DNA of 57,544 nucleotides, taken from an uncultured Pelagibacteraceae bacterium (GTDB lineage Bacteria > Pseudomonadota > Alphaproteobacteria > Pelagibacterales > Pelagibacteraceae). The position numbers were made by a program, and so were the translations under genes. A model generated the notes under the pieces. The model did no database searches. It saw only the letters and a program-made list of their open reading frames with translations, and was not told the origin of the DNA. Location: the NCBI GenBank assembly GCA_902596745.1, contig CACJUZ010000002.1, forward strand, positions 1-57,544. Reading direction: 5' to 3'. Every line of letters begins with the position of its first letter. Positions within the stretch are counted from its first letter, which is position 1. Shown one piece after another: positions 1 to 57,544 of this stretch.

Positions 1-177
1 TCCTTCGATCTCTGCCATGAAATCATATTTACCTCTTAGACCGGCATATCGAGTAACTTTTGCTCCTACTGAGGCAGCAAGTGCAGATGTAGCAGCTTTT
101 CTATCTGTTGACGGGTTACTTACAAACCCACCAAGACCTTTTGCTGTGTAGCATCCTAATGTATAAAATTTAGCCAT
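1..177 (-). CDS. GYD-domain protein (3' end cut by window)
   Basis: The first 59 codons of a gene that runs off the left edge. The start ATG is at 177. The visible part begins MAKFYTLGCYTAKGLGGF and ends with the RGKYDF signature that names the GYD domain, a small ferredoxin-like alpha+beta fold that forms dimeric barrels. It is the last visible member of a same-strand run of three small barrel-type proteins (with 191-484 and 499-804), 13 bases downstream of its neighbour. Function is unknown; GYD proteins have no well-defined reaction. Confidence 0.75.
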   Translation of the reverse strand, partial: MAKFYTLGCYTAKGLGGFVSNPSTDRKAATSALAASVGAKVTRYAGLRGKYDFMAEIEG

Positions 178-190
178 TGTTTCTCCTTTC

Positions 191-484
191 TTATTTTTCC
201 ACCACAACTGTTCCAGAATGAGGATCTGTTACACCTAATTCGGGAGACAATTCATCTAAAGTGTGTCTTAGCGTATCCAAGAAACCAATCATCTTTGGTC
301 TTGCCTTAGCTATATCATCTTCAGAATTCCATTCACCAATCATAAAAAATTCATTGGGTTTAGTCTCAACGTACTTTGCAGAAATTTGCCCATCAAATTT
401 TGGCATTTCATTTATTTTTTTTAAATATTCATCTCTGCTAGATGGTTTTACTTTACATCTAACGATATTCATAAATTTTGCCAT
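191..484 (-). CDS. ABM-like small dimeric alpha/beta-barrel protein
   Basis: A 97-residue protein starting MAKFMNIVRCKVKPSSRDEYL. Its length and pattern match the antibiotic-biosynthesis-monooxygenase (ABM) superfamily: a first strand with V-R-C-K-V, a helix, then a MIGEW strand, an acidic SEDD helix and a DTLRH helix. Members are cofactor-free monooxygenases or have unknown roles. The next gene starts 13 bases after its stop and the previous gene stops 14 bases upstream, so the three barrel genes are probably co-transcribed. The substrate cannot be read from sequence. Confidence 0.65.
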   Translation of the reverse strand: MAKFMNIVRCKVKPSSRDEYLKKINEMPKFDGQISAKYVETKPNEFFMIGEWNSEDDIAKARPKMIGFLDTLRHTLDELSPELGVTDPHSGTVVVEK

Positions 485-498
485 TCGCCTTCCTCTTT

Positions 499-804
499 TT
501 AATATGTATCAGACTCTTCACAGATCACTATTGGACTAGATGGATCTGTTGCAGCTCTTCTATGAACTACTATTTTTTGATGCTCTGAAGAATTATACCA
601 TCCAAGAGCTTTGTCCTTACTAGGAAATTCAATAACTACTGTGAGAGATTTTTCATCCCCTTCTTTAACTAGTTTATTTGGAGTTCTCACAAGAAATTTT
701 CCTTCAAATGGTTTTAAAGTGTCAGCTACCTTACTTGCATATTCTTTTGCAAACATGTCATTGTCTTTTATTGTAGGCATAGCTACTAAATAGGCTTTTG
801 TCAT
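499..804 (-). CDS. DUF1330-family small barrel protein
   Basis: A 101-residue protein starting MTKAYLVAMPTIKDNDMFAKEY, with VVIEFPSKDKALGWYNSSEHQ in the second half. The pattern 'hEFpskekAl.wynS.eyq' is typical of DUF1330, a dimeric alpha/beta-barrel domain of unknown function. It sits between the secreted protein at 820-1197 and the ABM-like gene, all on the minus strand with short gaps. Family assignment is fairly secure; function is not known. Confidence 0.75.
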   Translation of the reverse strand: MTKAYLVAMPTIKDNDMFAKEYASKVADTLKPFEGKFLVRTPNKLVKEGDEKSLTVVIEFPSKDKALGWYNSSEHQKIVVHRRAATDPSSPIVICEESDTY

Positions 805-819
805 TTAAACTCCTTTATT

Positions 820-1197
820 TTAGTATAATGTTTGAATTACTTTTTTAATTCTTTCAGCTCCATTAGGAATTAAAGCTTCAACAAAAGAATGGCATTTTTC
901 GGTTTTGGTTTTATCGTATTTTGAACCGTAATGTTTATCAACTGCTTTGTTTACTTCGTCATCCCATTGTTTTTCTGGTATTCCTATTTCTAAAGCATAT
1001 GCTTTTAAGACCTTTACAGTTGAGATGGATTTTTCTTTCATGCCGTATTCAAATTTTTCTCCTGAAGGTAGAAAGTAATTAGCCATGTAAATCCCAACAC
1101 AATCCAATGCTTTTGATTTATCTTTATCACTCATTCCTGCATTAGCAGAGGTGAAGATTAAAAAAGTTAGTAGTAAAATAATTTTTTTCATAACCAA
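820..1197 (-). CDS. small exported protein of unknown function
   Basis: A 125-residue protein with a clear signal peptide (MVMKKIILLLTFLIFTSANA, cleavage expected after about residue 20) and a hydrophilic, Lys/Asp-rich mature part. Cysteines near residues 33 and 102 could form a disulfide. Starts at codon 1 or 3 are equally possible. I do not recognise a family. It lies between the alcohol dehydrogenase (79-base gap) and the DUF1330 gene (15-base gap), so it may belong to the same transcript. Confidence 0.7.
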   Translation of the reverse strand: MVMKKIILLLTFLIFTSANAGMSDKDKSKALDCVGIYMANYFLPSGEKFEYGMKEKSISTVKVLKAYALEIGIPEKQWDDEVNKAVDKHYGSKYDKTKTEKCHSFVEALIPNGAERIKKVIQTLY

Positions 1198-1276
1198 TTT
1201 TAATAAATTTTACGATAGATTAACTATGTTTAAATGTGGTTTCAGGTATGCAATTTGTCTACAACTATAAGATGAA

Positions 1277-2281
1277 CTATGGAATAAGAATGATTTTTGG
1301 TGCTACGCAGGTCCCGTTATGTATTTCGTTAAATGCTTCAGAACCTTTTTTAAGATCTCTATATTCTATCCAACCTAGATCACCTAGTTTTTTTTTAGAG
1401 AGAATATCTAAAGTATTTTTAAAATCGTTGTTTGTGTAGCAGTAAGTTCCAACAAGGGTAACCTCTTGAATAGTTAATTTTTTAAAATTAAAATCTCCTG
1501 TCGGTTGAGTTAATCCAATATGTATTATAGCACCCCCCGGAGCGATTGATTTTATTGCCTGCTGACGTGTAACTTCTAAACCCACAGACTCTAATATTAA
1601 ATCAAAGTTATTTTCTTTTATGGATTTATCATCAGGAGAAACAAAACTTGCCGAAAGGTATTTTTTGCACTCATTAAGTCTTTTTTTATTTGGATCAGAC
1701 ATAATGATATTTTTGGAATTTTTTTCTTTGTTAAGAATTAAACCACAAAGAAGACCTATGGCCCCTGCTCCTTGAATTAAAATTTTACTTTCCGATAAAG
1801 GTTTTTTAAGATTTTGTTCAGCTAATAGAACAGCATGAAGAGCAACTGCTGTTGGTTCGGCTAGTGCCGCCTCTTTAATATTTAGTTTTTCTGAAATCTG
1901 AAAAATATTCTTTTCTGGAACAGAAACTAATTCGGCTAATCCACCTTCTCTTTTAATTGGTGTACTCATACCAATCATTGTTCTTTCGGGGCACAAATGT
2001 TCTCTATTATTTTTACAATATTCACATTTATCACAACTTATAAGTGGATTAACAACAACATTTTTATCTTTTAATTTGCCATCTAAAGCTTTGCCGCTTA
2101 TTTCGTGTCCAAGAATTAATGGCGGAATTCTTCTTTCGTCTTGTCCATGGAAAGCATGCATATCAGATCCACAAATACCTGAAGCCTGAACTTTTATAAT
2201 ACTTTCACCAGGTTTTGGTGTTGGGTCTTTTTCTTTTCTGTAATCTATTTTTTGTGTTCCAGTGTAAACTAATGCATGCAT
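1277..2281 (-). CDS. zinc-dependent medium-chain alcohol/polyol dehydrogenase
   Basis: A 334-residue MDR-family NAD(P)-dependent dehydrogenase. The catalytic zinc site is visible as Cys37 in GICGSD and His59-Glu60 in LGHE. The structural zinc site is the four cysteines C83, C86, C89 and C97. A Rossmann GAGAIG motif lies near residue 170. It resembles threonine/sorbitol/galactitol dehydrogenases. It starts on the last base of the HpsN-like gene's stop codon (TAATG), so the two are translationally linked. From context it probably oxidises or epimerises a diol such as 2,3-dihydroxypropane-1-sulfonate, a role like that of the HpsO/HpsP dehydrogenases; this is inference. Confidence 0.8.
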   Translation of the reverse strand: MHALVYTGTQKIDYRKEKDPTPKPGESIIKVQASGICGSDMHAFHGQDERRIPPLILGHEISGKALDGKLKDKNVVVNPLISCDKCEYCKNNREHLCPERTMIGMSTPIKREGGLAELVSVPEKNIFQISEKLNIKEAALAEPTAVALHAVLLAEQNLKKPLSESKILIQGAGAIGLLCGLILNKEKNSKNIIMSDPNKKRLNECKKYLSASFVSPDDKSIKENNFDLILESVGLEVTRQQAIKSIAPGGAIIHIGLTQPTGDFNFKKLTIQEVTLVGTYCYTNNDFKNTLDILSKKKLGDLGWIEYRDLKKGSEAFNEIHNGTCVAPKIILIP

Positions 2282-3567
2282 TAATTTGAGAAACCGTATT
2301 TCCTTAATCTTATGTCAGCTGTTCGCGCGTGAGCTTCCATTCCTTCAGCTCTACCAAGTCTTGCTGCAGTTGCTCCAACAACTTTTGTTGCATCTTTTGT
2401 CATTCTTTGGAAAGTTAATGTTTTAATAAATTTTCCAACGAATAGTCCGCCAGTATACCTTCCACCGCCTTTTGTTGGTAATATATGGTTTGTTCCTGAA
2501 CATTTGTCTCCGTAAGCTACTGTAGTCTCTTCACCTAAAAATAACGAACCATAGTTTCTTAATCTCTTTAACCACCAGTCTAATTTTTCTGCATGAACTT
2601 CTAAGTGTTCAGAAGCATATTTATCACTTACTTCTGCCATTTCCTCATTAGTATCACAAAGAATTACTTCACCATAATCTTTCCAAGCAGCAGTAGCATT
2701 TACTTTTGCAAGTTCAGGTAATTCATTAATCAACTCTGGTACTCTTTTCATCGTAAAGTCTGCTAACTCTTTATCCGTAGTAAATAACCATGCTGGAGAA
2801 TTATATCCATGCTCCATCTGACCAACTAAATCAACTGCAACAATTTCTTTGTCAGCAGTCTTGTCTGCAATTATTGCAATTTCAGTAGGTCCAGCAAATT
2901 GATCGATTCCTACTTTTCCATAAACAATTCTTTTAGCTTCAGCTACATACTGATTTCCAGCTCCAACAAGAAAATCAACTGGAGGGTTTTTGAAACAACC
3001 ATGTGTCATTGAACCTATTGCTGCAACTCCTCCTAAATTCATAATTACATCTGCGCCGCAATGATTAGCAGCAAAAATAATTCCTGGATTAGCTCCATCT
3101 TTATCTTTTGGTGGACTTGCACAAATTATAGTTTTAACACCAGCTACTTTAGCAGGAGTAATGGCCATCACAGCCGATGAAATATGCGCGTATCTTCCAC
3201 CTGGAATATAACAACCTGCTGTATCAACTGGAATTAATCTTTGTCCAGCGAATAATCCTTTGGACAGCTCAACTTCAAAATCGTTATTCATGCTTTTCAA
3301 TTGATGCTCCGCGAATTTTCTAATTCGTTCGTGAGCAAATTTAACATCGTCTTTTGTCTTTTGATCAACTTTTTTGATTGCTTCTTCAATTTTTTCTTTA
3401 GAGACAATTACTTCTCCATCGTATTTATCAAATTTTTTATTAAGCTCTTTAATTGCCACTTCTTTACGTTTTGCAATATCATTTAGAATATCTTGCACAG
3501 CTGCCTGTGTTTTGTGATCATCCGTTTCCGGAGTTTTAGAAGCTTTTTTAATATATTTAGTTGCCAT
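2281..3567 (-). CDS. hpsN: HisD-family dehydrogenase, probable sulfopropanediol 3-dehydrogenase (HpsN-like)
   Basis: 428 residues from the start at 3567 (MATKYIKK), which I prefer to a longer start at 3594 because it leaves a natural 11-base overlap with dctM. All HisD catalytic positions can be matched: zinc ligands Gln250, His253, Asp354 and His413, and the Glu320-His321 catalytic pair. True histidinol dehydrogenase is unlikely. The gene sits with a TRAP transporter and another dehydrogenase, not with his genes, and HisD paralogues in this setting (HpsN) oxidise 2,3-dihydroxypropane-1-sulfonate (DHPS) to sulfolactate with 2 NAD+. SuyAB, the enzyme for sulfolactate, is 11 kb away. The exact substrate is inferred. 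Confidence 0.75.
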   Translation of the reverse strand: MATKYIKKASKTPETDDHKTQAAVQDILNDIAKRKEVAIKELNKKFDKYDGEVIVSKEKIEEAIKKVDQKTKDDVKFAHERIRKFAEHQLKSMNNDFEVELSKGLFAGQRLIPVDTAGCYIPGGRYAHISSAVMAITPAKVAGVKTIICASPPKDKDGANPGIIFAANHCGADVIMNLGGVAAIGSMTHGCFKNPPVDFLVGAGNQYVAEAKRIVYGKVGIDQFAGPTEIAIIADKTADKEIVAVDLVGQMEHGYNSPAWLFTTDKELADFTMKRVPELINELPELAKVNATAAWKDYGEVILCDTNEEMAEVSDKYASEHLEVHAEKLDWWLKRLRNYGSLFLGEETTVAYGDKCSGTNHILPTKGGGRYTGGLFVGKFIKTLTFQRMTKDATKVVGATAARLGRAEGMEAHARTADIRLRKYGFSN

Positions 3568-4891
3568 AAAGTAAAGTTGGTAACCACAAAGCAATTTGTG
3601 GAAACAGTACTATTAATACTAATCCAATTAATTGCAAGACCATAAATTGCATCATTCCGTAATAAATATCCTTTAAATCCCATTCAGGCACAACGCCTTT
3701 TAAAAAATAAGCAGAAAGTGCTACTGGCGGTGAGAGCCAACAGGTCTGGAGATTTACTGCGACTAGTATGGCGAACCAAGTTAAGTTAAAGCCAAGTGCT
3801 TCAACTAAAGGTAAAATAATTGGAATTATAATCATAACTATTGGAACCCATTCTAAAGGCCAACCAAGTAAGAAAATCATCGCCATAATCATTGCTAAAA
3901 TTAAATACTTATTCATTTCAAGACCAAGTAGAAACTCAGTTAGTAAAGTAGGTGTACCCAATCTAGCAAATACAGCTCCGAAGAAGTTTGAGGCAGCTAC
4001 AAGAACCATTATTAGAGCTGTTATTTCTAAAGTTTTCACAAGAGCCTCTTGTAATTTAGGGAGAGTTAATTTTTTATAAGCAAGTGATAATAAAAGTGCA
4101 CCCATTGCACCGCAGCCTGCAGCTTCAGTTGGTGTTGCAAAACCTAATAATATACTTCCAAGCGCTGCAAAAACTAATGCTGCTGGAGGAACTAATCCTA
4201 AAAGAAATTCAATCCAAACAGTTTTCATACTGGTAGGTCTCATGTCTTCAGGTAATGGTGGACCTAGTTCAGGATTTAACATACATCTAATTGTTGTGTA
4301 TGCAGCAAACAACGAAGCTAAAAGTATTCCTGGTAATATTGCAGCTGCAAATAAATCTATAACTGGAATTTCCATAATTGGTCCCATCACAACAAGCATG
4401 ATGCTTGGTGGTATTAAAATTCCTAAAGTACCACCTGCCGTAATTGTTCCCGCAGCAAGCTGAACATTATAACTAGATCTATTCATAGATTTAGCAGCCA
4501 TAATTCCTAAAATCGTTACTGAAGCTCCAACTATTCCTGTCGCTGCAGCAAAAATCACAGAAACAAATAAAACAGCATAATAAAGTGATCCTCTAACTCT
4601 AGCTAACATAAGTTGGAATGATGAGAACAACCTTTCCATTAAACCAGCTTGCTCCATCATAATTCCCATGAAGACAAAGAGCGGTACGGCGGCCAGAGTT
4701 TGTTCGGTCATGACCATCGAAAATTGTAAGGTCATCAAATAGAAAACTAGTTTACCAAATCCTAGATATCCAAATACAAAACCTAAAAAAATTAATGTAA
4801 AAGATATTGGAAATCCAACGAAGATAGCAAAAAGCATTACTCCAACTAAAATAATGCCTAATACTGCTGGATCAATTAATTCTGCTATCAT
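3557..4891 (-). CDS. dctM: TRAP transporter large membrane subunit (DctM type)
   Basis: 444 residues from the ATG at 4891, which overlaps the dctQ stop as ATGA. An upstream in-frame ATG at 4912 would lie inside dctQ and is less likely. It has about a dozen hydrophobic segments, with glycine/proline-rich stretches such as GTLGILIPPS and GFATPTEAAG that mark the DctM/ion-transporter superfamily. It is the sodium-driven permease subunit that works with dctQ and the periplasmic binder dctP. The cargo is probably an organic acid or sulfonate given the neighbours. Confidence 0.92.
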   Translation of the reverse strand: MIAELIDPAVLGIILVGVMLFAIFVGFPISFTLIFLGFVFGYLGFGKLVFYLMTLQFSMVMTEQTLAAVPLFVFMGIMMEQAGLMERLFSSFQLMLARVRGSLYYAVLFVSVIFAAATGIVGASVTILGIMAAKSMNRSSYNVQLAAGTITAGGTLGILIPPSIMLVVMGPIMEIPVIDLFAAAILPGILLASLFAAYTTIRCMLNPELGPPLPEDMRPTSMKTVWIEFLLGLVPPAALVFAALGSILLGFATPTEAAGCGAMGALLLSLAYKKLTLPKLQEALVKTLEITALIMVLVAASNFFGAVFARLGTPTLLTEFLLGLEMNKYLILAMIMAMIFLLGWPLEWVPIVMIIIPIILPLVEALGFNLTWFAILVAVNLQTCWLSPPVALSAYFLKGVVPEWDLKDIYYGMMQFMVLQLIGLVLIVLFPQIALWLPTLLYGN

Positions 4892-5505
4892 TTTTTTTCT
4901 TCTCCAGGCCACTCACCTTTTTTAGCAGCCCAATAGCTTTTAAGTAATTCTGATACACCTTGAATTAAAAGAAATATTATACCTATCAATAAACATGATT
5001 TTATAGGCCACATAAATGGCATCCAAGTTGTATCCATTCCCCTTTCGCCTCTACGAATTGATTCTTCGACATATCCTATAGTCATGTAAAGAAAGACTGT
5101 TAGCCCCGGAAAATAAAATAAAATATATAACCAAAAATCTACGAGACCTTGATTTTTAGTTTTGAAATTTCTGTATAAAAAATCTGCTCTTATGTGAACT
5201 CCTTTAGAGAGAGCATACCCTGCTCCTAACATAAATAGAGCCCCATATAAAAATCTACTCATATCGTAAGCCCAAATTGTTGGAGCTAAAAATAATTTTC
5301 TCATTATAACTTCATAAGTCATTGCTAAAATTAAAGGCACAAGGATCCAACAAACTATATTACCTACACGTTTGCTGAATTTATCTATTGAAGTTATAGT
5401 GTTCGCCATCCATGCTGGCATATCGGCTGGCATTTTACCTGAACCTCCGCGCCTTTCAGCAATCATTTCATCTGAGATGTCTATTTTTGGTGGCTTGTCA
5501 TTCAT
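4888..5505 (-). CDS. dctQ: TRAP transporter small membrane subunit (DctQ type)
   Basis: A 205-residue protein with about four membrane segments (near residues 48-68, 85-105, 127-147 and 168-188) after a hydrophilic N-terminus. It contains ADFLYRNF, typical of DctQ. It is the partner of DctM and is translationally coupled to it by an ATGA overlap. The N-terminal extension of about 40 residues is longer than in many DctQ proteins. A strong hairpin separates it from dctP. Confidence 0.88.
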   Translation of the reverse strand: MNDKPPKIDISDEMIAERRGGSGKMPADMPAWMANTITSIDKFSKRVGNIVCWILVPLILAMTYEVIMRKLFLAPTIWAYDMSRFLYGALFMLGAGYALSKGVHIRADFLYRNFKTKNQGLVDFWLYILFYFPGLTVFLYMTIGYVEESIRRGERGMDTTWMPFMWPIKSCLLIGIIFLLIQGVSELLKSYWAAKKGEWPGEEKK

Positions 5506-5521
5506 AGTTCATCCTAAACAA

Positions 5522-5550
5522 TTAGAGCGGACTTTAAAAGCCCGCTCTAA
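5522..5550 (-). promoter_or_regulatory. intergenic stem-loop between dctP and dctQ
   Basis: An inverted repeat with arms TTAGAGCGG and CCGCTCTAA, extended inward by seven more pairs with one G-U wobble and a 2-base loop. It sits just after the dctP stop and before dctQ. It lacks a long U-run, so partial termination or 3' protection of the dctP message is more likely than full termination. This would give an excess of binding protein over membrane subunits. Confidence 0.65.
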
Positions 5551-5569
5551 TACTTCTTTAATTATTTTA

Positions 5570-6664
5570 TTACTTTAATGTCGCTGCGTGGGCCATTCCT
5601 AGCTTAGCATTTGACATTTGTGCACCACTCCAGAATGGAACAGCAATATCAGCAAATTCTTTCATTGATTTATAAACTTTAGCGAAAAATTTATTTTCTG
5701 CTGCGTTTTTGTTCAATGTTTTCTTCGCTGCTGCCATATATTCTTTAAAGTAGTCTGTAGGAGTGTCTTCTAAAATTACTCCGTGCTTAGTAGTTAATTC
5801 TCTTAAAGCTTTTCCATTTTCATAGATTCTGTAGCTTAAAGATTTAGCTAATGAAGCATTTGCAGCTACTTCAAGAGATTTTTTCTCATGAGCAGTCATT
5901 TTTTTGTAAGTTTTTCCAGTAATATAAAAGTCAGCATTTACTACTACTTGGTGTAGGCCTTGTAGATAGTAGTGTTTTAATACCTTTTGGAAACCAAATG
6001 TTAAATCTGGTTTAGGGCAACACCACTCTGCTGCATCGATAGTACCTGCTTGTAATGCTGGTAAAATATCTCCACCACCCATTGCTACAGATGCAATACC
6101 GATATCTTTATATGTTTGACCAGGAATTCCTGGAGGAGTTCTGAATTTATATTTTCTAAAGTCAGCCATATCCTTAATTGGTTTTGGAAACCAACCTAAA
6201 GCTTCTGGCCCAACTGGTTGAAGCATAAATCCTTTTATGTCTCTTCCCATTTCTTTCCATAATTGGTCGTACAACTCTTTTCCACCACCATACTGAAACC
6301 ATGATAAAAATGCTAAATTGTCTATACCTACTCCACCACCTGCTACTGGCGAACCAAATAACATAGCTGCTGGATGGTCACCTGACCAATAGTGTGTCCA
6401 GGCAAAACCACAATCGATTAATCCTTTATCAACTGCGTCTAATGTTTCTTTTACTCCTACAACAGCGCCTGCTGGTAAAATTTCAAATTTTAATGAACCA
6501 TCAGTTAATTCTGTTACAGTGTCAGTAAAGTCCTTTAACATTTTTACTTCATCAGCTTTAGTGTTAAGAACGGTCTGACATTTTAATGTCTTAGCGTTTG
6601 CTGAAGTTATAGAAAAACCTACAAATACAGCTAAACCTAAAACAATTGATAATAGTTTTCTCAT
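5570..6664 (-). CDS. dctP: TRAP transporter periplasmic substrate-binding protein (DctP type)
   Basis: A 364-residue protein with a signal peptide (MRKLLSIVLGLAVFVGFS, cut after the ANA near residue 24). The mature protein has the DctP signature region with RTPPG and an AGTIDAAEW segment around residue 210. The AEWCCP sequence points to the COG4663-type branch, whose known members bind carboxylates, keto acids or sulfonates. It is the first gene of dctPQM-hpsN-ADH. A divergent GMC oxidoreductase starts 137 bases upstream, so the two probably share a control region. Confidence 0.9.
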   Translation of the reverse strand: MRKLLSIVLGLAVFVGFSITSANAKTLKCQTVLNTKADEVKMLKDFTDTVTELTDGSLKFEILPAGAVVGVKETLDAVDKGLIDCGFAWTHYWSGDHPAAMLFGSPVAGGGVGIDNLAFLSWFQYGGGKELYDQLWKEMGRDIKGFMLQPVGPEALGWFPKPIKDMADFRKYKFRTPPGIPGQTYKDIGIASVAMGGGDILPALQAGTIDAAEWCCPKPDLTFGFQKVLKHYYLQGLHQVVVNADFYITGKTYKKMTAHEKKSLEVAANASLAKSLSYRIYENGKALRELTTKHGVILEDTPTDYFKEYMAAAKKTLNKNAAENKFFAKVYKSMKEFADIAVPFWSGAQMSNAKLGMAHAATLK

Positions 6665-6801
6665 TTATCCCCCGTTAGGTTTGTTTATTTTTTCGCTAGT
6701 ATGTTGGATTGAATTGATAGAGTCAAACACTAGTCTTTAAACCCTAGGTTGTAGTAGACTTATTGGTAATATTAAATTTTCTAATTTATAAGATAAATAT
6801 C

Positions 6802-8421
6802 ATGAACGAATTCGATTATATAATCATTGGTGCAGGGTCAGCAGGATGTGTTTTAGCAAACAGGCTTACTAGAAATGAAGAAAATAAAGTTTTGCTGCTC
6901 GAGGCTGGAGGTAAAGATAATTATCCATGGATACACATTCCAGTTGGGTATTATAAAACTATGCACAATCCTAAAGTAGACTGGTGTTTCCATACAGAAA
7001 AAGATGAAACCATGAATAATAGATCAATTAGATACCCAAGAGGTAAAACTTTAGGCGGGAGTTCCTCTATTAATGGTCTTCTTTGGATAAGAGGTCAAAG
7101 TAATGACTATGATAATTGGAGACAAATGGGAAATAGCGGATGGGGATGGAATGATGTTCTGCCTTATTTTTTAAAATCTGAAAATAATGAATTAGGTAAA
7201 AGTGAATTTCATAACGACAGTGGACCAATTATGGTTTCTAATAAAAAAATTAATCTAAAAATGTTAGATGAGTTTCAAAATGCAGCCGAAGAATGTGGAA
7301 TTCCAAAAACAAACGATTTTAATACTGGGGATAATACTGGGATAGGTTTTTTTCAATTTACTACAAATCATAACAAGTCTTTACTAAAATTAAGATGTAG
7401 TGCTGCAAAAGGATATTTAAATCCTGTTAAAAAAAGAAATAATTTAAAAATCATAACTGAAGCGCACGTTCAAAAAATTAATTTTGATGGAAAAAAAGCA
7501 GAAAGTGTAAGTTTTTATCAAGGTAATGAAATTGTCACGATAAAAGCTCGAAGAGAGATTATTTTATCAGCAGGTTCAATAGGATCACCTCACATACTTC
7601 AGGTTTCTGGTGTCGGAGATTCAAGTAAACTTAAAAAAAACGGCATACAAACTATTCACGAATTGAAAGGTGTTGGTAAAAATTTACAAGATCACTTAAT
7701 GTTTAGACCAGTTTATAAAGTAAAAAATTTGAAATCGTTAAATGGTAAAATAAATAGTTTATTTGGTAATTTTTTAATTGGTTTAGAATATCTATTTAAA
7801 CAAAGTGGACCTATGACAATGGGAGCAAGTCAAGTTTGTGGATTCGCTAAAAGCGATCCATCAAAAGAAACCCCTAATTTACAATTTCATGTTCAACCAA
7901 TTAGTACAGATATTTTAGGAGCATCAAAACTTCACGACTTTGATGGTATCACTCCTACTGTTGCAAATATAAGGCCTTCAAGTAGGGGAGAAATTTCAAT
8001 AGTAAGTAATGACAGTAGGGTAAATCCCAAAATTAAAATGAATTACTTGTCTACACAAGATGATCGAATAGTTGCGGCTCAAGGACTAAAACTTGTAAGA
8101 AAAATTATGTTAGAGACTGAAACTTTTAAAAAATATGAACCAGAAGAGTATAGACCTGGTGTTCATATTACTGATGATGAAGAATTGGTAAAAGCTGGTA
8201 GCGAGTTTACCCAAACTATTTTTCACCCCGTGGGCACGTGTAAAATGGGTAAAGATGATAACGCAGTTGTTAATGATAAATTATATATGCATGGACTTAA
8301 GAATTTAAGAGTGATAGATGCTTCAATAATGCCAAATATTACTTCAGGAAATACCAACGCTCCAACAATAATGATTGCTGAAAAAGGTGCAGAATTTATT
8401 TTGAATAATCAAACTCAATGA
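6802..8421 (+). CDS. GMC-family FAD alcohol dehydrogenase (choline-dehydrogenase-like; possible isethionate dehydrogenase)
   Basis: About 539 residues from the ATG at 6802 (MNEFDYIIIGAGSAGCVLA). The start at 6763 would put 13 unusual residues ahead of the FAD motif. The N-terminal GxGxxG dinucleotide fold, the GGSSSING signature, the FHPVGTCKMG catalytic histidine block and the C-terminal NTNAPTIMIAEKGA block are all typical GMC. It is divergent from dctP. As I recall, the isethionate dehydrogenase IseJ is a membrane-linked flavoprotein of this family, and its product sulfoacetaldehyde is the substrate of the nearby Xsc. That makes isethionate a reasonable guess, but choline or another alcohol is not excluded. 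Confidence 0.85.
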   Translation: MNEFDYIIIGAGSAGCVLANRLTRNEENKVLLLEAGGKDNYPWIHIPVGYYKTMHNPKVDWCFHTEKDETMNNRSIRYPRGKTLGGSSSINGLLWIRGQSNDYDNWRQMGNSGWGWNDVLPYFLKSENNELGKSEFHNDSGPIMVSNKKINLKMLDEFQNAAEECGIPKTNDFNTGDNTGIGFFQFTTNHNKSLLKLRCSAAKGYLNPVKKRNNLKIITEAHVQKINFDGKKAESVSFYQGNEIVTIKARREIILSAGSIGSPHILQVSGVGDSSKLKKNGIQTIHELKGVGKNLQDHLMFRPVYKVKNLKSLNGKINSLFGNFLIGLEYLFKQSGPMTMGASQVCGFAKSDPSKETPNLQFHVQPISTDILGASKLHDFDGITPTVANIRPSSRGEISIVSNDSRVNPKIKMNYLSTQDDRIVAAQGLKLVRKIMLETETFKKYEPEEYRPGVHITDDEELVKAGSEFTQTIFHPVGTCKMGKDDNAVVNDKLYMHGLKNLRVIDASIMPNITSGNTNAPTIMIAEKGAEFILNNQTQ

Positions 8422-8990
8422 CAGAAGAATTAATAATTTTAATACAGATAATATTTATTGATCTGGTCTTAGCTGGTGATAACGCAATTATTATTGGTAT
8501 GGTTGCTTCAAAGTTTGACCCTGACAAAAGAAAAAAAATAATTTTTTGGGGTATTAGTGCTGCAGTTATTTTAAGAATATTATTCACATTAATTACAACT
8601 TATTTATTAATGATCACCGGCCTTAGATTAATTGGAGGTATTTTACTTCTTTATATTTGTTACAAATTATACGTAGATGTAATTAAGGGCCAAATTGAAA
8701 AGAAAGATATTAAAGTTGATAATAGTTCATTTAGTAAAGCAATTTTTACAATTATTATGGCTGACGTTACAATGAGTCTTGATAATGTATTGAGTGTTGC
8801 TGGAGCAGCAAAAGGTCATTTTATGTTATTGATATTTGGCTTAGCTTTATCTATTGCGTTAATGGCGTTCGCAGCTAATTTGATAGCTAGATGGATTGAA
8901 AAATATAAATGGATTGGATGGTTGGGTTTATTAGCTATACTATTTGTAGCAATAGATTTAATATACACTGATTTAAAATTGATTTTATAA
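8418..8990 (+). CDS. TerC/YjbE-family integral membrane protein
   Basis: A 190-residue protein with about six membrane segments and the paired acidic motifs of the TerC family, DLVLAGDNA near residue 14 and DVTMSLDNV near residue 116. TerC proteins have been tied to metal (Mn) export or metal loading of exported enzymes. It starts inside the stop of the GMC gene (ATGA) and stops 2 bases before the SDR, so it is in that operon. A role in the sulfonate pathway is not evident. Confidence 0.85.
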   Translation: MTEELIILIQIIFIDLVLAGDNAIIIGMVASKFDPDKRKKIIFWGISAAVILRILFTLITTYLLMITGLRLIGGILLLYICYKLYVDVIKGQIEKKDIKVDNSSFSKAIFTIIMADVTMSLDNVLSVAGAAKGHFMLLIFGLALSIALMAFAANLIARWIEKYKWIGWLGLLAILFVAIDLIYTDLKLIL

Positions 8991-8992
8991 AT

Positions 8993-9760
8993 ATGTACTT
9001 AAAAAAATATAATTTAAAGGGAAAATATTCATTAGTAACTGGAGCAGGTAAAGGTTTAGGAAGAGCTTGCGCTATAGCTTTAGCTGAAGCGGGTTCAAAT
9101 TTGATTTTAATTAGTAGAACACAAAAAGACTTGGACTCAGTATCGAAAATAGCTAAAAAATATAAAGTTAAAAGTAAAGCCTATGTGTGTGATTTAACAA
9201 ATTATATGAAACTTAAAAAAATAATTGAAGAACAAAAAAAAATTGATGTTTTAATAAATAATGCGGGGACAAATATTCCTGAACATTTTTTAAAAATTCG
9301 CAAACAAGATATGGAGAAGGTAGTTAAAATAAACACCATTGCAGCATTTAATGTTGCAAATCTAGTAGCATTAAAAATGGTACAAACAAAAAATAGAAAA
9401 AAGATCGGAGGAGCGATTGTGAATATGTCTTCACAGATGGGTCATGTTGGCGGCCCTATAAGAAGTGTTTATAATATGACAAAATTTGGAATTGAAGGGC
9501 TAACAAAAGGGATGGCAATAGATTTGGCTAAATATAACATTAGAGTAAATAGTATCGCTCCTACATTTGTTGTTACTCCAATGACAAAAAAATTCTTTAA
9601 AAATAAAAATTTTAGAAAAGAAGTTTTAGGCAACATTCCTTTAGGAAGATACGCAGAATTATCTGAAATATCATCCGCGGCTGTTTTTTTAGCTTCAGAT
9701 GCAGCTTCTATGGTAACTGGAACTTCATTACTGGTAGATGGTGGATGGACAGCAAGATAA
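8993..9760 (+). CDS. short-chain dehydrogenase/reductase (gluconate-5-dehydrogenase-like)
   Basis: A 255-residue classical SDR. TGAGKGLG cofactor loop near residue 17, NNAGT near 90, catalytic Ser in NMSSQMG and YNMTK (Tyr-x3-Lys) near 160, and LLVDGGW at the C-terminus. It is third in the GMC-TerC-SDR-M23 operon. Given the surrounding sulfonate genes it could interconvert DHPS and its keto form (HpsO-like), but generic sugar or polyol oxidation fits as well. Confidence 0.85.
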   Translation: MYLKKYNLKGKYSLVTGAGKGLGRACAIALAEAGSNLILISRTQKDLDSVSKIAKKYKVKSKAYVCDLTNYMKLKKIIEEQKKIDVLINNAGTNIPEHFLKIRKQDMEKVVKINTIAAFNVANLVALKMVQTKNRKKIGGAIVNMSSQMGHVGGPIRSVYNMTKFGIEGLTKGMAIDLAKYNIRVNSIAPTFVVTPMTKKFFKNKNFRKEVLGNIPLGRYAELSEISSAAVFLASDAASMVTGTSLLVDGGWTAR

Positions 9761-10548
9761 TAAGATTACTTTTCTTTTTTTTATTACCAATAAATTTATA
9801 TGCTGCTGAATTCCAAGGAAGTTTTAAACAAGGTTCGTTTATTTTAGGAAAAACCGACCAAAATTCTGAAGTTTATATTGATAAAAAAAAAGTAAGGGTC
9901 ACAAATGATGGTTATTTTGCTTTTGGGATAGGAAGAGATAGAAAAAATAATGTATTAATTAAAATAATAAATGATGAAAAAACAGAGATAATAGAAAAAA
10001 AAGTTTTTAAAAAGAAATATATTATTCAAAGAATCGATGGTTTACCTCCTAAACAAGTTACACCACCAAAAGAAGTTTATGATCGAATAAAAGCTGATAA
10101 TATTTTAATTGGAAAAGCTAGATCGATTGATAGTAATTTGACCTTTTTCAAAAATAAGTTTGAAACTCCCCTTAAAAACTCAATTGTTACAGGAGTTTAC
10201 GGAAGTCAAAGAATACTTAATGGAAAACCTAGAAGACCTCATTATGGATTAGATTTTGCCTCAGCAGAGGGTACCCCTATCAAAGCTATGTTAGATGGTG
10301 TAGTGACATTAGCTGAAGATGATCTTTACTTTACGGGTGGAACTATTATTTTTGATCACGGTCATGGTATAAGTACATTATATATGCATTTAAAAGATGT
10401 TGATGTAAAGATTGGACAAGAAATTAAGCAAGGTGAAAAAATAGGAACTGTTGGAAAAACCGGAAGATCAACAGGACCTCATTTAGATATTAGACTTAAT
10501 TGGTTTGACGTAAAATTAGATCCGGCAAGTGTGTTGGAATTAAATTAA
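9745..10548 (+). CDS. M23-family peptidoglycan metallopeptidase (LytM domain), exported
   Basis: A 267-residue protein with an N-terminal hydrophobic signal segment (RLLFFFLLPINLYA) and a C-terminal LytM/M23 domain. The zinc ligands are visible: His and Asp in HYGLDFA, and the HLD of GPHLDIRL, with the TLYMHL strand between them. M23 enzymes are Gly/D-Ala endopeptidases acting on cell-wall peptides. It overlaps the SDR end by 16 bases and converges with the SGNH gene, sharing 4 bases. It is probably a bystander in the sulfonate region. Confidence 0.88.
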   Translation: MDSKIIRLLFFFLLPINLYAAEFQGSFKQGSFILGKTDQNSEVYIDKKKVRVTNDGYFAFGIGRDRKNNVLIKIINDEKTEIIEKKVFKKKYIIQRIDGLPPKQVTPPKEVYDRIKADNILIGKARSIDSNLTFFKNKFETPLKNSIVTGVYGSQRILNGKPRRPHYGLDFASAEGTPIKAMLDGVVTLAEDDLYFTGGTIIFDHGHGISTLYMHLKDVDVKIGQEIKQGEKIGTVGKTGRSTGPHLDIRLNWFDVKLDPASVLELN

Positions 10549-11510
10549 TTGTTGTATATTTTATTAATCAAAAGATTATTGACAAAAAAGTGACCATCCT
10601 CAGACAAGTGAACAGGATCATAATTTAAGAAAAGTCTTTTTTTACTTTCCAAACAAAATTCTTTGGTAAAGTCATAAACCGAAATTTTTAATTCTGAAAA
10701 AATATTTTTTATTTTATTTTGAGGGAACAAGATATTTTTATTACAATTATTTTTTGTCTGATAGGAGTAAGGTAAAATAATATAAGTTACTTTTAACTTT
10801 TTTGACTTTGCAAATTTGTCCATTTCAAATAATGTTTTTTTGAATTTTATTAGAATATCCTGATCGTTATAGTATGAATTTAACAAGTTAAAATGTTTTT
10901 CATCAGACTTCATAAACTTTGACTTGAGAAAAACAAATAAAGCTGACTTATTTCTTAGATAAATGTTTATGTTTTTTAGAAAATTAATATAAAATGACTC
11001 TTTGCTATTATTTTCATTTAATTCATTTTTTTTTATTATACCTTTAGAAAAATGAACATCATTTAAGCCAATAAATATTGCTACTCTTGATATATCTTTC
11101 AAATTACTATGATAATTTTTCATTAAAGAAGCGTAGTCAATAAGATTATGCCCTGCTACTGATGCATTATAAATATTAGTTTTTATTTGATTTCTTAAAA
11201 TTCCAACAAATGTTTTGCTTTCCTCAACGCCAACGCCAAAACTAACGCTATCACCCAATACTAATAATGAAGTATCATATTTATATACATAATCCTTACT
11301 TGGTACCCTAAAACCATTTGAGTCTATATAAGCTTTTTTTCCAAAAATAACTGCTTCTGTATTTGATTGGTTTAGTACAATGTCACCACTTACATCGAAC
11401 AGACTTTGCTCTACGCCTTGAAGTTGTGATATTTTAAAAACTCTTATAATTAATTCTGAAAAAAAAATAAGGGATGAAAAAATAATTATATTTATAATTA
11501 CAATTCTCAT
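10545..11510 (-). CDS. membrane-anchored SGNH/GDSL-type hydrolase
   Basis: A 321-residue protein with an N-terminal membrane anchor (first ~25 residues). It carries SGNH blocks: LGDSVSFG near residue 90 (nucleophile Ser), FIGLND near 145 (Asn), and DPVHLSEDGH near 298 (catalytic Asp/His). This is the layout of lipase/esterase or O-acyl-modifying hydrolases that work outside the inner membrane. The substrate is unknown. It ends tail-to-tail with the M23 peptidase, and xsc ends 15 bases upstream of its start, so it may be read from the xsc transcript. Confidence 0.75.
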   Translation of the reverse strand: MRIVIINIIIFSSLIFFSELIIRVFKISQLQGVEQSLFDVSGDIVLNQSNTEAVIFGKKAYIDSNGFRVPSKDYVYKYDTSLLVLGDSVSFGVGVEESKTFVGILRNQIKTNIYNASVAGHNLIDYASLMKNYHSNLKDISRVAIFIGLNDVHFSKGIIKKNELNENNSKESFYINFLKNINIYLRNKSALFVFLKSKFMKSDEKHFNLLNSYYNDQDILIKFKKTLFEMDKFAKSKKLKVTYIILPYSYQTKNNCNKNILFPQNKIKNIFSELKISVYDFTKEFCLESKKRLFLNYDPVHLSEDGHFFVNNLLINKIYNN

Positions 11511-11524
11511 TTAAATAAAAGTAT

Positions 11525-13306
11525 TTATTCAATACTTTTTTGTGGTCTCATATCTTCTTTTTTAATTCCAGCTATTTTAACAGGTTTCTTCATAGCATCT
11601 CTTCGGAATGGTTCACCTAATTCTTGATTTAAAATTACCTCAATAAAAGTTGTAATTCCTTTTTTCTGATCTTCACACGATTGTTTTATAGCTTTTGTGG
11701 TTTCAGCCATTGATTTAACTGTTACTCCTTTTAAACCACAAGCATTTGCAACTTTTGCAAAACTTAACTCTGGATCAAGTTCCGTACCTATAAAATTATT
11801 ATCAAACCATAAAGTTGTATTTCTTTTTTCTGCTCCCCATTGATAATTTCTAAAAATCACCATAGTAATTGCTGGCCACTCTTCTCGAGCACATGAGCTC
11901 ATTTCGTTCATACTAATCCCAAACGCACCATCACCGGCAAATCCAATAACTGGCACATCAGGACAACCAATTTTTGCTCCAAGAATAGATGGAAAACCAT
12001 AACCACATGGCCCGAATAAACCAGGGGCAAGATATTTTCTACCTTTTTCAAAGGTTGGATAAGCATTTCCAATCGCGCAATTATTTCCTATATCGCTCGA
12101 TATAATTACATCTTCAGGCATACCAGCTTGGATGGCTCTCCATGCTTGACGAGGTGACATTCTATCTTTGTCTCTACTTCTTGCTTCTTTATTCCAAACT
12201 GTACCCGGATCATCTTCTTCATGATCTAAGCTTGATAGCTTTTGAAGCCAGGCAGACTTTGTTTGGTGTATTAAATCTTTTCTTTTTTGTCTGTCTGTAT
12301 CACCAGCTTTTTTTGAAAGTTTATTTAAAAGTTGTTGAGCAACTAGTTTAGCATCTCCACAAATTCCAACTGTTACTTTTTTTGTTAAACCTATTCTGTC
12401 AGAATTCATATCTACTTGAATAATTTTTGCATTTTTTGGCCAATAGTCGATACCGTATCCTGGTAATGTTGAAAATGGATTAAGTCTAGTTCCTAAAGCC
12501 AAAACAACATCAGCTTTTGCAATTAACTCCATTGCGGCTTTTGAACCGTTGTAACCTAACGGACCAACTGCCAACGGATGGCTTCCTGGAAAACTATCAT
12601 TGTGTTGATAACCTGAACAAACTGGTGAGTCTAATTTTTCAGCTAATTTTACGCAATCTTTTATTGCTCCACCTATAACAACGCCCGCGCCAGATAAAAT
12701 GACTGGAAACTTAGCTTCTGATAATAATTTTGCTGCTTTATTTACAGCTTCTGATCCACCTGCTTGTCTTTCTAGTCTTACTATTGGTGGTAATTCAATA
12801 TCTATGACTTGAGTCCAGTAATCTCTTGGGACGTTAATTTGTGCAGGCGCAGATCCTCTTATAGCTTTTTCTATTACTCTGTTTAATACTTCCGCTATCC
12901 TTGAAGGATCTCTTACTTCCTCTTGATAACAAACCATATCTTTAAATAAATTCATTTGTTCAACTTCTTGAAAACCCCCTTGACCCATAGTTTTATTTGC
13001 TGCTTGTGGAGTTACTAGCAATAAGGGAGTGTGATTCCAATAAGCAGTTTTTATTGGTGTAACCAATCCTGTAATTCCAGGTCCGTTTTGTGCTACGACC
13101 ATTGACATCTTTCCTGTAGCTCTAGTGTAACCATCTGCAATCAATCCGCCATTAGTTTCATGAGCAACGTCCCAGAACTTTATACCAGCGTCAGGGAAAA
13201 TATGAGAAATAGGCATAAAAGCTGAACCAATTATTCCAAAAGCATGTTCAATGCCATGCATTTGTAAAACTTTTACAAAAGCTTCTTCTGTGGTCATTTT
13301 AGCCAT
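11525..13306 (-). CDS. xsc: sulfoacetaldehyde acetyltransferase
   Basis: A 593-residue thiamine-diphosphate enzyme that splits sulfoacetaldehyde with phosphate into acetyl phosphate and sulfite. It has the three-domain acetolactate-synthase layout, the ThDP GDG motif at 458-460 followed by GISMNEM, and the Xsc-specific blocks QWGAEKRNTTLWFDNNF (489-505) and GTEL. Length fits the family (about 590). It is the terminal desulfonation step for taurine, isethionate and sulfoacetaldehyde. It diverges from suyA across a 74-base gap that must hold both promoters. A phosphotransacetylase to use the acetyl phosphate is not in the window. Confidence 0.95.
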   Translation of the reverse strand: MAKMTTEEAFVKVLQMHGIEHAFGIIGSAFMPISHIFPDAGIKFWDVAHETNGGLIADGYTRATGKMSMVVAQNGPGITGLVTPIKTAYWNHTPLLLVTPQAANKTMGQGGFQEVEQMNLFKDMVCYQEEVRDPSRIAEVLNRVIEKAIRGSAPAQINVPRDYWTQVIDIELPPIVRLERQAGGSEAVNKAAKLLSEAKFPVILSGAGVVIGGAIKDCVKLAEKLDSPVCSGYQHNDSFPGSHPLAVGPLGYNGSKAAMELIAKADVVLALGTRLNPFSTLPGYGIDYWPKNAKIIQVDMNSDRIGLTKKVTVGICGDAKLVAQQLLNKLSKKAGDTDRQKRKDLIHQTKSAWLQKLSSLDHEEDDPGTVWNKEARSRDKDRMSPRQAWRAIQAGMPEDVIISSDIGNNCAIGNAYPTFEKGRKYLAPGLFGPCGYGFPSILGAKIGCPDVPVIGFAGDGAFGISMNEMSSCAREEWPAITMVIFRNYQWGAEKRNTTLWFDNNFIGTELDPELSFAKVANACGLKGVTVKSMAETTKAIKQSCEDQKKGITTFIEVILNQELGEPFRRDAMKKPVKIAGIKKEDMRPQKSIE

Positions 13307-13380
13307 AAAAATCCTTAAAAAATTATAATTAATCTTCCTTCCAATATATCAAAATTTAGTCTATATCCATTAAATATTTT

Positions 13381-13668
13381 ATGTCACAGCCAGATTTAAT
13401 TATCCACGACGAAAAAGATAATGTTGGTGTAGTAGTTATTGAAACTACAAAAAAGGGCCAAGAATGTAGTGCCTGGATAATGGAGAATGATAAAACTGTT
13501 AAAGTTAACTCAAAAAATGAAGTCCCTTTAGGTCATAAAATTGCTTTACAAGATCTGAATGAGGGCGACACTATACTTAAATATGGTCATGATATAGGCA
13601 AAGTTGTGAAGTCAATTAAAAAAGGTGAACACGTTCACGTTCATAACGTTAAAACAAAAAAATGGTAA
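13381..13668 (+). CDS. suyA: (2R)-sulfolactate sulfo-lyase, small subunit
   Basis: A 95-residue SAF-domain protein like the N-terminal part of altronate/galactarate dehydratases. It ends in the motif [14 protein letters not shown], which I associate with SuyA. With SuyB it removes sulfite from (2R)-3-sulfolactate to give pyruvate. The partner starts 4 bases downstream. Altronate dehydratase is an alternative family member, but the split small/large form and the adjoining xsc, HpsN-like, TauE and apr genes favour the sulfo-lyase. Confidence 0.85.
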
Positions 13669-13672
13669 TATA

Positions 13673-14839
13673 ATGGAAATCCCAAAGAGTTTTTTAGGTT
13701 ATAGAAGAGAAAACGGAAGAGCAGGAACAAGAAATCATGTCATTATTTTACCTGTAGATGATATCTCAAATGCATGTGCTGAAGCAGTGGCCAATAACAT
13801 TAAAGGCACAATCGCTCTACCTCATTCATATGGTAGATTACAGTTTGGGGCAGACTTAGAATTACATTTTAGAACTATGATAGGAACTGGAAAAAACCCA
13901 AATGTAGCGGCGGTAATTGTTATAGGTATTGAGCCCAAATGGACAAAAAAAATTGTAGATGAAATAGCAAAAACTGGCAAACCAGTTGAAGGTTTTCATA
14001 TAGAACGAACAGGTGATATTGGAACAATAATGAAAGCATCAAAAAAAGCTCAGGAATTCTCTCAGTGGGCTTCGGAGAAACAAAGAGAGGAATGTCCTCT
14101 TAGTGATTTGTGGATCTCAGTTAAATGTGGTGAGTCAGATACTACTTCTGGATTAGCTTCAAACCCAACGGTCGGTAATTTAATGGAAAAATTAGAACCT
14201 TACGGTGTACACCTATGTTTTGGTGAGACGTCAGAATTAACTGGAGCTGAAAAAGTTTGTGCAGCAAGGGGCGCAACACCGGAAGCACAAAAGAAATTTA
14301 TGAAAACCTGGAGTTCATATAACGATTTTATTTTAAAAGAAGCAACTAATGACTTATCAGAAAGTCAACCTACCGCTGGTAATATAGCCGGGGGATTAAC
14401 TACTATAGAAGAAAAAGCTTTTGGAAATTTTCAAAAAATTGGAAATTTAAAATTTATAGATGTTTTAGAACCTGCTGAAGAACCAAAAAAAGGGAAAGGT
14501 TTATACTTTATGGATACATCATCTGCTGCAGCAGAATGCGTTACACTGCAGGCTGCTGGTGGATTTAACATTCATTTATTTCCAACAGGTCAAGGCAATA
14601 TAATCGGAAACCCAATAGAACCAGTAGTAAAATTAACAGCAAATCCTTTGACTGCAAAATTAATGAGTGAGCATGTTGACTGCGATGTTTCAAAAATATT
14701 ATCGAGAGAAATGAATTTATCACAAGCTGGTGATGAATTAATAAAAACAATGCTTAAGGTAGCAAATGGAAGACTTACTTGTGCGGAAGCTTTAGGTCAT
14801 AGAGAATTCGTAATGACCAAACTGTACAGAAGTGCTTAA
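13673..14839 (+). CDS. suyB: (2R)-sulfolactate sulfo-lyase, large subunit
   Basis: 388 residues from the ATG at 13673 ([20 protein letters not shown]). The longer reading from 13625 overlaps suyA and is not needed. It belongs to the UxaA/GarD large-domain family (iron- or Fe-S-dependent lyases). Blocks include [27 protein letters not shown] near residue 150 and [21 protein letters not shown] near 235. The iron-binding cysteines of the family appear as conserved Cys in these blocks. It forms the SuyAB complex that yields pyruvate and sulfite. The following HIT gene starts on the last base of its stop codon. Confidence 0.87.
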
Positions 14840-15237
14840 TGTCTCAAAAAGAAAATAGTTGTATTTTTTGTTCTAAACAAAACTGCAAAGTAATTGAAGA
14901 AAAAAAATATTTTTTTGTTATCAGAGACACTGCTTACCCTGTTACAAAACATCATACATTAATTATTTCAAATAGACATATTGATGACTATTTCAAATTA
15001 AATTCTGAGGAGTTGAGTGAATTGAGTAAAATATTAATTGAACAAAAAGAAAAATTAATTTCTTTAGACTCTTCTATAACTGGGTTTAACATCGGAGTAA
15101 ATATTGGAAAAGATGCTGGTCAATCAATAATGCACTGTCATATTCATTTAATACCCAGAAGAAAAGGTGATGTTGAAGATCCCAAAGGTGGTGTCAGAGG
15201 TGTAATTCCATCTAAACAAAAATATGTAAGAAAATAA
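14839..15237 (+). CDS. HIT-family nucleotide hydrolase
   Basis: A 132-residue histidine-triad protein with CxxC pairs at the N-terminus (CIFCSKQNC) and the triad HCHIHLIPRR near residue 100. HIT proteins hydrolyse adenosine phosphoramidate, Ap4A or related nucleotides. Some HIT enzymes act on adenosine 5'-phosphosulfate, which would be notable next to an APS reductase, but nothing in the sequence selects that substrate. It is coupled to suyB by a TAATG junction and converges with tauE with a 1-base gap. Confidence 0.88.
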   Translation: MSQKENSCIFCSKQNCKVIEEKKYFFVIRDTAYPVTKHHTLIISNRHIDDYFKLNSEELSELSKILIEQKEKLISLDSSITGFNIGVNIGKDAGQSIMHCHIHLIPRRKGDVEDPKGGVRGVIPSKQKYVRK

Positions 15238-15238
15238 T

Positions 15239-16369
15239 TTATTTTTCTGGAAATTTCACTTCCTCAACTTTTTTTGTTTCCTTATTTTTAAAATCACTAA
15301 GCATTTTTCTTATAACTGGACTGAGAATTTTTCTTGCAAAGGCAATCAAAGCTCCTAAAGTAACCGCGAGAATGATTGCTAAACCGCCATATAAAAAGGG
15401 TGCCTCATTTGAAAAATTTACAGTAAATTCAGCTAAAGCATTTAAATCATTTTTTATAACCTTATCTCCATTGAATGATGTCTTGTCTCTAAAAAAAGAG
15501 TCATAACCTATTGCTATAGCAACAGATACTAATAACATTGCAAATAAAGATTTTAGCTCAGTACTATCTAAAAATTGTCCAAGCTTTTGTCCAAGTTGAA
15601 CTCCAACTATTGAACCAAGAATTAACGGGATAACCAAGAATAAATCGATTGAACCATAATTAAATGAGTGAAGTATAGTTACTATTGCGCTTATAAAAAT
15701 TGTAACAAATAATGAAGTGCCGGGTATTAATTTAATTGGCATTCCGACAATATAAATCATCGCGGGCACCATCAAAAACGCTCCACCAATACCCATCATT
15801 GCTGCTACAAATCCAACAATAAGGCCTAACAAGATCGGTGTAATTGCGCTTTCATAAAGTTTTGATTTATGAAATCGCATTCTAAAAGGAAGGCCTTGAA
15901 GCCAATTGTGATCATGTAATTTTTTTTTAATTGAAATTTTTTTCTTTAAACGATTTTTTTCCCTGTAACTTTCAATTAACATTAGTGTTCCTACCATTGC
16001 TAGTAAGTACATATAAAGCAAAGAAATCATTAAACTAATTTTTCCAATTTCTGAAAAAAAAGTAAATGTCATAATTCCCAATATTGTTCCAACAACCCCG
16101 CCAGAAACAATCATAAGGCCCATTTTATAATCAAGAGTTTGTTTGTACCAATGAGTAAGAGATCCAGAGACAGATGTTGCAAGAATATTATTTACCTCAT
16201 TAGGAACAGCATATACTGGTGGTATTCCCATAAATATTAAAAAAGGAGTCATTAAAAAGCCACCTCCAACTCCAAATAAGCCTGATAAAACACCAACAGC
16301 TAAGCTCACGAATAATAATAAGAAAATATCAATGTTAACTTGAGCAATGGGTAGGTAAATTTCAAGCAT
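15239..16369 (-). CDS. tauE: TauE/SafE-family anion (sulfite) exporter
   Basis: A 376-residue membrane protein with two similar halves, each with GLFGVGGGFLMTP-type or MMGIGGAFLMVPA-type glycine motifs, as in the DUF81/TauE/SafE family (TauE, CuyZ and SafE are proposed sulfite or sulfoacetate exporters). About eight membrane segments and a loop of about 60 residues between the halves. Last gene of the apr cluster on the minus strand, 37 bases after a small unknown gene. Sulfite from Xsc and SuyAB could leave the cell by this route. The substrate is inferred from context. Confidence 0.85.
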   Translation of the reverse strand: MLEIYLPIAQVNIDIFLLLFVSLAVGVLSGLFGVGGGFLMTPFLIFMGIPPVYAVPNEVNNILATSVSGSLTHWYKQTLDYKMGLMIVSGGVVGTILGIMTFTFFSEIGKISLMISLLYMYLLAMVGTLMLIESYREKNRLKKKISIKKKLHDHNWLQGLPFRMRFHKSKLYESAITPILLGLIVGFVAAMMGIGGAFLMVPAMIYIVGMPIKLIPGTSLFVTIFISAIVTILHSFNYGSIDLFLVIPLILGSIVGVQLGQKLGQFLDSTELKSLFAMLLVSVAIAIGYDSFFRDKTSFNGDKVIKNDLNALAEFTVNFSNEAPFLYGGLAIILAVTLGALIAFARKILSPVIRKMLSDFKNKETKKVEEVKFPEK

Positions 16370-16405
16370 ACTTAGGATTATTCCTGAAAATAGAAGTTGT
16401 CAATC

Positions 16406-16756
16406 CTAATAAATTGTTGCCCCAAATACTTTAATCATATCGCCCTCTAAACCTAGCACAAGTCGACCAAGAAACTCGCCAGGAACAGTGTTGCTTTTTT
16501 GTTTATATAAAACAGTGATAAAATTATCTCTTCTAATACAACCTAAAACCTCTTGATCTTCAGATAAACTTGTTAGAATTTTATTACTTGCCCACTGTTT
16601 ACCTAGTTCGACTTCGTTAGCTCCATATAACATTTGAGAGGAAAAGTCTTTTGTGAAACCCCCATAATCTTTTATATTTGATGATTTGACTAAATTTGAC
16701 CAAATAGGACTAGCAATTTTAATGATTTCATCATCACTTTTTTCTAACAGTTTCAT
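16406..16756 (-). CDS. hypothetical protein between aprA and tauE
   Basis: A 116-residue soluble protein with no signal peptide or membrane segment. It starts MKLLEKSDDEIIKIASPIW and ends with a beta-rich tail (FLGRLVLGLEGDMIKVFG). The start follows the aprA stop by only 9 bases. I recognise no domain. One cysteine (CIRRD, near residue 74) is the only obvious redox candidate. The operon position suggests a link with sulfite oxidation or export. Confidence 0.7.
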   Translation of the reverse strand: MKLLEKSDDEIIKIASPIWSNLVKSSNIKDYGGFTKDFSSQMLYGANEVELGKQWASNKILTSLSEDQEVLGCIRRDNFITVLYKQKSNTVPGEFLGRLVLGLEGDMIKVFGATIY

Positions 16757-16765
16757 GAAATTATT

Positions 16766-18625
16766 TTAAGAGGCTTTCTTTTTCTTATCGTCACCGACTA
16801 TGTGATAAACTGGCATTTTTTCCATTGTAAACTTACCTGTTTTAGGGTCTCTTCTAGAAACTGTTAAGCAATGCCAATTTTCATCATCAAGTTTAAGTTT
16901 ATCTCCCCTGTAATAGTATCCTGGCCAACGTGTTTCTTCTCTAAAAAGAGTATGCTCTGTTACACACTGAGAAGTTAAAGTTCTGTGCTTTAACTCCCAA
17001 GCTCTCATTAATTGGTGATAATCTTCAGCACCAACATTTTCAAGATCCTCTTGAAGCCAATCTAGTAGTTCTAGACCTTTTTTTAGCAAATTATCGTTGG
17101 TCATGTAGTTAGCAGTAATTCCTCCAACGTACTCATCCATTATTTTTTGAAGTCTTTGTAAACCTTGTATTGGTGAAATATAACTTGGAGAAACAGTCCC
17201 ACCAGTTATTTCATTTCTTCCGATGGTGTAGTTATCCAAAGGTTTGTAAATAATTTCTTTTAAATTTTCATATTGCTTTTGACTTACATTTATTTCCTCT
17301 GCTTTTTTATCCTCTATATATTTTACTGCTGCTTTAGCTGCTAATCTTCCTTCTGTGAAAGAACCTGATGAAAATTTATGTGCACTTCCTCCGACGGTAT
17401 CGCCTGCTCCAAATAAGCCTTCTACTGTTGTCATTCTATTATAGCCCCAAAAATATTCTGGTGGTGCTATATCCTCTGGGCCGCTTACCCACGCGCCTGA
17501 ACAAGTTGCATGTGATCCCATTACATAAGGTTCGGATGTTGTTAATTCTGGATTGGTATATTTTGGATCTATATTTTGAGAGGCCCACACTACAGCTTGA
17601 CCGACAGTCATTCCTAAAAAGTTTTCCCAACCAACAGTTTCTAGATGAGGATCTTGAAATGCTTCTTTAGTTACCATGTGAATTGGACCACCTCCGGCCA
17701 TTACCTCTTGAATAAATGCATGGTTTCTCAAACAAGTAGGTGTTGGATGATGATCTATATATTCTCCAACTAATTCTTTTGTTTTATCATACCATTTCTT
17801 TTCGTAGTTCTCACCATTAGCATTTTGAGTATAAGTTTTAAGATGTAAGAAATAAGCTCCTACCGGACCATAACCATCTTTAAATCTACATAATACAATT
17901 CTATTTTCCATTTGTGTCATTTTTGCTCCAGCTGCTATAGGTAAAGCGTATGCTGAGCCATTACTCCAAGGAGCATACCAAGTTCTACCCATACCTTCTC
18001 CAACTGCACGAGGTTTAAATATATGTGAAGCTCCACCAGCGGCAACTATAACAGTTTTTGCTTTGAAGACATGGTAATCTCCAGTTCTCATATTAAATCC
18101 AACTGCTCCACCGACACGATTTTTATTATTTTCATCCATTAGTAGATGGGTGACCATTATTCTATTATAAATTTTATCAGCAGACTTTTTAGCTGCTTCT
18201 GCAACGATAGGCTTGTAGCTTTCTCCATGGATCATTATCTGCCATTTACCTTCTCGTTGATATCTCCCAGTTTTTTTATCTTTCATCATAGGAAGTCCCC
18301 ATTCATCAAACATGTGAACAGTCGAGTCCACGTGACGAGCCATATCGTAACCAAGATCTTCTCTTACTAAGCCCATTAAATCATTTCTTGCATACCTTAC
18401 ATGATCTTCTGGCTGGTTTTCATTCCATCTCATACCCATGTAACAGTTGATAGCGTATAAGCCTTGAGCTACTGCACCACTTCTATCTATATTAGCTTTT
18501 TCTACACAAATAATTTTTAAATCTCTTCCCCAGTGCCTGGCTTCAAATGTTGCACCAGTACCAGCCATACCTCCGCCTACTACAAGAATATCACAATCTT
18601 CGTGTACAGTTTTTCCTTTAGGCAT
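16766..18625 (-). CDS. aprA: adenylylsulfate (APS) reductase, flavoprotein subunit
   Basis: A 619-residue FAD protein of the fumarate-reductase/AprA family. FAD-binding VVGGGMAGTG at about 15-24; long AprA-type blocks include GGSAHKFSSGSFTEGR near 410. AprA makes APS from sulfite plus AMP, or the reverse. In marine SAR11-type bacteria without a sulfate-reduction pathway the oxidising direction is expected, which would clear sulfite from sulfonates. It starts inside the aprB stop codon region (shared base 18625). Length fits the family. Confidence 0.95.
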   Translation of the reverse strand: MPKGKTVHEDCDILVVGGGMAGTGATFEARHWGRDLKIICVEKANIDRSGAVAQGLYAINCYMGMRWNENQPEDHVRYARNDLMGLVREDLGYDMARHVDSTVHMFDEWGLPMMKDKKTGRYQREGKWQIMIHGESYKPIVAEAAKKSADKIYNRIMVTHLLMDENNKNRVGGAVGFNMRTGDYHVFKAKTVIVAAGGASHIFKPRAVGEGMGRTWYAPWSNGSAYALPIAAGAKMTQMENRIVLCRFKDGYGPVGAYFLHLKTYTQNANGENYEKKWYDKTKELVGEYIDHHPTPTCLRNHAFIQEVMAGGGPIHMVTKEAFQDPHLETVGWENFLGMTVGQAVVWASQNIDPKYTNPELTTSEPYVMGSHATCSGAWVSGPEDIAPPEYFWGYNRMTTVEGLFGAGDTVGGSAHKFSSGSFTEGRLAAKAAVKYIEDKKAEEINVSQKQYENLKEIIYKPLDNYTIGRNEITGGTVSPSYISPIQGLQRLQKIMDEYVGGITANYMTNDNLLKKGLELLDWLQEDLENVGAEDYHQLMRAWELKHRTLTSQCVTEHTLFREETRWPGYYYRGDKLKLDDENWHCLTVSRRDPKTGKFTMEKMPVYHIVGDDKKKKAS

Positions 18626-19095
18626 TAATAGTAAACTCCTTTTTTGAAAGAGTCTTTGCTGATTGTAGGTAAATCTTTCTTGGTGTCTAATCCCTCTGGC
18701 TCAGAGTAAAGAACTTGAGAGTTCATTTCGCCTTGGCGAGGTTTATCACCCTCAGCAAGTTTCGGAATAAATTTTCCCCAGGGTTTAGTCGTAATTGGAG
18801 AGACGAAATCCTTTTCTGTTCCATTTCTGAATTTTATTTTCCAAGATATTGTTCCTTTTTCTTCTTCTCTTCTTACTCTTACGCTATGGCCCATCGGTGC
18901 AAAATCAGCGTACCCTCTTACATCAATTGCATGATTAGGACATGCTTTTACACATGAATAACATTCCCAACAAAAATTAGGCTCTATGTTTTTAGCTCTA
19001 CGAATAGTTTCGTCGATATGCATAATATCGGAAGGGCAAATATCTACACAGTGCCCGCATCCATCGCATCTAGTCATATATACAAAAGTAGACAT
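18625..19095 (-). CDS. aprB: adenylylsulfate reductase, iron-sulfur subunit
   Basis: A 156-residue ferredoxin-like protein. Two [4Fe-4S] motifs CxxCxxCxxxC at C10/13/16/20 and C42/45/48/52, followed by an AprB-specific tail that wraps around AprA. It passes electrons between the AprA flavin and a membrane partner, most likely the AprM-like protein encoded 63 bases upstream. Translation is coupled to aprA by a 1-base overlap. Confidence 0.95.
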   Translation of the reverse strand: MSTFVYMTRCDGCGHCVDICPSDIMHIDETIRRAKNIEPNFCWECYSCVKACPNHAIDVRGYADFAPMGHSVRVRREEEKGTISWKIKFRNGTEKDFVSPITTKPWGKFIPKLAEGDKPRQGEMNSQVLYSEPEGLDTKKDLPTISKDSFKKGVYY

Positions 19096-19158
19096 AATTA
19101 TTTTCCCTCAGTTTCTATATTAGCTTTAAATAATTTTCTAGTTATATAAATCATAATG

Positions 19159-19950
19159 TTAATAATGTTTTGGTTGCTCTCTTTTAATACCAAGGCCAAA
19201 TTGCTCTGGTGCATCAGCTGGAGGAGGCAAATTGTCTCTAGAACCATCTGCTTCAGCTAAATTTTTTTGTATGGCTGCTCCAGGTTTATAAAACATATGT
19301 GCAAATTTAGACCAGTAAACCCCTCCAAATAAAACAAGATTTGAAATAATAAATAGAATTAAAAATAGATAACTTAACACCGACATTTCGGCTGTCTGGG
19401 TAAATGACCAAGCTAATCCAAATGTAGCACAGGCAAGTAAAGCTAAAACAAATAAGTCTGCAGTTATAATTCTATACCAAGGATGGGCTTCTGCTGATAC
19501 ATCTACTCTTAAAAAAAACCAAAACCAATATCCGCCTAAGCAAGTCATTATCGCTCCAACATGCCAAATAATAGGAATATAGGATGGCGCTACAACACCA
19601 TCAGAATATTTAAAAATCAAAATAACAGATGTGATCCAAAAAAGAATAGTTCCATACATCCCTAATACATGTGCTAGTCTTCTTTTTCCAAATCCAAGTT
19701 CAGACGTAGTTGCTATATCGCTGGCAACTGTTTTTAAAATTACAGCTGTTTTTTTTCCAGCGCTTAATTCTGTTTTTGCAGATTTTTTTGCTTTTTGAGC
19801 ATTTCTAAAAAAATAAACTACATTTTTTTTGTGCAGCATATCTAAACCTGTTCCTATAATGATTAATAATACCATTAAAATTACAAAAAACTGCAAGAAT
19901 GAAACTGGTATTGAAGCTGCAAGTTGTGAAAATGGATTTATTGATAACAT
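19159..19950 (-). CDS. aprM: AprM-like membrane anchor / quinone-linked subunit of the APS reductase
   Basis: A 263-residue protein with about six membrane segments and a basic cytoplasmic loop near residues 45-75. Histidines in membrane segments (AHVLGMYG and IWHVGA) could bind haem, like NarI/QmoC/HdrE-type cytochromes. The soluble tail ends in REQPKHY. The gene directly precedes aprB in the same direction. AprM proteins are thought to link AprBA to the quinone pool. The name is given by position and topology, not by a motif unique to AprM. Confidence 0.7.
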   Translation of the reverse strand: MLSINPFSQLAASIPVSFLQFFVILMVLLIIIGTGLDMLHKKNVVYFFRNAQKAKKSAKTELSAGKKTAVILKTVASDIATTSELGFGKRRLAHVLGMYGTILFWITSVILIFKYSDGVVAPSYIPIIWHVGAIMTCLGGYWFWFFLRVDVSAEAHPWYRIITADLFVLALLACATFGLAWSFTQTAEMSVLSYLFLILFIISNLVLFGGVYWSKFAHMFYKPGAAIQKNLAEADGSRDNLPPPADAPEQFGLGIKREQPKHY

Positions 19951-20001
19951 AAATAATTTTATTAGTTTGAAGTATACAGGTCAAGTGAGAATAGTTCTCA
20001 A

Positions 20002-20394
20002 TTATTTTAGCTTCCCTTCCTTTCTCATTTGCTCTCTGATTTTTGTTGCGGAAATTTGCTGCGTCTTTTCGTCAAGAACTATTTCTTCCATTTTATATCC
20101 AACACCTCTTCCGTAACAAATATTTGTTATATTTGGTACCAAAGTAACTTTTATTCTTCCTTGATAATCCTTTAATGCCTCTAAAATATTTTTTTTTACA
20201 GTTTCAAAATTAAATGGATTATCATCGACACCCTGAACATCGCGAACCATGATATTTACTTGCCCAGTTTTTTTTAAGATTTCTTCAAATAGTTTCTGGT
20301 GACCTGCATGCCAAGGTTGCCATCTTCCAAGCATTTGGGCAGTAGGTTTTTTGTTATCCCAGACATGACCATCGTTTTTCATTTGGCCTGTCAT
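20002..20394 (-). CDS. small HxGH nucleotidyltransferase in the apr operon
   Basis: A 130-residue protein of the nucleotidylyltransferase superfamily. It has GRWQPWHAGH with the HxGH motif at 29-32, MVRDVQG at 49-55 and ISATKIR at 114-120, matching the HxGH and ISxTxxR motifs of NadM/PPAT/ATP-sulfurylase folds. It is much shorter than ATP sulfurylase (about 390 residues) and archaeal NadM (about 170). It sits between the CADD-type gene (10-base gap) and aprM (51-base gap). It could release AMP or ATP from APS, or act on an unrelated nucleotide; function is open. Confidence 0.75.
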   Translation of the reverse strand: MTGQMKNDGHVWDNKKPTAQMLGRWQPWHAGHQKLFEEILKKTGQVNIMVRDVQGVDDNPFNFETVKKNILEALKDYQGRIKVTLVPNITNICYGRGVGYKMEEIVLDEKTQQISATKIREQMRKEGKLK

Positions 20395-20404
20395 TAAAGA
20401 ATCT

Positions 20405-21070
20405 TTACGCAGCAGCTTGAATTTTATGCTTAGAAGACATGCCGCTTAAGAAATTCCAAAGATATCTAGCTGTCAGCATAGAAGCTTTTTCTGCTTTAAC
20501 TTTTTCCTCTTCTGTCAAAGCATCTAAAAGTTTTTCACACTCTTTTCTATGAATTACATCAGCAGCTTTATGAGCTTCAAAAAACTCAAGACCTTCCTTA
20601 GATGTAACTCCATAAAAGTTTTTTAATCCTCTTATTTTCGTTTCAGCTATTTCAGGAATTTGTCTTTCGTAAGTATATAAAGATGCTAAACCTTCTGCAT
20701 ATGATTTTCTCGCTTGATGGAAAAAGTTTTCAATCATATCGTTAGTAAACCACTCTCTTTTTACATCTTCGATTTTGTCTTTATCAGCACCCATTGCTAA
20801 TGCAAAGTTTTTCCAAAGTTTAGGATGATCTGCATTTGGGTTTTCCTCGTCTTGGAGATTTTCTAAAAGAATTTTTCTTTTTTCAATATCTTCACAAATC
20901 GAGTGTGTAGCGCTGATATATCTTGGAAATGCTTTTACGTGTTGGTAATATTGTTCTGCGTAATCTTTAATAATTTCTCTTGTTAGTTTTCCTTCATTCC
21001 AAGACTTGTAGAATGGATGATTTAATAAATGGTACTGGTCTAGTTTTTTGTTAAGCTCTTGTGAAAACAT
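20405..21070 (-). CDS. CADD/TenA-PqqC-like diiron oxidase, candidate p-aminobenzoate synthase
   Basis: A 221-residue haem-oxygenase-fold diiron protein. Every residue I recall from Chlamydia CADD has a counterpart here: iron ligands Glu75, His82, Glu135, His167, Asp171 and His174 (the last three as HKAADVIH), the self-consumed tyrosine Tyr21 in HPFY, Tyr134, and the amino-donor lysine Lys145 in TKIRGL. CADD makes p-aminobenzoate for folate from its own tyrosine. A clear AAGGAG site stands 5 bases before the ATG. It is the first gene of the apr operon, which is an unexpected place for a folate enzyme. Confidence 0.82.
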   Translation of the reverse strand: MFSQELNKKLDQYHLLNHPFYKSWNEGKLTREIIKDYAEQYYQHVKAFPRYISATHSICEDIEKRKILLENLQDEENPNADHPKLWKNFALAMGADKDKIEDVKREWFTNDMIENFFHQARKSYAEGLASLYTYERQIPEIAETKIRGLKNFYGVTSKEGLEFFEAHKAADVIHRKECEKLLDALTEEEKVKAEKASMLTARYLWNFLSGMSSKHKIQAAA

Positions 21071-21150
21071 ATATCTCCTTGGTTAATTAACATTATTAAA
21101 ACTATTTTTACTTAGGAAATAGAATAATGATTTATCCACATTAAGTATAC

Positions 21151-21187
21151 AAAAAAAGGTGCGATGTTCTCGTTTTGATTCACCTTT
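21151..21187 (-). terminator. probable terminator after the MFS transporter
   Basis: Read on the minus strand: AAAGGTG, a 19-base loop, CACCTTT, then a run of seven T. It lies 30 bases after the MFS stop and before the CADD/apr operon. A TATACT box immediately downstream (about 21146-21151) could be the -10 box of the apr operon. Confidence 0.55.
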
Positions 21188-21215
21188 GATTCCGATTTAG
21201 ACTCAAAATACAACC

Positions 21216-22442
21216 TTAAATTGTCGCCTCAGATCTCTGAATAGGTCGCTCGTTTATAGGATAATGAACAATTGTTGCAAATATTGATAAGGCAATAGCT
21301 ATGTAGAAAGCAAAATCATAGGAACCAAATTGATCATAAAAATATCCTCCCAGATACGCTCCTATGAAAGCTCCAACTTGGTGACTCAAAAATACAATAC
21401 CAAAAAGAGAGCTTAAGTATTTAGTTCCAAATATTTGGGCTACTATCCCATTTGTTGGGGGAACAGTAGATAACCATAGTAATCCAAAAGAAATTCCAAA
21501 AACTATGGACATTATGTTTGATGGTGGTGAAAAAATAAAAATAGCAATCGATATTGCTCTCAAGGCATAGAGAATACAAAGTAAACTTTTCTTTTTATAT
21601 TTAGTCCCTAAATAGCCCATACCTAAAGTTCCAATAATATTAAATAATCCTATAAGTGCTAAAATAATAGTTGCTGACCAACCTCCCATACCCCTTTCTT
21701 GCATATATCCAGGTATATGCGTAGCGATCAAAGTTATTTGGAACCCACAAACAAAAAAGCCTGCATTAAGTAAAAGATATCCTTTATGAGAAAAAGCTTC
21801 TTTTATCGCTTCAAAAAAAGTTTGATCTTTCACGACTGATTGATTTTGATCAATTAACTTTTTTGGAGAAAATATAAATAACGATACTATTGAACCAAAT
21901 AGAATAAAATATAAAAAATATTTTAAAGTTTCTTCCCAACCAAATTCCCCAAGAGAATATTTTGTAAACAAAGGTGCAATAAAATATCCAACTGATGCCG
22001 CAGCAGTAACAAGACCTGAGGCTATTGTTCTTTTCTCATTCGGAAAATGTTTGCTAACTTCTGAGACGGGCACACTTATTGCAGTAGCTCCTAAAGCAAT
22101 TCCAATTAAAACTCCAAGACTAATTTGAAAATAAATACCTGTGTTGGGCCCGGAATAAAGCATAAATATACCAGCTCCGAAAATTAGAAAACCAATAAAA
22201 ACTGCTTTATTTCCTCCAAACCTATCTGCAACCAATCCAAACAAAGGAGAAAACATTCCCCAAAAAATCATTTGAATACCAATTGCTAGACCAAACTCTG
22301 TGCGTGTACATCCTAATCCTTCTTCAAAAGCTTGAAAGAAAAGTCCAAAGGTCTGCCTAAGACCCATAGAAATCATTATCACTACGCAAGCTGAGATTAG
22401 AACAATAAGAGTTAATCTGTTATTAATAAACTTTTCTGACAT
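21216..22442 (-). CDS. MFS transporter (12 membrane segments)
   Basis: A 408-residue major facilitator protein with about 12 membrane segments. GLVADRFGGNKAV between segments 2 and 3 is the MFS motif A (G-x3-D-R-x-G), and a long central loop lies near residue 200. It resembles the monocarboxylate/oxalate-formate type of bacterial MFS. It starts directly after the stop of the PLP enzyme (adjacent bases), so the two probably act together, for example import of an amino acid or sulfur compound. The substrate cannot be assigned. Confidence 0.88.
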   Translation of the reverse strand: MSEKFINNRLTLIVLISACVVIMISMGLRQTFGLFFQAFEEGLGCTRTEFGLAIGIQMIFWGMFSPLFGLVADRFGGNKAVFIGFLIFGAGIFMLYSGPNTGIYFQISLGVLIGIALGATAISVPVSEVSKHFPNEKRTIASGLVTAAASVGYFIAPLFTKYSLGEFGWEETLKYFLYFILFGSIVSLFIFSPKKLIDQNQSVVKDQTFFEAIKEAFSHKGYLLLNAGFFVCGFQITLIATHIPGYMQERGMGGWSATIILALIGLFNIIGTLGMGYLGTKYKKKSLLCILYALRAISIAIFIFSPPSNIMSIVFGISFGLLWLSTVPPTNGIVAQIFGTKYLSSLFGIVFLSHQVGAFIGAYLGGYFYDQFGSYDFAFYIAIALSIFATIVHYPINERPIQRSEATI

Positions 22443-23633
22443 TTATTTTACAAATTTTAGAGCTTTATTAAGATCAGCAATTAATTCTTTTGGTTCTTCT
22501 AATCCAATATGCAATCGTACAATATGTTCGTCTTTACCAAAACGGTAGAAATGTCGCCCTTTTATGTATTCAGTATTTTTTTTTAGATCTTGTAAAATCG
22601 CCAAACTCTCAAATCCACCCCAACTATATCCAATTCCAAATAATTCAAGTGAATTTACAAATTTAATTACTGAAGATTTTTTTCTACTTTTTATAACTAT
22701 AGAAAATAAGCTTGTTGCACCAGAATAATATTTTTTCCAAAGTTTATAATTTTTAGATGATGGTTTGTGAGGAAATAAAATCTCTTTTACTTTTTTATGT
22801 TTTTTAAGATAATTAATAACTTTAATAGCATTTTCATAATGTTGTTTTAACCTTACATCTAAAGTCCTAAGACCTCTTATAATTAAATATGCCTCATCAG
22901 CTGACATTCTATATCCAGATAATTTATAAAAAAACATGATTTTTTTATAAACTTTTTTATTTACCGCTAAAGTTCCCCCCATTGCATCTGAATGACCAGA
23001 AAAATATTTGGTTGCAGACGAAAATGATATATCGAATCCAATTTTAAGTGGTTTTAAATACAGGGGTGTACCCCAAGTATTATCGAGCATAGTTACAATA
23101 TTTTTCTTTTTTGCAATTCTTACAATTTTAGTTAAATCTTGAAATTCAAAAGTATTACTTCCTGGATTTTCTACAAATATCATTTTAGTTTTTTTTGTAA
23201 TTTTATTTCTTAAATCCTCAAATTTCTCTGGATTATAAAACTTAGCAATAATATTAAATTGTTTTAAGAGATCTTCAGTAATTTCCTTCGTCGGTCCGTA
23301 TACATTGTCTGAAACAATTATTTCATCTCCTGGTCTACACAAACTCAATAAGGCTAACGATATTCCTCCAAATCCCGTACCAGTTAAAAAAACGTGATAA
23401 GCTTCCTCAAGTTTTTTTATAATATTTTCTAATTCAATTGTTGTTGTGCTGCCATATCGACCGTAAGAATAGTGGGTAATATTTTTGTGTAATTTAATTT
23501 TTTTCTCATGAGAAATCATCTCTTGCATTGTATTAAAAAGTATTGTTGAAGCTCTTGTTACAGGTGGATTTGCAGATCTATTATCATTATCTTTAGTGGG
23601 ATGTTTTAAAAATGTGTTTATAGACTTTTTCAT
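22443..23633 (-). CDS. Cys/Met-metabolism PLP enzyme (cystathionine beta-lyase-like)
   Basis: A 396-residue fold-type I PLP enzyme of the Cys/Met metabolism family. PLP lysine in SSATKYFSGHSD near residue 197, TGTGFGGISLALL near 82 (phosphate-binding loop) and DNTWGTP near 172. The C-terminal FGIGYSWGGFESL block is typical of cystathionine beta-lyase (MetC). It probably cleaves C-S bonds of cystathionine, cysteine or related compounds. Coupled to the MFS gene. It diverges from the 27-residue peptide gene across about 65 bases. Confidence 0.88.
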   Translation of the reverse strand: MKKSINTFLKHPTKDNDNRSANPPVTRASTILFNTMQEMISHEKKIKLHKNITHYSYGRYGSTTTIELENIIKKLEEAYHVFLTGTGFGGISLALLSLCRPGDEIIVSDNVYGPTKEITEDLLKQFNIIAKFYNPEKFEDLRNKITKKTKMIFVENPGSNTFEFQDLTKIVRIAKKKNIVTMLDNTWGTPLYLKPLKIGFDISFSSATKYFSGHSDAMGGTLAVNKKVYKKIMFFYKLSGYRMSADEAYLIIRGLRTLDVRLKQHYENAIKVINYLKKHKKVKEILFPHKPSSKNYKLWKKYYSGATSLFSIVIKSRKKSSVIKFVNSLELFGIGYSWGGFESLAILQDLKKNTEYIKGRHFYRFGKDEHIVRLHIGLEEPKELIADLNKALKFVK

Positions 23634-23684
23634 AAAAAGAGTATAAGTGAAGTTTATATAAGTTTATTTAATTAAGATATAAAA

Positions 23685-23691
23685 AAGGAGG
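23685..23691 (+). promoter_or_regulatory. strong Shine-Dalgarno site for the 27-residue peptide
   Basis: AAGGAGG with 7 bases to the ATG at 23699. Most genes here have weak or no Shine-Dalgarno sequence, so this near-perfect match argues that the short ORF downstream is translated at a high rate. Confidence 0.8.
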
Positions 23692-23698
23692 CAAAAGT

Positions 23699-23782
23699 AT
23701 GGGTTACCCAAAAAAACATAGAGGTAGACGTAAAATAGGCTCTAAGAAAAGAAGAGCCAGAAAAAGAAATAAGCGTAAGTAA
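23699..23782 (+). CDS. 27-residue very basic peptide, candidate small ribosomal protein
   Basis: The peptide starts MGYPKKHRGRRKIG and ends RARKRNKRK. Of 27 residues, 16 are Lys or Arg and one is His; no acidic residue is present. It has a strong AAGGAGG site 7 bases upstream. This profile is like the tiny rRNA-binding proteins of bacterial ribosomes (bTHX, mycobacterial bS22/bL37, eukaryotic eL41), but I cannot match it to one by sequence. The next gene starts 8 bases after its stop. Too short for normal gene callers, so often missed. Confidence 0.72.
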   Translation: MGYPKKHRGRRKIGSKKRRARKRNKRK

Positions 23783-23789
23783 TTAACAA

Positions 23790-24494
23790 ATGATTGAAAT
23801 TTCAAAAATCCGTAAATTAAGTTTATGGATTTTTTTCCTGCCTTTAATTGCTATAAACTTATGTTTGATCATATCGGTAAATCCAGAGTTTCTAGATGAA
23901 ACAATTTTTCAAGTAGATCAAATAGGAAGATCTGGTTTTTCTATACCTTATTTAGACGGGAGCCTCTCAATTAGTAGAGCTTCAAGAACATTTCCTCAGT
24001 ACTTAATATTTAAACCAGCTATGATTATTACTGGAATACTATTATTTTATTATTGGAGCAATTATAATAGATTAATTTGTAATTTAAGAAATACAGAAAA
24101 TTTTAAATATAAGTTTCGTTTATTTGGAATTTTATCAGCGATATTTTTAATAATTCATTCAATTTTTTTAGGAGTAAAGTTCGACATCCAGTTATATAAA
24201 CTTTTTAGAAGGGTAGTTTTGCTTCTATTTATAATATTTGAATTAATTGCTCAAGGAATGCTTGTAAATTATTTATATAATGTAAAGGATAAAGTCTCTG
24301 AGATAATTAACAAAAAAATTTTAATTTTAAAAATATGTTTAGTTTCAATTTTAGTTATAGTAGCAATTGCTAGTTTACCTATACTAGTGACTAAAGGTAA
24401 TACTCATTTTAAACACGCATTAGAATGGAACTATTTTGTAGGTGTTATTGCTTTTTATTTAATGACTTTTTTTTTCTGGAGAAGAACCACTTAA
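23790..24494 (+). CDS. six-helix membrane protein of unknown function
   Basis: A 234-residue protein with about six membrane segments and a 50-residue non-cytoplasmic loop after the first. That loop holds GRSGFSIPYLDGS and an FPQY motif near residue 70; HALEWNYFVG precedes the last helix. This arrangement loosely recalls the Frag1/DRAM/Sfk1-type proteins, but the match is weak. It follows the basic peptide by 8 bases and its stop codon touches the end hairpin of the candidate RNA on the other strand. Confidence 0.75.
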   Translation: MIEISKIRKLSLWIFFLPLIAINLCLIISVNPEFLDETIFQVDQIGRSGFSIPYLDGSLSISRASRTFPQYLIFKPAMIITGILLFYYWSNYNRLICNLRNTENFKYKFRLFGILSAIFLIIHSIFLGVKFDIQLYKLFRRVVLLLFIIFELIAQGMLVNYLYNVKDKVSEIINKKILILKICLVSILVIVAIASLPILVTKGNTHFKHALEWNYFVGVIAFYLMTFFFWRRTT

Positions 24495-24665
24495 ATTTCT
24501 AGGCTTTCGCCCAGAAATTTAGTAGTTTTGGTTCGTCGTTGTAGGCGCTACCGCCGAACCCACCCGATCAACCATTTTAGCGCTACTCAGTTGACCTTTC
24601 TGCCCCTTAAGCTTGAACCTCTCGGTTTTTCCTTAATTGGCCAGTTAAGAGTTGCCTCTTAATTA
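24493..24665 (-). ncRNA. candidate structured RNA with five hairpins, three with GNRA loops
   Basis: Read on the minus strand from 24665 down. Hairpin 1: TTAAGAG-GCAA-CTCTTAA (24645-24662). Hairpin 2: AACC-GAGA-GGTT (24616-24627). Hairpin 3: GGTCAAC/GTTGATC with a 17-base loop holding AGCGCT (24566-24596). Hairpin 4: GGTTCG/CGAACC enclosing GTAG/CTAC (24530-24560). Hairpin 5: a 12-pair stem with a GAAA loop and one G-U pair (24493-24520), terminator-like but without a U-run. GCAA, GAGA and GAAA loops appear only on the minus strand, which sets the direction. No good ORF fills the interval and G+C is locally higher than in the neighbours. It lies 67 bases after mnmA. It does not show the signature bases of tmRNA, SRP RNA, RNase P RNA or 6S RNA that I know. 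Confidence 0.65.
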
Positions 24666-24732
24666 AATATATTAAAACATACATGAAAAAATAAATGTAT
24701 CACTTATTAGTTGATTGATATTTGCCTGTGGA

Positions 24733-25863
24733 TTAGGTGGATAAATTTTTATTAAAAGTCCTGTCTATCCATCCTCCACCTAAAACTTTATCCCCAGTGC
24801 TATCATTTAAATAAAATACACACGCTTGGCCTGGAGAAATACCATTTTCACCATCTATAATATTTACTTCTGCATTATTAGAATTTAGTTTAACTTTTGC
24901 TCTTAGCAATTTTCCAGTAGATCTTACTTTAATTTTTATCTCTTTTTTTAATTCGTCAATACTTCCTAGTATATTCAGCTCTCGTAAAATTACTTTATTA
25001 ATTTTTAAAGCTTCTTTAGGACCTACAATTATAGAATTTTTATTGTTATCTATTTTTATTACGTATAAAGGTTCTTTGTCAGCAATTTTAATACCTCTTC
25101 TTTGCCCGATGGTATAATTAATAATTCCATCATGCTGACCGATTACATTACCCTTAATATCTATTATTTTTCCAGATTTAAAAGACTCTGGTCTGAATTT
25201 TTTAATTACAGAGCTATAATCACCATTAGGAACAAAACATATATCTTGACTATCAGGTTTTTCAGACACATTTAAATTAAGTTTTTTTGCAATATTTCTA
25301 GTTTCCGATTTTTCTATATCTCCTAAGGGAAATCTTAAAAAATCAAGTTGTTCTTGCGTCGTGCTAAATAAAAAATAGCTTTGGTCCCTAGAAAAATCTT
25401 TAGCTCTATACATTGAGCTCTTCCCATTTGTTTGAATTCTTTTTATATAATGACCAGTTACTAAAACATCGGCCTTTAGGTCTTTTGAATACTTAAATAA
25501 ATCTCTAAATTTTACAGTTTGGTTACATTGTACGCAAGGTATTGGGGTTTCACCGGAAGTGTAACTATCAATAAAACTATCTATAACTTCTTTTTTAAAC
25601 TTTTGTTGATAGTATAATATTTCATGTTTTATATTTAATTGTTCAGAAACTCTTTTAGCATCTAAAATATCCTGCCCCGCACAACATTGTCTTCCTTCTT
25701 TAGAGGTTTTGGCATCATCATAAAGTTTTAAAGTAATACCTGTGACGTCATACCCTTCCTCTTTCATTAAACCTGCCGCAACTGAGGAGTCTACGCCTCC
25801 AGACATAGCAACAACTACTTTAATTTTTTTTTTGGGTTTATTTATTCCTAGTGAATTATTCAT
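24733..25863 (-). CDS. mnmA: tRNA 2-thiouridine(34) synthase
   Basis: A 376-residue enzyme that puts sulfur on the wobble uridine of Lys, Glu and Gln tRNAs, using ATP and a persulfide relay. PP-loop SGGVDSS at 21-27, catalytic cysteines in PCVQCNQ (near residue 120) and SQDICF (near 215), and GQRRGI near 264, all typical of MnmA. Standard length. Transcribed away from the DUF3553-cysQ pair. The candidate RNA lies just downstream on the same strand. Confidence 0.95.
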
Positions 25864-25900
25864 ATAAAGTATATATTATATATAGTATTATTTTTCCATA

Positions 25901-26074
25901 ATGCAATTTGATCTTGAACCAGGCGATTTTGTTATAAACCCAAAGAATAAAGAGTGGGGTATAGGTCAAATACAATCCGTAATAAAAAATAAAATAACTG
26001 TTAATTTCCAAAACAAGGGAAAGCAAGTTATAGATCTTAATGTAATAATTTTAGAAAAGGTAAATAATTTGTGA
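25901..26074 (+). CDS. DUF3553 small protein
   Basis: A 57-residue protein starting MQFDLEPGDFVINPKNKEWG and continuing IGQIQSVIKNKITVNF, the typical DUF3553 pattern ('PGD.V.nP..peWGxGQvqS'). This is a small SH3/CarD-like barrel, as found at the ends of some helicases and repair proteins. Its TGA stop overlaps the GTG start of the next gene by four bases (GTGA), so the pair is translationally coupled. Function unknown. Confidence 0.82.
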   Translation: MQFDLEPGDFVINPKNKEWGIGQIQSVIKNKITVNFQNKGKQVIDLNVIILEKVNNL

Positions 26075-26847
26075 AAATTGACTTTGAGAAAATTACAAAA
26101 GAACTTATTCCTATTTTTAATGCCGCAGGGCAAGAGTCTATAAATTTATATAATGAAGGATTAAAAATTCAAATCAAAGAAGATGGATCACCAGTGAGTA
26201 ATGCGGACTTAAAAGTAAATGAATTGATATGTAAAAAAATTAATGAGCTTACCCCTGAAATACCAATAATTTCAGAGGAAACGGTAAAATTAAATGAAAA
26301 AAATAAAAATACAGTTTTTTGGTTAATCGATCCAATAGATGGAACAAAAGAATATATAGCTGGTAAAGACGAATACACTTTAAATGCTGCTTTAGTGATC
26401 GATAAAAAACCAGTAGTAGGTTTGGTAGGTGCTCCCAAAAAAAACAAGTTATTTTACTCTTATGGAATTGATAAAAGTTTTATTGTTCAAAATAATGGAG
26501 AGCAAGAATTAAATTGTAAAAGAAGTAATGGAAGAAAAGGTTTAATTGCACTATCAAGTTCTAATAAGCCTTCTGAGATAATTATGAAAAAGTTAAATGA
26601 ATTTAAAGTAACTTCATTTAAAAAAGTAGCGAGTTCATATAAATTTTGTCTTATTGCTGAGGGTGCCTTTGATATTTACGCTGCAAGAGAGCGAGCTAAT
26701 GAGTGGGATTATGCAGCTGGTCATGCTGTAGCTGCTAATGCCGGAGCGATAATTACTACACTTGATAATAAACCTTTTCTTTATGGAAAAGAAGACTATA
26801 GGAACCCAAGCTTATTAATATTAAGATCAAAAAATTTAAATGACTAA
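26071..26847 (+). CDS. cysQ: 3'(2'),5'-bisphosphate nucleotidase (CysQ type)
   Basis: A 258-residue member of the inositol-monophosphatase superfamily, with a GTG start that overlaps the preceding stop. Metal-binding motifs: EE in IPIISEET near residue 72, DPIDGTKEYIAG near 92-103, and WDYAAGHAV near 213. DPIDGTKEF/Y-x-x-G fits CysQ, which turns PAP into AMP and protects the sulfur pathway and phosphopantetheinyl transfer. PAP from holo-ACP synthesis could be the source if sulfate assimilation is missing. Confidence 0.87.
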   Translation: MKIDFEKITKELIPIFNAAGQESINLYNEGLKIQIKEDGSPVSNADLKVNELICKKINELTPEIPIISEETVKLNEKNKNTVFWLIDPIDGTKEYIAGKDEYTLNAALVIDKKPVVGLVGAPKKNKLFYSYGIDKSFIVQNNGEQELNCKRSNGRKGLIALSSSNKPSEIIMKKLNEFKVTSFKKVASSYKFCLIAEGAFDIYAARERANEWDYAAGHAVAANAGAIITTLDNKPFLYGKEDYRNPSLLILRSKNLND

Positions 26848-26977
26848 AACAATTTTAATAATTATTATATCAGTTTCAATTTTTGGTTTGATAGTTTTTG
26901 TATTAGTCAGAAATGCTTTAAAAAGAAAAATTGATCAACTTGTTAAAGATGAGAAGAAATCAGACAATTTTGATTAA
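26840..26977 (+). CDS. 45-residue single-span membrane protein
   Basis: Starts at ATG 26840, overlapping the cysQ end by 8 bases. One membrane helix (residues 4-23, rich in Ile, Val and Leu) is followed by a short charged tail (KRKIDQLVKDEKK). It also overlaps the end of recX on the other strand by 18 bases. Codon use looks like that of its neighbours and the cysQ overlap suggests a real coupled gene, but with only 45 codons chance cannot be excluded. Confidence 0.5.
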   Translation: MTKTILIIIISVSIFGLIVFVLVRNALKRKIDQLVKDEKKSDNFD

Positions 26978-27520
26978 TTTTTTGAACTCATCCTGTTCTA
27001 AATTAAGCACTCTTTTGGATAAATCGTAATCAAATCCTGCACGAGCAAGAACTCCCATATCTTTTTTGTAAAAAAGATCTCTGTTAGCATTTGGTCTTAC
27101 GGCACCAATACGTCTTCTTTTACATAATTTAAGTGCTGATACAAAGTCTGGTTCAATTTCTTTATTTTTTATTTTATCAATACTTTGTTTTATAAATTTT
27201 TGATCTATGCCTTTCATTCTAAGAGATTGATTTATTTTGTTTAATGAATAACCTCTTCTTAAAAGAGTTCTTGATTTTGAATCTGAATATAATTCATCAT
27301 TTAAAAATTTATTTTGCTCGAGGTTTATGAGAACATTGTCTATTAGATTTGATATTTCCTTTTTTGACTTAGTGCTTTTGAACTTAATCAAAATTTTTTT
27401 CATTAGATAGACTTTTAATTGTTGTTTTGATGGACTATATTTTTCAATATAGGAATAAGCTAAATCCTTTAAAGCTGTACTAAGATCGTCAAAATCTTTT
27501 TTATTTGATGTGGGATTCAT
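26960..27520 (-). CDS. recX: RecX-family regulator of RecA
   Basis: A 186-residue, Lys-rich, mostly helical protein with repeats of the RecX three-helix kind: LxxRGYSLNKINQSLRMKG near residues 92-108, and YxxKDMGVLARAGFDYDL near the end. RecX binds RecA filaments and limits their activity. It is alone here, with recA not in the window. Its end overlaps the small membrane protein on the plus strand. Confidence 0.8.
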   Translation of the reverse strand: MNPTSNKKDFDDLSTALKDLAYSYIEKYSPSKQQLKVYLMKKILIKFKSTKSKKEISNLIDNVLINLEQNKFLNDELYSDSKSRTLLRRGYSLNKINQSLRMKGIDQKFIKQSIDKIKNKEIEPDFVSALKLCKRRRIGAVRPNANRDLFYKKDMGVLARAGFDYDLSKRVLNLEQDEFKKLIKIV

Positions 27521-27546
27521 CTATCTAATATACTATATTATTTTAA

Positions 27547-28017
27547 ATGATAAATAACTTTGAAGAGTATCTTACTTTAGAAAATATATTCCTCTTTTCT
27601 AATTGGGGAGTAGTTCCTTTTTGGTTGCTTTTGTTATTTTCACCAAATGGTGTTGTAACTCGTTTTTTAGTACACTCGATAATAATTCCATTAATTTTAG
27701 CATCTGCTTATGTGTTTACAGCTTACCAAATATATTTAAATGATAATTTTTTTGACGGTTTTGGACTTTATTTGGGAATAGAGAATCTCTATGCAATTTT
27801 TTCAGACGAAAATTTTCTTTTAATATTTTGGTTGCACTTTCTCTCAATTAGCTTGTTTGTAGGATCATGGATCGCAAGGGACTCCGCAAGATACTCTATA
27901 CCTAAATTTTTTACCGCAATTTCTTTGATATCAACTTATTTTACTGGACCATTAGGTATATTTATATATTGGTCAATAAGAATTTTCTTTGCTAAAAAAA
28001 TTTCTTTAAATGAATAA
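27547..28017 (+). CDS. ABA4-like membrane protein
   Basis: A 156-residue protein with four membrane segments. NWGVVPFWLLLLFSP near residue 20, HFLSISLFVGSWIARDS near residue 98-114 and TGPLGIFIYW near the end match the ABA4-like (DUF4281) family, plant members of which are needed for neoxanthin formation. In marine bacteria it is often found with carotenoid or light-related genes. Its end overlaps the next gene by 8 bases. The bacterial function is unproven. Confidence 0.78.
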   Translation: MINNFEEYLTLENIFLFSNWGVVPFWLLLLFSPNGVVTRFLVHSIIIPLILASAYVFTAYQIYLNDNFFDGFGLYLGIENLYAIFSDENFLLIFWLHFLSISLFVGSWIARDSARYSIPKFFTAISLISTYFTGPLGIFIYWSIRIFFAKKISLNE

Positions 28018-28597
28018 ATCTTTCGATTTTTATTTTGATTTTATTAGCCCTTATGCCTTTATCGCGCATAATAAAATAAAAAAAATAGAAAAAGAATATA
28101 TGTTTAAAATAAATTATCAGCCTATACTTTTAGGTGGTTTGCATAACCTACACGAAATTAAAGCTCCAGCTTTTATACCATCTAAAGCTAAATTTATGAT
28201 AAGAGATTGTAAAATGGTTGCTGATAAAAATAAAATTAATTTTAAGTTTAATTCTTACTTTCCAATTAAAAGTTTAAATTTAATGAGAGGAGTATTCGTA
28301 GCTGCAGAAGATGGTATTAAAGATCTTTACATTGATAAAATATTTAATGCAGTTTGGAGTGATGGATTAAATATGAATGACGAGGTAGTTATAGAAAAAG
28401 TTTTAAAGAATATGGACATTAATCCCAAAACTTTTGTATTAAGAACACAAAGTCAAAATATTAAAGATCAATTAAGATCTAAAACTAATGATGCTTATAA
28501 AAAGGGAATTTTTGGAGCTCCAACATTTATTGTCAAAGACAAGATTTTTTGGGGTCAAGATAGACTTCAATACGCTATAGCTGAGGCAATAAAATAA
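28010..28597 (+). CDS. DsbA-fold isomerase (2-hydroxychromene-2-carboxylate isomerase-like)
   Basis: A 195-residue kappa-class GST/DsbA-like protein. FYFDFISPYAF at residues 7-17, where Ser replaces the DsbA cysteine as in NahD-type isomerases. The C-terminal GIFGAPTFIVKDKIFWGQDRL holds the cis-proline strand. The family works with glutathione on aromatic or other conjugates. It overlaps the ABA4-like gene and is likely read from the same transcript; its stop is directly next to the rhodanese stop on the other strand. Confidence 0.85.
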   Translation: MNKSFDFYFDFISPYAFIAHNKIKKIEKEYMFKINYQPILLGGLHNLHEIKAPAFIPSKAKFMIRDCKMVADKNKINFKFNSYFPIKSLNLMRGVFVAAEDGIKDLYIDKIFNAVWSDGLNMNDEVVIEKVLKNMDINPKTFVLRTQSQNIKDQLRSKTNDAYKKGIFGAPTFIVKDKIFWGQDRLQYAIAEAIK

Positions 28598-28996
28598 TTA
28601 TTTTTTCTCTTTTTTTGTTACTTCTAGTCCTATGTTTTTTAATGCATCAAATCCTCCAGACGCATTAGCAACATTCTTAAATCCCATATCTTTTAAAGCT
28701 TTGGTAGCAAGCGCTGATCTAAATCCCAAAGCACAGAACAAAACAATATTTTTAATTTCACCAATTTTTTTTTCTTGAAAATAAGAACTTTGTGGATCTA
28801 ACCAAAACTCTAACATGCCACGAGGAATATGAATTGAATTTTTAATAGTGCCCTCTTTCCATAATTCCCTTATATCTCTTATATCTATTAATGTTATGTC
28901 TCCTTTTTCATAAGAAGACTTAACTTCTTCGGCGCTTAAAACTTTTATTTCCTTATTTGCTTCATCAACAAGCTCTTTAGATGACTTTATATTCAT
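28598..28996 (-). CDS. rhodanese-domain protein
   Basis: A 132-residue single rhodanese domain: LIDIRDIRELWKEGTI near residue 36 and the active-site loop CALGFRS near residue 88, with Cys as nucleophile and the expected Arg. It carries sulfane sulfur to acceptors such as cyanide or thiols, or takes part in persulfide handling. No signal peptide, so cytoplasmic. It stands apart from the sulfonate island, and no partner is evident. Confidence 0.88.
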   Translation of the reverse strand: MNIKSSKELVDEANKEIKVLSAEEVKSSYEKGDITLIDIRDIRELWKEGTIKNSIHIPRGMLEFWLDPQSSYFQEKKIGEIKNIVLFCALGFRSALATKALKDMGFKNVANASGGFDALKNIGLEVTKKEKK

Positions 28997-29029
28997 GATA
29001 GTAAGATATTAGATTAGAATTAGATTGCA

Positions 29030-30052
29030 ATGAGACAAATAGAAAAAACTTATAAAAAAGGTGTTCTGAAAAAACTTTTAATCAAAATATGTAGATTGTT
29101 GGGTTATGAGCTTATTGACCAAGCAGATATGTCATTTATTACGTCATTAAATAAAGAAAATGCATCAATAATTGGTAAAAAATCGATAACTTTACCCTTA
29201 GGGGAAATAAAAATTAAGAGAAAAATACGTAGTCTAGATATTATCTTAAAAACATGTACAGGAGTTAATTTGGTTTCTCAAAATAAAAAGAGAATATTTG
29301 AGCAAAAAAAATCAGAATATACTTTTAGAACAATTAATTCACTGCTTAAAAGTTTGAAAAAATCTAAACAGAATATAAATAATATTGATTTCAAGATTAC
29401 AATTATAGACGCTGGATCTTCAAGAGAAGACAAGGAAACAATGCGAAAAATCTTAGAAAAATCAAATTTTAAATTTAATTTTATTGAATTAAATTTAAGC
29501 GATTATTTACAAAGAATAAAAGTTATAAAAAAAAATAATCCTCAAATTGAAAATAATATGAAATCGACAATGGCAAGTATTATTAAGTCTTTTGAAATAT
29601 CAAAAAATTCTGATGATTTAGTTTATTTTGTTGAGGATGATTACATTCATAGTGATGATTGTATTTCTGAGATGCTATCGGTCTATGAAAAATTTTCAAC
29701 TATTCTTGAAGATGAAGTTTTTATAGTACCAGTTGATTATCCATATTTGTATCAAAAAAACCAGTCTGCCGATGTACTTATAGGTCAAAAATATCACTGG
29801 AGGTCTGTAAGAGAGTCATTGTTAACATTTTTAACAAGTAACAAAATGATAAATAAATATTTTAATGAACTAATAAAAATGGGTGAAATTGAACATGAGC
29901 CCTATGAAACAATACTGCATAATATTTATGAAAAAGAAAAATGTTTTTCTCCTATTCCTTCCCTGGCGCTACATTGCACTAATGTAAATTCTATATTTGG
30001 ATTGTCCCCAACGATAGATTTTAAAAAATTATGGGAAGACAGTAAATTATAA
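29030..30052 (+). CDS. family-2-like glycosyltransferase (GT-A fold), tentative
   Basis: A 340-residue soluble protein with a Lys-rich N-terminus. The central part resembles a GT-A domain: strand ITIIDAGSSR near residue 124 (like the 'v.DdgStD' block), a helix, then YFVEDDYIHSDD near 200, a candidate metal-binding acidic motif. The rest is unlike well-known families. A terminator hairpin begins at its stop codon. The first 90 residues are not explained. Confidence 0.55.
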   Translation: MRQIEKTYKKGVLKKLLIKICRLLGYELIDQADMSFITSLNKENASIIGKKSITLPLGEIKIKRKIRSLDIILKTCTGVNLVSQNKKRIFEQKKSEYTFRTINSLLKSLKKSKQNINNIDFKITIIDAGSSREDKETMRKILEKSNFKFNFIELNLSDYLQRIKVIKKNNPQIENNMKSTMASIIKSFEISKNSDDLVYFVEDDYIHSDDCISEMLSVYEKFSTILEDEVFIVPVDYPYLYQKNQSADVLIGQKYHWRSVRESLLTFLTSNKMINKYFNELIKMGEIEHEPYETILHNIYEKEKCFSPIPSLALHCTNVNSIFGLSPTIDFKKLWEDSKL

Positions 30053-30081
30053 ATAAGGCTCGATTTCTCGAGCCTTATTTA
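30053..30081. terminator. bidirectional terminator between the glycosyltransferase and amt genes
   Basis: Inverted repeat AATAAGGCTCGA, loop TTTC, TCGAGCCTTATT, directly after the stop at 30052 and 22 bases past the amt stop at 30103. The arms pair perfectly over 12 bases, and an A/T-rich end on both sides lets it serve both convergent genes. Confidence 0.75.
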
Positions 30082-30102
30082 AATAACAAACTATCAGAAA
30101 AA

Positions 30103-31386
30103 TTAATCTCTAATGGAATAAGCTGACACGCCGACTTCAGCTTTATCTGTTCCTAATCTTTCAGCAGATTTACTGATTCTTAAACCAATTGTTTCTTTAA
30201 GAATTCTAAAAACTGCATAGGATAATACAAAACTAAAAACACACACTGAGATTACACCGATGAACTGTGTTGAAAAATTTGTATCTTTGTTGCTTAATGG
30301 TACAACCAAAGTTCCAAAAATACCTGCAAACATATGAACTGGAATAGCTCCAACAACATCGTCCAAGGCTTTACTTTCTAAGAATTTAGTTCCGAAATAC
30401 ATTATAACCGCACCCATTGCTCCAATGCACATAGCCAGAATTGGGCCAGGTGTTAGTGGCTCAGCTGTTATAGCAACTAATCCTGCAAGAGCACCATTTA
30501 ACATCATAACAATATCAGTTTTGCCATTTAACAAACGAGTTAATGCTGCACCTGCTACTGTCCCTGCCGCTCCAGCTAAGTGAGTGTTAACTGCAATTTT
30601 ACTAATTGCATTAACATCATCAAAAGTTCCCATAGCTAATTGACTGAATCCATTAAATCCAAACCATCCAAACCATAATAAGAATGTTCCTAAAGTTACA
30701 AGTGGAATACTAGAAGCTGCAAAAGGTTCCATAGATCTTTTTTGTCCTCTTGGACCAAATCTTCCTTCTCGAGCCCCTAATACAATTACTCCAGCTAATG
30801 CAGCAGCACCACCACATGCATGCACAAGTGTGGATCCAGCAAAATCTGAAAAGCCAGCTGTACTTAACCAGCCGCCACCCCATTGCCATCCCATAGAAAT
30901 TGGATAAATTAAACCTGCCATAAAAGCGGCAAATATGAAGAACGGCCAAATTTTTATTCGTTCTGCTACCGCGCCTGAAACGATCGATGCTGTTGCACAA
31001 ACAAACATGGTTTGAAAAAACCAATCGGAGTGTCCAGAATAACCAGTTCCCATTTCAGTGCCATCACTCCATATTGAAAATGATCCAATATATCCACCTT
31101 CAGGAATTCCGTATGCTAAATTATAACCAACTAGGAAAAACACTATAGAGCAAATTGCGAATTTACCTATATTTTTGGCCGCTATTGTAGAAACACTTTT
31201 TGTTGTAACAAGTCCGCTTTCTAACATACAAAATCCAGCTGCCATGAAAGCAACTAAAACGCCGCCAATATAAAATGCTAATGAATTAAAAATATATTGA
31301 CCTTCTTCAGACATTGTAGTTTCTGCAAAACTTGATGTCGTTAAAATTGATAAAAATATTAAAATTAAAATTAAACTTTTTTTCAT
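30103..31386 (-). CDS. amt: ammonium transporter (Amt family), second copy
   Basis: A 427-residue Amt protein with signal peptide (MKKSLILILIFLSILTTSSFA) and 11 membrane helices. The channel histidines lie in GSTLVHACGG (near residue 188) and AIPVHMFAG (near 348). C-terminal GLRISKSAERLGTDKAE is the regulatory region that GlnK-type PII proteins touch. Close paralogue of the neighbouring gene, probably a tandem duplication. A terminator lies between them, so each has its own promoter. Confidence 0.95.
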   Translation of the reverse strand: MKKSLILILIFLSILTTSSFAETTMSEEGQYIFNSLAFYIGGVLVAFMAAGFCMLESGLVTTKSVSTIAAKNIGKFAICSIVFFLVGYNLAYGIPEGGYIGSFSIWSDGTEMGTGYSGHSDWFFQTMFVCATASIVSGAVAERIKIWPFFIFAAFMAGLIYPISMGWQWGGGWLSTAGFSDFAGSTLVHACGGAAALAGVIVLGAREGRFGPRGQKRSMEPFAASSIPLVTLGTFLLWFGWFGFNGFSQLAMGTFDDVNAISKIAVNTHLAGAAGTVAGAALTRLLNGKTDIVMMLNGALAGLVAITAEPLTPGPILAMCIGAMGAVIMYFGTKFLESKALDDVVGAIPVHMFAGIFGTLVVPLSNKDTNFSTQFIGVISVCVFSFVLSYAVFRILKETIGLRISKSAERLGTDKAEVGVSAYSIRD

Positions 31387-31473
31387 TATTCCCCCCTCGT
31401 TGACATGCGTATTTCACTTTTAAGTAAGTTGTAAAATAGTGACTATGGCATAACACATATGTAAAATTTGCAT

Positions 31474-31502
31474 AAAAAAAGGCCCAGCGGGGGGCTGGGC
31501 CT
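31474..31502 (-). terminator. rho-independent terminator after the upstream amt gene
   Basis: On the minus strand: GGCCCAGC, loop CCCC (with flanking C), GCTGGGCC, then TTTTTTT. It is a strong G+C-rich hairpin in an otherwise A+T-rich window, 46 bases past the stop at 31549. Confidence 0.9.
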
Positions 31503-31548
31503 TAAGTTTTCTCCAACTAACGAGGGAGGAGATAAGTTAGAAACGTTA

Positions 31549-32841
31549 TTAGTCTCTTATACCGTAAGCTATTACACCAACTTCTGCTTTGTCAGTTCCT
31601 AGTCTTTCAGCTTCTTTACTAATTCTTAATCCAATTGTGCTCTTAATAGCTTGGAAAACAATTAGGGAGACTACGAATACGAATACCACAACTGAAATTG
31701 TTCCTAGGAATTGAGCTCCAAAAGAAACATCTCCGTTTGTTAATGGCACTGCTAATGTACCCCATACTCCAGCTACTAAGTGAGCAGGTATGGCTCCAAC
31801 AACATCGTCAATTTTCAATTTGAATAATAGTTTCGTTGAGAAATACATTAGTATTCCTGCTATTGCTCCGATGAAAATTGCTGCTAATGGACTTGGTGTT
31901 AATGGTTCAGCAGTGATACCTACTAATCCTGCGATAGCTCCATTTAACATCATGACCACATCAGTTTTACCACCAATCAATCTTGACATAGTAGCAGCGG
32001 CTAATACTCCACCACCTGCAGCTAAATTCGTATTGATATAAATTGTTGCGACTGAAGACACATCTTCAAGTGTTCCAGCAGCCAATTGCGATCCACCATT
32101 GAAACCAAACCAACCTAACCAAAGTATAAATACTCCTAAAGTTGCTAATGGAATTGATGATGCCGCAAATGGTGCCATCGGTTTAGCCTCGCCTTTTCCT
32201 GAGAATCTACCAGTTCTAGCACCTAATATTATTGCACCGGCAAGAGCCGCAGCTCCTCCAGCAGCGTGTACTAATGTTGAACCGGCAAAGTCTGAAAATC
32301 CAGCAACCGATAACCATCCGCCACCCCACTGCCAACCCATTGAAATTGGATAAATAATTCCAGTTAAAATAGCTGCAAATAGGAAGAACGGCCAAATTTT
32401 AATTCTTTCTGCTAACGTACCAGAAACGATAGACATTGTAGTTGCACAGAACACCATTTGGAAGAACCAATCAGAACCATCAGAATATCCTGTATCTAAT
32501 GATGAATTATCGCTCCATGGTGTGAATGAACCAATATATCCGCCTTCTGGGATACCGTAAGCTAAGTTGTAACCAACCAACCAGAACATAACTCCGGCAA
32601 TTGAATAAAGACCTATATTTTTTGCACAGATTGCTGATACAGATTTTGATGTTACTAATCCTGACTCTAACATTGCGAAACCTGCGGCCATCCACATGAC
32701 CAAGAAACCTGACATTAAAAATAGTAGGGTATTAAATATATATTGAACTTCTGCTGATACAGTTGTTTCTGCGTAACCTAACCCCGCAAAACCAAAGTAC
32801 AATGCTGCTCCAGCAAAAAAGTAACCTAAGTATTTTTTCAT
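31549..32841 (-). CDS. amt: ammonium transporter (Amt family), first copy
   Basis: A 430-residue Amt with signal peptide (MKKYLGYFFAGAALYFGFAG). It has the same layout as its neighbour: channel histidines in GSTLVHAAGG and AIPAHLVAG, and the same C-tail GLRISKEAERLGTDKAE. It moves ammonium (as NH3 or NH4+) across the inner membrane. It uses more G+C-rich codons than the other copy, as expected for a highly expressed gene. No PII gene is nearby. A 140-base leader lies upstream of the start. Confidence 0.95.
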   Translation of the reverse strand: MKKYLGYFFAGAALYFGFAGLGYAETTVSAEVQYIFNTLLFLMSGFLVMWMAAGFAMLESGLVTSKSVSAICAKNIGLYSIAGVMFWLVGYNLAYGIPEGGYIGSFTPWSDNSSLDTGYSDGSDWFFQMVFCATTMSIVSGTLAERIKIWPFFLFAAILTGIIYPISMGWQWGGGWLSVAGFSDFAGSTLVHAAGGAAALAGAIILGARTGRFSGKGEAKPMAPFAASSIPLATLGVFILWLGWFGFNGGSQLAAGTLEDVSSVATIYINTNLAAGGGVLAAATMSRLIGGKTDVVMMLNGAIAGLVGITAEPLTPSPLAAIFIGAIAGILMYFSTKLLFKLKIDDVVGAIPAHLVAGVWGTLAVPLTNGDVSFGAQFLGTISVVVFVFVVSLIVFQAIKSTIGLRISKEAERLGTDKAEVGVIAYGIRD

Positions 32842-32938
32842 AACACTCCCTTGTTTAATTAAAGTGTGCTTATAAAATTTAAAAAATTAAATGAGGAGTG
32901 ATTTGTCTTAAAATGAGCTATGCAGTTTTTGCAAGTAG

Positions 32939-32975
32939 TTTAGCCCTTATTTGATTTATTCAAATAAGGGCTAAA
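32939..32975. other. perfect 15-pair inverted repeat between HU and amt
   Basis: TTTAGCCCTTATTTG, loop ATTTATT, CAAATAAGGGCTAAA. It lies 9 bases past the HU stop, upstream of amt. As a terminator for the HU transcript (minus strand) it lacks a U-run after the stem; the run of T precedes the stem in that direction. It may be a processing or stabilising stem instead. Confidence 0.6.
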
Positions 32976-32983
32976 AAAAAGAT

Positions 32984-33259
32984 TTAACGGTTAAACATTT
33001 CTTTTAAGCTTTTAGCGGGTAAAAACTTAACTTTTTGAGAAGCTGCTATTTGAATAGACTCTCCCGTTCTTGGGTTTCTTCCAACTCTAGCTTTTCTTTT
33101 AGCTACTTTATAAGTCCCAAAACCTGCAATTTTTACGGTATCGTCATTCTTTAGCGCATCCAAAATAATTGTCGTTATTGAGTCAAAAGTTCTTTCAGCA
33201 TCAGCTTTACTTTGGCCCAATGTGGACGATATTTTTGCTACTAATTGTTTTTTATTCAT
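32984..33259 (-). CDS. hup: HU-family DNA-binding protein
   Basis: 91 residues from the ATG at 33259 (MNKKQLVAKIS); the longer reading from 33292 adds 11 unlikely residues. HU/IHF fold: basic arm GRNPRTGESIQIAASQKVKF, the signature of the family, and KPAKSLKEMFN-like end. It bends DNA and forms nucleoid-like complexes. IHF subunits cannot be excluded, but the sequence of the arm is HU-like. Confidence 0.93.
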   Translation of the reverse strand: MNKKQLVAKISSTLGQSKADAERTFDSITTIILDALKNDDTVKIAGFGTYKVAKRKARVGRNPRTGESIQIAASQKVKFLPAKSLKEMFNR

Positions 33260-33402
33260 TTTTGCCCCTATGGTTAATCCTAATCTCAACAAAAACTAAG
33301 TAAAATCAACATTTTTTTTAGTATTACATAATTATATTAACACTAAATATGGTGTTTAAAAAAGTGTTGAATTTATTAGCTTTTTTAAGGGTAAAAAGTG
33401 GC

Positions 33403-34518
33403 TTAAAATATGCCTAAATCTTTAAGATCATTAAATGTCGTAAAAAACATTAAAGAAAACAGCAAAAATAACCCGATTCGAAAAAAACCTTCTTGAGTTT
33501 TTTGAGATAAAGGTTTTCCTAATATTTTTTCAAACGCATAAAACATGAGATGACCGCCATCTAGAAGCGGTATTGGGAATAAGTTTATAAGTCCAAGACT
33601 TATCGAAATATAAGCCATTATACTTAAAAAAGCTATTAAGCCGAATTGAGCAACCTGACCTGTTATTTTTGCTATTCTTATAGGCCCACCTAACTGTGAA
33701 CTATCCCCTTTTCCTTGAAACATAGATCCTACAAATTTTAAAGTGGTTTTAGTTACAAACCATGTTTCTCCTAACGCATAATACATAGCTTTAGTTGGCC
33801 CTAATTTTTGTTTATCGAATTCATTATTTAGAGGAGATATTTTTATACCAATAATTTTCCTTTTAACTTTATTGCCCAAATTATCTTCGCTCATTACTTC
33901 TTTAGGTTCTATTATGAATGACAATTCTTGCTCATTTCTTAAAACTTTAATTTCAACATTTTCATTTGTTGTTGCATTAATATGTGTAGAAACCTCTAAA
34001 ACACTGCTTATTTTATTGTCATTAATTTCTGTAATAACATCATTCACTTTTAATCCTGATGAAAAAGCCGGGCTATTTTCTTGTACTTCAGATATTTTAG
34101 CTGGAGTGAAATCTTTGCCAGAAAACATATATATTAAGGTAAAAATGATGATAGCTAAAATAAAATTTGCTAATGGACCTCCGAAGACAATTAATGATCT
34201 TTGATAAAGAGGTTTTACAACAAAAAGTTTTTTTCTATCAGTCTCATTGTATTTTTTTAAAAGCTCCGCTTGTTCAGCTTGACTAAAAACGTTTCTGTCA
34301 CCGAAAAACTTAACATACCCGCCTAAAGGTATTAAACAAAATTTCCATCTTGTTCCGTTTTTGTCATTAATACCGAATAATTCTCTACCGAAACCTATTG
34401 AGAAATCAGTGACACCTACACCATATTTTCTAGCAAAATAATAGTGGCCGTATTCGTGAACGAATACAACTATGGTAAGTAAAACAATAAATGGTATTAT
34501 AAAATTTAAAATTTCCAT
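33403..34518 (-). CDS. rseP: site-2 zinc metalloprotease (RseP/MmpL... family M50)
   Basis: A 371-residue membrane protease. VVFVHEYGHYYFARKYG with HExxH at about residues 21-25, NLFPIPLLDGGHL with the third zinc ligand Asp near residue 319, and one PDZ domain (SGLKVNDVITEIND near residue 150). RseP cuts membrane-spanning anti-sigma factors or signal peptides. The length fits a single-PDZ version (E. coli RseP has two). It is usually found between dxr and bamA, but here lies alone between HU and a LysR gene, overlapping that gene by 13 bases. Confidence 0.9.
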   Translation of the reverse strand: MEILNFIIPFIVLLTIVVFVHEYGHYYFARKYGVGVTDFSIGFGRELFGINDKNGTRWKFCLIPLGGYVKFFGDRNVFSQAEQAELLKKYNETDRKKLFVVKPLYQRSLIVFGGPLANFILAIIIFTLIYMFSGKDFTPAKISEVQENSPAFSSGLKVNDVITEINDNKISSVLEVSTHINATTNENVEIKVLRNEQELSFIIEPKEVMSEDNLGNKVKRKIIGIKISPLNNEFDKQKLGPTKAMYYALGETWFVTKTTLKFVGSMFQGKGDSSQLGGPIRIAKITGQVAQFGLIAFLSIMAYISISLGLINLFPIPLLDGGHLMFYAFEKILGKPLSQKTQEGFFRIGLFLLFSLMFFTTFNDLKDLGIF

Positions 34519-35396
34519 TCATTTACCTTACTAAAAAGAAAATTTCTGAACGCAACTAATCTAGCATTATTTTTAAGTGATTCTGGATAAACAAAATGTG
34601 TTTCTGTTGGTTTGCCAGGCTCAGTTGGTAAAACTTTTGTAATACCGCTTACATTGTGTGCAATATAGTCTGGTAATGCTGCTAAACCAACGCCACTTTG
34701 AACTGCTAATAATAGTCCGTAAACGCTATTTACTTTTAATAAAGACTTCCTTTTTTTTCCATCTTTTGTACCTACTTTTAATACCCAATCTGGATTATAA
34801 ACAGGAGATGGTGCGCCTTTACCGTAAGTAATAAATTTATGTTTATCTAAATCCTTTAAAGTTTTTGGATAACCATTTTTTTCTAAATATTCATTTGACC
34901 CATAAATATGATAGTTGAAATCAACAAACTTTTTTTGAATTAAATTAAGTTGTTTTGGTCTTCTCATTCTGATGGCCACGTCAGCTTGACGGGTTGCTAA
35001 ATCAAGTTCTTTATCATCAAATATCAATTCTATTTCAATTCCAGGGTTTAAATCCATAAACTCTTTTATTCGAGGGGTTAACCATGTGGTCCCAAAGCTT
35101 ACGACAGTAGTGACAACAAGTTTGCCACTCAATTTATCTTTTTCTTCGCTTAAATTAGACTCTACATCTTTAAGTTTTGAAATTACCTCGTGCGCTGTCT
35201 TAAAAAGGTATTTGCCATTATCAGTGAGGGCTAATCCCCTAGCATGTCTCTCAAAAAGCTTTATTTTAAGGTCGCTTTCCAAAGATTGAATTTGTCTACT
35301 AATAGCTGATTGACTTAAATTTAAAATTGTTGATGCTTTAGTAAAGCTACTAGCCTCAGCAACTGTGTGAAATATCTTTAATTTATCCCAGTCCAT
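34506..35396 (-). CDS. LysR-family transcription regulator
   Basis: A 296-residue LTTR: N-terminal HTH (FHTVAEASSFTKASTILNLS, residues 9-28, SQSAISRQIQSLE) and an effector-binding domain from about 90. It overlaps the start of rseP and follows the AcuI-like gene by 16 bases on the same strand. A close regulator for the reductase is possible, though LysR genes are usually divergent from their target, which is not the case here. Confidence 0.92.
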   Translation of the reverse strand: MDWDKLKIFHTVAEASSFTKASTILNLSQSAISRQIQSLESDLKIKLFERHARGLALTDNGKYLFKTAHEVISKLKDVESNLSEEKDKLSGKLVVTTVVSFGTTWLTPRIKEFMDLNPGIEIELIFDDKELDLATRQADVAIRMRRPKQLNLIQKKFVDFNYHIYGSNEYLEKNGYPKTLKDLDKHKFITYGKGAPSPVYNPDWVLKVGTKDGKKRKSLLKVNSVYGLLLAVQSGVGLAALPDYIAHNVSGITKVLPTEPGKPTETHFVYPESLKNNARLVAFRNFLFSKVNEWKF

Positions 35397-35412
35397 GAGA
35401 AAAGATTATAAA

Positions 35413-36414
35413 TTATTTGTTAGGATTTACTATAGCTCTTCCAAAGAACTTGCCTTCTAAAAGCTTTGGATATGTGTCTAAAAGTTCAGAAAATGAGAGG
35501 GATTTTGTAAATGATTTTAATTTATTAAAATCTATAAGTTTAACAGCTTCATTCCACAGAAATTCTCTTCTACTAATTGATGCACCAGAAGAGTCGATTC
35601 CCCATAGTTTAACTCCTCTAATTATAAAAGGCATAACAGTCGTATTTATTTTTATTCCCCCAGCGTTTCCACAAGATGCAACGATACCATTAGGCTTTAC
35701 CTGAGCTAATATTTTTGTAAGCGATGATCCGCCTACAGTATCAACGACACCGTCCCAAGTACCTTTTTCTAATAACTTACTTTCTCCTTCAAATTCTTTT
35801 CTATCAATTATATTTTTTGCTCCTAAACCTTTTAAATAATCATTTTTATCTTTTTTTCCTGTCACAGCATGAACATTGTAACCCATTTTTGATAAAATCA
35901 TAACTGCAATGCTTCCTACTCCACCAGTAGCCCCGGTTACTAGTACGTCGTTTACTTTTTCACCTAAAAGAAGTTCTTCTCTTGCTTTAATAGCAAATGA
36001 ACATTGTAAAGCTGTAAAGCCTGCAGTACCTAGCATCATAGATTGTTCAGCATCAATATTTTTTGGAATCTTAATTAAGAAATTTGAATCTACTTTTGCG
36101 TATTGCGAAAACCCTCCATAATACATTTCTCCAACTCTAAATCCTGTGCAAATTACAGTTTCATCTTTTTTAAATTTATCATCACCACTTTCAACAACTT
36201 TTCCAGAAAAATCAATACCAGGAACAAATGGAAATTTCCTAACTATTTTTCCACCATCTTTAAGGATTAAAGCATCCTTATAATTTAAACTTGAGTAATC
36301 AATTTTGATTAAAACATTTCCATCTTTTAAATGACTGCTGTCGATTTCTTTAATATCTCTTGTAAATTTCTCGTTTTGATTATCTATAACTACTGCTTTA
36401 AATTTTACAGTCAT
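35413..36414 (-). CDS. acuI: AcuI/YhdH-family acryloyl-CoA reductase-like NADPH oxidoreductase
   Basis: A 333-residue zinc-free MDR protein, with FVPGIDFSGKV near residue 65, TGATGGVGSIAV near residue 158 (NADPH loop) and GIDSSGASISRREFLW near residue 275, typical of the YhdH/YhfP/AcuI family. AcuI reduces toxic acryloyl-CoA to propionyl-CoA during DMSP breakdown, so this would suit a marine heterotroph. It starts on the last base of the folE stop codon. General quinone-reductase activity is the alternative. Confidence 0.82.
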   Translation of the reverse strand: MTVKFKAVVIDNQNEKFTRDIKEIDSSHLKDGNVLIKIDYSSLNYKDALILKDGGKIVRKFPFVPGIDFSGKVVESGDDKFKKDETVICTGFRVGEMYYGGFSQYAKVDSNFLIKIPKNIDAEQSMMLGTAGFTALQCSFAIKAREELLLGEKVNDVLVTGATGGVGSIAVMILSKMGYNVHAVTGKKDKNDYLKGLGAKNIIDRKEFEGESKLLEKGTWDGVVDTVGGSSLTKILAQVKPNGIVASCGNAGGIKINTTVMPFIIRGVKLWGIDSSGASISRREFLWNEAVKLIDFNKLKSFTKSLSFSELLDTYPKLLEGKFFGRAIVNPNK

Positions 36415-37022
36415 TATTTTCCGATATGCTTTAAATATCTATTTTGAAGTGAAAGATCTTCTTTAAATGTTCCTAAAAAATAATTTGTAAGAGTCATCGC
36501 TTTTTCTTTTTTAATACCTCGCATAGTCATACATTGGTGGGAAGCGTCTATAGTTACAGCTACACCTTTTGCTTCTAATCCACTCATTAAAGTCTTAGCT
36601 ATTTGCATATTTAATCTTTCTTGAGTTTGTAATCTCTTAGCATAAACTTCTACGGTTCTAGCTAATTTACTTAAACCAACAACTTTTTTATTTGGGATAT
36701 AAGCGATATGAATTACACCGATAATCGGAGCCATGTGATGTTCACAATGGCTCTCAAAAGAAATATTTTTTTCTAAAACCATGTCATCATATCCATCAAC
36801 ATCTCCAAAAGTTTTATTAAGAACTTTGTTGGCATCTTGATGATATCCACTAAAATACTCCTTAAATGCTTTAACGACTCTTTTTGGTGTTTCTTTAAGA
36901 CCTTCTCTATCTGGATTTTCGCCTATCCACTTCAGTATAGTCTTGAAAGCATCTTCTGCTTCTTTATCAGTGACTCCGCTCTGATTTATCGATGATTTTT
37001 CTAAATCTTTGACTAATTTCAT
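36414..37022 (-). CDS. folE: GTP cyclohydrolase I
   Basis: A 202-residue enzyme that makes 7,8-dihydroneopterin triphosphate, the first step of folate synthesis. Zinc ligands in SHCEHHMAPI (near residue 91-96) and SHQCMTMRG (near 160) are in place, and the GLSKLARTVEVYAKRLQTQE block is typical. It overlaps the AcuI-like gene by one base and is divergent from hisI. With the CADD-type gene at 20405 the window has two steps that feed folate. Confidence 0.95.
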   Translation of the reverse strand: MKLVKDLEKSSINQSGVTDKEAEDAFKTILKWIGENPDREGLKETPKRVVKAFKEYFSGYHQDANKVLNKTFGDVDGYDDMVLEKNISFESHCEHHMAPIIGVIHIAYIPNKKVVGLSKLARTVEVYAKRLQTQERLNMQIAKTLMSGLEAKGVAVTIDASHQCMTMRGIKKEKAMTLTNYFLGTFKEDLSLQNRYLKHIGK

Positions 37023-37100
37023 AATTTTTTAAACATTATTATAGGACATATGTTGTTAATGCAAATTGCTATTTTGTCTTTTTTTCACTATTTTAGCTAC

Positions 37101-37568
37101 ATGTTTAAAAAAAGAGACAGTGTTTTTGAAGTTGAAGAAGGAAAATTTTTATCTCCTAAATTTGATAGCCAGGGCCTAATTCCAGCAATCACTACGGATA
37201 GTAAAACTGGAGAAGTTTTAATGCATGGGTATATGAATTCTGAGGCTTTAAAAAAAACAATAGAAACAAAAGAAGCTCATTACTGGAGCAGGTCAAGAAA
37301 ATCTATTTGGCACAAAGGAAAAACCAGTGGTTTTACTCAAAAAGTAATTCAAATAAGAATAGATGATGATCAAGATTCTGTTTGGTTAAGTGTTGATATA
37401 GGAAATGGTGCTAGTTGTCATGTTGGTTATAGATCATGTTTTTATAGATCGATACCATTGGGTAAAATAGATCAATCTGAAAAAGTTGAAATGAAATTTG
37501 AGGAAAAAGAAAAAAAATTTGATCCAGAAAAAGTTTATAAAGGACAAACTAATCCAACTAAACTTTAA
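37101..37568 (+). CDS. hisI: phosphoribosyl-AMP cyclohydrolase
   Basis: 155 residues from the ATG at 37101 (MFKKRDSV); the earlier start at 37050 would add a hydrophobic leader that HisI does not have. GYMNSEALKKTIETKEAHYWSR and the zinc-binding GASCHVGYRSCFYR are the standard HisI blocks. It opens the adenine ring of PR-AMP in histidine synthesis, without a HisE domain. No other his gene is next to it, except a HisN-like gene at 44272. DUF2237 follows by 2 bases. Confidence 0.92.
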   Translation: MFKKRDSVFEVEEGKFLSPKFDSQGLIPAITTDSKTGEVLMHGYMNSEALKKTIETKEAHYWSRSRKSIWHKGKTSGFTQKVIQIRIDDDQDSVWLSVDIGNGASCHVGYRSCFYRSIPLGKIDQSEKVEMKFEEKEKKFDPEKVYKGQTNPTKL

Positions 37569-37570
37569 AG

Positions 37571-37948
37571 ATGTCTAAAGAAAATCAAAAAAATGTTTTT
37601 GGCGAACCTCTCGAACCTTGTTCAAATGAACCTTTAACGGGTTGGTTTAGGGATGGTTGTTGCAATACTGACAAAAATGATCGTGGAGTTCATACTGTGT
37701 GTGCAAAAGTTACTAGTGAATTTTTAGAATGGTCCAAAAAAGTAGGAAATGATTTAATCACACCACATCCCGAGTTTGGTTTTCCCGGTCTAAAAGATGG
37801 AGATTGTTGGTGTGTATGTGCCACTTGGTACGCGAGGTCTATTGAAGAGAATAAAGCTTGTACAGTTTTTTTAAAGAAAACAAATATTAAAACTCTCGAA
37901 TTAATACCTTTAGAAAAATTAAAAAAATTTGCTGCTGATTTGTCTTAG
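37571..37948 (+). CDS. DUF2237 protein
   Basis: A 125-residue cysteine-rich soluble protein starting MSKENQKNVFGEPLEPCS. The blocks TGWFRDGCCN, GVHTVCAKVT, GNDLITPHPEFGFPGLKDGD and WCVCATWY match DUF2237, a widespread family of unknown function. It is 2 bases downstream of hisI, and its stop overlaps that of the TPR gene by four bases on the other strand. Confidence 0.9.
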   Translation: MSKENQKNVFGEPLEPCSNEPLTGWFRDGCCNTDKNDRGVHTVCAKVTSEFLEWSKKVGNDLITPHPEFGFPGLKDGDCWCVCATWYARSIEENKACTVFLKKTNIKTLELIPLEKLKKFAADLS

Positions 37949-38433
37949 TAAACTTTAGTTCCTCGAGTTTTTATTATTAACTCAAGTTCTTGGAATTCTT
38001 TACAATTACAGTTTTTAAGAACCGCTAATCTTTCTTTCGCTTTTTCTATTCTATCTGTTTGAACATAAAGTTCACCTAAATATTCATTAATTCCGTTGTG
38101 GTTTGGATTTAAACTTAAACCTTTTAAATAAAATTTTTCTGCTTCTTCAAAGTTTCCAGACTTCCGTGATGTATAACCCATATAGTTTAGTATATCTGGA
38201 TTATTTTTATCTTTTTTATTAGCTTTCTCTAGTTTACTAAAAGCTTGTTTATAAAGTTTTACAGCTTTATCAGTGTTATCTTTTTTTTCTAGCTTACCTG
38301 CTCTTTTAATTAGTTTCACAGCTTCATCGTACATTGAAACTTTTGTCGTGCTACTCCCACTATCTCCGCCGGCAGCTAAAGTTATATTGTTTATTAAAAT
38401 AAATGCAGAAACTAAAATAATGATTTTTTTCAT
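37945..38433 (-). CDS. exported tetratricopeptide-repeat protein
   Basis: A 162-residue protein with a signal peptide (MKKIIILVSAFILINNITLA) and two or three TPR units: KAVKLYKQAFSKLEKANK, NPDILNYMGYTSRKSGNFEEAEKFYLKGL and NGINEYLGELYVQTDR. It is likely periplasmic and works by binding partners. The end KNCNCKEFQEL has two cysteines that could form a disulfide. The specific partner is unknown. Confidence 0.85.
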   Translation of the reverse strand: MKKIIILVSAFILINNITLAAGGDSGSSTTKVSMYDEAVKLIKRAGKLEKKDNTDKAVKLYKQAFSKLEKANKKDKNNPDILNYMGYTSRKSGNFEEAEKFYLKGLSLNPNHNGINEYLGELYVQTDRIEKAKERLAVLKNCNCKEFQELELIIKTRGTKVY

Positions 38434-38464
38434 TTTCTTATAATAGTGATTTTATTTAACTTTA

Positions 38465-39175
38465 TCATGCGACAGATGATCTTCCTCCGTCAACTCCTAT
38501 AATCTGTCCTGTTATCCAAGAACTATCTTTACTTAATAAAAAGTTCACCAAAGAAGAAAAGTCATCGCCCTCACCAATTCTTTTCAATGCATGCATTTTA
38601 GCAATACTTTCAGCCATCTTTTCATTTTTTAACATTGATCCAGCCATCTTTGATTTAGAGAGACTTGGCGCTATACAATTTACTCTTACATGCGGCGCAA
38701 ACTCAGCAGCCAATGCAACTGTTAAACCTTCGACTGCTGCTTTTGCAGAACTTATAATACTATGATTTAAAAATCCCTTTCTAGCAGCAACAGTTGAAAA
38801 TAAAACTATGGAACCTTTATTTTTTTTTAATTTATCATAACTTGCTCTTATAATTTCCGTTGCAGATATAAGATTCAAATTAAAGCACTGCATGTAGTCA
38901 CTTTTTTTTGTAAGTTTTAAAGGCTTTAAATCTATTGACCCTACACAAAAAGCTAAACCATCAATTTCTTCATTTCCTAAGTCGCTAATAATTTTGTCAC
39001 TAAAATTTTCGTTTAATACATCGGCCACAGTAAAAGAAGAGCCAAGTTCATTTGCTAAACTTGAGATTTCTTTCTCATTCCTTCCCACTAAATGAGCTTT
39101 TCCACCATTTTTTTGGATATTTCTTGAAACTGCGGATCCAATAGAACCAGTAGCGCCTATAATTAATTTTTTCAT
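38465..39175 (-). CDS. short-chain dehydrogenase lacking the usual catalytic tyrosine
   Basis: 236 residues from the ATG at 39175 (MKKLIIGATGSIGSAVSRN); the upstream part of the longer frame is not conserved-looking. TGSIG cofactor loop, ITGQIIGVDGG end and SSAKAAVEGLTVALAAE helix identify an SDR. The Tyr-x3-Lys position reads Ile-Ser-Ser-Ala-Lys: Lys is kept, Tyr is replaced, with NHS just before. I recall an SDR subgroup with NH...K in this place. It is divergent from the PhrB-type photolyase, 85 bases away. Confidence 0.82.
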   Translation of the reverse strand: MKKLIIGATGSIGSAVSRNIQKNGGKAHLVGRNEKEISSLANELGSSFTVADVLNENFSDKIISDLGNEEIDGLAFCVGSIDLKPLKLTKKSDYMQCFNLNLISATEIIRASYDKLKKNKGSIVLFSTVAARKGFLNHSIISSAKAAVEGLTVALAAEFAPHVRVNCIAPSLSKSKMAGSMLKNEKMAESIAKMHALKRIGEGDDFSSLVNFLLSKDSSWITGQIIGVDGGRSSVA

Positions 39176-39260
39176 AATGTTAAATACCATGATCTGAGGA
39201 ATTGGACAGCCTAATAATGACGCGTGTATTTTGTAATAAAAACAATATAAATTGATAATT

Positions 39261-40742
39261 ATGAAATTATTCATCATTCTAGGAAATCAGCTGTTTCACC
39301 CAAAATATTTAAGCCCTTATAAAGATCACTTATTTTTTATGGCTGAAGATTATAACCTTTGTACCTTTGAAAAGCATCACAAACTAAAAATACTTCTTTT
39401 TTTATCATCGATGAGATCTTTTAAAGATGAATTAAAATCCAAAAATTTCAATGTTTTTTATAGAGACGTAAATAAAGATTTTAAACTTTCTTATGAAAAA
39501 AAACTTGAAAAAGTAATTAACGAAAAAAAAATAAAAGAAGTGTCTTTTTTTGAAATTGAAGATAAATTTTTTGAGAAAAGAATTTTGTCACTAACTAAAA
39601 AAAACTCTTTAAAAGTAAATCAAATAAAAACTCCAATGTTTTTAATTAATAGAGATGAATTTAAAAGCTATCTTGCAAAAAATAAAAGGCCTTTTATGGC
39701 TAATTTTTATAAAATAGTAAGAACTAAAATGAATTTACTAATGAATAAGAATGGTACACCAAAAGGAAATAAATGGAGTTTTGATGAAGAAAATAGAAAA
39801 AAATTACCGAATTCGATAAAAATTCCTAAAATTTCAAAAGTTAAAGAAACTAAGGAAACTTCAATACTTAAAAAATTTATAAGCTCTAATTTTAAAAACC
39901 ATCCTGGGGATCTTGATCAATTTTGGTTTCCAACGACTAGAAAAGATGCAAACAAATGGTTAGATGAATTTTTAAAGGAGAGAATAAAATTATTTGGTGA
40001 TTATGAAGATGCAGTCACCGATAAATCTAATACTGTATTTCATAGTGCTCTAAGTCCATTAATTAATTTAGGATTAATAACGCCAAATGAGATTTTAGAG
40101 AAATTAAAAAAAGTTGAGAATAAAGTTCCAATAAATTCTTTAGAAGGTTACATTAGGCAAATTATTGGTTGGAGAGAATTCATGAGAGGAATTTACCAAA
40201 ATTTTGACCAAAGATTAGATAAAACAAATTTTTTTAATCATAAAAGAAAAATGAAAAATACTTGGTATAATGGAACCACTGGTTTAGATCCTCTCGATCA
40301 CGCAATTAGTAATGCAAAAAACTTTGGCTGGTCACATCATATAGAAAGATTAATGATATTAGCAAACATCATGAATCTCTGTGAAATTCATCCCAAGCAA
40401 GTTTATAAATGGTTTATGGAAATGTTCGTAGACTCTTCTGACTGGGTAATGTCTCCTAACGTTTATGGTATGGGATTATTTAGTGACGGCGGTATATTTG
40501 CTACAAAACCATATATTTGTGGATCAAGTTATTTTTTAAAGATGATGCATTTTAAAAAAGGTCCCTGGTGTGATGTGATGGATGGATTGTATTGGAAATT
40601 TATCGACAGACACAAAACATTTTTTTTAAAAAATCCTCGCCTTGCAATGATGGTAAGAATTTCAGAAAAAATGAATAAAGAGAGAAAAACAAGAATATTT
40701 AAAGCAGCAAATAATTTTATAAAAGAAAATACAAATGGTTAA
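39261..40742 (+). CDS. PhrB-family photolyase/cryptochrome (FeS-BCP type) without Fe-S cysteines
   Basis: 493 residues from the ATG at 39261 (MKLFIILGNQLFHP). The N-terminal Rossmann domain and the C-terminal FAD-binding helical domain are as in PhrB: GYIRQIIGWREFMRG (297-310), SHHIERLMI (358-366), MSPNVYGMGLFSDGGIFATKPYI (397-419). Agrobacterium PhrB holds a [4Fe-4S] cluster on four cysteines. Here the aligned places read KKGP (no CxxC) at 432-435, the loop with the last cysteine is missing before LYWKF, and no Cys precedes SHHIERLMI. Only C34, C374, C420 and C437 are present, at other places. Likely repairs (6-4) photoproducts or acts as a light sensor. It overlaps the DCC gene. Confidence 0.85.
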   Translation: MKLFIILGNQLFHPKYLSPYKDHLFFMAEDYNLCTFEKHHKLKILLFLSSMRSFKDELKSKNFNVFYRDVNKDFKLSYEKKLEKVINEKKIKEVSFFEIEDKFFEKRILSLTKKNSLKVNQIKTPMFLINRDEFKSYLAKNKRPFMANFYKIVRTKMNLLMNKNGTPKGNKWSFDEENRKKLPNSIKIPKISKVKETKETSILKKFISSNFKNHPGDLDQFWFPTTRKDANKWLDEFLKERIKLFGDYEDAVTDKSNTVFHSALSPLINLGLITPNEILEKLKKVENKVPINSLEGYIRQIIGWREFMRGIYQNFDQRLDKTNFFNHKRKMKNTWYNGTTGLDPLDHAISNAKNFGWSHHIERLMILANIMNLCEIHPKQVYKWFMEMFVDSSDWVMSPNVYGMGLFSDGGIFATKPYICGSSYFLKMMHFKKGPWCDVMDGLYWKFIDRHKTFFLKNPRLAMMVRISEKMNKERKTRIFKAANNFIKENTNG

Positions 40743-41085
40743 AGTTTTTTTCAATAATTCTTGTAATATCTGTAGAACAGAAATTAATCATTATAAAAAA
40801 CATAGTGATGATAATATTAGGTGGATTGATGTTACTGACAATAAAGAAGCACAAAATATTACCTCAAAATCTTATAGGGAACTTTTAAGAAGGATGCACG
40901 TTATACAAGACGGCAAGGTTATTGATGGTGCTGAGTCATTTTTAATTATATGGAAAAATATTCCTAAATATAATTTTTTGTATAAAATTTTTAAAATTAA
41001 ACCCTTATTTTTTTTTCTTAATATTTTTTATGAAATTGCCGCTTATTTTTTATTTCTAAAAAATAAACACCTTTTAAAAAAATGA
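40735..41085 (+). CDS. DCC-family thiol-disulfide oxidoreductase (DUF393)
   Basis: A 116-residue protein. The DUF393 signature starts at NSCNICRTEI (residues 8-17; CxxC), with a later DGAESFLIIW block (near residue 60) and a hydrophobic C-terminal helix. It overlaps the photolyase by 8 bases and the DUF2256 gene by 4 (ATGA). DCC proteins often accompany photolyase genes. The reaction is not established. Confidence 0.85.
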   Translation: MVKVFFNNSCNICRTEINHYKKHSDDNIRWIDVTDNKEAQNITSKSYRELLRRMHVIQDGKVIDGAESFLIIWKNIPKYNFLYKIFKIKPLFFFLNIFYEIAAYFLFLKNKHLLKK

Positions 41086-41216
41086 GAAAGAGCCAGCTTC
41101 CAAAGAAGGTTTGCCCGGTATGTAATAAATCTTTTAATTGGCGCAAAAAATGGAGGCTTAATTGGGAAAAAGTAAAATATTGTTCTAAGAAATGTTCTAA
41201 ATCTAGTTTAATTTAA
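41082..41216 (+). CDS. DUF2256 zinc-ribbon protein (44 residues)
   Basis: The ATG overlaps the DCC stop (ATGA). The protein MRKSQLPKKVCPVCNKSFNW continues with RKKW, then YCSKKC; the two Cys pairs (CxxC and CxxxC) make a zinc ribbon. The pattern LPxKxCxxCxxxFxWRKKW is the DUF2256 family, a regular companion of photolyase genes. Too short for many gene callers. It overlaps the convergent photolyase-like gene by 14 bases. Confidence 0.88.
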   Translation: MRKSQLPKKVCPVCNKSFNWRKKWRLNWEKVKYCSKKCSKSSLI

Positions 41217-42342
41217 AAGTAGATAATATTATTGGTATATTTGACTTAAAATTAAAATAACCTTTATTAGAGAACTTCCAACAAAACTCATCTTCATTTC
41301 GGGTAATAAAATTTATAGCTAGGCCATTATTCTTTATCAATCTTTTCAAAAATGAGAAGTTTTCTCCAATAGAAGGATATACAACATCAAATTTTTTTGA
41401 GTTTTTAATTATATTTATTAAACCGTTTTCATCTAATAATTCAGCCTTAAATTGATATTCATTCAATTGTGATTTAATAACAGCTTTTTTATAGTCTATA
41501 ACTTTTGAAGATAACTTTAGAGATCTATTTTTATTATCCAGTAAAACAAAGTAAATTTTTTTGTATTTTTTTAAATCAAAAAAATCAATGTGCATTTCAT
41601 TTTCAAATACAATTAATTGCTCATTTATTTCTTCACTTTTATTAATTTGAAAAGGTAAAATTTTATATTCTCTTCTGTCAACAATCGGTAATGCAGTCTC
41701 ATTCAACTTAACATTTTTATATTTATTATTTGTAAATTTACTTATATTCCATGATTGGGCTAAATAATTTTTTCCTTTTGTTTGTATTCCAGCAACCCAT
41801 CTCCAACTTAAAGTATTGGAAGCTGCATCACCATCAAATAAATGTTTCATAAAAAACTCTGCTCCCTTTTGCCAAGGTAATCCTAATGTAAAGATCCAAA
41901 TACTAGCAAACAACATCCGCGTGTGATTATGTAAATAATTAAAATTTTTAAGTTCATTTACCCAATCATTAAAACATTCAATTTCAGTTTCTCCTTTTAC
42001 GGCTTTTAGATAATTTTCGTCTTCTTTTATCGTCTTAAGATCTTCTGTGAAATCAGTCCAAACTTTTGGTCTTAGTTCGAGCCATCCTTTCCAGTATACT
42101 CTCCAAAATATTTCTTGAATAAATTTATCTACTTTTTGGAAAGGATATTTCTTCAGTACAAGTTTTGCAGTTTCATATTCGTTAATTAATCTATGAGTTA
42201 TATATGGAGATAAACAAGAAACATTACTTCTGTTATTTACACCAAAATCGAAATTTCTTTTTGAATTATAATTTGAAATATCGTTTTCAATATATTTATT
42301 AAGCTTATCTAAAGCTTCTGATCTCGAGGTTACAAATTCCAT
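41203..42342 (-). CDS. photolyase-like protein with FAD domain first and an alpha/beta domain after it
   Basis: 379 residues. Residues 1-220 look like the FAD-binding helical domain of photolyases: EIFWRVYWKGW (77-87), HNHTRMLFASIW (138-149), FMKHLFDGDAASNTLSWRW (164-182) and NISKF in place of the usual IFNP. The normal N-terminal antenna domain is missing. From about 230 on there is an alpha/beta stretch: LIVFENEMHIDFF, KKIYFVLLDN, FDVVYPSIGENF and GLAINFI. This order of strands recalls the photolyase N-terminal domain moved to the C-terminus. Last gene of an overlapping run with msrA, 42539 and 42342. Confidence 0.75.
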   Translation of the reverse strand: MEFVTSRSEALDKLNKYIENDISNYNSKRNFDFGVNNRSNVSCLSPYITHRLINEYETAKLVLKKYPFQKVDKFIQEIFWRVYWKGWLELRPKVWTDFTEDLKTIKEDENYLKAVKGETEIECFNDWVNELKNFNYLHNHTRMLFASIWIFTLGLPWQKGAEFFMKHLFDGDAASNTLSWRWVAGIQTKGKNYLAQSWNISKFTNNKYKNVKLNETALPIVDRREYKILPFQINKSEEINEQLIVFENEMHIDFFDLKKYKKIYFVLLDNKNRSLKLSSKVIDYKKAVIKSQLNEYQFKAELLDENGLINIIKNSKKFDVVYPSIGENFSFLKRLIKNNGLAINFITRNEDEFCWKFSNKGYFNFKSNIPIILSTFKLN

Positions 42343-42542
42343 TAATCTTCGTCATCCCTCCAGTCATCTATGTACAATTTCCAACAAGCAAATGTTACGC
42401 AAATTATTCCAACAGAAAATCCTAGAAGCACTCCATTTTCTTTTCCTAAATATATAGAACCATAATGAGCACTTAAAATTGGCGGTCCTACTAGAATCAA
42501 TCCAACTATAATATATCTATAAATGAAAGGAGGACGTTTCAA
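42342..42542 (-). CDS. 66-residue membrane protein
   Basis: Two membrane helices (about 10-27 and 36-54) with a short loop (HYGSIYLGKENG) and a strongly acidic end (DDWRDDED). Start overlaps the stop of the gene before (ATGA) and its stop overlaps the start of the photolyase-like gene by one base (TAATG). I recognise no family. The tight coupling with both neighbours supports it as a real gene. Confidence 0.7.
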   Translation of the reverse strand: MKRPPFIYRYIIVGLILVGPPILSAHYGSIYLGKENGVLLGFSVGIICVTFACWKLYIDDWRDDED

Positions 42543-42994
42543 ATAGTGTTCCCTTGATCAAATGGTTGTGAAACAGCAGAAGTAAACCAGCAATCGCTGC
42601 AATCTTTATCGCTGCCTTTTTGTACATGCCACTCATAAAAAAATAATTTCTTATTATCGTCTAATACTTCAACGCCATAAATAAAAGTATTAGGGCTATT
42701 ACTAATTAAATTTATTTTATGTGAGGAATGGTTTAAAAGAATTTTATACTGCTGGCCAAGCAACATACCCTCAAATCTTTTGTATGGGCCAGTAAATTTT
42801 TTATTATCTGGGTGAGCAAATAGCCAAGTTTGTTTTATTCCATCATTTAACTTATTATTTTTTTTTAATGCTTCTAGTTGAATTTTTACTACATCGAAAG
42901 CAGATAAATCTTTCGATGGTTTAATCATTTCTGCATTTAGAGTATTAAATGTAAGTACAAATACTAAAGTTATAAATATTTTTTTCAATTCCAT
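42539..42994 (-). CDS. exported DUF4864-like (NTF2-fold) protein
   Basis: A 151-residue protein with a signal peptide (MELKKIFITLVFVLTFNTLNA). The mature part fits DUF4864: a helix QLEALKKNNK, then GIKQTWLFAHPDNKKFTGPYKRFEGML and beta strands. The C-terminal KDCSDCWFTSAVSQP has a Cys pair and likely lies at the end of the fold. It overlaps msrA by 10 bases. The family has no defined function; the same gene cluster with msrA hints at periplasmic oxidative damage. Confidence 0.65.
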   Translation of the reverse strand: MELKKIFITLVFVLTFNTLNAEMIKPSKDLSAFDVVKIQLEALKKNNKLNDGIKQTWLFAHPDNKKFTGPYKRFEGMLLGQQYKILLNHSSHKINLISNSPNTFIYGVEVLDDNKKLFFYEWHVQKGSDKDCSDCWFTSAVSQPFDQGNTI

Positions 42995-43557
42995 ATCTTT
43001 TTTAATGTTTCTTCTCTTTTACAAGCGTTTTTGTACATTAGATAACGAATAAAATTTTTTTCATAATAATCTTGGTGATAATTTTCAGCAGGGTAAAAAA
43101 TGTCAAATTTCCAAACTAAAGTAACAATTTTTTTATCAAATTTTTTCTCTATTTCTTTAAATGATTGATCAATAAGTTCTTTTTGACTATTATTTTCAAA
43201 AAAAATTACAGATCTATAACTTTTGCCTTTATCACAAAATTGACCTGAAGCATCGAAAGGATCAATATTTTTCCAATAAACATTTAATAAATCTTTATAG
43301 CTCACCACTAAAGGGTTATATGTAACCTCTATTACTTCTACGTGACCAGTATCTTTGTAAATAACATCTTCATATTTTGGATTTTTAAGATGCCCTCCCG
43401 AGTATCCGGAAATTGACGATAAAACTCCATCTACTTGATCGTAAGACTCTTCCATACACCAAAAACAACCTCCTGCAAAATATGCTTTTTTAGTCTCTGT
43501 TGCAAATACGCTTTGGTTTATAAAATAAATAAATAAGATTAGAATAATTTTTTTCAT
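42985..43557 (-). CDS. msrA: peptide methionine-(S)-sulfoxide reductase, exported
   Basis: A 190-residue MsrA with an N-terminal signal peptide (MKKIILILFIYFINQSVFA), so it acts in the periplasm. GGCFWCMEESYDQVDGV near residues 30-46 holds the catalytic Cys, GYSGG near 53, YHQDYYEKN near the end. Repairs oxidised methionine with a thiol reductant. First in an operon with the DUF4864-like, small membrane and photolyase-like genes. Confidence 0.95.
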   Translation of the reverse strand: MKKIILILFIYFINQSVFATETKKAYFAGGCFWCMEESYDQVDGVLSSISGYSGGHLKNPKYEDVIYKDTGHVEVIEVTYNPLVVSYKDLLNVYWKNIDPFDASGQFCDKGKSYRSVIFFENNSQKELIDQSFKEIEKKFDKKIVTLVWKFDIFYPAENYHQDYYEKNFIRYLMYKNACKREETLKKIWN

Positions 43558-43581
43558 TAAAAAGATGATATATTAATTATT

Positions 43582-43746
43582 ATGAAAAACGATGATCATA
43601 TTGTCATAGATGAAAATAGTGATTTAAATAATATTATCTGTGAGGAATGTAAAAAAGAAGATGAAAGTGTCAAACAAAATTTAATTATGCATGGTTTTAA
43701 ATTTTGTAATAGCTGCAAACTATCAAAAACAATTTTTCCGATCTAA
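43582..43746 (+). CDS. 54-residue zinc-ribbon protein
   Basis: Starts at ATG 43582, divergent from msrA (24-base gap). MKNDDHIVIDENSDLNNIIC with CEEC at residues 20-23 and CNSC at 42-45 makes a two-knuckle zinc ribbon. A Lys/Asp/Glu-rich linker separates them. It ends tail-to-tail with the Yip1-type gene, overlapping by 4 bases. Family not known; the paired CxxC motifs argue for a real gene. Confidence 0.65.
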   Translation: MKNDDHIVIDENSDLNNIICEECKKEDESVKQNLIMHGFKFCNSCKLSKTIFPI

Positions 43747-44264
43747 AAATTTCTAAATAAAATTAATATTGTAAATAATAAAATCGCTTGAAATAACCAG
43801 GCTACAATTACAACGCCTAAAGCTCTCCACAAAGATTTGTAGTCTAAAGCAGCTCTCACCCCAACTACCATACAAGCTAACATCCAAAAAGCTGACCCAA
43901 TAAAAGTTACTGCCATTAGATCTGGTGTTACACCAAATACCCTTAATAAACCTGGGGCACTTGAAAATCCTATAGTTCTTAATAACTCACCATGATTACT
44001 CTTAGTATTTTTTTCAGGAAATAATTTTACGCCAACAAAATAAATAATATACGCCCATACATACCAACTGATTAGAGAAAAAATTGGAGCTAATAAAAAA
44101 TTAGATGCTCCTAATTGTAAAGCGCCCACACCTGCAGCCATACTTGAAAGTACAACGACTAGGCCAGCTTGAATCGTTGCTGACTTATCTCGCTCCACCT
44201 CTTCATAGAGCTCAACATCAATTTTGATGGCTCTAAATATTCTATCAAATAAATTGTTAAACAT
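43743..44264 (-). CDS. Yip1-family membrane protein
   Basis: A 173-residue protein with four or five membrane segments and the Yip1-type motifs LLRTIGFSSAPGLLRVFG near residue 92 and WMLACMVVGVRAALDYKSLWRA near 126-147. A soluble N-terminal helix precedes the first membrane segment. Bacterial Yip1 proteins have no defined function. Its start lies 8 bases after the HisN-like stop. Confidence 0.82.
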   Translation of the reverse strand: MFNNLFDRIFRAIKIDVELYEEVERDKSATIQAGLVVVLSSMAAGVGALQLGASNFLLAPIFSLISWYVWAYIIYFVGVKLFPEKNTKSNHGELLRTIGFSSAPGLLRVFGVTPDLMAVTFIGSAFWMLACMVVGVRAALDYKSLWRALGVVIVAWLFQAILLFTILILFRNF

Positions 44265-44271
44265 TCAAAAA

Positions 44272-45054
44272 TTAACTCTTTAATATCTTTAATAATTTAT
44301 AATGCAATTTTTTATTTGAAGTTGCCAAGATATTTCCAGCTTTTTCAGCATTTTTATTATTCCATGTGGTAATAAAACCACCAGCATTTTCTACAATTGG
44401 AATAATTGCGGCAACATCATATATTTTTAGATTTGATTCTATTACTACATCTAATTTACCTTCTGCAAGTAAACAATAACTGAATGCATCAAGTGTAATA
44501 CTGCTTATATTCTTATTCAATTTATCTAACTTTTTTAAGATTTTTAAATTTTTATTTTGATTATGAAAATTGCATAGAATTTTTGTTTTTTTGAAATTAG
44601 TTACCGAATTTGTTTTCAATTTTTTTTTTTTATTTTTATCTAAAATGTATGAAGTGTTGTTATAGCTTATATAAGTTTTTTTTAATTCTGGAAAATTAGC
44701 CATACCTATTATTGATTTCTTTTTATAAATCATGCCAACTAAATTAGACCAAGTAGGAAGACCAGCAACAAATGCCTTGGTTCCATCTATTGGGTCAATT
44801 ATCCAGTAGTTTTTATTTTTGGTTTTTTTCTGTTTAAATTCCTCTCCAATAATCCCGTCATTGGGAAATGATTTTACAATATAAGCTCTAATCATCTTTT
44901 CAAAACTTTTATCGAAATTAGTTACTGGATTAAATATTTTTTTTCGTTTTGATTTATTGTTTATAATTAATTTTTTTTTGGAATTTGATTTATAAAACTT
45001 ATTTAGTTTAGAGGATAAATTATATAAAAATTTAATAGCTTTATTCTGGTCCAT
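44272..45054 (-). CDS. hisN: inositol-monophosphatase-family enzyme, probable histidinol-phosphatase
   Basis: A 260-residue member of the IMPase family, Lys/Asn-rich. Metal site: Glu-Glu in GIIGEEF near residue 70, DPIDGTKAFVAGLPTWSNLVG near 87-106, and KIYDVAAIIPIVENAGG near 210-226. The DGT-x-AF-x-x-GLPxW pattern is the one I associate with HisN-type histidinol phosphatases rather than CysQ or SuhB. It is the second IMPase-family gene in the window (other: 26071). With hisI it could belong to histidine synthesis. Confidence 0.82.
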   Translation of the reverse strand: MDQNKAIKFLYNLSSKLNKFYKSNSKKKLIINNKSKRKKIFNPVTNFDKSFEKMIRAYIVKSFPNDGIIGEEFKQKKTKNKNYWIIDPIDGTKAFVAGLPTWSNLVGMIYKKKSIIGMANFPELKKTYISYNNTSYILDKNKKKKLKTNSVTNFKKTKILCNFHNQNKNLKILKKLDKLNKNISSITLDAFSYCLLAEGKLDVVIESNLKIYDVAAIIPIVENAGGFITTWNNKNAEKAGNILATSNKKLHYKLLKILKS

Positions 45055-45088
45055 ATAAGTATATAACTTAATTAAAAAGTTTTTAAAT

Positions 45089-45559
45089 ATGAAAATAAAC
45101 GAAAAGATAATCCCAATAATTTTAGGCTTATCAGCGGCACTGATTATAGGAGTATTGGCTTTTTTGAGTTTTGAGACTCCTTATGGATATTGGTTAGTAT
45201 TTTCTTTTGGTGCTACAACTTTTAGTGTTTTAGTATTTTATCAAGCTGATATGGCTCAACCCAAAAATGTTTTTTTTGGTCATCTTGTGTCTATAACAGT
45301 GGGTATCTTATTTAATGAAATTTTTGGAATGTCTTTTATTACTTTAGGATTAGCAGTTGGGCTTGCTTTAGCCCTTATGATGTATTTAAAAGTGGAACAT
45401 CCTCCAGCAGCTGCAAATCCTTTGATAGCTCTTTTATCGGACGTATCATTTGAATTTATCTTCTTACCTGTCGCTGCTGGAACAATAATTATAATAATTT
45501 TATCAATTTTAATAAATAAATATTTATTAAAAAGAAATTATCCAACACAATTTTTCTAA
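45089..45559 (+). CDS. HPP-family membrane protein
   Basis: A 156-residue protein with four membrane segments. The family tag HPPAAANPLI lies near residue 110. HPP proteins in plants and cyanobacteria have been linked to nitrite transport, but most bacterial ones are unassigned. It starts 34 bases away from hisN (divergent) and ends tail-to-tail with tspO, overlapping by 4 bases. Confidence 0.85.
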   Translation: MKINEKIIPIILGLSAALIIGVLAFLSFETPYGYWLVFSFGATTFSVLVFYQADMAQPKNVFFGHLVSITVGILFNEIFGMSFITLGLAVGLALALMMYLKVEHPPAAANPLIALLSDVSFEFIFLPVAAGTIIIIILSILINKYLLKRNYPTQFF

Positions 45560-46017
45560 TTATAAATAAAAATATAGCTATTTAAAATTAATGCGTATGT
45601 GCTCCATAAAAAATAAGGGATCATTAAATAATAGCTGAGCTTGTCTATTTTAAAGTATTCTTTCAATAAAAATACGATGAAGGCTAATATAATAATTAAA
45701 TTTATCAGTGCTAAACCTATTTGGTGAAATCCAAAAAAGGCAATGCTCCATGTACTATTAAAAAAAAGATGAATAAAATAAATCTTAAGAATATGTTTAT
45801 TTTTTGTATTGAACCAAATTTTCCATATTGCTACTGACATCAAAATATATAACGTTGTCCAAACAGGTCCAAAAACCCATGCTGGAGGATTAAAAGGTGC
45901 AAGTGTTAATTGTGAGTACCAAGGTTCTTTAAAAGCTGAAGTAGTAAAACCGCCAATTGCAGAGGCTAAAAAAGTAATGGTTAATATTATAAATAATGAT
46001 AAATATTTATTATTCAT
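45556..46017 (-). CDS. tspO: TspO/MBR-family tryptophan-rich sensory protein
   Basis: 153 residues from the ATG at 46017 (MNNKYLSLF); the longer frame to 46077 overlaps the divergent SDR. Five membrane helices with WYSQLTLAPFNPPAWVFGPVWTTLY-type TspO core (split by loops), LINLIII and WSTYALILNSYI near the end. TspO binds tetrapyrroles and is tied to light and oxidative responses in alphaproteobacteria. The divergent start with the SDR is only 20 bases apart. Confidence 0.92.
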   Translation of the reverse strand: MNNKYLSLFIILTITFLASAIGGFTTSAFKEPWYSQLTLAPFNPPAWVFGPVWTTLYILMSVAIWKIWFNTKNKHILKIYFIHLFFNSTWSIAFFGFHQIGLALINLIIILAFIVFLLKEYFKIDKLSYYLMIPYFLWSTYALILNSYIFIYN

Positions 46018-46037
46018 TATTAAAATATAAACTTTAT

Positions 46038-46790
46038 ATGTCAGAAAAACAGAAAAAAATTTGGATAACTGGTGCAAGTAGCGGAATAGGAAAATCAGTT
46101 GCTGAAAAGTTTGCCAACGAGGGTTGGAAAGTTGCAGTGTCAGCTAGAAGAAAAGAACTTCTTGATGAATTAGCTAAAAATCCTAATATAGTATCTTTTC
46201 CTCTCGATGTTACTAATCGAAATCAAATTAATGAAGTTTTTAAAAATATTATAAATAATTTTGGCGACTTAGATATATGTTTATTTTCTAGTGGTACATA
46301 TGAGCCAAAAGACGAACAAAATATTGATCCTGAAAAAATAAAAAATGTAATAAATGTAAATTTTTTAGGTGTAATAGATTGTGTAAAATCTGTTGAAAGA
46401 TATTTTAAAGATAAGAAATCTGGACATATTTCAATAGTTTCATCTATTGCGGGTTATAGAGGGTTACCAAACTCAAGTGGATATGGACCTTCTAAAGCTG
46501 CCTTAACCAATTTTAGTGAGAGCATTTATTTTGATTTTAAAAAATTCGGAGTGAGAGTTTCAGTTGTATCACCTGGGTTTATAAAAACTCCATTGACTGA
46601 TAAAAATGAATTTCCGATGCCATTTTTAAAAACTCCCGAGTATGCAGCAGAAAAAATTTTTAATGGCTTAGTTAAAAGTAGTGCTTTTGAAATTCATTTT
46701 CCAAAAGGATTAACTTTGACCTTAAAATTTTTAAGAATATTACCTTATAGACTTTATTTATTTTTAGTAGACAAGCTCGTTAAGAGGTAA
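46038..46790 (+). CDS. short-chain dehydrogenase/reductase
   Basis: 250 residues from the ATG at 46038 (MSEKQKKIWITGASSGIGKS); the longer frame from 45996 overlaps tspO's start. Classical SDR motifs: TGASSGIG near 11, SSGTYEP near 85, SSIAGYRGLPNSSGYGPSK with Ser and Tyr-x3-Lys near 150. It resembles the SDRs that sit with cfa/photolyase clusters. It ends directly next to the sod stop on the other strand. Confidence 0.88.
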   Translation: MSEKQKKIWITGASSGIGKSVAEKFANEGWKVAVSARRKELLDELAKNPNIVSFPLDVTNRNQINEVFKNIINNFGDLDICLFSSGTYEPKDEQNIDPEKIKNVINVNFLGVIDCVKSVERYFKDKKSGHISIVSSIAGYRGLPNSSGYGPSKAALTNFSESIYFDFKKFGVRVSVVSPGFIKTPLTDKNEFPMPFLKTPEYAAEKIFNGLVKSSAFEIHFPKGLTLTLKFLRILPYRLYLFLVDKLVKR

Positions 46791-47375
46791 TTAGAGAAGA
46801 GAATCAACAAATTCCCAATTAATTAGTTTATCAAAAAAATTTTCCAAATAAACTGGTCTTTTGTTTTTATAATCTAAATAATAAGAATGCTCCCATACAT
46901 CACATCCTAAAATAGGTTTCATATTATGGATAATGGGATTTTCAGCATTAGGTGATTTAGTTACTACAAGCTTATCTTCTTTTAAAGATAACCAACACCA
47001 CCCAGATCCAAACTGAGTAACTCCAGCATTAATGAATTCTTCTCTAAATTTTTCAAAGCTTCCAAAATCTTGTTTAATCTTATTTTCAAGTTTAGATGGA
47101 ACATTTCCACCACCACTAGGTTTCATACATTTCCAAAAAAGATTGTGGTTCCAGTGTTGACTTGCATTATTAAAAATACCCGCTTTTTTTTCGGTAGATG
47201 ATTTTTTAATTATATCTTCTAAAGATAATTTTTCATATTCAGAACCTTTAATAAAATTATTTAGATTTGTAATATAGGTTTGATGGTGTTTACCGTGATG
47301 TAAATCTAAAGTTTGCTCAGACATTATTGGAGAAAGAGCTGAATTTGCATAATCTAATTTGGGAAGTTCAAACAT
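46791..47375 (-). CDS. sodB: Fe/Mn superoxide dismutase
   Basis: 194 residues from the ATG at 47375 (MFELPKLDYA); the earlier start at 47390 adds five residues inside the upstream gene. Metal ligands: His in LHHGKHHQTYI near 26, NASQHWNHNLFW near 72, DVWEHSYYLDYKN near 160. The FE-type Gln/Gly pattern (GSGWCWL) fits the iron form. It removes superoxide in the cytoplasm. It is the last gene of the cfa run on the minus strand, 1 base after the DUF3833 stop. Confidence 0.93.
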   Translation of the reverse strand: MFELPKLDYANSALSPIMSEQTLDLHHGKHHQTYITNLNNFIKGSEYEKLSLEDIIKKSSTEKKAGIFNNASQHWNHNLFWKCMKPSGGGNVPSKLENKIKQDFGSFEKFREEFINAGVTQFGSGWCWLSLKEDKLVVTKSPNAENPIIHNMKPILGCDVWEHSYYLDYKNKRPVYLENFFDKLINWEFVDSLL

Positions 47376-47376
47376 A

Positions 47377-47901
47377 TTAATCTTTAACAAACATCACAGT
47401 TAATTCCGCTACTTTAATTCCAAACTTAGTCATTGTAGCTCTGTTAATTGCAACACGCTCATCTTGCATAAAAATCCAATCATCAAAAGTAATTTTAATA
47501 TTTTTACCTTTTACAGGTACAAGTAAGACATATTCAAATTTAAAGGCAGGGCCATATGAATAGCCTTTAGCAGTTCCAACTACATCTGAAGCAGTTCCCT
47601 CATAATTATGTTCATCTATTTTGTTAATTGTCCATTGTCGGGTTTGTCTTTCTCCGTCGTTCCAATTAAATACCTCATCTAAAATTAATTTCGAACCATC
47701 CCACTCTCCGTTTAAATCTGCTTTAAATTGCCTTGTAACCTTTCCAGATCTGTTTTGTAATACTCCCCAGGCTTTAACATTGCCAGATAAATAATTTTCT
47801 ATGACTAATCTAGGTTTTTGATCTTTAAAATCAGTTGGTTTCATTTTATTTGCACATCCTGTTATTAGTATTAGTAAAAAAAGTCCTATAAATTTTTTCA
47901 T
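47377..47901 (-). CDS. DUF3833 lipoprotein
   Basis: A 174-residue protein with a lipoprotein signal (FLLILITGC, Cys16 as acylation site). MKPTDF and the WDGSKLILDEVFNWNDGERQTRQWTI-type beta-strand pattern (split here) fit DUF3833, which almost always sits next to cfa-like genes. It overlaps the cfa stop by 4 bases (ATGA). Possibly handles modified lipids at the inner or outer membrane; no direct evidence. Confidence 0.85.
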   Translation of the reverse strand: MKKFIGLFLLILITGCANKMKPTDFKDQKPRLVIENYLSGNVKAWGVLQNRSGKVTRQFKADLNGEWDGSKLILDEVFNWNDGERQTRQWTINKIDEHNYEGTASDVVGTAKGYSYGPAFKFEYVLLVPVKGKNIKITFDDWIFMQDERVAINRATMTKFGIKVAELTVMFVKD

Positions 47902-49088
47902 GAAGAATATTTATTCGACATAGAGAATTGAATCAAGTTAATGTTTCTAGACTTAAAGCCACCCTCACAATAAGATAGATAAAATTCCCACATACGTCTA
48001 AAATAATCATCAAAACCAAGTGGGCTTATTTTGTCCCAGACACCCAAAAAATTTTTTCTCCAAGTAGATAAAGTTCTGGCATAATCATTCGAATAAGTGT
48101 TTATTTTCTCAAGTTTGAGATTATTTTTTTTTATAAGTTTTTCTATAAAATTTATTGAGGGTAAAAAACCGCCAGGAAAAATATATTTTTGAATAAAATC
48201 TTCATTTGCTCGATATCTTTCAAATAATTCATCTTTTATAACAATGCCTTGAATTGCTGCAGTGCCATTATTGTTTAAAACTTTTTTTATAGTTTGAAAA
48301 TATTTATTCATATAGTTTTCACCTACAGCCTCAATCATTTCTATTGAGGCAACATGATCATATTTATCTTTTAAATCTCTATAATCTAAAAATTTAACGT
48401 TAACTTTATTATTAAGGCCGGACTTAAATATTCTTTTTCTTGTAAAATCATACTGATTTTTTGAAATTGTTATACAATCAATACTTACATCATATTTCTT
48501 TGCTAAAAATTCTGCAAAACTACCCCAACCACATCCAATTTCTAAAATCTTATTTCCTTCTTTAATATTTAGTAAATTAATAAGTTCTTGAAATTTGTTT
48601 TTTTGTGCTTTTTCTAGATCATCTTTTTCGTCTTTATAAACTGCACTAGAGTAAGTAAGAGTTTTATCTAACCATAATGAAAAAAAATCGTTACCTAAGT
48701 CATAATGCTTTGAAATATATTTTATACTTTTGGATTTGGTATTGGATGCAAATATTTTTTTTAAAAAATTCTTTGTTTTTTGTAATTTTAAACTTCCTGA
48801 AAAAGAATAAATAGTATTAATATTTCTTGCAGTAAGTTCGATCAAATTAGTTAAATTTGATGTGTAAAAATCTCTTTTTATATGTGCTTCGCCTAAAGCC
48901 GAGCTTCCGCCTAGTATAACATTTAAGTAAAAACTTGGGTTGTTAATTTTGATATCTGCAGATAGTTTACTTTCCAAATTCCCAAAATGAAAAACTTTTC
49001 CATCGTAATTAATTAATTTTAAATTTCCTTGTGAAATATTTTTTAATTTATTTAAAACAAATTTTTCAGAAATTTTAGTTAAGCTCAT
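47898..49088 (-). CDS. cfa: cyclopropane-fatty-acyl-phospholipid synthase-family methyltransferase
   Basis: A 396-residue SAM methyltransferase. GSSALGEAHI near residue 60, KHYDLGNDFFSLWLDKTLTYSSA near 125-147 and the SAM loop LEIGCGWGSFAEF near 181-193. It adds a methylene or methyl group to unsaturated lipid chains. The family also includes enzymes for furan or other methylated fatty acids. It shares one base with DUF1365 (49088), with FAD oxidase before it. Confidence 0.9.
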   Translation of the reverse strand: MSLTKISEKFVLNKLKNISQGNLKLINYDGKVFHFGNLESKLSADIKINNPSFYLNVILGGSSALGEAHIKRDFYTSNLTNLIELTARNINTIYSFSGSLKLQKTKNFLKKIFASNTKSKSIKYISKHYDLGNDFFSLWLDKTLTYSSAVYKDEKDDLEKAQKNKFQELINLLNIKEGNKILEIGCGWGSFAEFLAKKYDVSIDCITISKNQYDFTRKRIFKSGLNNKVNVKFLDYRDLKDKYDHVASIEMIEAVGENYMNKYFQTIKKVLNNNGTAAIQGIVIKDELFERYRANEDFIQKYIFPGGFLPSINFIEKLIKKNNLKLEKINTYSNDYARTLSTWRKNFLGVWDKISPLGFDDYFRRMWEFYLSYCEGGFKSRNINLIQFSMSNKYSS

Positions 49089-49846
49089 TAGTTTTCCTCA
49101 AAACTCAAATTATTTTTTAATTTAACTTCTCTTTTCCGATATATTGCTCCTTTTTTCCATAATAGTAATGCTTCATAATGTATCGAACTAATAATTTTTA
49201 TAGTCATTAATGGATACTTTAAAAAATTAATTGCAAGCTGTTTATAACTAAATTCTTTTTTATCTCCCGTTTGAGTTGCGGTTAAAATTGTTCCATCGGC
49301 ATCTGTTTGTTTTATAAAAACTGATAGCTTGTCGTTTGGATTTAATAATTTAAAGTTGTAAAAAGTTTCCATATCCATAAACGGGGATACATAAAACTTT
49401 TTTCTACATTTTTGAATTATTTTCTCATTATTTTTAATTTTAAAAATATACGTATGTTGTTCATTGAATGTATTTTTTACCTCATAAAAAATTGCTACTA
49501 ATTTATCTTTTTCATAGCAATAAAAAATGCTCAAAGGATTAAAAACGTATCCGAGTATTCTAGGATAACAAAGCACTTTAATTTTTGTTATATTTTCTTT
49601 TATCCGAAATTTTTTTAGATTTGAAATTACCCAATCCTTCAAATTACCTCCATCTCGATCTCCATGATCTTTGTCATAAAAACTAAAAATATTGAATTTG
49701 TTATGTGAAAAAATACCTATTGATTTGTCCAAAATATTAATCTCATCTAAATCGATTAAAAGTGAAAAAGTTTTATATTTTAGAAAATGCCTAACAGGCT
49801 TAAATCTTGTATGTGTAACTTCACCATTATAAATGCAAGAGTTCAT
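49088..49846 (-). CDS. DUF1365 protein
   Basis: A 252-residue soluble protein. MNSCIYNGEVTHTRFKPVRHFLKY at the start (split by residue 20), GDRDGGNLKDWV, PRILGYVFNPLSIFYCY and NTFNEQHTYIF are the hallmark blocks of DUF1365. It almost always sits with an FAD amine oxidase-like protein and Cfa, as here. It shares the 49846 base with the oxidase. A role in unusual fatty acid synthesis or in light protection is suspected. Confidence 0.9.
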   Translation of the reverse strand: MNSCIYNGEVTHTRFKPVRHFLKYKTFSLLIDLDEINILDKSIGIFSHNKFNIFSFYDKDHGDRDGGNLKDWVISNLKKFRIKENITKIKVLCYPRILGYVFNPLSIFYCYEKDKLVAIFYEVKNTFNEQHTYIFKIKNNEKIIQKCRKKFYVSPFMDMETFYNFKLLNPNDKLSVFIKQTDADGTILTATQTGDKKEFSYKQLAINFLKYPLMTIKIISSIHYEALLLWKKGAIYRKREVKLKNNLSFEEN

Positions 49847-51072
49847 TAAATTTTAAAATTGTTTATTAATTCAATTGATGATTTTAATCCATCTTCATGG
49901 AAACCGTAACCGAAATAACTGCCACAAAACCAGGTCCTTTTTTTACCTTGAATCTTATGTAAATCTTTCTGAAGCAGCGTATTCTCAGTGTTTAAGTATG
50001 GATGAGTAAAATTAATTTTTTTAATAATTAGGTTATCTTGAACATTATGAATAGGATTTAAAGTTAAAAAATAGTTTCTAGGTGTTTTTAAATTTTGAAG
50101 TTTGTTTAACCAATAAGTTATACATGTACTTTTTCCATCTGAAATAGAGTTCCAGCTGGACCAGGCTCTTTTTTTTTGAGGCATTAGACTTTCATCATTA
50201 TGTAAAATAGCTTCATTGTTAACATACTTAAATTTTCCTAAAATATTTTTTTCTTGTGTAGTCGGTTTTTCCAGCATGTCTAAGCTTTCATCAGCATGTG
50301 AAGCTAGAACTACTTGATCATAATCTATATACTCATTTCCAATCATAATTCGAATATTATCATCACTTCTAATTATTTTGCTCACTTTATAATTTTTAAA
50401 TATTTCACCGCTTATTTTATCAGTTACTTTTTTAACATAAGTTCTGCTTCTATTTGAAACCGTATACCACTGTGGTCTATTTTTTAATTTAAATAAACCG
50501 TGGTTAATAAAAAAATTTAAAAAAAATTTTATTGGCATTTTTTTTGCTTTATTGAAAGGCATCGACCAGATAGCTGCAACCATAGGTATTATGTGATACT
50601 CTATAAAATATTCTGAAAGTTTTTTTTTATTTAAAAAATCCCCTAAAGTTTGCTCTGTTATTTTATTTTTAAGTATATTTGGTGCAGTTTTGTAAAAAAA
50701 TATTATCTCTTTGATCATTTTTAAAAATTTAAAATTTAATAAATTAATTCTATTTGCAAAAATTCCACTGAGACCACTTCCACTATATTCTATGTTAGTA
50801 TTTTTTATTGAAACAGAGAAAGACATATCACTTTTTTCGTATGGAACATTTAGATCTTTAAAAAATTTAACTAGATTTGGGTAAGTTACTTCATTAAAAA
50901 CAATAAAACCTAGATCAACTGGCACAATTTTGTCACCCTCTTTGATATCATAGGTAAAAGAGTGTCCGCCAAAGTGATCAGCTTTCTCATATAAATCAAC
51001 TTTAAATTTTTTTGACAAAAAGTATGCAGAAGATAGTCCGGATATCCCAGAGCCAATTACTGCTATTTTCAT
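49846..51072 (-). CDS. FAD-dependent amine-oxidase-like protein (COG2907 type)
   Basis: A 408-residue protein. N-terminal FAD fold VIGSGISGLSSAYFLSKK, GHSFTYD loop near 37, VDLGFIVFNEVTYPNL near 52-67 and a C-terminal GYGFHEDGLKS block near 390. It resembles desaturase- and oxidase-type NAD(P)/FAD proteins of COG2907, which form a unit with DUF1365 and cfa. It starts 3 bases after the gcvP stop, so it might be co-transcribed with the glycine cleavage operon. Confidence 0.87.
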   Translation of the reverse strand: MKIAVIGSGISGLSSAYFLSKKFKVDLYEKADHFGGHSFTYDIKEGDKIVPVDLGFIVFNEVTYPNLVKFFKDLNVPYEKSDMSFSVSIKNTNIEYSGSGLSGIFANRINLLNFKFLKMIKEIIFFYKTAPNILKNKITEQTLGDFLNKKKLSEYFIEYHIIPMVAAIWSMPFNKAKKMPIKFFLNFFINHGLFKLKNRPQWYTVSNRSRTYVKKVTDKISGEIFKNYKVSKIIRSDDNIRIMIGNEYIDYDQVVLASHADESLDMLEKPTTQEKNILGKFKYVNNEAILHNDESLMPQKKRAWSSWNSISDGKSTCITYWLNKLQNLKTPRNYFLTLNPIHNVQDNLIIKKINFTHPYLNTENTLLQKDLHKIQGKKRTWFCGSYFGYGFHEDGLKSSIELINNFKI

Positions 51073-51075
51073 TTA

Positions 51076-53943
51076 TTAGGCAGCTTCATCTTTATATTCA
51101 TCCATAGATGGGCAAGAACATACAAGATTTCTATCTCCATAAACATTGTCAACTCTTGCGACTGGAGGCCAATATTTATTATTTTTCACAAACTCGGTTG
51201 GAAAAGCAGCCTCTTCTCGGGTGTATTTATGTTTCCAGTCATTTGAAGCTAGTTCAATGTAAGTGTGAGGAGCGTTTTTTAATGGATTGTCAATTTTATC
51301 AAATTTTGATGACTCCACTAGATCAATTTCTTTTTTTATTTTAATTAATGCATTACAGAACTTATCTATTTCTTCTAAATTTTCACTCTCTGTAGGCTCT
51401 ATCATTATCGTTCCTGCAACTGGCCAGGACATAGTTGGGGCGTGATATCCAAAATCGATTAATCTTTTAGCTAAATCTTCTTCTGAAATTCCTGAACTAG
51501 CTTTAATTGGTCTAATATCTATTATGCACTCATGGGCCACGTTACCATTTTTTCCAGTGTATAAAACTTTGTAGTCTTTAGATAATTTTTTTGAAATATA
51601 ATTTGCGTTTAAAATTGAAATTTGTGATGCTTTTTTCAAACCTTCAGCCCCCATCATCTTTATATACATCCAAGATATGGGTAAAATACTTGAACTTCCC
51701 CATGGTGCAGCTGAAACAGCCCCCATTCCATTTTTTGGTCCTGCGTCTTTGATTATTCCATGAGTTGGAAGAAAATCAGCTAAATGTTTTGCGCACGCAA
51801 TTGGTCCCATTCCCGGACCGCCACCACCATGTGGTATGCAAAATGTTTTGTGTAAATTAATATGACAGACATCTGGTCCAAATTTTCCTGGTTTTGCAAT
51901 GCCAACTAGAGCATTTAAATTTGCTCCATCCATATATACCTGGCCACCATGTTTGTGAATTACATCACAAATTTCAATAATTTTTTCTTCGAATACTCCA
52001 TGAGTAGAAGGGTAAGTAACCATTAAAGCAGCTAAATTTTTTGAATATTTTTCTGCTTTATTTTTCAAATCGTCTAGATCCACATTGCCATCTTCATCAC
52101 AGTTTACAACAACCACTTTCATCCCACTCATTTGAGCACTTGCTGGATTTGTACCGTGCGCTGAGTTTGGAATTAAGCAAACATCTCGGGAAACTTGTCC
52201 GTTACTTTCGTGAAATTTTCTTATTGTCATTAACCCGGCGTATTCACCCTGAGCGCCAGAATTTGGTTGTAAAGAAACTGCGTCATATCCAGTTATTTCT
52301 TTTAAATCATTTATAAGGTCATTAAATAAAATTTTATACCCTTCCATTTGATCTGTTGGCACAAATGGATGAGGCAAAGAAAATTCCTTCCAAGTAATTG
52401 GCATTAACTCTGCTGTTGCATTAAGTTTCATAGTACAAGAACCTAGAGCAATCATAGATCGATTAAGTGCTATGTCACAATCTTCAAGTTTTTTTAAATA
52501 CCTTAGCATCTCTGTTTCTGAATGATATTTATTGAAAACAGGATGAGCTAGATACTTTGATGTTCTTAAAAGACTTTTAGGAAGATTATTAAGCTCAACT
52601 TTTACATCTTGATTAATTACTTTAGAAACTCCAAATATTTTTAATAATATATTTACATCACTCAGTTTTTTTGCTTCATCGAATGCAACTGATATGTGTT
52701 TATTATCAACTTTTCTTAAATTAATATTTTCTTTTAAGGCAGTTTGATAAATAGAATTTGTCTTGTCGTTTGTTTTAATTGTTACTGTATCAAAAAAATA
52801 GTCTGATAAAATTTGGAAACCACCTTTTTTAATTTCATCGGCAAATAATTTTGCTAATTTAGAAGTCCTATTAGCTATTTTTAATATTCCATCAGGCCCA
52901 TGATAAATAGCAAAGGCTGCAGATATTATAGCTAATAATGCTTGAGCCGTGCATATATTACTTGTGGCTTTATCTCGTCTAATATGTTGTTCCCTTGTTT
53001 GTAAAGAAAGTCTGTATGCTTTTTTTCCATGTCTGTCTTTCGATACACCTATAATTCTACCCGGCATTGATCTTTTAAATTCTTCTTTAGTAGCAAAAAA
53101 TGCTGCATGTGGCCCGCCATAACCCATAGGAATGCCGAACCTTTGAGCACTACCTACAGCTATATCAGCTCCAAGTTCTGCTGGAGTTTTTAACCTTGTT
53201 AATGATAATAAATCACATATTAAAACTGCTTTTCCATTTCTTTTATGAATCTGACTTATGCTTTCGCTGGGGTCAATTATCTCACCTAGAGTTCCTGGAT
53301 AGGCTAAAACTCCACAAATAATATCTTGATTAATGTTTGATAACTCATTTTTTTCATCGCCAATAATAAGTTCTAATCCAAAAGGTTTTGTACGAGTTTT
53401 AATAAGATCAATTGTCTGTGGGTTACAATTACTTGAAATAAATATTTTTTTTGCGTTTGTTTTATCTAATCTTTGAGATAAGCCGACTGCTTCTGCTGTA
53501 GCAGTTGCTTCGTCAAGTAAAGAAGCGTTAGCAATATCCATGCCTGTAAGATCAATAATTGTTTGCTGAAAATTTAAAAGCATTTCAAGACGTCCTTGGG
53601 CTACTTCGGGTTGGTAAGGTGTATAAGAAGTATACCAGCCTGGGTTTTCTAGGATATTTCTTAAGATTACATTTGGAGTGATAGAATTGTAGTACCCCAT
53701 ACCAATAAAGTTTCTAAAAATTTTATTTTTTTTAGATATAGATTTTAATTTTTTTAAAGCATCATTTTCAGATAACGGCTCATCTATATTAAGATCATCT
53801 TTTAATAAAATTTTTGCTGGAACAGTATTTTTCATTAAATCTTCAAGCGAACTATATCCTACATGTTTAAGCATTTTTGACTGCTCATCATCTGAAGGTC
53901 CGATGTGTCTTTTAATGAATTCTTTTGAATTATCATCAATCAT
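51076..53943 (-). CDS. gcvP: glycine dehydrogenase (decarboxylating), P protein
   Basis: A 955-residue single-chain P protein, with both halves: an N-terminal domain (FIGMGYYNSITPNVILRN and TPYQPEVAQGRLE) and a C-terminal half with the PLP lysine in HINLHKTFCIPHGGGGPG. It decarboxylates glycine and hands an aminomethyl group to lipoyl-GcvH. Its stop is 3 bases before the FAD oxidase. Start directly after gcvH stop. Length matches the standard fused form. Confidence 0.97.
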   Translation of the reverse strand: MIDDNSKEFIKRHIGPSDDEQSKMLKHVGYSSLEDLMKNTVPAKILLKDDLNIDEPLSENDALKKLKSISKKNKIFRNFIGMGYYNSITPNVILRNILENPGWYTSYTPYQPEVAQGRLEMLLNFQQTIIDLTGMDIANASLLDEATATAEAVGLSQRLDKTNAKKIFISSNCNPQTIDLIKTRTKPFGLELIIGDEKNELSNINQDIICGVLAYPGTLGEIIDPSESISQIHKRNGKAVLICDLLSLTRLKTPAELGADIAVGSAQRFGIPMGYGGPHAAFFATKEEFKRSMPGRIIGVSKDRHGKKAYRLSLQTREQHIRRDKATSNICTAQALLAIISAAFAIYHGPDGILKIANRTSKLAKLFADEIKKGGFQILSDYFFDTVTIKTNDKTNSIYQTALKENINLRKVDNKHISVAFDEAKKLSDVNILLKIFGVSKVINQDVKVELNNLPKSLLRTSKYLAHPVFNKYHSETEMLRYLKKLEDCDIALNRSMIALGSCTMKLNATAELMPITWKEFSLPHPFVPTDQMEGYKILFNDLINDLKEITGYDAVSLQPNSGAQGEYAGLMTIRKFHESNGQVSRDVCLIPNSAHGTNPASAQMSGMKVVVVNCDEDGNVDLDDLKNKAEKYSKNLAALMVTYPSTHGVFEEKIIEICDVIHKHGGQVYMDGANLNALVGIAKPGKFGPDVCHINLHKTFCIPHGGGGPGMGPIACAKHLADFLPTHGIIKDAGPKNGMGAVSAAPWGSSSILPISWMYIKMMGAEGLKKASQISILNANYISKKLSKDYKVLYTGKNGNVAHECIIDIRPIKASSGISEEDLAKRLIDFGYHAPTMSWPVAGTIMIEPTESENLEEIDKFCNALIKIKKEIDLVESSKFDKIDNPLKNAPHTYIELASNDWKHKYTREEAAFPTEFVKNNKYWPPVARVDNVYGDRNLVCSCPSMDEYKDEAA

Positions 53944-54324
53944 TTAATTTGGATTCTCCTTACAAAATTTATCGTATTCATCTTTAGACATTAATGACTC
54001 AAGTTCGCCTTTATTTTTAATCTTTAATTTAAAAAACCAACTAGCTCCCTCTGGATCTCCGTTAACACTACCAGGATCATCAGCTATAGCTTTATTTCCT
54101 TCAGTAACTTCACCTGAAATTGGTGAATAAACATCGCTAGCTGCCTTAGTTGATTCTACAACAGCGGCCTGTCCATCTTTCTGTATAGATTTTCCTGCTT
54201 CAGGTACTTCAACAAAAACTATATCTCCAAGCATTTCAGTTGCATGTTTAGTTATACCAACTGTTGCTATATCACCGTCTAAAGAAACCCATTCATGTTT
54301 CTTTGAAAATTTTTTTTCACTCAT
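53944..54324 (-). CDS. gcvH: glycine cleavage system H protein
   Basis: A 126-residue lipoyl carrier protein. The lipoylation lysine is Lys60 in [10 protein letters not shown], in a standard H-protein frame (HEWV near residue 10, [12 protein letters not shown] near 33). It shuttles the aminomethyl group among P, T and L proteins. Starts 14 bases after gcvT, and gcvP begins straight after its stop. Lipoyl-protein dehydrogenase is not in this window. Confidence 0.96.
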
Positions 54325-54338
54325 TTTTATCTCCCTTT

Positions 54339-55436
54339 TTATTTAACATAACTTTTTTTATAAAATGGTAATTCTGAAACTTTACCTTCATATTTTTTTC
54401 CTCTTACCTCAAGATGTATTGTGGTTCCAATTTTGGAAAATTCTGATTTAATATAACCCATCGCAACTGGTCTGTTTACACTCGGACCAAAAGTTCCACT
54501 TGTAACAAAACCTATTTCTTCACCGCCATTAGAAGAAAAAATTTTTGTATTTTCTCGAGCTATAACTTTTCCTTCTGGTTTAATACCAACTCTTATCTTT
54601 TCACTTCCATTTGTTAATAAATCTTTTATTTTGCTCCAACCATTAAAGCCACCAACTTCTTTCCTTTTTTTTGCAATCGCCCATTTAAGATTAGCTTCTA
54701 CAGGATTAATTTTTTCATTTAAATCATGACCGTATAAACATAGTCCGGCTTCTAATCTTAATGTATCTCTAGCACCTAAACCAATAGGCTTGACTCCATT
54801 TTTCATTAAGAAATCAATTAGATTTTCAACTTTTTTATTAGAAATTGAAATTTCAAATCCATCCTCACCTGTGTATCCAGATCTTGTTATGTAAAGACTT
54901 TCACTTTCATAACTAAAATTATTTCCCGACATGAATTTTAATTCGGAAACACCAGGTATGAGTTTTTCTAAAATTTCTACTGACTTTGGTCCTTGTAAAG
55001 CTATTAAAGATAAGTCATTATTTAAAAAATACTTATGATTTTTACCTAAAAATTTTGATATATGTTTGATATCATTTTCTTTGCAAGCCGCATTTAAAAT
55101 TATACAGAAACCTTTATTTGTTTTTGTAACGATTAAATCATCTATAATTCCACCGCTATCATTTAGCAAAAAAGAATATTTTGAGTGATTGACTTTTAAT
55201 GACTTTAAATCTGAAGGAATAATTTTTTCTAAGGCTTCAACTAATGTTTCGTCTCCCTCTAAAAAAAATTGCCCCATATGTGAGACATCAAAAAAACCTG
55301 CATGAGTTCTAGTTGAAATATGTTCTTTCACGATACCCTCCTTATATTGGATAGGCATTTCATAACCTGCAAATGGAACAAATTTTGCTCCTAAACTTTT
55401 GTGTAAATCATATAACGCTGTTTTTTGTACACCCAT
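54339..55436 (-). CDS. gcvT: aminomethyltransferase, T protein
   Basis: A 365-residue T protein. [20 protein letters not shown] start, [15 protein letters not shown] near residue 47, [12 protein letters not shown] near 183 and the C-terminal [21 protein letters not shown]. It releases ammonia and makes 5,10-methylene-tetrahydrofolate. First gene of gcvTHP, read from the glycine riboswitch that ends just before its start. With serine hydroxymethyltransferase it links glycine with C1 supply. Confidence 0.96.
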
Positions 55437-55440
55437 AATA

Positions 55441-55600
55441 ACTCTTTTTTCTACCCCATCTGTTTTGAAACCTGAGAGATTTACTCCTTCGGTGAGGCTA
55501 AGCCTGCTTTCCAGAGTTATTACGGCAACGGTCCTTTTGCCTGAGAGTTTCCGGGGTGGTTGCTCCTTCGGCGCTACATTAATGTAGACTCTCCCGTTAC
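55441..55600 (-). promoter_or_regulatory. tandem glycine riboswitch upstream of gcvT
   Basis: On the minus strand two related aptamers follow each other. The first begins GGGAGAGTC at about 55595, with GCGCCGAAGGAGCAA (55562-55576) and ACTCTCAGGCAAAAGGACCG (about 55530-55549). The second repeats the core as CACCGAAGGAGTAAATCTCTC (within about 55474-55494) and CTCAGGTTTCAAAACAGA. Both the 'CCGAAGGAG' and 'CTCAGGNAAAAGGAC'-type cores are typical of glycine riboswitches. A short tail of about 15 bases joins it to the ATG, so control over translation or early termination is possible. SAR11 glycine riboswitches on gcvT are known. Confidence 0.95.
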
Positions 55601-55641
55601 ATCAGGACTTTCGTTTATTATCCGAGCAATGTCAAATAATT

Positions 55642-56508
55642 TTAGTTGTTAATTTCTATTGATTTATCGAAACTTTTTAATACTACTGCTGATATTATTA
55701 TCCCCCCTCCAATAAATACACTTAAAGGTGGTACTTCATTTAAAAAAATCCAAACCCAAATGGGTGCAAAAATTGTTTCTAATAACATTAATAAACCAAC
55801 CGTGACTGATTTTGTGGTCTTAGTGCCTATCGTTACACATATAAAGCCGAAAGCAAGTTGAGGAACACCTAAGAAAAAACCCATTAATATATCGTTGGAA
55901 GAAAAAGTAAAACTACTTGCCAAAAATAGTCCATATATTCCACTAAAAATTCCTGAATAAAAAATTGCGGGAACCATATCTAGATTAGGATGTTTCCTTA
56001 TTATCATTACTAGTATTGTAAAGTTTATTGGTATAGCGAAAGAAATGATATTCCCTAATAAAGTTCCTTGACCGATTGAATTTCCTACCATAATTATCAT
56101 GCCTAGAAGAGCTAATGTGATAGCTAAAAAACCTTTTGAAGAAATCTTTTCTTTAAGAAATAAATAACCAAATATTGCTAAAAAAATTGTTTGAGTGCTA
56201 ATTATAAAAACTACATTAGCAACAGTTGTCATAGACATTGCTGCAACATATGCAACAAAACTTAAGGATAAGAATAAACCGGCTATAATAGCTGGAAATC
56301 CTGATTTTTTTATTATTCCTATAGTATCTTTTTTGTAAGAAAATACTAAAAAAATTACCAGTGCGATTATGAAAAAGAATGATCGAATTAAAAGTATTTG
56401 CCACATATCATTGGTTTCAAATGATCTTATAATTAAACCACCCCAACTTAAAAAAAATCCTCCTAATAAGCAAAGTATATAACCTGGTATTTCATAAATA
56501 ATTTTCAT
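55642..56508 (-). CDS. EamA/DMT-family transporter
   Basis: A 288-residue protein with ten membrane segments in two EamA repeats. GGFFLSWGGLIIRSFE near residue 17 and the second repeat with LLETIFAPIWVWIFLNEVPP near 240. DMT exporters move amino acids, nucleosides or other small metabolites; substrate unknown. It starts within the MATE stop (4-base overlap). Divergence is not seen: it is on the same strand as gcvT but ends before the riboswitch. Confidence 0.9.
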   Translation of the reverse strand: MKIIYEIPGYILCLLGGFFLSWGGLIIRSFETNDMWQILLIRSFFFIIALVIFLVFSYKKDTIGIIKKSGFPAIIAGLFLSLSFVAYVAAMSMTTVANVVFIISTQTIFLAIFGYLFLKEKISSKGFLAITLALLGMIIMVGNSIGQGTLLGNIISFAIPINFTILVMIIRKHPNLDMVPAIFYSGIFSGIYGLFLASSFTFSSNDILMGFFLGVPQLAFGFICVTIGTKTTKSVTVGLLMLLETIFAPIWVWIFLNEVPPLSVFIGGGIIISAVVLKSFDKSIEINN

Positions 56509-57544
56509 CTGAATTTTTTAAGAATTTTTGGGAAATAAAAGTGTAAAGTTGTAGCTCTTAGAATCATTAATATTATTAGTGCAAACCAAATTCCATAGTT
56601 TTGAATTTGTTTTATTAAAAAAAGAGATAATGTTATGTATATTATAACTGCCACTAACATACTATTTCTCATCTCTTTAGTTTGAGTGGCTCCTATAAAA
56701 ATACCATCCAACTGATAACAAAAAGAAGCTATTGGAGGTATTATAATAACCCACATAATGTATTTATAAGATAAATATCTCAAAAACTCTATGTCAGTAA
56801 TTAAATTTATAATTTCTTTAGCGGATAAAAGAAATATTAAACTTATTATAAGTCCAGTAATGAAACTAAGAATAATTGAATTTCTAACACAAGATAAGAA
56901 CATCTTTTCCGATTTTTTTCCAATAGAATAACCAATTATGCCTTCAGTAGAAAAAGCATAAGCATCCAAAAAAAAGGATGAAATAATTACTAACTGTATT
57001 AAAATTGAATTTATAGCTACGTATTCTTCTCCCAAAATTGAACTTAGATAGGTTATCCAAAAAAAAGAAAAGGTTAAAAGTATTGTTCTTAAAAAAATGT
57101 CAAAGTTAATACTGAAAAGTTTAATTAATTTTTTATGATTAAATATAATCTTACTGTTAAATCTAGGGATTATTTTAAATTTTTTTATAATAAAAAAATA
57201 GGTGTAAATTAAAAAAAAAGTAACAGTCAGATATGCTGCAATCAAAGTACCAAGTGCAACACCTTTTATATCTAAGTTTAATTCTCTTACAAAATAGATA
57301 CTTAAGAATATGTTTAACAAACTTAGAATTATAATTAACAAACTTGAAATAAAGGTTCTTTGTAATCCTAAATAAAAACCAACAAGAACATAAATTATTA
57401 ATTCTGCAGGAGCCGAAAAAACTCTTATAGATATGTAATTTCTTATCAACTCTTTTGTTTGAATAGAAGTTTCAAAAATATATCCTAAAAACTGTATAAG
57501 TAATGGTTTAAAAACTATTATCAAAAAACCTATGAAAAAAGCGA
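56505..57544 (-). CDS. MATE-family multidrug/toxin exporter (5' end cut by window)
   Basis: The frame stays open to the right window edge, so the true start lies outside. At least 346 residues are visible, with about nine membrane segments. AFFIGFLIIVFKPLL at the left of the visible protein, LDIKGVALGTLIAAY near residue 95 and SYKYIMWVIIIPPIASFCYQLDGIFIGATQT (split in two blocks) near 260-285 fit the MATE (DinF) fold. A TTG codon at 57522-57524 is not a true start. Substrate unknown; Na+ or H+ coupled. Confidence 0.88.
   Translation of the reverse strand, partial: AFFIGFLIIVFKPLLIQFLGYIFETSIQTKELIRNYISIRVFSAPAELIIYVLVGFYLGLQRTFISSLLIIILSLLNIFLSIYFVRELNLDIKGVALGTLIAAYLTVTFFLIYTYFFIIKKFKIIPRFNSKIIFNHKKLIKLFSINFDIFLRTILLTFSFFWITYLSSILGEEYVAINSILIQLVIISSFFLDAYAFSTEGIIGYSIGKKSEKMFLSCVRNSIILSFITGLIISLIFLLSAKEIINLITDIEFLRYLSYKYIMWVIIIPPIASFCYQLDGIFIGATQTKEMRNSMLVAVIIYITLSLFLIKQIQNYGIWFALIILMILRATTLHFYFPKILKKFR

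Follow-up and report, generated by a model that had tools for sequence, protein, structure and literature searches.

An IMES-2 RNA gene in a Pelagibacteraceae (SAR11) genome: core fold, flanking signals, hosts and candidate modes of action

The hairpin-rich stretch downstream of mnmA in the analysed window (the whole 57,544-nucleotide stretch of contig CACJUZ010000002.1, from an uncultured bacterium) encodes an IMES-2 RNA, carried by a Pelagibacteraceae (SAR11) genome. Positions 24528-24669 of the minus strand match the Rfam family RF02035 with 155.7 bits against a gathering score of 54.7 (cmscan, E = 7e-41). The match covers model positions 1-141 of 141, with the same helices and conserved loops and one non-standard pair marked, and the window copy exhibits no family-level difference. 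The other 8 matches of the permissive Rfam scan were all far under their own cut-offs. The first-pass annotation had called the RNA unassigned and had proposed an Rfam/Infernal search in which a significant match to a known family would make it ordinary; the search returned such a match, and the label of unassigned RNA is withdrawn. The identity is thus ordinary; the detail is above ordinary, comprising a loop-loop contact, an upstream module and a pattern of presence and absence among close relatives.

IMES-2 was named from marine sequences and is probably an abundant transcript in marine metatranscriptomes; we know of no function for it. SAR11 bacteria rank with the most abundant organisms of the ocean, and their streamlined genomes encode few regulators. 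IMES-2 can now be placed in defined Pelagibacteraceae lineages, with close relatives that carry the gene and others that do not. Together with the upstream module, the terminator-like end and the covarying loop contact, this makes the function of an orphan RNA testable. In the accessible portions of the literature searched, IMES-2 was named in a squid genome paper alone, which lists it among families of possible or likely marine contamination (PMC6962438), and RF02035 in none; IMES is not named in the main-text portions of PMC2864571, PMC8632094, PMC2704228, PMC5069720 and PMC6429828. What we add beyond the family level (3' hairpin, upstream module, loop-loop helix and host range) may be partly known already: the Rfam search output shows no pseudoknot, but such output may omit pseudoknots.

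Core fold and pairing between the P3 and P4 loops

The features of the locus are the following, in window coordinates.

24528-24669, minus strand: IMES-2 RNA core, as matched by cmscan
24645-24662, minus strand: hairpin P1, GCAA tetraloop; 7 pairs, 100% of cells paired (100 homologues), 5 pairs changed on both sides
24600-24644, minus strand: hairpin P2 with inner P2a (24616-24627), GAGA tetraloop; 11 + 4 pairs, of which 7 + 4 changed on both sides
24566-24596, minus strand: hairpin P3, loop carrying GUAGCGCUA; 8 of 8 pairs changed on both sides, with pairing in 96.3% of cells
24530-24560, minus strand: hairpin P4, loop carrying GGUAGCGCCUA; 9 drawn pairs, 5 changed on both sides
24578-24583, minus strand: kissing strand in the P3 loop, GCGCUA, pairing with 24545-24550
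24545-24550, minus strand: kissing strand in the P4 loop, UAGCGC, partner of 24578-24583
24486-24526, minus strand: 3' hairpin with GAAA loop, outside the Rfam model; -22.3 kcal/mol, poor U tail in this copy
24676-24681, minus strand: -10-like hexamer TATGTT, 16 nt after GTGATA; weak by itself
24698-24703, minus strand: -35-like GTGATA box in the block CAACTAATAAGTGATAC (24697-24713), found in 126 of 126 distinct copies
24726-24744, minus strand: tandem element TTATCCACCTAATCCACAG, overlapping the 3' end of mnmA; 1 mismatch to TTATCCMCA-N2-ATYCACA
24733-25863, minus strand: mnmA (Pfam PF03054, PF20259, PF20258), lying upstream in this genus and separate from the RNA unit

The interval 24493-24665 first proposed for the RNA was too short, since the Rfam part reaches 24669, the 3' hairpin extends to about 24486 and the upstream module ends near 24744. 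The first-pass annotation was right that the minus strand carries a structured RNA. The five stems drawn at that stage were all located, between 24486 and 24662, and so were the three GNRA tetraloops, in P1 (GCAA), in P2/P2a (GAGA) and in the 3' hairpin (GAAA). The interval is indeed richer in G+C than its surroundings (45%, against 26% and 28% in the 1-kb flanks). Consistent with the reported lack of an ORF, no sense frame is open across the core in 127 distinct full-length copies; two antisense frames run open through it, each in 1 copy.

Folding of 24493-24669 yielded -58.1 kcal/mol; shuffled sequences averaged -39.8 (z = -4.9), and none of 200 shuffles was as low. The minimum-energy fold draws P3 and P4 unlike the family, and the centroid contains all of P3 and a portion of P4. 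Covariation was calculated on 100 distinct homologues picked from the 127 full-length copies and aligned by fitting to the structure. Three loci were excluded from the structure and tail counts: L145, whose core is broken, and L118 and L156, which are cut by the end of the retrieved stretch. In this alignment 94.2% of 3899 cells were paired and 29 of the 39 pairs changed on both sides, these being the paired changes among SAR11 genomes that the first-pass annotation had suggested looking for. Cells changed on both sides numbered 505 versus 130.5 in shuffles, and 0 of 500 shuffles reached any of the five measures. One drawn P4 pair, between columns 123 and 141, pairs in 0 of 100 homologues. A MAFFT alignment of 41 sequences, made without fitting to the structure and with the two g2 sequences misplaced in places, agreed, giving 92.7% of 1844 cells paired and 29 of 45 pairs changed on both sides, kissing pairs included. 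Conservation is distributed across the whole fold. A likeness of the loop letters to pieces of tRNA or rRNA was considered and dropped, because these letters vary among homologues.

The apical loops of P3 and P4 had been noted for a shared self-complementary sequence through which they could kiss or dimerise. GTAGCGC does occur twice and AGCGCT once; GGCGCC is absent from the interval, the second loop reading AGCGCC. The two loops can kiss: the six P3/P4 loop columns pair in 97.0% of 600 cells (100 homologues), with 3 of the 6 pairs changed on both sides in 16 cells, and 0 of 500 shuffles match either the paired fraction or the count of cells changed on both sides. Of the five measures, two were unremarkable, namely the number of pairs changed on both sides (reached in 28 of 500 shuffles) and the number of pair types (394 of 500). 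The register is the best among those scanned; sliding it by 1-3 columns left 3.0-55.0% of cells paired, and the best six-column window in another register reached 67%. A standard pair is missing at the first position in 13 of 100 copies and at the last in 5 of 100.

Compensatory changes form three sets: GCACU(A/U) with UAGUGC in L042, L043 and L045; GUACUA with UAGUAC in L212, L046, L039, L157 and L117; and UCGCUG with UAGCGA in L167, L049 and L144. They are spread over four genera, g1 (L039), g2 (L042, L043), g3 (L049) and g6 (L045, L046). Because the loops of L042, L043 and L045 complement each other yet are not palindromes, the covariation favours a P3-P4 helix over self-dimerisation through one loop such as P3 with P3; the pairing may be formed within one molecule or between two. 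Neighbouring hairpins are also joined via their loops in purine riboswitches and in the SRP Alu domain. IMES-2 would likewise join two adjacent hairpins by their apical loops; unlike these systems it has no constant neighbour gene and no known ligand, and we claim no kinship.

Upstream module and 3' hairpin

A GTGATA box with at most 1 mismatch begins 33-38 nt before the core in all 126 distinct copies with enough upstream sequence, compared with 14 of 630 base shuffles. It is followed after 15-20 nt (most commonly 16, in 71 of 126) by a -10-like hexamer with 0 to 3 mismatches to TATAAT. A generic sigma-70 scan found no minus-strand promoter here and one site on the other strand, where 1.1 were expected. 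The box does not belong to a common stable-RNA promoter: in 18 stretches from six genomes it was never found 33-38 nt before the SRP, RNase P and tmRNA matches, and it occurred at other distances in 9 of the 18 (at most 1 mismatch).

Further upstream, the tandem pattern TTATCCMCA-N2-ATYCACAR fits 73 of 125 copies with no more than 2 mismatches, versus 2 of 625 base shuffles, and six copies fit poorly (5-6 mismatches). These counts are to be read knowing that the upstream consensus was derived from the same related sequences later counted and that shuffles ignore kinship. In 112 of the 119 better copies the two halves lie 11 nt apart. The element starts before GTGATA at 49-52 nt in 69 of these 119 copies, at 39-44 nt in 47 and at 47 nt in 3. 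A DNA-binding protein at the tandem element is suggested by the two spacing clusters, which differ by about one helical turn.

Among 16 whole genomes, the element (at most 1 mismatch) was found once each in 4, at IMES-2 in G000, G048 and G070 and within a 517-codon ORF in G011. A backward control of the pattern likewise gave 4 among the 16, so that the uniqueness of the element is not proven. IMES-2 is carried by 9 of the 16, 6 of which have an element with more than 1 mismatch. In the window, the pattern fits with at most 3 mismatches at three places (2.4 expected), and with 1 mismatch only at IMES-2. Exact TTATNCACA was not enriched in the window, with 2 found, neither at IMES-2, and 3.6 expected. 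Given the 4 of 16 genomes, the equal backward control and this lack of enrichment, a replication origin at the tandem element is unlikely.

At the other end, a hairpin of -14.8 to -24.5 kcal/mol starts 0-5 nt past the core in 126 of 126 tails. Among controls taken from the first 60 copies, none of the 59 next stretches and none of the 59 shuffled tails reached -14.8 kcal/mol. A generic scan also finds the hairpin of the window (1 found, 0.4 expected). A U run of at least 4 lies within 12 nt after the hairpin in 79 of 126 tails; the run of the window copy is 2.

Hosts and genomic context

IMES-2 was detected in 139 of the 297 sampled genomes of the order, with one match each, in 4 of 11 genera; all matches lie in the family of the window (f1). 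Within the class sample, 3 of 385 genomes matched, again all in f1. The order and class searches used stricter filters, which can lose weak matches. None of the 14 control genomes had a match. A DNA pattern of the P1 region retrieved at least 120 loci from public genomes, all named Pelagibacteraceae, Pelagibacterales or Candidatus Pelagibacter among the matches listed. As all listed loci bear Pelagibacter-group names, the host group is SAR11, and IMES-2 is thereby found in marine bacteria. Two patterns searched in viral contigs pointed to one contig, L236, which the IMES-2 model misses and which has no further likeness by eye. Viral carriage of IMES-2, with L236 as its sole candidate, was rejected.

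We specifically considered the genomes without a match. Among the 6 listed for genus g1, 5 also lack an mnmA match, and in the sixth a contig end truncates mnmA; these absences look like assembly gaps, less probably a loss of the region. In genus g3, several single-contig genomes (G003, G005, G011, G013, G020 and G026) truly lack the RNA at its usual place, the neighbouring genes abutting there. A broadened model (R1) applied to 38 genomes without IMES-2 pointed to 12 places in 11 genomes, the best with 17.6 bits. Each of the 12 falls within a stop-free stretch (193-631 codons), and Rfam matched none of them; they were taken as chance and not as hidden diverged copies. Many relatives lack IMES-2, so not every member of the family needs it. 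A tree of 210 columns, built with 50 of the 121 distinct positive rows and all 18 negative rows, required 5 changes and was poorly resolved, and we claim no direction of gain versus loss.

The genomic context was analysed at 191 loci with a core match (130 distinct cores and 179 distinct neighbourhoods, some genomes being present in two collections). The RNA has mnmA upstream at 51 loci, an alkyltransferase-like gene (Pfam PF01035) downstream at 134 and a third gene pair at 2, the remaining 4 being cut or broken. In the third pair, assigned by eye, a nuclease-like ORF and an SRAP-like ORF flank IMES-2. In 5 examined loci of g1 and g6, the order is mnmA, IMES-2 and a convergent ORF without Pfam match; in the window this ORF occupies 23790-24494 on the plus strand and encodes 234 aa, hydrophobic by eye. 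In 8 examined loci of g3, IMES-2 precedes the alkyltransferase-like gene on the same strand, the gene beginning just past the terminator. A recombinase of the phage-integrase family (PF00589) and a small ORF lie further upstream in most of these 8. The recombinase is not tied to IMES-2, since 16 of 18 loci that lack the RNA also have it close to the alkyltransferase-like gene. At L052, L054, L058 and others it stands beside genes that resemble glycosyltransferases by eye, upstream of IMES-2, and perhaps an island edge lies next to the IMES-2 gene in g3. At L145 (263-396), the core is cut short within the P3 loop and gives way to the recombinase region, which is probably an amplification chimera of a single-cell genome.

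Candidate modes of action

We consider it probable that the locus is a single-copy, self-standing RNA gene of about 180-190 nt with its own signals and a fold locked by P3 and P4, which would act in trans through a protein or RNP. RNA polymerase would start near 24669 from the predicted GTGATA/TATGTT promoter, helped or hindered by a protein at the tandem element, and transcription would end at the 3' hairpin. In the predicted fold, P1 and P2 would make up a 5' part that contains two GNRA loops, and P3 and P4 a 3' part, where they would lie next to each other and be locked loop to loop. This compact RNA may then bind and hold a protein or RNP. The family, the helices, the P3-P4 loop pairing, the constant upstream module and the 3' hairpin are established by comparison of homologous sequences; the protein-partner step would follow by exclusion. 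Trans action via a protein appears the most likely outcome because the longest conserved loops are used in the kissing and the neighbours are unrelated across genera. A trans-acting, protein-binding RNA is likewise favoured by the closed fold and by a gene that retains its own start and stop signals in three locations.

The RNA could instead be a trans-acting antisense small RNA of the Hfq type, pairing with mRNAs via short open segments, which we regard as rather unlikely. Such an RNA would also be a free-standing unit with a terminator-like 3' hairpin, and the U runs present in most of the tails would suit it, as would the purine-rich linkers between hairpins, which are open and partly conserved. 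Its odds are somewhat lowered because the loop-loop helix occupies the longest conserved loops; conservation over the whole fold and the poor U tail of the window copy may also speak against it.

It is improbable that IMES-2 binds RNA polymerase as a functional substitute for 6S RNA. The Rfam 6S model (RF00013) matched neither the window, as the first-pass annotation had expected, nor any of 32 genomes of the order including that of the window (G000). The same search gave matches in 5 of 14 controls, including Caulobacter, and 4 of the 5 exceeded the cut-off; as the model misses the other 9, it may also overlook a diverged 6S. Moreover, 15 of the 32 genomes have IMES-2 and 17 do not (the 17 include 3 g1 genomes that probably have gaps), so that IMES-2 and 6S are not mutually replacing by presence, 6S being found in none. 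The hallmark of 6S RNA is a long rod interrupted by a central bubble. IMES-2 is, like 6S, a free-standing structured RNA, but its fold differs and lacks this hallmark.

A related proposal, to which we give little credence, is a protein-holding RNA coupled to growth or replication. It would have putative DnaA-type boxes 11 bp apart on one helix face upstream of the promoter, and a 6S-like role where no 6S is detectable. The tandem TTATCCMCA/ATYCACA presumably resembles the DnaA-box consensus, and putative DnaA binding stems from that likeness.

It is very unlikely that the RNA is a cis element, either as the 3' UTR of mnmA here or as the leader of the alkyltransferase-like gene in other genera. 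The core does begin about 63 nt past the mnmA stop codon, and the alkyltransferase-like gene follows on the same strand at the 134 loci mentioned above. A cis leader or riboswitch would keep a constant position before one gene or pathway, and three contexts were found instead; these three unrelated chromosomal sites argue against cis-control of mnmA. The upstream module and 3' hairpin travel with the core, and the alkyltransferase-like gene abuts its neighbour in genomes where IMES-2 is missing.

Finally, a divergent tmRNA, SRP RNA or RNase P RNA, for which a compact, G+C-rich, single-copy RNA might be mistaken, is refuted, in line with the lack of fit to these RNAs seen in the first-pass annotation, because each was found over its cut-off elsewhere in the same genome: SRP RNA (RF00169) at G000:C18:8319-8413 with 57.2 bits, alpha tmRNA (RF01849) at G000:C2:123971-124269 and class A RNase P RNA (RF00010) at G000:C10:23312-23664. 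In agreement with the window genome, a cultured SAR11 strain is reported to have SRP, RNase P and split tmRNA genes (PMC2704228).

Other structured RNAs were observed along the way. No Rfam SRP RNA match was obtained in 4 of 20 genomes (G028, G048, G090 and G164), which likely have a diverged SRP RNA, and three g3 genomes were under the cut-off. IMES-1 (RF02034), a marine RNA of the same naming series as IMES-2, exceeded its cut-off in none of 97 genomes of the order and gave one sub-cut-off match of 27.4 bits. The window also contains a glycine riboswitch aptamer at 55519-55606 on the minus strand (68.4 bits).
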